The notes below the pieces were generated by a model. It searched no databases, was not told where the DNA came from, and worked only from the letters and a program-made list of their open reading frames with translations. A DNA stretch of 27,879 bases, from IMG/VR virus record IMGVR_UViG_3300037521_000054, positions 1 through 27,879 of that record; one strand, 5' to 3'. The stretch's first letter is position 1; each line of letters begins with the position of its first letter. Positions 1 through 27,879 of this stretch are shown here, piece by piece. Both the position numbers and the translations under genes were made by a program. The stretch comes from a virus.

Positions 1-2
1 TA

Positions 3-1253
3 CACACACGAGCGTTATACACTCCAAAGAAGAATGCAAGATACGCTTACATCGCACCGTTCTACCGGCAGGCTAAGGACGTTGCGTGGATGTACCTTAA
101 AGACGCCACTCAAGACAGCGCACTCAAGGTAAAAGAAAGTGAACTCTCAGTTGAACTCTTCAACGGTGCCAAGATCACGCTTTATGGTGCAGATAACCCT
201 GATGCACTCCGCGGACTATATCTTGACGGGGTCATCCTCGACGAATTTGGTGATTGCCGACCGTCTCTATGGGGTGAGGTTGTTCTACCCACGCTTGCGG
301 ATAGGAAAGGTTGGGCGGTCTTTATTGGAACGCCTAAAGGGAAGAATCACTTCTGGCAAGTAAGGGAACGAGCAAAACGTGAGAAGAATTGGTTCTATAT
401 GGAGGTTAAGGCCAGCGATCCTGGGTGTGTCCTTCCCCAGGAAGAGTTGGACGAAATGCGGGCTCAGATGTCTGAGGCGCAGTATGATCAAGAGCTTGAG
501 TGCTCCTTTGAAGCAGCGGTACTAGGGACATATTATGCTAAACAGATATCGCTTATGGAGGCTGGCCGCATTGATGGCAAGGCGGGAGAACCTCAGATTG
601 GAGTTTACAAGCACGATCCGGAGTTTCCAGTTCAAGTTGCTCAGGACATCGGATATAGTGATTCAAATGCAATTTGGTTCTGGCAGCATAGACCCGATGG
701 TATTGCAGTTATTGACTACGAGGAACATCAGGGAGAGGCGCTGCCTTTCTACTTTGAGTTGTTAAGGAGTAAACCTTATGATTACGAAACTATCTGGTTA
801 CCTCACGACGCTAAGGCAAAAAGCCTTCAAACTGGCCGAACCACTGTTGAGCAGTACCTTAATCAAGTGGATGATGACGGGAACGGAGAGTTCCCAATTA
901 GGATTGCTCCTCGTCTTGATGTACAGCACGGCATTGACGCTGTTCGTTTTATACTGCCTCATTGCTACATAGACCAAACGAACTGTGGCGAAGGCATTGA
1001 AGCACTACGAGCATACAGAAGGCGGTACGATGAAGTAACTAAAGCCTTCAGCCCCAAACCTCTGCATGATTGGAGCTCTAATGGGGCTGATGCCTTTAGA
1101 TATTTTGCTCTGGTAGCTAAGGAGAAGATCGAAACACGTTCTGTGAGACAGATTTTACAGCAGGAGGCGTATAAACCCCCAGGAATGACTCTGGAGGCTC
1201 TATTCCATGACCGGGCAATGCGAAAACCCCGATTTAATAGGCAACGAGTATGA
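3..1253 (+). CDS. terL: Terminase large subunit, 5'-truncated by window edge
   Basis: This is the DNA-packaging motor: an ATPase plus an RNase H-like nuclease that cuts concatemeric DNA and pumps it through the portal. The frame is open from base 3 with no start, so the N-terminus with the Walker A loop lies outside the window; the first internal ATG is at 90. Numbering from that ATG, a Walker B signature (VILDEF, residues 48-53) and the coupling motif IGTPKG (79-84) are clear. The nuclease domain shows D186 in QDIGYSDSNA, D240 in LPHDAK and D334 in NGADAFRY, the expected acidic metal ligands. The stop overlaps the portal start as ATGA. No small terminase is visible; it would lie upstream. 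The family call is secure; the packaging type (pac or cos) cannot be judged. Confidence 0.95.
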   Translation, partial: HTRALYTPKKNARYAYIAPFYRQAKDVAWMYLKDATQDSALKVKESELSVELFNGAKITLYGADNPDALRGLYLDGVILDEFGDCRPSLWGEVVLPTLADRKGWAVFIGTPKGKNHFWQVRERAKREKNWFYMEVKASDPGCVLPQEELDEMRAQMSEAQYDQELECSFEAAVLGTYYAKQISLMEAGRIDGKAGEPQIGVYKHDPEFPVQVAQDIGYSDSNAIWFWQHRPDGIAVIDYEEHQGEALPFYFELLRSKPYDYETIWLPHDAKAKSLQTGRTTVEQYLNQVDDDGNGEFPIRIAPRLDVQHGIDAVRFILPHCYIDQTNCGEGIEALRAYRRRYDEVTKAFSPKPLHDWSSNGADAFRYFALVAKEKIETRSVRQILQQEAYKPPGMTLEALFHDRAMRKPRFNRQRV

Positions 1254-3391
1254 GTGACGACCAACGAACCCCGATGGGCAGTACCCTCTCCCCCATTAAG
1301 ACTAGTAAGGACTTCAAAAACACTCCGACCGGCTGGTATAAGAGGTGGGACTCCGAAATGGTCGCTGCCAACAAGCGAATCCGGAAATGGCATCGGCAAG
1401 GGGACAAAATACAGGCAAGATATGCCGATCGACGAGGTATGCAGGGGAGTCGAGGGTACTCTACCGACGAAACTGGTGCTGGCGGGAATATGTTTCGGGT
1501 CAATTTATTCAATGCTAACATCAATACTCAACGCTCTATGCTATACGGCAGCACTCCGAAGGTTGATGTTTCCCGACGTTTTGCCGACGCAGATGACGAC
1601 GCGGCGCGGGTGGGTTCACTTATCCTCAATCGTTTATTGAACACTAGCATTGAGGCCAGCGGTGATGATTATAAGTCCTCACTTCAGTACTCGCTAGATG
1701 ACAGGTTGCTCCCCGGCCTCGGCATTGCGCGTGTTCGCTATGAAGTGGAGATGGAGAAGATTGAACACGAAGAGATTATTGGGGAAGACAATGTAGTCCA
1801 GGCTGAGGCTTACACGGAGGATAGGGTTCTTAGTGAAAAAGCCCCGGTGGACTATATTCACTGGGATGACTTCCGATGGGGCTGGGCGCGAACGTGGTCT
1901 GAGGTTCCGTGGATTGCTTTTCGTTCATACCTTACCAAAGATCAAGCTATAACACGATTTGGGGAGGAATTCGCCAAACAACTCCAGTATAAGAATAAGA
2001 GTATTGGTGAATTAGTTGAAAAACGTCTTACAGCTGAAGAAACAGCGGATGCGTGGGACAGGGCTGAAGTGTGGGAAATATGGGATAAGAAAACAGAGTG
2101 TGTCTTCTGGTGGTCTAAAGGTTTTGAACGTATTTTAGATAAAAAGAAGGACCCTCTGAAGTTGTATGGGTTCTGGCCCACGCCAGAGCCTATGCTCGCT
2201 AACTGCGTCTCGAATCTGCTCTTGCCGCAGCCGGATTTTGCCATAGCGCAAGACTTATACAATGAAATTGATGAACTTGAAACGCGAATCGGCATAATCA
2301 CGACTGCGGTGAGGGTAGTTGGTGTGTACGACGAAGCCAACGACGGTGTTAAACGAATGTTGGAGGAGGGTTTTGAGAATGACTTGATTCCAATGAAGAA
2401 TTGGGCGCAATTCTCTGAAAAGGGCGGTATGGACGGGCAGGTTGACTGGCTTCCCATTGAAGACATTGTTAATGCTCTTGAAAAACTGGTGGCCCAGCGA
2501 TCAGATGCAATGGCCTTATTGTATGAGGTCACAGGCATGGCGGATATAGTCCGAGGGGCGGCAGGGCCGTCACGAGAGTCTGCTACTGCTGCTGAGGGTA
2601 AGAAAACCTTTGCTTCTATACGCATACAGGCTCTACAAGAGGATTTCGCACGGTTTGCCAGTGATCTTATGGCGCTGAAGGGTGAAATTATCTGCAAGCA
2701 TTTTGAGGCTAAAACGATTGTAGAAGACTCTAACATTATGCGAACGCCTGATGGCAAGGATCAAAAATTAATCAGCTCAGCTATGGAGCTTTTGAAGAAT
2801 CCAGAAGAGGCTGCATGGCGCATTGAAGTCCGACCAGAGTCAGTAGCTATGGTGGACTACGATAAGATGAGGCAGGAGAGAGGGGAGTTCATCCAGTCTG
2901 TTTCTACTTTCATGCAATCGGCTGCGCCTCTGGTACAGATGGATCCAGCGGCTACTCCCACGCTTATTGAGTTGCTCAAATGGGCAGTCGCAGGGTTCAA
3001 GGGTAGCCGTGAGATTGAGGGTACGCTTGACAGGGCTATTGAGGCTATGCAGAAAGCCCAAGAGCAGGAACAGCAGCAGGACGAGGGTCCCAGCGAGGCC
3101 GAACTGGAGATGCAGAGGTCCCAGCAGGAGCACCAGCAGGATATGGAGCTTCAGGCTACTAAGCATCAGCAGTCTATGGATGAATTGCAGGCCAAGCATC
3201 AGGCTGATATGAAGGAAGCGCGGACAGAATTCCAGCTAGAGATGAAGAAGATACAGGCTGAAATGCTGGCAGCAATACAAGAAGAGATTGCACAGGGTCA
3301 GGCAGCAATGGTGCAGGACGATCGCGAAACTGCCAATACAATGAAAATTGACGACAACAAACCGAGGCCTGGAGGCGACAACGGTGCGTAG
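1250..3391 (+). CDS. Portal protein, P22-like, with long C-terminal coiled coil
   Basis: This is the dodecameric ring at the capsid vertex through which DNA enters and leaves, and onto which the tail is built. The 713-residue length fits the large P22-type portals. Family-like features are the N-terminal helical part, the aromatic segment DYIHWDDFRWGWARTW near residue 200, and the ALLYEVTGMADIVRG plus AGPSRESATAAEGK stretch around 420-450, which is typical of P22/podovirus portals. The last ~130 residues are Gln/Glu/Met-rich heptads and should form a long coiled coil, comparable in position to the P22 portal barrel. The ATG lies in a 4-base overlap with terminase, the usual gene order. The identification rests on pattern and position, without a database search. 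Confidence 0.9.
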   Translation: MSDDQRTPMGSTLSPIKTSKDFKNTPTGWYKRWDSEMVAANKRIRKWHRQGDKIQARYADRRGMQGSRGYSTDETGAGGNMFRVNLFNANINTQRSMLYGSTPKVDVSRRFADADDDAARVGSLILNRLLNTSIEASGDDYKSSLQYSLDDRLLPGLGIARVRYEVEMEKIEHEEIIGEDNVVQAEAYTEDRVLSEKAPVDYIHWDDFRWGWARTWSEVPWIAFRSYLTKDQAITRFGEEFAKQLQYKNKSIGELVEKRLTAEETADAWDRAEVWEIWDKKTECVFWWSKGFERILDKKKDPLKLYGFWPTPEPMLANCVSNLLLPQPDFAIAQDLYNEIDELETRIGIITTAVRVVGVYDEANDGVKRMLEEGFENDLIPMKNWAQFSEKGGMDGQVDWLPIEDIVNALEKLVAQRSDAMALLYEVTGMADIVRGAAGPSRESATAAEGKKTFASIRIQALQEDFARFASDLMALKGEIICKHFEAKTIVEDSNIMRTPDGKDQKLISSAMELLKNPEEAAWRIEVRPESVAMVDYDKMRQERGEFIQSVSTFMQSAAPLVQMDPAATPTLIELLKWAVAGFKGSREIEGTLDRAIEAMQKAQEQEQQQDEGPSEAELEMQRSQQEHQQDMELQATKHQQSMDELQAKHQADMKEARTEFQLEMKKIQAEMLAAIQEEIAQGQAAMVQDDRETANTMKIDDNKPRPGGDNGA

Positions 3392-3695
3392 AACTTGGCG
3401 CCAGATTCCCGGCAGGGGGTTGGTGGAGGTTACTCCTTCTGGTAATATCCCCCGAGACGACTTGCGGGTTGACGAACCATTCAAAAGCCCTATTGACGGG
3501 AGTATAATCCGTAATAAGCAGGATTTGCACGACCATAACCGTCGGCATAATGTTGAACAGACAACTGACGGCCATATGCAGGACTGGAAAGGTAAGGAAC
3601 AAGAACGTAAAGAATTCTTTACTGGCAGGACTGGAAAAGAAGAACGGATAGAGGCCATACAAGAGAGTCTCTACAAACTAGGAGAAAGACCATGA
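3384..3695 (+). CDS. Small hypothetical protein between portal and scaffold
   Basis: A 103-residue, charged, soluble protein of unknown function. I chose the GTG at 3384 because GGAGG sits eight bases in front of it (3371-3375). An in-frame TTG at 3348 has no ribosome binding site and would lie deep in the portal gene. The central segment, with DEPFKSPIDGSII followed by DLHDHNRRH, looks like a compact conserved motif with three histidines; similar small proteins sit beside portal genes in other podoviruses, which is recollection rather than a search result. The C-terminus is a Lys/Glu-rich helix. It overlaps the portal end by eight bases and the scaffold start by four (ATGA), so it is translated as part of the head operon. 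A head-assembly role is inference from position only. Confidence 0.75.
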   Translation: MRRTWRQIPGRGLVEVTPSGNIPRDDLRVDEPFKSPIDGSIIRNKQDLHDHNRRHNVEQTTDGHMQDWKGKEQERKEFFTGRTGKEERIEAIQESLYKLGERP

Positions 3696-4777
3696 CCGGT
3701 GATACAATGCGTGAGGCTATGGAGGCCGCTTTTGATGGAGTATCCGATGAAGAAGAGCAAGAAGAAACAGGGGGATCCCCAGCGGAGCCCGAGGAGCCCT
3801 TGGGGGCTGCCGAAGCCGGCGAAGAAGCCCAAGCCGAAGCAGTTGTCAGCGATGAGCCTGGAGAAGCGGTTGAACCAGCAGGTGAAATCGATGAACCGCT
3901 ACCTATTGATGCCGCTCCCGAAGGGGATGCTCAGCCTCTTGGAGGAGATTCGCCAGCGCCCGTTTCCTGGACACCGGCAGCCCGTGAACATTGGGGAGGA
4001 ATCCCCCCACAAGCCCAAGCAGAAATCATTAAACGGGAGGGGGACATTGCCCGAGGGCTTCAGCAGGCTTCCGGGCATAAACGCGTCGCTGATGAATATT
4101 TCAAGACGGTAGCTCCGTTCCAGAACTATATTCAGGCGGCTGGGTCAACGCCAGCGCAGGCTATAACTGAGCTTATGACAACTGCTTCGCAGTTGACGGC
4201 AGGCTCCCCAGCTAAGAAAGCTCAGGTAGTGCAAAACATTATCAATGAGTATGGGGTGGACATCACTATGCTGGATAGCCTGTTAGCAGGTCAGCCGGTA
4301 GCTGATGATCCAAATGCTCCATTGCTGAGTGCTATTGATGAACGCCTAGCGCCGATTACTGACTTTATGGGGACAGTACAGCAGGGTCGCCATGAGCAGG
4401 CCCAGGAAGTAACCCAAGAGGCATCTACTGAGTTAGGAACCTTCCAACAAGCACACAGTGAGTTTTATGAAGACTTACGGGAAGATATGGCTGATCTTAT
4501 GGAAATGGCCACTAACCGAGGCCGTACTATGAGCTTAGACCAAGCCTATGATCATGCGGCTAATGCTCATCCTGAAATTGGCCCTATCCTAAAACAGCGA
4601 GTAGCGGCTGAAGCTGGTAAGTTAGATCCAGCGGCAGTAGCCGCTAAGAGGAATGCAGCTTCTAGTATCCGCGGATCAGCGAATAGCGGAGGAGGCCCGC
4701 AGGCTGACGGTAGCGATACTCGGGCTTTAATGACTGAGTTGTGGGATGATGCCGCAGGTGACGTCGGCCACGGATAG
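3692..4777 (+). CDS. Capsid scaffolding protein
   Basis: This is the probable internal scaffold that guides procapsid assembly and leaves before or during packaging. The 361 residues begin with a very acidic, low-complexity arm (about residues 18-90, rich in Glu, Ala, Pro). A conserved-looking helical start follows, WTPAAREHWGGIPPQAQAEI at about 93-112, then Gln/Ala-rich helices, and a Gly/Ser-rich stretch before the final acidic helix. The pattern of an acidic N-terminus followed by an 'EHW..iPP..q.ei.kRe' segment is familiar from podovirus scaffolds. The location immediately upstream of the major capsid gene supports the role. AGGAG precedes the ATG at a good distance. Scaffolds diverge fast, so position carries much of the weight. 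Confidence 0.82.
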   Translation: MTGDTMREAMEAAFDGVSDEEEQEETGGSPAEPEEPLGAAEAGEEAQAEAVVSDEPGEAVEPAGEIDEPLPIDAAPEGDAQPLGGDSPAPVSWTPAAREHWGGIPPQAQAEIIKREGDIARGLQQASGHKRVADEYFKTVAPFQNYIQAAGSTPAQAITELMTTASQLTAGSPAKKAQVVQNIINEYGVDITMLDSLLAGQPVADDPNAPLLSAIDERLAPITDFMGTVQQGRHEQAQEVTQEASTELGTFQQAHSEFYEDLREDMADLMEMATNRGRTMSLDQAYDHAANAHPEIGPILKQRVAAEAGKLDPAAVAAKRNAASSIRGSANSGGGPQADGSDTRALMTELWDDAAGDVGHG

Positions 4778-4778
4778 C

Positions 4779-4808
4779 TTGTATTTCACACCTTATATAT
4801 GCTATCCT
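4779..4808 (+). promoter_or_regulatory. Candidate sigma70-like promoter for the capsid gene
   Basis: The 121-base gap before the capsid gene has TTGTAT (4779-4784), an 18-base spacer and an extended -10, TG-C-TATCCT (4800-4808). The -35 is weak (3 of 6) and the -10 moderate (4 of 6), so this is a tentative call. It is strengthened by the terminator right after the capsid gene, which would make a capsid-only transcript. Confidence 0.35.
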
Positions 4809-4898
4809 ACACGGGAACTAGGAACTCCCAGCCTTAGCGCAGATTCCCCAAGTTGGCAGAAAATATTCTTTTCACATCAAGCCATGGAGGAATCATAA

Positions 4899-5858
4899 AT
4901 GGCATTCCCTAATGTTAGTGATATTATTGCTACTACGATTGAGAGTCGTACGCGCAAAATTGCTGACAACGTCACCGCGAACAACGCCCTACTGAGTAAA
5001 CTCAGCCTGAAGGGTAAGATCAAGCCGGCCTCCGGCGGTACAAAGATCTTGCAGGAGCTCAGCTTTGCTGAGAATTCCAATCAGGGTTGGTACAGCGGCT
5101 ACGACCTTCTGCCTGTGGGTGTATCAGATGTGCTCAGTGCTGCTGAGTATGATTGGAAACAGGCAGCGGTTCCCGTTGTCATCTCTGGCCTGGAGATGTT
5201 GCAAAACTCCGGCCGGGAACGCATGATTGACCTTATGGAAGGTCGGTTGGGCGTAGCAGAATCAACCATTGCAAATCTCATCAGTGACGGTCTGTACTCA
5301 GACGGTACTGGCTCAGCGGGCAAGGAGATTACCGGCCTTGACGCAGCAGTACCAGTTGACCCTTCGACTGGAACTTACGGCGGTATTGACCGCGCTACAT
5401 GGACTTTCTGGCGTTCCCAATTCCAGACTGTCACCGTGACAGCGTCCAATATCCAAACTGTCATGAATACCCTCTGGTCATCCCAGGTCCGTGGATCAGA
5501 TCGTCCAGACTTACTCCTGATGGATAACCTCTTCTGGGGTCTCTATGTTGCCAGCCTTCAGGCACAACAGCGATTCAACAGCCCCGAAGTAGGCAACCTC
5601 GGGTTCCCAACCCTAAAGTTCATGGACGCTGACGTGGTCCTTGACGGTGGTATTGGCGGCTTCGTTCCGGCAAGCACAATGTTCTCGCTTAACTGCGACT
5701 ACATTTTCTACCGTCCCCACAGCGACCGGAACATGGTCCCGCTCTCCCCGAACCGTCGGTACAGCACGAACCAGGACGCAGAAGTGCAGATCCTGGCATG
5801 GGCTGGCAACCTGACGACCAGTGGCGCTCGGTATCAGGGTCGTATTAACGGCGCGTAA
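4899..5858 (+). CDS. Major capsid protein
   Basis: This is the shell-forming protein, probably of HK97 fold. The 319-residue length, place after the scaffold, and a strong GGAGG ribosome binding site nine bases before the ATG all suit the most abundant virion protein. Sequence features include an N-terminal helical stretch (SRTRKIADNVTANNALLSKL), a basic Gly-rich loop (KGKIKPASGGTKI), a DLLPVGVSDVLSAAEYDWKQ segment matching the 'aeydwkq' strand seen in this capsid family, and a C-terminal NRRYSTNQDAEVQILAWAGN strand. It is followed within 15 bases by an intrinsic terminator, so its message is probably produced partly as a separate short transcript. The capsid role is confident; the exact subfamily is not assigned. 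Confidence 0.92.
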   Translation: MAFPNVSDIIATTIESRTRKIADNVTANNALLSKLSLKGKIKPASGGTKILQELSFAENSNQGWYSGYDLLPVGVSDVLSAAEYDWKQAAVPVVISGLEMLQNSGRERMIDLMEGRLGVAESTIANLISDGLYSDGTGSAGKEITGLDAAVPVDPSTGTYGGIDRATWTFWRSQFQTVTVTASNIQTVMNTLWSSQVRGSDRPDLLLMDNLFWGLYVASLQAQQRFNSPEVGNLGFPTLKFMDADVVLDGGIGGFVPASTMFSLNCDYIFYRPHSDRNMVPLSPNRRYSTNQDAEVQILAWAGNLTTSGARYQGRINGA

Positions 5859-5872
5859 GGGCTCACGCTTCA

Positions 5873-5898
5873 GCCGGGGCTTCGGCCCCGGTCTTTTT
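5873..5898 (+). terminator. Strong intrinsic terminator after the capsid gene
   Basis: Stem CCGGGGC (5874-5880) pairs perfectly with GCCCCGG (5885-5891) across a TTCG tetraloop, extended by a G-T pair. CTTTTT (5893-5898) follows. A C(UUCG)G-closed GC stem with a U tract is the textbook Rho-independent form. The next gene's ribosome binding site starts directly after it, so read-through probably sets the capsid-to-downstream ratio. Confidence 0.9.
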
Positions 5899-5912
5899 AA
5901 GGAGATTGAAGC

Positions 5913-6320
5913 ATGTCAAACTTTCCACTCTCGGATATTGTGGTTCCTGCGAACCCCAACGTAGAGGGCGTAGGCTCTGGTATGGAGGGCGGCAGTTGTC
6001 AGGTAATGATCGGACTTGCTACGGATGTGATCAATCCTAAAGTCACCGATTTTCCTCAGATAACCCGGAACCCAGTCCAGATGCAATACCTCGGTTGGGG
6101 TGGGGATAGCGTTGAGTCCGGCCAGGAGACCGCGGATATCGTAGACGCCATTGCGGTGGATTACGCAACTGCGGACTTTGACGATACTCCGGTTGTGTTT
6201 GCAGAAGCTGATCAGATTGCAGCTCCAGGCGTTGTCTTTGACACCGTCTCAGGTGCTGTAAACCTCGGCTTGGAAACGGCACAAGTCGGTGATTGGCTCG
6301 CTGGCGCAGTTCCAGTATAA
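5913..6320 (+). CDS. Small acidic protein after the capsid gene, possible head decoration protein
   Basis: A 135-residue acidic protein that I do not recognise. It has no signal peptide, membrane segment or enzyme motif. It is rich in Val, Ala, Asp and Gly with alternating hydrophobics (for example PGVVFDTVSGAVNLGLET at the C-terminal end), which suggests a mostly beta structure. AAGGAGATTGAAGC precedes the ATG, directly behind the capsid terminator. Phages often place a capsid decoration or stabilising protein here, and an acidic beta-rich protein of this size would fit, but this is position-based inference. The ribosome binding site and the clean frame make the gene itself convincing. Confidence 0.75.
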   Translation: MSNFPLSDIVVPANPNVEGVGSGMEGGSCQVMIGLATDVINPKVTDFPQITRNPVQMQYLGWGGDSVESGQETADIVDAIAVDYATADFDDTPVVFAEADQIAAPGVVFDTVSGAVNLGLETAQVGDWLAGAVPV

Positions 6321-6327
6321 CGGATAC

Positions 6328-6348
6328 GGGGGAGGCCTTTCCTCCCCC
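6328..6348 (+). promoter_or_regulatory. Perfect 8-bp hairpin in the gap before the next gene
   Basis: GGGGGAGG (6328-6335) pairs with CCTCCCCC (6341-6348) over a CCTTT loop. Only ATTTCCT follows, so a true terminator is doubtful. The left arm contains the only Shine-Dalgarno-like GGAGG before the ATG at 6356, but 20 bases away and inside the stem. It could be a weak terminator, an mRNA-end stabiliser or a translational control element. Confidence 0.55.
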
Positions 6349-6355
6349 ATTTCCT

Positions 6356-6808
6356 ATGCCTCATATCAACGGTACTTTAGTTAATGATTTTGGAGAAGTC
6401 CAAAACAATCTTGTCGCTGCAACTTTCAACCCACTTCCGACTAATGTTAGTATCAATGGAACTTTGCATGACGTTGATGGTCGTATGTACACGACTGTTG
6501 ATGTGAATTTAGGTTCCACTGATGTGTTCATTAACGGTATAAGACATACTAATTCTGGTATTAGGTATCTTGACCAATTTGGCCCCTTTATATCGTGGCC
6601 TGAAGGCTTTAGTGTCACAATTGATGGCCGTCAAAGCGCTGTTTCAGGGCCACAAGTAAATGTTATTCGCGGGATTGCTGTTACAGGGGGTGGAGCTATG
6701 TCAGTTGAAAACCTTCCTGGCGGTCCTGGTGTGAATAATTGGCAATTAGAAGGGTCAACCGATTCTTGGGGAACTGAGAGCGGTGGCGTTTGGTTAACAG
6801 AGGCATAA
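6356..6808 (+). CDS. Repeat-containing small structural-type protein
   Basis: A 150-residue protein of unknown function. The ATG at 6356 is preferred; a TTG at 6293 would overlap the previous gene and translate the GC hairpin into a proline-rich leader. Four imperfect repeats start near residues 4, 34, 59 and 89: INGTLVNDFGEVQ, INGTLHDVDGRMY, INGIRHTNSGIRY and IDGRQSAVSGPQV. Each is a beta-hairpin-like pattern of I-N/D-G, then a polar turn with G, then hydrophobics, spaced 25-30 residues. The C-terminus is Gly-rich and ends in a W-containing segment. Such short beta repeats are common in fibre-associated or decoration proteins. It lies directly upstream of the large fibre (two bases between stop and ATG), which supports a virion-surface role by inference. 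Confidence 0.65.
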   Translation: MPHINGTLVNDFGEVQNNLVAATFNPLPTNVSINGTLHDVDGRMYTTVDVNLGSTDVFINGIRHTNSGIRYLDQFGPFISWPEGFSVTIDGRQSAVSGPQVNVIRGIAVTGGGAMSVENLPGGPGVNNWQLEGSTDSWGTESGGVWLTEA

Positions 6809-6810
6809 TT

Positions 6811-9558
6811 ATGGCCGATCTTAAAATTTCAGCAGCAACTCTTAACCCCTCCCCAGCGGGGACTGATAACTTTGCGACAGATAAGGCTGGTGCTGATTTT
6901 AGAACTACACTAGACCAAATCAAGGCTTACGCTGCTGCTGGCGGGGGTGATGTATTCAAAGTAGGCACTCCGCTTGTTGATCAAATCGGAGTGTGGACTG
7001 GTGATGGAACTATTAAAGGTTTCGCAGGGTTTGAATTTGATGGGTCGCAGTTTTCCCTGCCTAACTATTCATTCCCCGTAGCTGATGGCGCAGCCGATCA
7101 GGTCTTGGCTACTGACGGGGCTGGTACTCTAACATATAGGGACCAGAACAGGTCGGGCGGGATGCTCAGCGCTCCCTATAAATTTAGTGATTCTATTGTC
7201 GCTGCTGATCCTGGCCCTGGACTTGTTCGGTACAATAGTGCCACTCCCGCCAGCGTTACCGAAATCTATATTGATGATTTTGATGAAAATGGTATAGATA
7301 TTTCTAACCTCCTTAGCCTTATTACTACGGATGACAGAATATACCTACAGACTGATAAAGATTCATCTGAATTTTTGGTACTCAATGTAACTGCGCCTGT
7401 CACGGATAATACGGGGTGGTTCACCATTACAGGTACGGTTGAAGCTAGTGGTAATCTTCCTGCTGATGGAGAAGACCTATTTATTATTCTGCAGATTGGT
7501 GGGGCTTCTTCGGGTCACCCGGTAAGCTCTGTATTCACGCGTACAGGGGCCGTCGTAGCACTACAGGCAGACTACGATGCTTTCTTTCTTACCCCAGCTG
7601 AAGGTGATCTCGCCTATGGCAGCATTGGTGATGTATCAGCTAACACCTCTAAGGTTACAAACGCGGCCCATACGGGACAAATGACGGGAGCTACGGCTCT
7701 TAGCGCCGCCGTCAGTATTATCACTGCTCAGCCAGCAGCAGGAGTCCTCGTAGGTGGTGATACCTTCCTGGTAAATGACGGAGGTGTACTATCTGAGATC
7801 ACGGCTACCCAGATGGCTACATTCTTCGGTGGTGGTGGTGGTCAGGTGGACTCGGTTGTTAGTGGTACGAATATCACAGTTGATGCCACTGATCCAATCA
7901 ATCCTATTGTTAATCTAGATGCTGCCATCACTGGTGTGAGTGTCAATGGTGTATCTCTTAGCGATGCAGGGGCAGCAACGAGTTACTTAGACGAGACAGG
8001 CTCTTATTCTGTCCCCGTAGGAACTGTACCCCCGGTAGACTCTGTATTTACGCGCACAGGGGCCGTCGTAGCCCTTGTAGGTGATTATTCTACTTTCTAT
8101 GGGGCTATCGCCGATGTAAGTGCGAATACTGCGAAGGTCACTAATGCTACTCATACAGGGCAGGTCACGGGGGCTACGACTCTGGCGCTTGATGTGACGG
8201 CAGTCACAGCTCAACCTGCCAGCGGCGCATTGATCGGTGCAGATACCTTTATCGTCAACGACGGGGGCGTACTGTCTGAGGCCACAATGGACCAGCTTGC
8301 TACGTTCATTGGTGCTGGGGCTGATCCTCTATTGCTCAGTGATGGATTAGCTACAGCTCCGTCGTATAGTTTCGCTGGCGCAACTGACATGGGGGTGTTC
8401 CGAATAGGAGCAGCCCTAGGATTTGCGACTGCTGGACTAACGCGATGGGCAATCAATGCCACTGAGCTTGCTGCTCAAGTCGTTGGTGGTCCTCTATTCA
8501 GAGGCGCGGTCGCTGCGTCTGCGACTGTACCGACTATCATGCCGAACGGCACTGATATCAATACTGGTCTTGGTTGGAATGCCGCTGATCAACTTTCACT
8601 GGTCGCAGGTGGTGTTGAAATTGCAAGGGCGATTGAAGCTGGTACATCAGCAACAGATCAATTCTTCCTCCCCCGTGATGGAGCAGCAGCTACTCCAGCT
8701 TTAGCCATCGGTGCTCTTGGTATAGGATTTTGGACAGGTGGTGTCGCCCAGCTAAATGCGAGTATTGGCGGCGTCCGTAAAATGTTCCTTAACAGTTCAG
8801 CATTTACTGTTGATGGGAGTATTGGGGTAGAAGCAGCAACAGGGCCAAGAATGCTTCTTGAGGTTCCTTCTGCTACGAACCCAGTCATAAATGTAAGGCA
8901 GAATGATGCTGATACGGGTCTTGGTTCTAATGCTGTTGGTTCAATATCTCAAATTAGCGATGGGGAGGAATCCACCCGTACTGTAGCGGCTTCGGCTGGT
9001 GGGCTTCAAGCTAATAACCAGAGTACGGGTGCTGGCTTAGAACGAGTACTGACTACAGCGGACCTCGGCGGTGGCGGAGCAGTAGCGAATGATGCAGTAC
9101 AGGCAAGACGCACCACATCTTTTACAATAATCGCATCCTTTGGTGATGTAACGCTTGACGCAACAGATGTTGAAACGGATGCAGCCGTAATTGAGCATGA
9201 TGCAGTTACGGATAGAATTGTTGTCAAAGAGACTGGCACATACAAGGTTGAATACGAATTAGATATTGATAACGCTCTCGTATCTGGTTCCGATTTAATA
9301 CTTGTGGAAGGGAGAGTGCGATTAAATGATGCAGGAACCGGCATAAATGGTTCATTAGCAAGTACAAGCGCATTTCGAGATACTTCGGTCGGCACTGGTA
9401 ATGAGAACCGATTTTTCTCCCATTTAAGCAATGGATTTATTGCTGATCTGACTGCCAGTGATTTTGTCACATTACAATTAAATCAAATACCGGATACTGG
9501 TGGACTCGAAGTCTTTACTGCGGAAAATGTTTCGCTTCAAGTAACAAGGTTGCTCTAA
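6811..9558 (+). CDS. Large tail fibre protein with duplicated module and jelly-roll-like tip
   Basis: Probable receptor-binding fibre, 915 residues from the ATG at 6811 (AGAGG upstream; a TTG at 6790 was rejected). The N-terminus (MADLKISAATLNP then a 'GTDNFATDKAG' segment) is a recurrent phage fibre start. Two copies of a roughly 90-100-residue module begin at residues 240 and 411, each opening with SVFTRTGAVVAL and containing DVSANT.KVTNA.HTGQ.TGAT and GGVLSE. This 'VFxRTGAVVA' unit is widespread in phage fibres. From about residue 760, alternating hydrophobic strands (TGTYKVEYELDIDNA, SDFVTLQLNQI, VSLQVTRLL) resemble a C1q/TNF-like jelly roll, a likely receptor-binding head. No intramolecular chaperone is fused here. 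The stop overlaps the lipoprotein start as TAATG. Confidence 0.88.
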   Translation: MADLKISAATLNPSPAGTDNFATDKAGADFRTTLDQIKAYAAAGGGDVFKVGTPLVDQIGVWTGDGTIKGFAGFEFDGSQFSLPNYSFPVADGAADQVLATDGAGTLTYRDQNRSGGMLSAPYKFSDSIVAADPGPGLVRYNSATPASVTEIYIDDFDENGIDISNLLSLITTDDRIYLQTDKDSSEFLVLNVTAPVTDNTGWFTITGTVEASGNLPADGEDLFIILQIGGASSGHPVSSVFTRTGAVVALQADYDAFFLTPAEGDLAYGSIGDVSANTSKVTNAAHTGQMTGATALSAAVSIITAQPAAGVLVGGDTFLVNDGGVLSEITATQMATFFGGGGGQVDSVVSGTNITVDATDPINPIVNLDAAITGVSVNGVSLSDAGAATSYLDETGSYSVPVGTVPPVDSVFTRTGAVVALVGDYSTFYGAIADVSANTAKVTNATHTGQVTGATTLALDVTAVTAQPASGALIGADTFIVNDGGVLSEATMDQLATFIGAGADPLLLSDGLATAPSYSFAGATDMGVFRIGAALGFATAGLTRWAINATELAAQVVGGPLFRGAVAASATVPTIMPNGTDINTGLGWNAADQLSLVAGGVEIARAIEAGTSATDQFFLPRDGAAATPALAIGALGIGFWTGGVAQLNASIGGVRKMFLNSSAFTVDGSIGVEAATGPRMLLEVPSATNPVINVRQNDADTGLGSNAVGSISQISDGEESTRTVAASAGGLQANNQSTGAGLERVLTTADLGGGGAVANDAVQARRTTSFTIIASFGDVTLDATDVETDAAVIEHDAVTDRIVVKETGTYKVEYELDIDNALVSGSDLILVEGRVRLNDAGTGINGSLASTSAFRDTSVGTGNENRFFSHLSNGFIADLTASDFVTLQLNQIPDTGGLEVFTAENVSLQVTRLL
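7528..8313 (+). repeat. Tandemly duplicated fibre module (units about 7528-7830 and 8041-8313)
   Basis: Two in-frame copies of one coding module within the fibre gene. The opening bases are nearly identical (CTCTGTATT-ACGCG-ACAGGGGCCGTCGTAGC), and similarity continues through the threonine-rich middle to the GGTGTACT/GGCGTACTGTCTGAG end. The linker between them carries a separate Gly/Val/Thr-rich stretch. It reflects internal duplication and is a possible site for recombination that changes fibre length. Confidence 0.8.
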
Positions 9559-9860
9559 TGAAGACCTGTATACTTCTAGCTATTGTTTTTATCTTATCTG
9601 CGTGTACGGCGTATAATGATCATTGGAGTATGGTGTACGAAGCTATACAGACCCCAGAAGTGCCTGGAGGACAGAAGAGATTTGTTCTGTTTAATGAAGA
9701 TGGACTGAGCAAGATGCAATGTAAGCATCTGTTTGATGAACATCTACGTAGGCTCAATAACAATGCTGCCGTCATTTCTTATGAAATTGGATGCAGTCAT
9801 TTGATGACGAAGGGGCATGGTACAGAATTCCAAGCCCAGATACATTGGTTGATCCCATAA
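9558..9860 (+). CDS. Small predicted lipoprotein
   Basis: A 100-residue protein with a clear bacterial lipoprotein signal: basic start (MK), hydrophobic stretch ILLAIVFILS and lipobox LSAC, so Cys16 would be lipidated after cleavage. The mature part has two further cysteines (about residues 55 and 79) that could form a disulfide. I recognise no domain. It begins inside the stop of the fibre gene (TAATG) with only a weak AAGG upstream, so it is probably translated by coupling. Known phage lipoproteins act in superinfection exclusion (for example T5 Llp, which blocks its receptor) or as outer-membrane spanins. The position beside the receptor-binding fibre makes the first idea attractive, but that is inference. 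Confidence 0.75.
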   Translation: MKTCILLAIVFILSACTAYNDHWSMVYEAIQTPEVPGGQKRFVLFNEDGLSKMQCKHLFDEHLRRLNNNAAVISYEIGCSHLMTKGHGTEFQAQIHWLIP

Positions 9861-9873
9861 TAAGGAGAAGGAA

Positions 9874-10485
9874 ATGTTACAAGAAGCCGAGTATGATATT
9901 ACCGAAGCAGCGATGCTAGGTAGTGAACATAACGCCCGATTTGCGGGGGATTCTAAACTCTTTGTCGTGTTCTTCAATCATCCTCGTAGGGATGAGGAAG
10001 CTACGTTGGCAGAGGGGAGGCCCATGTTCAAGGATGAGGCCTATGTTCGCATTATGGTTCCTGGGGATAAGGACAGCATTGTTATCCGTCCTGCCCGGGA
10101 TATGGACAAAGGGCGATTCGCTAAACAGTTCGCCGCTTTTGAAGCGGGCGAAGGCGAATTACATGAGGGTACTCCCCTCAAGGCGTGGCCTATGGTCACA
10201 CGCGCACAGGTGGAGGAGCTCAAGTTTTTCGGTGTGTACACTGTTGAACAACTGGCAGATCTTGCCGATGTGCATGTTCAGAAATTCATGGGTGTGGGTG
10301 CGCTGAAAACAAAGGCGAAGGCGTACATTCAGGCGGCTAAGGAAGCTGCTCCCCTTGAACAGCTCAATGCAGCCATTGATATAAAGGATGCAGAGCTGGC
10401 AGCTCAGCAGCAGGCTATTGACGAACTCAAAGAGATGGTCTCTGAGCTTCAGAAGCCCAAGAAGGCTAAAGCAAAGGATAAGTAA
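9874..10485 (+). CDS. Helical virion-associated protein of unknown function
   Basis: 203 residues, strong AAGGAG ribosome binding site. Three parts are visible: an N-terminal beta-like domain with DEAYVRIMVPGDKDSIVIRP; a central helical segment with the phrase TPLKAWPMVTRAQVEELKFF followed by GVYTVEQLADLADVHVQKFM, resembling a small helix-hairpin-helix/SAM-like fold; and a C-terminal coiled coil (about residues 150-195) ending in a Lys-rich tail. Similar proteins with the 'TPL..WP.l...qv.el..l.v.tVEqLA.l.d' phrase occur next to tail-neck genes in other podoviruses and are usually annotated hypothetical. A head-tail junction or scaffold-like role is possible. The gene abuts the next one without a gap. 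Confidence 0.75.
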   Translation: MLQEAEYDITEAAMLGSEHNARFAGDSKLFVVFFNHPRRDEEATLAEGRPMFKDEAYVRIMVPGDKDSIVIRPARDMDKGRFAKQFAAFEAGEGELHEGTPLKAWPMVTRAQVEELKFFGVYTVEQLADLADVHVQKFMGVGALKTKAKAYIQAAKEAAPLEQLNAAIDIKDAELAAQQQAIDELKEMVSELQKPKKAKAKDK

Positions 10486-11232
10486 ATGGCTGTCAGCAGA
10501 TATATACCAGCAGCGGATATAATTAATCGGGCAGCAGTTGAGTGCGGCCTTGAGCCTTCTGCTGATGTATTTGCTGACAGCAATCCTTCTTTCATCCAGC
10601 TTCGGAATTTAATCACAACCTGTGGCCAGGATCTTGTAGAGTCGTATCCGTGGGAAATACTCCGTAGGGAACACCAAATTTTGACGGCGGTCCCCCCGGA
10701 TACGGGGGTCTACGATCTCCCAGATGACTTTGGCTATATGATCCCACAGACCGGGTGGGAACGTGCAGAAAATGTCCCTCTGGGGGGACCACTGTCACCT
10801 CAGCAATGGGCTTATCTAATAGGCCGTGATCTGGTTAGCTTTACGATTTACGCCAGCTTTCGCATCATGGAGAATAAGTTCCAAATATTCCCACAGCCTC
10901 CCCCGAATGGACTGGATATTAACTTTGAGTATATTTCCCGTGAATGGGTTGCGAGTGCGGCTGGAGCAGGAGACCCTGACGGGGATACCGTTACGAGAAA
11001 TGATGATACTGTACTGTTCAAGCCAGTGATGATTGTCCAATACCTGAGGTTTAAGTTCTTAGATGCTAAGGGCTTCAGTTCAGCTTCTGCTGGCGCAGCA
11101 TTTGCGAAGGCTTGGGAGGCAGCGACGGAAGGTAATAAGAGTGCGCCTATCATAAATGCTGGTCGTCGTGCTGCGGGTATCCACTACCTTGACTTTAGAA
11201 ATATCCCGAATACCAACTACGGCGGACCTTAA
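10486..11232 (+). CDS. Head-tail adaptor, tail tubular protein A / P22 gp4-like
   Basis: 248 residues, the probable adaptor ring that attaches under the portal and seals the packaged head. The helical N-terminus (AADIINRAAVECGLEP), the segment VESYPWEILRREHQILT followed by YDLPDDFGYMIPQTGWER, and the C-terminal helices match the T7 gp11/P22 gp4-type tail tubular A family in order and spacing, particularly the 'ypW......r......g...Y.LP.DF......' phrase. The following gene is a P22 gp10-like nozzle, the expected partner. Start ATG directly follows the previous stop; the stop overlaps the next ATG by one base. The family assignment is from recalled motifs and synteny. Confidence 0.8.
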   Translation: MAVSRYIPAADIINRAAVECGLEPSADVFADSNPSFIQLRNLITTCGQDLVESYPWEILRREHQILTAVPPDTGVYDLPDDFGYMIPQTGWERAENVPLGGPLSPQQWAYLIGRDLVSFTIYASFRIMENKFQIFPQPPPNGLDINFEYISREWVASAAGAGDPDGDTVTRNDDTVLFKPVMIVQYLRFKFLDAKGFSSASAGAAFAKAWEAATEGNKSAPIINAGRRAAGIHYLDFRNIPNTNYGGP

Positions 11233-12824
11233 TGTTCGGCATTGCCCCACAGGAGCAAATCACTAAACCGGCTACGTTCCCCGCGCCGACCGCTGGGATC
11301 AACTCTATATCGAACCTTTATGGTATGGAGCCTCGGGATGCTATTGTCACCATTAACATTGATGCTACGACTTATGGTCTCAAGGTACGCCCCGGATACC
11401 AGGAATACGCTAATGGATTCCTCGGTGGTGGCATCCAAACTATCGTACCCTATACGGGGAGTGAAGATGATAGGAGTGCTGACAGGCTATTCGCAGGTAA
11501 CAGTGATGGCTTGTATGCTATAAGTGCTAGTACGACTACGCCTACGAAGGTAGTGAATTGGGGGATAAAGTCTAGCCCCGCAGGTCGGTGTAGTTTCAGC
11601 CAATTTACTAATGACGGTGGCGCTCACTTCATGCTGGTGGCAGATGAAGAAAATGGTCTCCAGCTATACACTGAATCAACTGATTTATGGTCAGTGCCTG
11701 CTATAGTAGGCCCGGCTGGAGGTGCAGCAGACATTGCTTTTGTCATGTCTTGGAAAAACAGGATGTGGTATATTGAAAAGAACAGTACGAGCGCATGGTA
11801 CAGTGACGTTGGAGTCTTCGGAGGAACTCTCACCGAGTTTAACTTTGGCTCTAGATTTCGTTATGGTGGCATTCTTGCAGTCCTTGCCGACTGGACACTT
11901 GACAGTGGTGAAGGCCCAGACGATTACATCGTTGCGGTCTCGTCTGCGGGAGATGTTGTTGTCTACGCAGGAACAGATCCTAGCAGTTCAGCAACTTTCG
12001 GAATTATCGGACTCTGGTTTGTCGGAGCTATTCCCTTTGGACGAAGAGTAGTATCCCTGTATGGCGGGGATATGCTCTTACTATCTACCTATGGTCTTAT
12101 AAGCATGGGCGCTCTATTACAGGGTAAGGATCCCTTTAGTTTAGAAGTCAGCCTGACATGGAAGATACAATCGTTTATCAATCAAGCGATGGCTCGTAGT
12201 AAGAATGATTTTGGGTGGGAAATAAGGATTCATCCAAGCATATCGCGGCTGGTGATCTCCTCCCCCAAGGAAAATAACATACCTCATACACAGTATGTGT
12301 ATGACCTTAATTTGAAGGCATGGTCTCTTTGGCATGATGTACCTATCCTCACATCAGAACAGTACCAATCAGAGTTCTACTTTGGTGCGGGTACGATTAA
12401 TGTGTGGAAGCTTCAAGGTACAATTGACAATGTAGAATTATCTAATCCTAACCCTATACAGATTGATTGGCAGTTACTCACTAGTTACCAAGATGTAGAT
12501 ACACCTGAGCAATTCAAACGTATGCAATTTATCAGGCCTATCTTCTTAGCACAGTCATTCCCATCATATACTGTGAAGGCACTTTATGATTATGATTTAT
12601 CAGAATTGCCTGTACCTCCTAATGCTAGTGCTTTCGGTGTCGGTATTTGGGATACAGGTCTGTGGGATATAGATATCTGGGGTGGCGGGTCAGCAGCTTT
12701 TCAACCAGCGCGTGGAGCTTGGGGCATAGGTAGGACAATGGCTATCGCTCTACGTGGTAAGTCACAAGTTGAAACTACATTGATTGCTATTGGCATCATG
12801 TGGGACGAAGGTGGCTTGCTATGA
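11232..12824 (+). CDS. Tail nozzle protein, P22 gp10-like
   Basis: 530 residues, probable hexameric tail hub/nozzle that stabilises packaged DNA and connects the adaptor to the distal tail. The N-terminus (PAPTAGINSISNLYGMEPRD, then LKVRPGYQEYANG) is the family's characteristic opening. Repeated short blades (DRLFAGNSDGLYAI, AHFMLVADEENGLQLYTE, GDVVVYAG, DMLLLSTYGLISM) suit the beta-propeller body of gp10/tail tubular B proteins. The C-terminal part contains repeated W/G strands (VGIWDTGLWDIDIWGG), a possible tip element. Its place after the adaptor and before the ejection-type genes is the P22-like order. The stop overlaps the acetyltransferase start (ATGA). Confidence 0.85.
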   Translation: MFGIAPQEQITKPATFPAPTAGINSISNLYGMEPRDAIVTINIDATTYGLKVRPGYQEYANGFLGGGIQTIVPYTGSEDDRSADRLFAGNSDGLYAISASTTTPTKVVNWGIKSSPAGRCSFSQFTNDGGAHFMLVADEENGLQLYTESTDLWSVPAIVGPAGGAADIAFVMSWKNRMWYIEKNSTSAWYSDVGVFGGTLTEFNFGSRFRYGGILAVLADWTLDSGEGPDDYIVAVSSAGDVVVYAGTDPSSSATFGIIGLWFVGAIPFGRRVVSLYGGDMLLLSTYGLISMGALLQGKDPFSLEVSLTWKIQSFINQAMARSKNDFGWEIRIHPSISRLVISSPKENNIPHTQYVYDLNLKAWSLWHDVPILTSEQYQSEFYFGAGTINVWKLQGTIDNVELSNPNPIQIDWQLLTSYQDVDTPEQFKRMQFIRPIFLAQSFPSYTVKALYDYDLSELPVPPNASAFGVGIWDTGLWDIDIWGGGSAAFQPARGAWGIGRTMAIALRGKSQVETTLIAIGIMWDEGGLL

Positions 12825-13264
12825 TTGACTACCTCCCCATGTCCCGTAACGAAGAATGGGACTGGATACATGCTAGGGCTGAGTGTGTTCGGTGTGCTGA
12901 CACGAAAGGTATTGTCGCATACAAGAATGGAAAGATTGTAGGCATGGTGGTCTTTGATACATGGGCTCACAATAGCGTACATATCCACATCGCTTTTGAA
13001 GATTTGTTTATATTCAAGCATGGCTGGGCAGAGGTTGTCTTTGGGTACGCCTTCAACACTTGTGACAAGGGCGTAATCATAGGCGTTACTCCAGCATGTA
13101 ACAAGAAAGCCTTACGATTTAACAAGCACATCGGCTTTGAGGAGATATTCAGAGTTAAGGATGGGTTTGAAGTAGGTATTGACTTTGTGATTACAGAGTA
13201 TCGCAAAGAGAACTGCAAATATATAAGGAAGGAAGATGGGCAAATCTACGCCAGAAGCGCCTGA
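12821..13264 (+). CDS. GNAT-family N-acetyltransferase-like protein
   Basis: 147 residues with the GNAT fold pattern. Strand-turn-strand KGIVAYKNGKIVGMVVFDTW (about 29-48) matches the central beta strands, and CNKKALRFNKHIGF (93-106) is the C-terminal helix-turn, where GNAT enzymes end the acetyl-CoA site with 'N..a...Y.k.GF'. The classic Q/RxxGxG/A pyrophosphate loop is not obvious; GWAEVVFGYAFN (68-79) takes its place, so activity or cofactor affinity may differ. Start ATG at 12821 overlaps the previous stop and has GGTGG upstream; the longer GTG at 12800 is not needed. Related GNAT genes in the tail-protein block are familiar in podoviruses. The acceptor substrate is unknown. Confidence 0.78.
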   Translation: MIDYLPMSRNEEWDWIHARAECVRCADTKGIVAYKNGKIVGMVVFDTWAHNSVHIHIAFEDLFIFKHGWAEVVFGYAFNTCDKGVIIGVTPACNKKALRFNKHIGFEEIFRVKDGFEVGIDFVITEYRKENCKYIRKEDGQIYARSA

Positions 13265-14273
13265 TTACGAGGCGGCTGCTGAATCGACTGCGGCTGGCAA
13301 CCTTGAAATGATGGAGCTTCAGACTCGGGCTAACCGTCCCACTCAGATTACTCCGTGGGGTACTGTTGAGTGGACGGAAGGCGACACAGGAGATTGGACC
13401 CAAAATATTACTCTTTCCCCTGGACAGCAAGAAGCACTTGACGCACAACTCGGTATGCAAACTGGCAGGAGTAATCTTGCTGCTGGTATGATGGGTAGGG
13501 TTACTGATGAATTTGGCGAGACCATGGATTGGACTGGGTTTAGCGAAGGTGGTGGCCGGGTTGAAGGTGGTGACTACTACGGTGATAAGGCAGGCGAAGC
13601 TATGTATGGCCGAGCCACTTCCCGTCTTGACCCACAGTGGGAACAACGTGCTGAGCAGCAAGAGTCTGCTCTACGAAATCAAGGCTTACGTCCAGGGGAC
13701 GAAGCTTACGACAATGCTATGCAGACGATGGAGCAACAGCGAACTGATGCTTATCAGCAGGCTGGTTTCGGTGCTGACATAGCGGCTGGTCAAGAAGGTG
13801 CTCGTATGCAGGGCATGGATATCGGAGCCGGAGGGTACAATACTCAACTCCGCCAGCAAGAAATTGCTGAAGCCATGCAGCAACGAGGATTTAGCCTCAA
13901 CGAGATCAATGCTATACTACATGGTCAACAGGTAGGAATGCCGAGTATGCCCGGATTTAATACTGCTGGAGTTACAGAGGGAGCTGATTATTCGGGGGCT
14001 GCTGCGAGCCAGTATAGTGCAGATATGGATCAGTTTAGTGCAGATCAGGCAGGTTGGCAGAGCGTTATGAATGCTGGCGCAGGCATGATGTCCTTTAGTG
14101 ATGTAAGGTTGAAGCGTAGCGTTGAGTATGTCGGACGCTGGGCTGATCGTAAGTTTTATAAGTGGACGTACATCTGGGGCGAAAAAGGCTTCGGTGTACT
14201 GGCACATGAGAATCCAGATATGGTCGTGGCTGCTCCGGCTGGCTACGCGATTGTTGATTACGGGAGATTATGA
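13236..14273 (+). CDS. Virion/ejection-type protein with C-terminal S74-like chaperone segment
   Basis: 345 residues, rich in Gly, Gln, Met and Ala. The middle (ESALRNQGLRPGDEAYDNAM then Q-rich helices) is an amphipathic helical region like those of internal virion/ejection proteins. The last 58 residues read SDVRLKRSVEYVG...FYKWTY...GFGVLAHENPDMVV, the signature of the peptidase S74 intramolecular chaperone found at the end of endosialidases and fibres. The family's Ser-Lys dyad is present as S288 and K293, so autocleavage just before S288 is possible. The segment is much shorter than the usual ~100-150-residue domain and ends after the 'GYaiVDYGRL' strand. GGAAGGA precedes the ATG; the gene overlaps the GNAT end by 29 bases and the next gene by four. 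Confidence 0.8.
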   Translation: MGKSTPEAPDYEAAAESTAAGNLEMMELQTRANRPTQITPWGTVEWTEGDTGDWTQNITLSPGQQEALDAQLGMQTGRSNLAAGMMGRVTDEFGETMDWTGFSEGGGRVEGGDYYGDKAGEAMYGRATSRLDPQWEQRAEQQESALRNQGLRPGDEAYDNAMQTMEQQRTDAYQQAGFGADIAAGQEGARMQGMDIGAGGYNTQLRQQEIAEAMQQRGFSLNEINAILHGQQVGMPSMPGFNTAGVTEGADYSGAAASQYSADMDQFSADQAGWQSVMNAGAGMMSFSDVRLKRSVEYVGRWADRKFYKWTYIWGEKGFGVLAHENPDMVVAAPAGYAIVDYGRL

Positions 14274-14644
14274 TGGGCAATTTCAGAGGTGGTCAAGGTG
14301 GCGGCGGCGGTATCGCTGACAAAATCAGGAGCATGCAGCAGCAACGGCAGATGCAGGGTAGAGGTACTCGTGGCCCTGTGGCTACCCCACAACGTCCTCC
14401 TCGTGCAGGTCCTGGAGCTCTTCAACAAATGTACGGACAAGCTCAGGCTCAAGCAGGTGGAGGGATGCCTGGAGGTCCTATGGCCCCTCCCCCACAAGGA
14501 CAGATCGCACCACGTATGGCTCAGCAGCAACAGTTAGCTCAACAAATGCGGAGGCCTCCTAATCCTGGAGGTGGTCGTGCAGCTATGATGGGTAATCCCC
14601 GTATGCAACGAGGTATGCGTGGGGGCGGAGGTAGGAGATACTAA
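14270..14644 (+). CDS. Gly/Gln/Arg/Met-rich low-complexity protein
   Basis: A 124-residue, strongly basic, low-complexity protein with GGQGGGGG, GGGMPGGP and RGMRGGGGRRY tracts and Q-rich stretches; no folded domain is apparent. ATGA overlaps the previous stop, and TAATG overlaps the next start, so it is embedded in the virion operon. Composition resembles RGG-type disordered nucleic-acid-binding tails, which could help a protein packed with DNA, but that is inference. A second ATG three bases on is an equally possible start. The tight gene packing and preserved frame argue against chance. Confidence 0.65.
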   Translation: MMGNFRGGQGGGGGIADKIRSMQQQRQMQGRGTRGPVATPQRPPRAGPGALQQMYGQAQAQAGGGMPGGPMAPPPQGQIAPRMAQQQQLAQQMRRPPNPGGGRAAMMGNPRMQRGMRGGGGRRY

Positions 14645-15195
14645 TGGCTGATTCACAGGCAGCAATGCAGAGGCTCCTCGCTTCAGGCTGGAAGCAAGGC
14701 GATTCAATTCCTGAGTGGTTCATAGCGGCAGATCCAAATGCTTCAGTCGGACCATCTTACGGCACTATGGATAACCCTATGCAGTTATCCACTATGGAAG
14801 TTCGGGGGCAAGCTCCAGCGCAGCATACTGTTCCACAGCCTGCACAAGCGGGAGCAGGAACAGGAGCATCCGCTCCTCCCGGGGTCTTTGCCAGCATGGA
14901 TGAAGAACAGGCTCAAATGTATGCGGGCATGGGCGAGTTAAAGAAGCAGAGGGAACGCGCTGAAGAATTGCGAACTACGGAAGATGCTGCGGGCCGATAC
15001 CTTAACCAAGGGCGAACTTTTGTTGCTGCCCATCCTCTTGAACACCTGTCTGTCGGCTTGCGGCGAATGAAAGGTAAGAAGGGAGTAAAGGAAATTGGAG
15101 GAAAGCAAACGAAAGGGCGTAAGGGGATTATTGATCTTCTGCGTAACAAGGAAGATTTGAGTAAAGAAGACTTGGAAGATATAGGATACGGATAA
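14644..15195 (+). CDS. Hypothetical virion-operon protein with basic C-terminal region
   Basis: 183 residues, function not recognised. Layout: an N-terminal helix and short motif (SGWKQGDSIPEWFIAADPNA), a Pro/Ala/Gly/Gln-rich linker to about residue 85, a charged coiled-coil-like helix (about 86-118, MDEEQAQMYAGMGELKKQRE), then a Lys/Arg/Gly-rich stretch (LRRMKGKKGVKEIGGKQTKG) and an acidic end. No membrane segment or enzyme motif. It starts within the previous stop and ends overlapping the next ATG (TAATG), so it belongs to the cluster of putative internal proteins. A structural or DNA-ejection role is positional inference. Confidence 0.7.
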   Translation: MADSQAAMQRLLASGWKQGDSIPEWFIAADPNASVGPSYGTMDNPMQLSTMEVRGQAPAQHTVPQPAQAGAGTGASAPPGVFASMDEEQAQMYAGMGELKKQRERAEELRTTEDAAGRYLNQGRTFVAAHPLEHLSVGLRRMKGKKGVKEIGGKQTKGRKGIIDLLRNKEDLSKEDLEDIGYG

Positions 15196-16121
15196 TGCCT
15201 AGCCCAATTGAACTTATGCTTATGGAAGACCGAGATCCTTCTATGCAGAAGGCTCTGGCACAGGGTCTACGCCGTCAGGCAGAAATCGGAACACTTGCTC
15301 AACTAACGGGGGATGAGGTACTCGCCCCGTTTGGTAGAGGGCTTAGTGAGCGTACTGATCGTAGGGTGCGGAATGAAGCAACCAATCTGCAGAAGAAAGC
15401 TCAACGTGATATAACGGAAGGCTACTACACACAGATGGCGGAGAATAACCGGCTTACGATGGCTATGAATATCCGTAAGCAGGATGAGATTGAACGACAT
15501 AATCTTGAAACTGAAAAGACGGCAGCTATGCGAGCAGAGAAAGCTCTAACTGGCGCAGGGTTCAAAGCTCCCAGTGTTTCTGCGCAGAAGAAAACGCAGG
15601 AAGCTAAAGAATCCTATGATGGTATAGCCAGAGTGCTCAAAACCTATAAGCCTGAGTATGCTTCAAGCGCAGGGGTCATTGGTGAAGGCTCTATCACTAA
15701 CTTCTTTGGTAAGTTCGGTGGTACTGAGGGCATGAAGGATCAGGCTAGGTGGTGGGCTGACTACGATCTCATGTACACATTGGGCCGCAGGAACGAACTG
15801 TTTGGTTCAGCATTAACCGACTCTGAAATCAGGGCTTGGGAGGGCGCTAACATTAGTCCCAACTCCCCAGATGACGTCATTAAGCGTGGCTTGGCGACAT
15901 TATCTGAGATTGCCTCCAAGAAGTTAAAGGAACAGTATAAGAATGATGCCCCCCTCTACAAACCTGAGTGGGTTGAAAGTATGTATTCAGGTATTGCTCC
16001 TATGCCTACATTTGGGGATGAAGCAGTTCCAGATGCAGATTCAGAAGCAGCTAATTATGAATCCAGTGTTGCCGAACCTATAGTTAATCCTGAGACTGGC
16101 AACCTAGTCCAGAACTGGTGA
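15195..16121 (+). CDS. Probable internal virion / DNA-ejection protein
   Basis: 308 residues, predominantly helical and charged. Residues about 45-120 form long Arg/Glu/Lys/Gln helices (ERTDRRVRNEATNLQKKAQR). The second half has the segment YTLGRRNELFGSALTDSEIR followed by AWEGANISPNSPDDVIKRGL, a phrase I associate with uncharacterised internal or ejection proteins of podoviruses and related phages. No signal peptide or catalytic motif. The neighbours, a helical Gly-rich protein upstream and a large hydrophobic-zipper protein downstream, mirror the three-gene ejection cassette of P22-like phages. The start is in a TAATG overlap. Function is inferred from synteny and composition. Confidence 0.72.
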   Translation: MPSPIELMLMEDRDPSMQKALAQGLRRQAEIGTLAQLTGDEVLAPFGRGLSERTDRRVRNEATNLQKKAQRDITEGYYTQMAENNRLTMAMNIRKQDEIERHNLETEKTAAMRAEKALTGAGFKAPSVSAQKKTQEAKESYDGIARVLKTYKPEYASSAGVIGEGSITNFFGKFGGTEGMKDQARWWADYDLMYTLGRRNELFGSALTDSEIRAWEGANISPNSPDDVIKRGLATLSEIASKKLKEQYKNDAPLYKPEWVESMYSGIAPMPTFGDEAVPDADSEAANYESSVAEPIVNPETGNLVQNW

Positions 16122-16125
16122 TATT

Positions 16126-17826
16126 ATGCCCGTAGATGTCCGACTACCTAACGGAGCCATTCTAAAGAATGTGCCTGACGATGTGGCTGATAAGAAGCAC
16201 ATGGTCGCAATGGAAGCTATCAAACGCGGCATGGCGACCAATGAAGACTTTGGTTACGAAGGTGCTGAGGCTTTCCAAGAAGGCTTGGGGGCAGCCGGAG
16301 GAAGCAAAGGTGAACGCTTCCTTGAGGGTATGGGTCGTGGCATAGTCAATACCGGGCGGCAGGTCGGAAATATGTTCGGCCTAATAAGCGATGAGGAAAT
16401 AGCCGAAGCTAGGCAGATAGATAAAGATCTCATGGCTACAGGCATGGGCATCACAGGGGACATAGCTGGAAGTCTCCTCGCAACTGGCGGGCCGATTGGC
16501 GGCGGGGTGGGCGCTGCGGCCAAGGGTTTAACCGCTGCTCGAGGAGCGTCGATGGCCGCCAGAGGCGGTCGGGCGCTTGGCAAGGCCCTTGGTAAGCCCG
16601 TAGGCAGGGGAACCGTCGAGGGGGCTGTGTATGGGTCTGTGTATGCCGGGCCAGACAAGCGTGGGGAAGGAGCTTTGTGGGGAGCAGGACTTGGTCTAGG
16701 TATGGGCGGTCTTGTCAAGGGTCTGGGCAATGCTTGGAAGAATGCTAAGGTCAACGTGATGGACGAGGCAAAGGAAGCAGCCGAGGAATTGGGAGCGTTC
16801 ATTCCTATATCACAAGCTGGCTTAGAGGATGGCCTCCCCCGTATGATCTACAATGCTATCCTCTCTAACCTGCCGGGGTCGGCTGGTAAAGTTCGTGGCC
16901 AGTACAAGGATGCAGTGAAAACTCTACGCCAGTGGGCAGGGACGCAAGCTCACCCAGACGATGCCCGAGCCCGTATTCGTATTATGGATGACGATAATAT
17001 TCATACGATCTTTGCCAAGCTGGATGATTTTTGGAAGGGTAATAAAGAGAAAGGAATTATCGGTGCCTACGATGACGTTGGCAATACTGTTATAGACGCC
17101 AGCAAGGTCAAGGTGAATTCGGTCACTCGTAGTCTAGTAGAAGCTGAAGCTGCGCGGTTGGGCGTACCGTACCGAATTCCTCAGGGCATACAATCCAAAA
17201 CTCAGAACATGCTAAACTTCAGAAACACTGTGTCTGAAATTAAAATGAAGTTAGAACCGGGGCAGATGACTAAAACTCTGCGAGCTAATCTTGACGATAC
17301 TCTGAAAAAGATTGATGATCAGTTTGAAAAACAACTAGACCCAGATATATTCACTGCTTATTCTCACCTTGGGCCTTCGTATCATAACTATCAGATATTG
17401 AAGTCTGCGGTAGATAAAGCTAAGTCAGCAGGGCAGAAATTTGCTCCTCCACAACTCCTTGTTGCCGCAGCAGAAAAGGCAGGAGCAGCGGCTCGCTCTG
17501 GGGGTGGGACTTTCCAGCAGATTGCTGGCAAGGCGGCTAGAGCATTACAAGATTTTCCATCTAAGGCTGGTGTCTATCAGATGGTGGCGGCTCTTGGGCT
17601 TAGCTCAGGTGGGATAGGTCTGTTCATGGGAACAGGTTTTCCTGCTCTTACGGCTGCTGGTGTCTACGGCGTGGCGAAGTTAGTTGGGACTAAAAAGTTT
17701 CAGCAATTTTTAATGGGGGAATTCCGAGGCAAGGCGGCTTTGAATCATCCTCAAATGCAGCTTTTATTTAAGACTCTTGGTATGCCTGTACGACTTGGGG
17801 CTGTCAAAGGAATAGTAGAGGAGTAA
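16126..17826 (+). CDS. Large glycine-zipper DNA-ejection/internal virion protein
   Basis: 566 residues. The N-terminus (VRLPNGAILKNVPDDVADKK) is a small domain often found at the start of phage internal proteins. Residues about 100-215 are extremely rich in Gly and Ala with small-residue zippers (GITGDIAGSLLATGGPIGGG, GALWGAGLGLGMGGLVKGLG), which can insert into or cross membranes. The middle is helical and charged, and a second Gly/hydrophobic stretch (GLSSGGIGLFMGTGFPALTA) lies near residue 495. Such alternation of glycine-zipper hydrophobic and coiled regions is expected of ejection proteins that form a conduit through the cell envelope, as with T7 gp15/16 or P22 gp16/20. The ribosome binding site is weak. 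The role is inferred, the gene is certain. Confidence 0.78.
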   Translation: MPVDVRLPNGAILKNVPDDVADKKHMVAMEAIKRGMATNEDFGYEGAEAFQEGLGAAGGSKGERFLEGMGRGIVNTGRQVGNMFGLISDEEIAEARQIDKDLMATGMGITGDIAGSLLATGGPIGGGVGAAAKGLTAARGASMAARGGRALGKALGKPVGRGTVEGAVYGSVYAGPDKRGEGALWGAGLGLGMGGLVKGLGNAWKNAKVNVMDEAKEAAEELGAFIPISQAGLEDGLPRMIYNAILSNLPGSAGKVRGQYKDAVKTLRQWAGTQAHPDDARARIRIMDDDNIHTIFAKLDDFWKGNKEKGIIGAYDDVGNTVIDASKVKVNSVTRSLVEAEAARLGVPYRIPQGIQSKTQNMLNFRNTVSEIKMKLEPGQMTKTLRANLDDTLKKIDDQFEKQLDPDIFTAYSHLGPSYHNYQILKSAVDKAKSAGQKFAPPQLLVAAAEKAGAAARSGGGTFQQIAGKAARALQDFPSKAGVYQMVAALGLSSGGIGLFMGTGFPALTAAGVYGVAKLVGTKKFQQFLMGEFRGKAALNHPQMQLLFKTLGMPVRLGAVKGIVEE

Positions 17827-17830
17827 GACT

Positions 17831-19273
17831 ATGCCACGTGATGGTGGTGGGACATATACCCTTCCGGCAGGGAACCCGGTAATACCGGGAACAATTATTG
17901 AAACAACGTGGGCGAATCCCACGATGGACGACATTGCTGCCGCGCTTACAGACTCCCTCTCCCGCACAGGGTCAGGGGGTATGATTTCCCCATTCCTTAA
18001 TGCAGATGGGACGGTTGCCCTCCCCGGTATATCGTGGGCTAATCAACAGAACATGGGCTTCTGGCGTCCTGGTCTTGACGAAATGCGGGTCGCTGTTGCG
18101 GGGGTGGATAAAGCTCGGTGGACTAGCGACGCTAGTAATCCTATGGATATCTTTGTTGCTAGTGTGTGGGTATCTGTGATGAATGAAGGTGGGGATTACT
18201 CACCTACAGGCAACTGGGATTTCTCAGGAGCAGCTTCATTTATCCTTGGGCCAACTCCAGTTGTTGCTATACAAGAAGCAGCGGCGACGGCAGACGAAGG
18301 TAACTGGAATTTCCGAGCTACTGGTGACCAATTAGTCCTCGCGACTGCAACGGATGCTGCCCCTACAGTTGATGTAGAAAATGCTTTCTGGGTTGCTCGT
18401 ACCACGACGGCTGTTGACTATACACAATTCCTTAATGAAATACGAGTCGGTGGTAGTGTCGGTGCTTATGGTACGATACGCCATGGGATAACTGGGGCTA
18501 CAGAATTTGACAGTCAAAATACAAACCAACTTCACTTTATGCCTACGGGAGAACAAGCAGGAATATGCCGAGTTGGTCCGGGTGATGTAGTCCTAGTCCC
18601 ATTTAGTCTAAGTGCGGGACAAAATCAAGGATTCCAAATAACTTCACAAACTTCAGGTGATCAAGTTGGGTGGGTAGCCTATGCGAATGATAGTATTCGG
18701 AATTGGGCTGTTTTCTTTGGCGTACATGATAATGATGCTTGGGGATTATCCTGTAATGTTCTTGGAACTGGTACTCCTACCTTTATGGTACAAACTGAAG
18801 GAGAAACATTGATCCGGGGTGTTCTTAATGGGGCGGTCTCCCTGTATGATAATAATACTCCAGCAGTTAGAACTCGTGATAATTCGGGGGAAAATACAAG
18901 GGGAGAAGTACTCCATGCAGGCGGAGCCTACCACGATATAGGCGTAGCAGTGATGCCTATCCTTGAACAGGATGTCAGTGTTACTCTTAGCAAGATTCAA
19001 AACCAGAAGCTCATACATAAAGATTCTGGTGGCGCGGTGACCTATACACTGGATAATGATTCAGCTATATTGGCGGGGACTGTTTACACAATCTGTAATG
19101 AAGATACAGAAGTACTCAGTATCACTCAAGGTGGTGGAGTAGCTCTCCGCTGGTTTGATGGATCAACTCCTGGTGGATTACTTGGCAATAGAAGCCTAGC
19201 TTCTGGTGGGGTCGCTACTATTGTGAAATATATCAATACTGAATACTTCATCTGGGGTGCGGGTATTTCATGA
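17831..19273 (+). CDS. Second tail fibre / tail protein
   Basis: 480 residues with a strong GAGGAG ribosome binding site. The N-terminus (PRDGGGTYTLPAGNPVIPGT, then TTWANPTMDDIAAALTDSLS) is a very recognisable virion-anchoring start shared by many phage tail fibres. The central part is Thr/Asn/Gly-rich with beta-strand alternation. The C-terminus has a compact beta domain (KLIHKDSGGAVTYTLDNDSA, then YTICNEDTEVLSITQGGG and FIWGAGIS) like those that end several phage fibres and bind no obvious metal. It follows the ejection cassette and overlaps the next gene by four bases. Together with the 915-residue fibre, it gives the phage two distinct adsorption proteins. Confidence 0.85.
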   Translation: MPRDGGGTYTLPAGNPVIPGTIIETTWANPTMDDIAAALTDSLSRTGSGGMISPFLNADGTVALPGISWANQQNMGFWRPGLDEMRVAVAGVDKARWTSDASNPMDIFVASVWVSVMNEGGDYSPTGNWDFSGAASFILGPTPVVAIQEAAATADEGNWNFRATGDQLVLATATDAAPTVDVENAFWVARTTTAVDYTQFLNEIRVGGSVGAYGTIRHGITGATEFDSQNTNQLHFMPTGEQAGICRVGPGDVVLVPFSLSAGQNQGFQITSQTSGDQVGWVAYANDSIRNWAVFFGVHDNDAWGLSCNVLGTGTPTFMVQTEGETLIRGVLNGAVSLYDNNTPAVRTRDNSGENTRGEVLHAGGAYHDIGVAVMPILEQDVSVTLSKIQNQKLIHKDSGGAVTYTLDNDSAILAGTVYTICNEDTEVLSITQGGGVALRWFDGSTPGGLLGNRSLASGGVATIVKYINTEYFIWGAGIS

Positions 19274-19746
19274 GCGGTTTCCAGCATGGTGCTTCGGCAG
19301 CTTCTGCGGCGGCAGGAGTAGGGCCACCAGTTGATCCGTTTAAGCAGGAATTCCAACTGTTCGCAGAATTTAGGTTTCCGCTACCGGGCCACATAGGATT
19401 TGATCGATTTTTATCAACTCTTGGTGCGCTACTTCCAGCTACGGATTATGACCCTGCCAGTGGAAACCATAACATTGACTCGATTTACACTCAATCAGGC
19501 AACTTGGTATTTAGAATGGACCAACAGAACGTTCCGAATACTGACCAGACTTTTACGCAGATTGAAATTACTGGCAGATTTTTGCAGGATTTTCCAAACA
19601 TAAATACTAGGATAATTCTGCGAACTGAGGTCACTTTCTATAATCCGACCGACTTTGGCGATACTCTGTGGTCTTTTACCACCATTTCACCACTGGATAT
19701 GACCGCGCTCGATGTTTATGACGTTGTTATTCGGTGGGCACCTTGA
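19270..19746 (+). CDS. Small fibre-associated protein, hypothetical
   Basis: 158 residues, no recognised domain. After a short Ala/Gly/Ser leader (SGFQHGASAASAAAGVGPPV) comes a beta-rich body with alternating hydrophobics (SGNLVFRMDQ, TQIEITGRFL, TRIILRTEVTFYN, LDVYDVVIRWAP) that resembles a small beta-sandwich. It starts within the stop of the second fibre (ATGA), which suggests a partner, chaperone or tip protein of that fibre. No chaperone motif is visible, so this remains positional. It overlaps the next gene by four or thirteen bases depending on that gene's start. Confidence 0.7.
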   Translation: MSGFQHGASAASAAAGVGPPVDPFKQEFQLFAEFRFPLPGHIGFDRFLSTLGALLPATDYDPASGNHNIDSIYTQSGNLVFRMDQQNVPNTDQTFTQIEITGRFLQDFPNINTRIILRTEVTFYNPTDFGDTLWSFTTISPLDMTALDVYDVVIRWAP

Positions 19747-20096
19747 CAAATCCAACAGCTAAGGAAACAGGAATCCGCATAGGGGTGAACCAGTTGGTGA
19801 CCTACCTTACCCTCATACCTATCTTCTGGTTTGTCATACAGCCACTTATTATTTCCGCATTGGCTGAGGATATCAAGGAGATAGTAGCAGAGCAGACTGC
19901 CCCTATCAGTGGTGCTTTCGTTGCTCTGTTACAACGGGATATCAATGCAACCCGAAAAGAGATGGCTGCATTGAGATTCCGACAAAGAGATGATGATGAG
20001 GTATGGACAGAAGAGGATGCCCTGTACCTAGCTGATTTAGAAATCCAACTGGCAGCATTAGAAGAAGCTAAGTCAGCATTGCAAGACACTACCTAG
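19743..20096 (+). CDS. One-TM coiled-coil protein, possible lysis component
   Basis: About 117 residues. A transmembrane segment (LVTYLTLIPIFWFVIQPLII, near residues 18-38) is followed by a charged helical region ending in a coiled coil (ALYLADLEIQLAALEEAKSA). This N-terminal-anchor plus coiled-coil layout fits an inner-membrane spanin or an accessory holin, but could also be a membrane-bound virion protein. Start choice is uncertain: TTG at 19743 has GGTGG in front and makes a 4-base TTGA overlap with the preceding stop, while GTG at 19734 adds three residues and lacks a ribosome binding site. The promoter for the following genes lies at its 3' end. Confidence 0.65.
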   Translation: MTNPTAKETGIRIGVNQLVTYLTLIPIFWFVIQPLIISALAEDIKEIVAEQTAPISGAFVALLQRDINATRKEMAALRFRQRDDDEVWTEEDALYLADLEIQLAALEEAKSALQDTT

Positions 20097-20107
20097 CGTG
20101 GTACAAT
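20079..20107 (+). promoter_or_regulatory. Sigma70-like promoter for the lysis-type genes
   Basis: TTGCAA (20079-20084), exactly 17 bases, then extended -10 TG-G-TACAAT (20099-20107; -10 5 of 6, -35 4 of 6). Transcription would begin near 20114, ahead of the AAGGAG and ATG at 20135. It is the best-matching promoter on the plus strand that I found. Confidence 0.6.
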
Positions 20108-20134
20108 TTACTCACATATAATAAGGAGAATGAA

Positions 20135-20362
20135 ATGCCAGATCCCCAAGGACAACCCGACGGTCATCAGCAGATGGCCCTTGCTATTCATCAAGTCTTT
20201 TCACAGGGCCAAGGAGTACCAATATCCTCAGCTCATGCTGAAAAGGTAGTGGAAATGAAGCTATGGCTCGCGGCCATAGCCAATGGTCAACTTAAGATTG
20301 TTGACACCGGGAAGCCAGTAGTCCCTCCCCCAGGAGATGGTAATGGAGCTCCAGCTAAGTAG
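20135..20362 (+). CDS. Small hypothetical protein in the lysis-type cassette
   Basis: 75 residues, preceded by AAGGAG at good spacing and by the promoter described just upstream. The N-terminal half is Gln/His/Asp-rich and the centre is helical (AHAEKVVEMKLWLAAIANGQ); the C-terminus is a Pro/Gly linker (PPPGDGNGAPAK). No membrane segment, signal peptide or known motif. The end overlaps the DUF5675 gene, whose ribosome binding site lies inside it. Function unknown. Confidence 0.68.
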   Translation: MPDPQGQPDGHQQMALAIHQVFSQGQGVPISSAHAEKVVEMKLWLAAIANGQLKIVDTGKPVVPPPGDGNGAPAK

Positions 20363-20813
20363 GATCTCCAGTGGGGACGAAGCTACCCTCGGCAACCTGT
20401 TTAATGCTGAGCCTGCTCGTTCCCCACTTTTAACTTTCCTCTGCTACACCCTAGAGGATCAGTACAATGAGCCAAAGATTCCAGGCGAAACTAGGATACC
20501 TGCGGGACGGTATCAAATCAGACTGCGTACCGAGGGGGGAATGTACAAGAGGTATAGTGAAAGGTTCCTTCCTTGGCATGGTGGAATGCTCTGGCTCCAA
20601 GACGTACCGGGTTTCACGTTTATATACATTCACGTTGGCAACAAAGATGACGATTCAGAAGGTTGTATTCTCGTTGGCGACGGCCAGATATCCAATGTGA
20701 TTGAACGGGGGCAAGTCACAAGTAGTGTCCTTGCCTACAGGCGTTTGTATGAAATAGTCCATGCAGCAGTAATGAAAGACACCGTATGGATAACGATAGA
20801 GGACGTAGCATGA
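20343..20813 (+). CDS. DUF5675 family protein, candidate cell-wall enzyme
   Basis: 156 residues. The ATG at 20343 is chosen because AGGAG (20332-20336) is six bases away; the ATG at 20337 touches it. The text MELQLSR at the start, CYTLED, IPAGRYQIRLR, RFLPWHGGMLWLQDVPGF, IYIHVGN and SEGCIL is the DUF5675 pattern. H79, H97 and C108 are placed as H...(10)...SEGC, which recalls the H-xn-S-x-G-C active site of YkuD-type L,D-transpeptidases, so a peptidoglycan-acting thiol enzyme is conceivable. That is inference; the family's activity is not established to my knowledge. It sits just before an exported protein and two holin-like genes, where an endolysin is expected, and no other lysozyme is present in the window. 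Confidence 0.8.
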   Translation: MELQLSRISSGDEATLGNLFNAEPARSPLLTFLCYTLEDQYNEPKIPGETRIPAGRYQIRLRTEGGMYKRYSERFLPWHGGMLWLQDVPGFTFIYIHVGNKDDDSEGCILVGDGQISNVIERGQVTSSVLAYRRLYEIVHAAVMKDTVWITIEDVA

Positions 20814-21160
20814 GAAAATTATTTTATTGTCTGCTGGTATGTTCGCCACTAGTGTTCGCAATTGAACCAAAGACATTTGACTGGACGCCACCTACCCAGA
20901 ACACAGATGGAACTCCCCTGCCTGACACTGACATCGCTAGCTACAACATCTTCTGTAATGCGGTGCTGCTCGGTAACGTACCGAACACAGGGGGTACGGA
21001 CACGTGGACGTCTCCTCCCCTCCCGGCAGGCTCCTATAACTGCCACGCTACGACAGTAGCGATAAATGGGGAGGAATCGGACGCAAGTAACTCCGTAAAT
21101 TTTACTGTAGATCCATCCAAACCGGAAGCACCTACAGGTTTTTCTGTGTCCCTGCCGTAG
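20810..21160 (+). CDS. Exported fibronectin-III-like domain protein
   Basis: 116 residues from ATG 20810, which overlaps the previous stop (ATGA) and has GAGG upstream. MRKLFYCLLVCSPLVFA is a Sec signal peptide with a likely cleavage after VFA. The mature part is a single Ig/FN3-like beta sandwich: TFDWTPPTQNTDGTPLPDTD, then IASYNIFCNAVLLG, then PLPAGSYNCHATTVAINGEE, then NSVNFTV. This layout (W early, 'Y.iy.n', 'l..G.Y...v.A....eS..S') is typical of FN3. Two cysteines (about residues 46 and 76) could form a disulfide. Position suggests action in the periplasm at lysis or on the cell surface; function is unknown. Confidence 0.75.
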   Translation: MRKLFYCLLVCSPLVFAIEPKTFDWTPPTQNTDGTPLPDTDIASYNIFCNAVLLGNVPNTGGTDTWTSPPLPAGSYNCHATTVAINGEESDASNSVNFTVDPSKPEAPTGFSVSLP

Positions 21161-21224
21161 GTCCTCCATGCTCCAACCCGCCGTGTGGACCACCATCAAA
21201 ACCATTAGGATCGGGGTGTTCATC

Positions 21225-21437
21225 ATGAATAAACCTTCAAGTACAATTCAGGCTGCTGGAATCTCTGGATTTCTAGCAGCGACTGCTCTACTTATCATCA
21301 AGCTCGCTTGGCCTGAAATTTATGTGCAGATACCTCCTGAATATCAGGGGTATTTAGTCACAGCAATCATGATTGGTTTCGGTTACTTTAAGAAGGAGAA
21401 CGTCCTTGGGAATCCTGACGAAGCTACTTGGGGGTGA
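21225..21437 (+). CDS. Small holin-like membrane protein
   Basis: 70 residues from ATG 21225 (GGGGTG upstream; an ATG at 21168 lacks a ribosome binding site). Two hydrophobic segments, GISGFLAATALLIIKLAW (about 12-29) and YLVTAIMIGFGYF (about 43-55), are separated by a short PPEYQG loop, and the C-terminus is charged (KKENVLG). Size and topology match class II holins and small phage holin families. It overlaps the next gene, which also looks like a holin, by 32 bases; one may be an antiholin. Identification rests on topology and location. Confidence 0.7.
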   Translation: MNKPSSTIQAAGISGFLAATALLIIKLAWPEIYVQIPPEYQGYLVTAIMIGFGYFKKENVLGNPDEATWG

Positions 21438-21807
21438 CACCGCAGTCGCAGGAGTCACTGCGATCGGCAATGTACTTGACAACCTGTTTACGAGTAAAGA
21501 CGAAAAGCTAACCCACGAAGAAATCCGTATGCGGTTAGCCATGAAGCCTGATATGGCACAGGTTGAGCTAAGTAAGATTGAAGCTCAACACCGTAGTATT
21601 TTCGTGGCAGGCTGGAGGCCATGGATCGGCTGGGTCTGCGGCATGGGTGTTCTTAACATGGTACTCATAAATCCATGGATACAATGGATCACGGGGGCGG
21701 CAGGGCCGGAGCTTCCTCACCAAACTATCATGCAGTTAACTCTGGGTATGCTTGGACTTCTAGGTACGATGCGTACCGTTGAAAAAATTAAAGGTAAAGC
21801 GAAGTAG
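21406..21807 (+). CDS. GTA-type 3TM holin-like protein
   Basis: 133 residues. A TTG start at 21406 is preferred because AAGGAG lies seven bases in front; the upstream TTG at 21373 has none. The sequence fits the 'holin of 3TMs for gene-transfer release' family: an amphipathic N-terminus (VAGVTAIGNVLDNLF), a charged linker (TSKDEKLTHEEIRMRLAM), the hallmark FVAGWRPWIGWVCGMGVL, a second segment after INPWIQW, and a C-terminal hydrophobic LTLGMLGLLGTMRTV. It is the last late gene before the strand switch. In phages and gene transfer agents these proteins permeabilise the inner membrane or deliver the endolysin. Confidence 0.8.
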   Translation: MGILTKLLGGDTAVAGVTAIGNVLDNLFTSKDEKLTHEEIRMRLAMKPDMAQVELSKIEAQHRSIFVAGWRPWIGWVCGMGVLNMVLINPWIQWITGAAGPELPHQTIMQLTLGMLGLLGTMRTVEKIKGKAK

Positions 21808-21873
21808 TGCGGTGATGGCTGACTCCGGCCGCACCCAGAGCTAACTAGTACCCATCGGCCACCTCGGGCGGAC
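21808..21873 (+). other. Convergent junction between late and early transcription
   Basis: This 66-base gap separates plus-strand late genes from minus-strand early genes. GTGCGG (21807-21812) can pair with CCGCAC (21829-21834) across a 16-base loop, but no U tract follows on either strand. I see no convincing intrinsic terminator here, so opposing transcripts may overlap or stop by Rho. Confidence 0.4.
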
Positions 21874-22218
21874 TTATCTGTCCTGGTCTATATATTCCTT
21901 TCCTGGCTCGCCACTCTCATCTAGCTTGCACTGAGCCATGTTTACGTCTGGCGCATAGCCAGCGGCAATGTTCTCTTCCTGCTGCGTAACTTCAATGTAC
22001 TTGTCGCAGGCATGTTTAATCTTTTCAAGGTCATCGAGCAAATGGCGACCCTCCGGACCTTTCTTCCTAAAGATCCACTTTGATATAATATACTGGAAGC
22101 AATTAAAGCGGAAGGCCCAAGCAATATCCCAATGCTCAAGAACACTATTACAATGGGGACACTTAGCCTTGACCTTGTAATGTTCACCTCCCACCTGCCT
22201 TTCGTTTGCACGTTCCAT
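21874..22218 (-). CDS. DUF3310-like small protein
   Basis: 114 residues. The motif VGGEHYK (residues 9-15), then a helix-rich body (NCFQYIISKWIFRKKG, then HLLDDLEKIKHACDKYI) reproduces the DUF3310/SaV-like pattern 'GG.HY ... n..KYi.R...K....dDL.Ka..Y'. It differs by an inserted CPHC (20-23) between motif and helices, a possible zinc knuckle with C40 or H29. The family is widespread in phages, often beside nucleotide-metabolism genes; its biochemical role is not established. AAGGAG precedes the ATG ten bases away. It is the last gene of the early operon. Confidence 0.8.
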   Translation of the reverse strand: MERANERQVGGEHYKVKAKCPHCNSVLEHWDIAWAFRFNCFQYIISKWIFRKKGPEGRHLLDDLEKIKHACDKYIEVTQQEENIAAGYAPDVNMAQCKLDESGEPGKEYIDQDR

Positions 22219-22303
22219 CTTGTGGGTACTCCTTTAGCATACGCTCACGCGCCCTCTTAGCAGCCCTTCGGTTACCAGCTCGGCACCTGTTCAGGCTTGC
22301 CAT
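22184..22303 (-). CDS. Tiny basic protein, 39 residues
   Basis: ATG at 22303 (complement) opens a 39-codon frame rich in Arg, Lys and Ala (SLNRCRAGNRRAAKRARER), ending with TGA at 22184, inside the DUF3310 gene. It fills the gap between the membrane peptide gene and DUF3310 in an otherwise tightly packed operon, and only 14 bases separate it from the preceding stop. The ribosome binding site is weak (AAGAAG). Composition suggests a short basic helix that could bind nucleic acid. It is a modest-confidence gene call; the 35-base overlap with the next gene is a point against. Confidence 0.4.
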   Translation of the reverse strand: MASLNRCRAGNRRAAKRARERMLKEYPQDGTCKRKAGGR

Positions 22304-22317
22304 AACTTCTTGTGGCG

Positions 22318-22467
22318 TTACCACAATACGAACTTAGCTAACTCTAATACTACGAGCAGCCAAATCCCCACCCTTACGTGACTCAAACCACGGTGCATAT
22401 CGCCCAGGAATTCGCCCATTTCCATCTCATCCGTGTACCCTTTCACTGCTGTATCCTTATGGTTCAT
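22318..22467 (-). CDS. Small single-TM membrane protein
   Basis: 49 residues from ATG 22467 (complement), with AAGGAA eight bases upstream; an in-frame start further up at 22509 would run through the promoter. The first 30 residues are charged and amphipathic (HKDTAVKGYTDEMEMGEFLG), the rest a transmembrane helix (VGIWLLVVLELAKFVLW). Small membrane proteins in early phage operons can block superinfection or tune host functions; nothing here is specific. It begins a short transcript that may continue into DUF3310. Confidence 0.6.
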   Translation of the reverse strand: MNHKDTAVKGYTDEMEMGEFLGDMHRGLSHVRVGIWLLVVLELAKFVLW

Positions 22468-22497
22468 GTTTATATTCCTTGTAGTTAGTACGTTTAT

Positions 22498-22521
22498 ATA
22501 ATAACACAAGGACGTTTCGTG
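22498..22521 (-). promoter_or_regulatory. Candidate extended -10 promoter, early strand (motif copy A)
   Basis: Read on the complement, TG-T-TATTAT (22506-22498) is a good extended -10, in the longer context CACGAAACGTCCTTGTGTTAT. The same sequence block occurs at 25649-25671. A -35 is not apparent. It lies in the 56-base gap upstream of the membrane peptide gene and overlaps nothing coding. Confidence 0.5.
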
Positions 22522-22523
22522 AC

Positions 22524-23492
22524 CTAGTTCAATTTTTTCCTTTCAATGCGCCTAGTTTCCCAGTCCCAGCAGGCACGATGCCAGTCTGAAGCTACTATCT
22601 CTTCAATATAATCATACCTGTTAGCTCGGTCTAAGTAGGCCATCTTAATAGGCCATGCGACGTGTTGTATCCATGGACATTGGAATACTTCCTCCCCATC
22701 AAGTAAGCGAACACAGTCCTCCATAAACTCAACGTGAGTGCATTGTTCTAGCAAGGACATATGCGCTTCAACCATTCCCTTCCCCTTGTACATGTCTACG
22801 TCCAGCGTTGTTTTGATAATATCCTCATACCGGGGGACAGTGGTGTAGATATGGCAGTTATTACTGAACACATGATACAGCCCTAACTTGAACCCGGCAG
22901 CGGAAGCTATAAGCTCCTGTAGCATTGTCATATGGACTACATTAGCTCCTAGCATACCCCAGATAAAGTCATTGCTTCGGTTACATACTGTCATGTTAAG
23001 GCTGTCAGTTTCATCGACTCTAAAGTAAATGTGAGTATTACACGGCCTGTCACTGGTTCTTGCATTAGGTCCATCATATACTGTGTCCCACATGGACAAG
23101 ACAGCTTGGCGACTGCTGGGGTCTTTACGCAGCAGGTCAATGATTTGTGGGATTTGGAATACCGGATTGGCCCATCTCCATCCATATGCTCCACGTAAAA
23201 TTCCATCATCAGCGTACTCCATCATTCGTTGGTTAAATTGACTTATCCAGGAAGCGTCGTTACTGCCTGCCATCATCCAGACAAACTCCATACAGTGGAA
23301 GAACGGGTTAACCCTTCTAACAGGGCAATTGAGCAGACGCTCCTCGGGAAATTGTATGGTTAGGAACACCGGAGCTGGCATAACCATCGCTGGTCCGTTC
23401 CTGGTATGTTCCATTAGGGAGCATACCCGAAATATTTGCAGTCCTTCCACGTAAGCTTGAGGCGCGTTTCGCCCTGTTATTTCTATAATCAC
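22524..23492 (-). CDS. Thymidylate-synthase-family protein, candidate dUMP hydroxymethylase
   Basis: 322 residues of the ThyA fold, which transfers a one-carbon unit from methylene-tetrahydrofolate to C5 of dUMP; hydroxymethylases of the same family make 5-hmdUMP or 5-hmdCMP. Visible motifs: E69 in CMEFVWMMAG (ThyA ELLWFL), YGWRW (103-107; ThyA YG..WR), DPSSRQAVLSMWD (124-136), the nucleophile C151 in RPCNTH, RSND (172-175) for phosphate, N184 in LGANVVHM, and H214/Y216 in CHIYTT. N184 favours uracil, since dCMP enzymes carry Asp. Oddly, the His that normally follows the catalytic Cys is Asn152. The start is GTG 23492 with AAGGGG upstream. Placed beside the next two genes, it probably supplies a modified pyrimidine, but an ordinary thymidylate synthase cannot be excluded. 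Confidence 0.85.
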   Translation of the reverse strand: MIIEITGRNAPQAYVEGLQIFRVCSLMEHTRNGPAMVMPAPVFLTIQFPEERLLNCPVRRVNPFFHCMEFVWMMAGSNDASWISQFNQRMMEYADDGILRGAYGWRWANPVFQIPQIIDLLRKDPSSRQAVLSMWDTVYDGPNARTSDRPCNTHIYFRVDETDSLNMTVCNRSNDFIWGMLGANVVHMTMLQELIASAAGFKLGLYHVFSNNCHIYTTVPRYEDIIKTTLDVDMYKGKGMVEAHMSLLEQCTHVEFMEDCVRLLDGEEVFQCPWIQHVAWPIKMAYLDRANRYDYIEEIVASDWHRACWDWETRRIERKKLN

Positions 23493-23510
23493 GCGTGTAA
23501 CCCCTTGTTA

Positions 23511-23519
23511 TGTATAGCA
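23511..23519 (-). promoter_or_regulatory. Weak extended -10 candidate in the 129-base gap before the TS-family gene
   Basis: On the complement the gap 23493-23621 contains TG-C-TATACA (23519-23511), an extended -10 with 4 of 6 matches and no good -35. Nothing else is seen in this gap: no terminator hairpin and no open frame with a ribosome binding site. Confidence 0.3.
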
Positions 23520-23621
23520 TTTTAGTGTAAGCCCGTCTACTGGCTGAATAACAAGGCAATAGCTAGGCATTGCCCGGTATGTGATTTAGCGTCGAGCGGC
23601 GTCTGGTGCAGCCATTTTAGC

Positions 23622-24488
23622 TCAATAGGCAGCATAACCCCGCTTACTCCGGCCAGTACCCGTTAAGACGCGGCAATACTTGTCATACTCGCATAGGCAG
23701 TTCTGCATATCTTGCATACACATTGTGAAGTATGGTTCGCCTAAGCGGTTTTCAATATAGCTCTTAACTTCTTCTATAGCTTCCTGGTAATTAGAAGGGG
23801 TGATCTTACGTTCATGAAACCATGACAGCCCACGGAGACTTCCTGGTCCTGGCGCACTGAAGTACATCCAATCTGTTGCCGCTTCTAGTGGGTGGCCTTT
23901 CGTATTTTTAAGGTCTGCCACAATCTGGGCGCAGAGGAAGCTACCCAGACCATCAACACGTTTGAACCAATGCCAGTAGTCTAGGCAGTTAGGCTGGCAA
24001 GAAGCAGGAGTGATGTCTATTACTTTCTGTAGTAACTCTACACAGTAGTCTATCTTAGACATCTTACGGCCATGCGTGGTAATGAGGTAAGCCCCTCCCC
24101 ATATCTTTTCTTTTTGTGCCTGTAGGTCAGTTAAGACCTGCCACAGTTTCAAGTGGGGGGAAGGTACTATACTGAACTGTATGGTTTCTAGCGTCGGGGG
24201 CCAGTTAAATAGACGCGCCGCGACAATAGCAGTTTCATAGTGCTCTCCGAAGAGATCCGGAGTATAGTTTTTCCTGATCCATCGCGTAACACGATCGTCT
24301 TCCCTGTGAACGTTGCAGAAATACGTCCACTGGAATACCTGATCTTCGCTCCATGGTCGCTTATCACCACGTTCCTTTTTAACACGTATTCTCTCCCGTT
24401 CAGATATCCAATAGGCCAGCAGCTCCGGCCTTGTATAAGGCTTTCCATTGACCTCTAAAATCGACTCGCTTTCCTCCCAACCATCCAT
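23622..24488 (-). CDS. 5-hmdU DNA kinase helical-domain protein (aGPT-Pplase-like)
   Basis: 288 residues. Three motifs match, as I recall it, the helical domain of 5-hydroxymethyl-dU DNA kinases, first predicted as 'alpha-glutamyl/putrescinyl thymine pyrophosphorylases': FCNVHREDDRVTRWI (57-71), a helix-hairpin-helix-like GLGSFLCAQIVADL (180-193), and DWMYFSAPGPGSLRGL (206-221). In thymidine-hypermodifying phages such proteins phosphorylate 5-hmdU in DNA so that a further group can be attached. No Walker A (GxxxxGKS/T) is seen in the whole protein, so if it acts as a kinase the P-loop part must be elsewhere, or this domain binds or processes the base in another way. Strong AAGGAG; the start lies 89 bases inside the preceding gene. 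Confidence 0.75.
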   Translation of the reverse strand: MDGWEESESILEVNGKPYTRPELLAYWISERERIRVKKERGDKRPWSEDQVFQWTYFCNVHREDDRVTRWIRKNYTPDLFGEHYETAIVAARLFNWPPTLETIQFSIVPSPHLKLWQVLTDLQAQKEKIWGGAYLITTHGRKMSKIDYCVELLQKVIDITPASCQPNCLDYWHWFKRVDGLGSFLCAQIVADLKNTKGHPLEAATDWMYFSAPGPGSLRGLSWFHERKITPSNYQEAIEEVKSYIENRLGEPYFTMCMQDMQNCLCEYDKYCRVLTGTGRSKRGYAAY

Positions 24489-25224
24489 CTTTAGACTCCT
24501 TCTCTACGGCTTTGATGTAAGGGCCGAAGCGTTCTTCTAACCAGTAGCAAGCTTCGGCTTGCATTTCAGGTGTTCGGTATAAGCTGCATCCTCCGGGGGC
24601 ATTACAACTCCCCCAGTCTTGAAAAATAGTAGTGATTATTTTATTCCCCTGCCCTCGGGCTAATAGGGTCGCATTAAGTACCACGTCAGAAAGAATAGGG
24701 AACTTAGCAATATCAGGGATGGTCCCCACCAAACGGCGATTAAGACCCTGAACACAAATAACTTTCCCGTTAATGTTGTAGGGAGGTTTCTGAACATGCC
24801 CCATCTGCCGGGGATGAATTCCAACGAGCGCGGTGTCTTCAAGTAAGTTCTCCAGTAAAGCGAATGGCCCCAGGAGGATTTCAGTGTCTGCCCCGGTTAA
24901 GGTCTTAAGACCAATCTTACCATCATCCTTGATGTACTGGCGACTGAATACTAAGTCATCATCAAGTATAACGCAGCATTCCTCTCCATCATCCATACCG
25001 TCCTGTAGGATCCATTGCATCTTCTGGCTATAGTTAGTGACAGTGTAGGGGACGGGAATAGTTGGGATGCGTTTACCGAAGTCATCATCCCCACCAAGAG
25101 TGTAGTGTTCGTTATGCTCTGTCGGTGGTACTACAAGGAAGCATTTGTCCCGCCAAGACCACGGTATAGATTCGTACGTGCGTTGAGCGCCGATGCGCCC
25201 TCGGGTCATTATGTATAAGTTCAT
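24400..25224 (-). CDS. GT-A-type glycosyltransferase-like protein
   Basis: 274 residues from ATG 25224 (GGGGAAAG upstream; an in-frame TTG at 25239 lacks one). The opening LYIMTRGRIGAQRTYES is the 'i.tRGR...q.T...' start of a GT-A nucleotide-sugar transferase domain, strands follow (CFLVVPP; KRIPTIPVPY), and CCVILDDDLVF places a DDD (88-90) at the metal- and nucleotide-sugar-binding DxD site. The later FPILSDVVLNATLLARG and IFQDWGSCNAPGGCSLYRT segments complete a fold I associate with TET/JBP-associated glycosyltransferases of phages. The neighbouring hmdU-type genes suggest a hydroxymethylated base in DNA as acceptor. Donor and acceptor are unknown. The 3' end overlaps the next gene by 89 bases. 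Confidence 0.68.
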   Translation of the reverse strand: MNLYIMTRGRIGAQRTYESIPWSWRDKCFLVVPPTEHNEHYTLGGDDDFGKRIPTIPVPYTVTNYSQKMQWILQDGMDDGEECCVILDDDLVFSRQYIKDDGKIGLKTLTGADTEILLGPFALLENLLEDTALVGIHPRQMGHVQKPPYNINGKVICVQGLNRRLVGTIPDIAKFPILSDVVLNATLLARGQGNKIITTIFQDWGSCNAPGGCSLYRTPEMQAEACYWLEERFGPYIKAVEKESKDGWLGGKRVDFRGQWKALYKAGAAGLLDI

Positions 25225-25235
25225 AATCTTTCCCC

Positions 25236-25276
25236 ACAAACAAAACGAGCTCCGATCACAAAAGTAACCGGAGCTC
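25236..25276 (-). terminator. Intrinsic terminator after the small basic protein gene
   Basis: On the complement, GAGCTCCG (25276-25269) pairs perfectly with CGGAGCTC (25254-25247) over a 14-base loop, followed by GTTTTGTTTG. It ends the short transcript of the 25283-25606 gene and precedes the ribosome binding site of the glycosyltransferase-like gene, which would be reached by read-through. Confidence 0.8.
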
Positions 25277-25282
25277 TAGGGC

Positions 25283-25606
25283 TTACGCTTCAGCCGGAGG
25301 TGCAGTCAGTGTGCAGGCTTCAACTTCAACAAAGAAACGAAGCCAGCCTCGTGGCTGCTCTTTCTCTTCGGCCTTTTCAGCAAGGTTGGCGAAATGCTCA
25401 ACAGTCTTGCCGTCGCTCTTGGTCAGATACTCATACCAACGAGCACGAGCGCCACGGAACTTTTGTTCCCCATCAGTTAACCCGATGGTAGCTCCTTTAG
25501 CAAACCCGTAATCTTTCCTTGGGGCGCGGGGCTTCTTATCACCGGAAGCTTCTTCTTTGGCTTTGGCTTTTGCTCCGGTCGGTGGCGTAACATTTGACTT
25601 GCCCAT
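25283..25606 (-). CDS. Small basic protein with own promoter and terminator
   Basis: 107 residues from ATG 25606, with AGAAGGAG seven bases upstream; an upstream start would include the leader. The first 30 residues are Lys/Ala/Arg-rich and probably disordered (GAKAKAKEEASGDKKPRAPR). The rest is a compact domain: YGFAKGATIGLTDGEQKFRG, then ARWYEYLTKSDGKTVEHFAN, then PRGWLRFFVEVEACTL. I do not recognise the family; a basic tail plus small domain would suit a nucleic-acid-binding or nucleoid-type protein. A dedicated promoter and strong terminator imply high independent expression. No membrane or enzyme motif is seen. Confidence 0.72.
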   Translation of the reverse strand: MGKSNVTPPTGAKAKAKEEASGDKKPRAPRKDYGFAKGATIGLTDGEQKFRGARARWYEYLTKSDGKTVEHFANLAEKAEEKEQPRGWLRFFVEVEACTLTAPPAEA

Positions 25607-25645
25607 CTTCGTTCTCCTTCTTAGGTTTTTTATGGGTGCATTGTG

Positions 25646-25674
25646 AGTATAACACAAAGAGCGTCTTCATGCAA
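25646..25674 (-). promoter_or_regulatory. Sigma70-like extended -10 promoter (motif copy B)
   Basis: On the complement: TTGCAT (25674-25669), a 17-base spacer, and extended -10 TG-T-TATACT (25654-25646; -10 5 of 6). The longer context CATGAAGACGCTCTTTGTGTTAT resembles copy A at 22501-22521. It lies in the 68-base gap between helicase stop and the small basic protein gene, about 40 bases before its ATG. Confidence 0.62.
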
Positions 25675-27036
25675 CTATCTAGTGCTTAAACTCGCAAACA
25701 ATTTTTTCTGGCTATGATCCTTAAAAGCTAGAGTGTCCATTACTGTATCATCCAGCGTGTCGGCAGCTAATATGTGATAAATAAATACCGGGAATTTCTG
25801 ACCTTGCCTATTCACACGCGCATTAGCTTGGTCGTAATACTCAAGGTTCCACGTTATACCGAACCAACAGATATGATGGCAGGCTTCCTGCAAGTTAAGT
25901 CCATGTGCCATGGAAGCCGGGTGGCAAATCATTAGCGGGTGTTCCCCATTATTAAATTCTTGTATGTACTCAGTAGATCGTCCAATCGACGTGCCTCCTC
26001 CAAGAACAGGGATTGCAGAGCCGAAGCGTCCGAGTAGTCGCTCTCTGTCGTGATTGAATTCGTACATAACAAGTAGAGGAGCCCCTCCAAGTTGTTCAAT
26101 AAGATCTCCCATTGCATCAAGTTTCGCGTCATGTATTTGGGACCAATCGTGTTCTTTATTAGTATAGATAGCTCCATTGCAAATTTGTCTGCATTTCCCT
26201 CCAGCAACAGCGGCATTTGCTGCGACAATGGTTCCTTCGTCGATTTGTGTGATGAATTCATCTTCAATATCCTTATATTTTTCTCGGGCTTCTGGGGGTA
26301 AGTCCACATAGATACGTTCTTGTAAGACAGCAGGCATCTCCAAGTAATCCTGTGCAGCCAGCCGGATTACTAGAGGGTCTACCCTCGCCATTATAAGTTC
26401 CCATGCTCCCATATTAGGGTAGAACTTGTAAGGTTCCCAAGCATTACTGTGGAAAAACTTATTCCGGTAATGAGTAACGTATCGGCCCAATGCGTTCCCT
26501 TCGTCCAGGATAAACATTTGGCCGAATAAATCCTCTAGGCCGAGGGGCATAGGGGTTCCTGTGAGTATCCACCTACGATCGAATCGGGGGAAGTGGGGCC
26601 TCATTAGTTTAAATCTTTTGGTTGTTGAGTTTTTGAACTTGGTGCTCTCATCTACGCATACAATAGTCCATTCCTTGCGGTGGGAAGCTTTTATGTTAAA
26701 GAGCCACGCCAGCCCCTCAGGGTTAATGATGTGTATGTCTACGTCTAACTCTAACATCTGCCTTTTATCACTGCCATGTACCACCGCATAGCTGATCTCA
26801 TTAAAGTCCAACCATTTTTCTATTTCGTCAGGCCAGACTTTATAGCAGGGACGCAGGGGAGCGATGACTAACATTCCCTTGGGTGCTAGACCCTTGCTCT
26901 TGAGTATCTTGTAAGCAGCAAGACACACAGCAGTTTTTCCGAGGCCGGGGTCTAGGAAGAGCCCTCCGCTCCCCTGCGATAGTATGAACTTTAAGGCGCG
27001 AAGCTGGTACTCATGGGGTGTCCATGGAATGCTCAT
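25675..27036 (-). CDS. SNF2/DEAD-like superfamily 2 helicase
   Basis: 453 residues, ATP-dependent DNA translocase or helicase. Motifs in order: Q-motif-like region (HEYQLRALKFI), Walker A DPGLGKTAV (29-37; K34), Ia (VIAPLRP), Walker B VDESTKFKN (128-136; D129, E130), III LTGTPMP (158-164), then C-terminal RecA domain with IV (LVMYEF), V (ASMAHGLNLQ, 375-384) and VI QANARVNRQGQ (403-413; R407, R410 arginine fingers). Loss of the usual DEAH in favour of DEST and the overall size match phage SNF2-like helicases found in podovirus replication regions. It overlaps the VRR-NUC gene upstream by 26 bases, so the two are translated together and probably act on the same DNA. Confidence 0.9.
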   Translation of the reverse strand: MSIPWTPHEYQLRALKFILSQGSGGLFLDPGLGKTAVCLAAYKILKSKGLAPKGMLVIAPLRPCYKVWPDEIEKWLDFNEISYAVVHGSDKRQMLELDVDIHIINPEGLAWLFNIKASHRKEWTIVCVDESTKFKNSTTKRFKLMRPHFPRFDRRWILTGTPMPLGLEDLFGQMFILDEGNALGRYVTHYRNKFFHSNAWEPYKFYPNMGAWELIMARVDPLVIRLAAQDYLEMPAVLQERIYVDLPPEAREKYKDIEDEFITQIDEGTIVAANAAVAGGKCRQICNGAIYTNKEHDWSQIHDAKLDAMGDLIEQLGGAPLLVMYEFNHDRERLLGRFGSAIPVLGGGTSIGRSTEYIQEFNNGEHPLMICHPASMAHGLNLQEACHHICWFGITWNLEYYDQANARVNRQGQKFPVFIYHILAADTLDDTVMDTLAFKDHSQKKLFASLSTR

Positions 27037-27304
27037 TTAATACTCTAATAGCCGCTTCGTAGTTGTCCGTCCAATACGCTGAAGCACCTTGCTCATTAAG
27101 TTGCTTGATTCGGTACTTCTGTATCTTACTAAGCTTTTTCCCGAGTTTCTTAAACTCAATCCATAGGTGATGGCCGTAAGGATTAATGAATAGGTGGTCA
27201 GGCCATCCTCGTTGGCCAATGACGTTGATCTTAAGTGATATGTAACCGATAGATTCAGCATATTTACTCGCCTTTTGCTCTATATCTTTTTCTAGAATTG
27301 ACAT
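27011..27304 (-). CDS. VRR-NUC domain nuclease
   Basis: 97 residues forming a minimal VRR-NUC (PD-(D/E)xK) nuclease. RGWPDHLFI (32-40) supplies the catalytic D36, and LWIEFKKLGKKLSKIQ (47-62) supplies E50 and K52 plus the S..Q helix that follows in this family. The N-terminal E5 (ILEKDIEQ) is the conserved helix acid. Standalone phage VRR-NUC proteins cleave structured DNA such as Holliday junctions or flaps. It overlaps the helicase downstream and the RecB-like nuclease upstream (13 bases), a compact replication/recombination set. Start ATG 27304 is supported by the overlap. Confidence 0.88.
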   Translation of the reverse strand: MSILEKDIEQKASKYAESIGYISLKINVIGQRGWPDHLFINPYGHHLWIEFKKLGKKLSKIQKYRIKQLNEQGASAYWTDNYEAAIRVLNEHSMDTP

Positions 27305-27879
27305 GGGCCTCTGTTAGCTTTACTAAACTGACACCACTTACAAGACCACTGAGGCTTAGGTATGAATTCTTCCAGTGGCGTATTTTCAATTGTTTCTATT
27401 TCTCGCAGAAGGGCTGGCTTGTACTCAAACATCATTGAAGCTGGGTAGTAAATCTTTTTGTTCTGCTTTTGGTCTAAGTAGACAGCAGTAACGTCCACCC
27501 CTTCCTGGTCAGGTAATTCTAAAAGAGTTACTACACCATAGAGCCATTGTTGCTGAACATGCTCAGGGTATATTTTCCCTGTCTTATACTCAAATACTTG
27601 AGCCCGTTCATCTTCTGGCACAAAGCGTAGATCCATAAAGCCCCGAACCATAACGTCAGGGTGGTCATACCCACAGGGGGCCAAGTCTTCATCTATGCCC
27701 CACTTATACTCAGGTTGACAAGTATAGGTTTCCCGCAAGCTAAAAAAGAACTGGCCGTAGTGTTCGTGTATATCAGGGTGTAGGTGTTCGCTATGCCCAT
27801 TCATAAAAGCTTCTAGCGAGTTATGGATTTCAGTACCTCGTTCCATAGCTGGGGATACGATGAACTCTACCTTCACCTT
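27292..27879 (-). CDS. RecB/Cas4-like PD-(D/E)xK nuclease, N-terminus beyond the window
   Basis: 195 codons visible; the frame is open to the right edge, and a GTG at 27876 is not a convincing start, so the gene is 5'-truncated. Numbering from that GTG, motifs of the RecB/Cas4 exonuclease superfamily are present: GTEIH (14-18), RGFMDL (78-83; D82), FEYKTG (95-100; E96, K98) and a helix with QQQW (108-111). C179, C182 and C192 form a C-x2-C-x9-C cluster; with a fourth cysteine expected in the missing N-terminus they would hold a 4Fe-4S cluster as in Cas4/AddB. Such phage proteins resect DNA ends for replication or recombination. Confidence 0.85.
   Translation of the reverse strand, partial: KVKVEFIVSPAMERGTEIHNSLEAFMNGHSEHLHPDIHEHYGQFFFSLRETYTCQPEYKWGIDEDLAPCGYDHPDVMVRGFMDLRFVPEDERAQVFEYKTGKIYPEHVQQQWLYGVVTLLELPDQEGVDVTAVYLDQKQNKKIYYPASMMFEYKPALLREIETIENTPLEEFIPKPQWSCKWCQFSKANRGPCQF

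Follow-up and report, generated by a model that had tools for sequence, protein, structure and literature searches.

A candidate phage cassette for glycosylated 5-hydroxymethyluracil that pairs an HMUDK_hel protein with a glycosyltransferase

Results

Gene order and conservation of the cassette

The window analyzed here, the whole of an IMG/VR viral record of 27,879 bp, is classed as linear and is probably a fragment. Its structural genes are encoded on the plus strand. Genes on the minus strand are, in order, those for a PD-(D/E)XK nuclease, a VRR-NUC protein, an SNF2 helicase, a small unknown protein, a glycosyltransferase (GT), an HMUDK_hel protein and a thymidylate synthase (TS)-family enzyme. 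The last three are complete, consecutive open reading frames (ORFs), located as follows.

24400..25224, minus strand: GT-A-type glycosyltransferase, TAGT / phrog_842-like; ATG start, with an alternative upstream TTG at 25239
24400..24488, minus strand: overlap of 89 nt (by ORF coordinates) between the GT and HMUDK_hel genes
23622..24488, minus strand: HMUDK_hel (aGPT-Pplase1) protein, PF18723, without a kinase domain; proposed base-handling subunit
22524..23492, minus strand: TS-family pyrimidine hydroxymethylase, predicted to be dUMP-specific; GTG start; phrog_5131, PF00303

The 89-nt overlap was identical in the relatives that were checked and suggests that translation of the GT and HMUDK_hel genes may be coupled; an AAGGAG ribosome-binding site precedes the HMUDK_hel gene. 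The trio was intact, with its order and setting preserved, in 9 further viral contigs, which were all of the close relatives found, at protein identities of 67-95%. Comparison of the window with six relatives gave dN/dS values of 0.06-0.10 for the GT, 0.12-0.18 for HMUDK_hel and 0.07-0.10 for the TS, ranges that leave out one saturated TS comparison. These results confirmed that the three cassette genes are genuine, lie next to one another and evolve under purifying selection. A blastn search of the window against phage records gave no match, and a search for a host among genome contigs yielded only one matching MAG contig, at 27% identity.

A first-pass annotation of this DNA had described a thymine-hypermodification locus. 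Profile matches showed that the three families it named were right (PF00303 and phrog_5131 for the TS, PF18723, and phrog_842 for the GT), and these matches, together with the gene order kept in the 9 relatives, support the description.

The TS-family enzyme is predicted to act on dUMP

In profile searches, the TS protein matched PF00303 (E 1.3e-19) and phrog_5131 (E 2e-78). Its best tblastn matches were to MW202897 and to M6-like phages, with ~35% identity across 97% of its length, and M6 gp58 is 35% identical to it. The active-site residues C151 (catalytic Cys), R172 (substrate Arg), S173 and Asn184 are all present, and alignment with solved structures placed Asn184 opposite the Asp of the CMP hydroxymethylase MilA. 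As a rule, Asp denotes a cytosine substrate and Asn a uracil substrate in TS-type enzymes (PMC5175136). The uracil-type Asn was found in 147 of the 150 readable TS proteins from loci of the GT-A class (see below). Because of its similarity to M6 gp58 and the nature of its partner genes, we infer that the enzyme hydroxymethylates rather than methylates its substrate, and it is predicted to be a dUMP hydroxymethylase.

The glycosyltransferase is linked to the TAGT family through intermediates

The window GT matched phrog_842 (beta-glucosyl-HMC-alpha-glucosyltransferase) with an E value of 3.7e-16 and had no match in Pfam, where the TAGT model PF20691 was not reached; the GTs of its relatives scored 12-17 bits against this model, under the cut-off. 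LuckyBarnes gp40 is a TAGT by PF20691 (E 1e-14) and is 27% identical to the window GT (E 2e-18), which suggests that the latter joins the TAGT family by way of intermediates of this kind. The TET-associated glycosyltransferase family, to which the earlier annotation had pointed, is thus connected to the window GT only through such intermediates, and the TET association itself would be inapplicable because a TS-type enzyme would be the source of hmdU. An acidic DDD motif (DDD93-95, of the DxD type) is conserved in the GT, and the best PDB fold matches of its AlphaFold model (pLDDT 89) were the GT-A enzymes COLGALT1, KfiA and GnTI, pointing to a GT-A fold. Sequence searches of the PDB with the GT and with HMUDK_hel gave nothing meaningful.

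The middle protein is HMUDK_hel and lacks a P-loop

The product of the middle gene matched PF18723 (HMUDK_hel) with an E value of 1.6e-34 and 120 bits against a cut-off of 25. In M6, the kinase and HMUDK_hel are separate genes, gp54 (PF18748) and gp55 (PF18723), and the homolog of the window protein is gp55, not the P-loop kinase gp54. It contains no P-loop, and no nucleotide-binding motif was recognized in it. The fold of its AlphaFold model (pLDDT 91) matches the HMUDK_hel proteins of PhiW-14, Lucky3 and SP10, and the 637-aa 5-hmdU DNA kinase of SP10 appeared in this fold search. After the HMUDK_hel proteins themselves, the model next resembles ADDT (E 9e-5), and it weakly resembles endonuclease III (EndoIII; probability 0.98 but TM ~0.4) and the queuosine glycosylase DUF2419 (probability 0.77); the fold search of the PDB gave no match at E<=0.001. 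Relatedness of HMUDK_hel to the helix-hairpin-helix DNA glycosylases, which are base-flipping enzymes, is plausible from the modeled fold but weak.

Across 34 HMUDK_hel proteins of the GT-A, GT-B and kinase classes, 23 positions were invariant, the polar ones including D49, N59, R62, D65, D192, D206, E267, D269, K270, Y271 and R273. Since these positions are shared by all three classes, the role of HMUDK_hel seems to be independent of its partner. In the circular record MW202897, which contains a GT and an Asn-type TS, HMUDK_hel was not detectable, and the helper is therefore dispensable in some cases. Furthermore, Microbacterium phages carry HMUDK_hel and a TAGT alongside an Asp-type (cytosine-like) TS, so the association of HMUDK_hel with hmdU is not a strict one.

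No kinase or ADDT was detected alongside the glycosyltransferase

The first-pass annotation had described the middle protein as a helical protein of the 5-hmdU DNA kinase type, which implied a DNA-level kinase step. This step was not borne out: the protein is an M6 gp55-like HMUDK_hel without a P-loop, and the 5-hmdU kinase model PF18748, which did match in M6, matched nothing in the window record or in its relatives of up to 40.9 kb. M6 gp54 used as a query also had no match in the relatives. ADDT (PF18724) was likewise unmatched in the window and its relatives and was found in M6, Epa5, phiA8-29 and others. For the window contig and its relatives, which are incomplete, the kinase result covers the sequenced parts. 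Both PF18748 and ADDT were absent from the complete genomes of LuckyBarnes, in which a TS, two TAGT glycosyltransferases and HMUDK_hel lie in a row, and of Mercedes and Luna18, Microbacterium phages with HMUDK_hel and a TAGT. Another 20 contigs of the GT class (31-99 kb), searched over their full length, also yielded neither; the ADDT run on these had no internal positive control, ADDT being detected in other records by a separate run. Conversely, a kinase and ADDT were both found in M6, Epa5, phiA8-29, VPALA, RHph_TM26, Pam3 and Simon, none of which has a TAGT scoring above the cut-off; for Epa5 and Simon, the kinase match itself was under the cut-off. No Pfam match to a 2OG-Fe(II) oxygenase was seen in the subset of window and relative genes whose proteins were scanned.

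With HMUDK_hel present and neither the kinase nor ADDT found, it follows that the GT replaces both. The earlier proposal that a GT takes the place of the amino-acid/PLP enzymes is therefore right as far as the substitution goes, and too narrow in its extent, which also covers the kinase step and ADDT.

Glycosyltransferase and kinase are mutually exclusive partners of HMUDK_hel

The neighbors of HMUDK_hel were surveyed in IMG/VR, which was scanned with HMUDK_hel profiles and a GT profile, and in phage records. Partners were counted if they lay on the same strand no more than 8 kb away. The 277 loci with HMUDK_hel gave, after removal of duplicates, 114 clusters at 70% identity. A GT was present in 52 clusters (41 with GT-A and 13 with GT-B, 2 of them having both) and a kinase in 39; 23 had neither and none had both (Fisher P 1.4e-14, in a test that ignores the relatedness of clusters). 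Without distance or strand limits, the counts were 52 with a GT, 41 with a kinase and 0 with both, and among the clusters reached by the HMUDK_hel-only scans they were 25, 32 and 0, with 20 having neither. ADDT followed the kinase, occurring in 28 of the 39 kinase clusters and 0 of the 52 GT clusters.

A TS accompanied the GT in 51 of 52 clusters. The usual gene orders were GT-HMUDK_hel-TS (25 clusters) and HMUDK_hel-GT-TS (20 clusters), and the GT gene was at most 60 nt from HMUDK_hel in 37 of 51 clusters. At the 78 new loci found by the GT profile, HMUDK_hel was present in 73; of the 5 without it, 3 have the GT at a contig edge.

HMUDK_hel is fused to either partner

At one locus (L061), a single protein of 837 aa contains a GT-B domain (PF00534, residues 211-410) and HMUDK_hel (residues 518-798, E 1e-85), with a TS gene four bases downstream. 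A search for more GT-HMUDK_hel fusions returned only the identical protein on a second contig. In phage SBSphiC, treated as SP10-like because its host is B. subtilis and its 636-aa protein matches, this one chain carries the kinase PF18748 (35-193) and HMUDK_hel (312-597), and the next long ORF is a TS. Thus, HMUDK_hel is physically joined in nature to either partner. The kinase/GT label changed at least 15 times on a quick maximum-likelihood tree built from 113 representative HMUDK_hel proteins. Although many branches of this tree are weak, the two classes clearly interleave on it.

Discussion

A predicted route to glycosyl-5-hmdU

We consider it probable that the trio replaces thymine by 5-hydroxymethyluracil and adds a sugar, to give glycosyl-5-hmdU in the phage DNA. 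The pathway would begin with hydroxymethylation of dUMP to hmdUMP by the TS-family enzyme, as its family and active-site residues suggest. Host kinases or unseen phage kinases would then produce hmdUTP, and a family-A DNA polymerase of the phage, such as the one seen in a close relative, would insert it so that some or all of the thymine is replaced. Finally, the GT-A enzyme would move a sugar from a nucleotide-sugar onto the 5-hydroxymethyl group. HMUDK_hel, all-helical and resembling DNA-glycosylase-type proteins, would bind DNA and present the flipped hmdU to the GT, just as it would serve the P-loop kinase in M6- and SP10-like phages. For T4 beta-GT, glucosylation of 5hmU in duplex DNA requires that the base be mispaired with G (PMC4111573), and because of this requirement a helper would presumably be used on hmdU:A pairs. 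The glycosylated 5-hmdU that the first-pass annotation had raised as a possibility is upheld as the predicted product.

Since the exchange of GT for kinase recurs across phages, the job of HMUDK_hel is probably more general than its name. Whether HMUDK_hel is a general module that presents hmdU-DNA to exchangeable partners (P-loop kinase, GT-A or GT-B) and is not a part of the kinase, and whether a large, unrecognized set of phages, the window's included, has glycosyl-5-hmdU (base-J-like) DNA through the GT branch, is a broader proposal that we regard as evenly balanced.

Several other readings were weighed. The invariant polar residues of HMUDK_hel are numerous and more suggestive of an active site than of a scaffold, its older name is pyrophosphorylase, and its model resembles ADDT; it might itself modify the acceptor, with the GT transferring to, or exchanging with, its product instead of acting on hmdU directly. 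We judge this unlikely, as those residues are kept with either partner, which a shared binding role fits equally well, the protein has no recognized nucleotide-binding motif, and MW202897 has a GT and an Asn-type TS without it. A decidedly unlikely reading is that the classical route operates with its parts out of sight, the kinase and amino-acid transferase lying off the contig and the GT decorating a later intermediate or acting elsewhere. The window is indeed a 27.9-kb fragment, and M6-type pathways combine HMUDK_hel with both enzymes; however, these were missing from relatives of up to 40.9 kb, the three complete genomes and the 20 further contigs, GT and kinase did not co-occur in any of the 114 clusters, and it is the GT that adjoins HMUDK_hel here, as the kinase does in M6-like phages.

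The GT family takes its name from the T2/T6 beta-glucosyl-HMC-alpha-glucosyltransferase, the LuckyBarnes authors named its enzyme a dCMP hydroxymethylase, and the TS of the Microbacterium phages with HMUDK_hel and TAGT is of the Asp type, all of which would suit a hydroxymethylase that makes hmdCMP, a GT that glycosylates hmC as in T-even phages and an HMUDK_hel that aids on cytosine. For the window, the uracil-type Asn184, the prevalence of Asn in the TS proteins of the GT-A class and the closeness of the TS to enzymes of M6-like phages, which have hmdU-derived bases (PMC6449724), make this very unlikely. Finally, sequence alone cannot separate a TS from a hydroxymethylase with certainty, and the genes could be chance neighbors, an ordinary thymidylate synthase next to a GT that modifies the cell surface or a protein. 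This is strongly disfavored and hardly credible, given that the cassette is kept in unrelated phages (LuckyBarnes, the Microbacterium phages and dozens of metagenomic lineages), that a TS is near-constant in the GT clusters, and that a GT-HMUDK_hel fusion exists.

Relation to known systems

The preferred reading, glycosylation of hmdU presented by HMUDK_hel, departs from known systems in that glycosylation would occur instead of phosphorylation, with no kinase detected. The thymidine-hypermodification systems of Pseudomonas phage M6 (gp51-gp58), Salmonella phage ViI and Delftia phage PhiW-14 share with the window a dUMP-hydroxymethylase-type TS, HMUDK_hel and a modification predicted on hmdU in DNA; unlike them, the window has no detected PF18748 kinase or ADDT and has a GT in the kinase's place. 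The 5-hmdU DNA kinase of Bacillus phages SP10 and SBSphiC also joins HMUDK_hel to a catalytic partner beside a TS, but that partner is a kinase, whereas it is a separate GT-A enzyme in the window and a fused GT-B in L061. The T2/T6 beta-glucosyl-HMC-alpha-glucosyltransferase and the TAGTs (PF20691, phrog_842) belong to the same GT-A superfamily and likewise occur beside a pyrimidine hydroxymethylase; their known members use hmC derivatives, whereas the window combines a uracil-type TS and HMUDK_hel with a GT under the Pfam cut-off. The predicted product is the same kind of base as base J, a sugar on hmdU. In kinetoplastids, however, JBP oxygenases form hmdU at the DNA level, whereas the route predicted here has a TS-type enzyme acting on the free nucleotide.

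According to a paper of 2019 (PMC6449724), there were at that time no reports of glucosylated 5hmdU from phages. A TS, aG/PT-PPlase1 and a putative GT were noted in passing in one region of pelagiphages (PMC9599517), and in the portion of that report available to us the exchange of GT for kinase, their exclusivity and the product are not proposed.

If the prediction is correct, many phages sugar-coat thymine as T-even phages do cytosine, HMUDK_hel/aGPT-Pplase1 gains a function, its present name would lead annotators of a large class of genomes astray, and the cassette may offer enzymes for labeling 5-hmdU. The question is of wider interest because the partner swap recurs across phages and because the same cassette is carried by LuckyBarnes, a cultured Brevibacterium phage in which it can be tested.

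Variation among loci encoding the helical protein HMUDK_hel

In a third class of surveyed loci (L066, L074, L084, L086, L117 and L124), HMUDK_hel and the thymidylate-synthase-family enzyme (TS) were found to adjoin a glycosyltransferase of the GT-B type. Within this setting, an FkbM methyltransferase gene lies close to HMUDK_hel in L096, and radical SAM proteins are encoded close to it in L093 and L059; these neighbors hint at additional decoration.

The base-reading site of TS also varied. Asp replaces Asn at this position in five loci from HMUDK_hel-carrying Microbacterium phages and their relatives (L043, L049, L054, L077 and L109), a substitution which suggests that these enzymes would produce hmC rather than hmdU. 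Because the Asp-type enzymes occur in phages that bear HMUDK_hel, the role of this protein may be wider than uracil.

In public records, the 5-hmdU DNA kinase M6 gp54 and its homologues are commonly labelled "terminase small subunit" (e.g. L005:5707-6270, and many phage records); their match to PF18748 points to a kinase. Two other types of P-loop kinase adjoin HMUDK_hel:

L043:1353-1958, PF18751 (Ploopntkinase3), in Lucky3
L063:8000-8842, PF18747 (HMUD2)

Neither a recognised glycosyltransferase nor a kinase was found near HMUDK_hel in 23 clusters (e.g. L095, L113 and L062), where the partner may be of another kind or have been missed. Another locus, L098:9968-11700, carries a tandem pair of HMUDK_hel genes with a TAGT gene and TS alongside.

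Downstream of TS in the window lies one further gene, which is kept in the window's relatives:

21874-22218, minus strand, small zinc-ribbon-like protein, phrog_5839

Finally, the contig L291, which binning placed in a Patescibacteria MAG, encodes HMUDK_hel, a glycosyltransferase and TS, and may belong to a phage of Patescibacteria.
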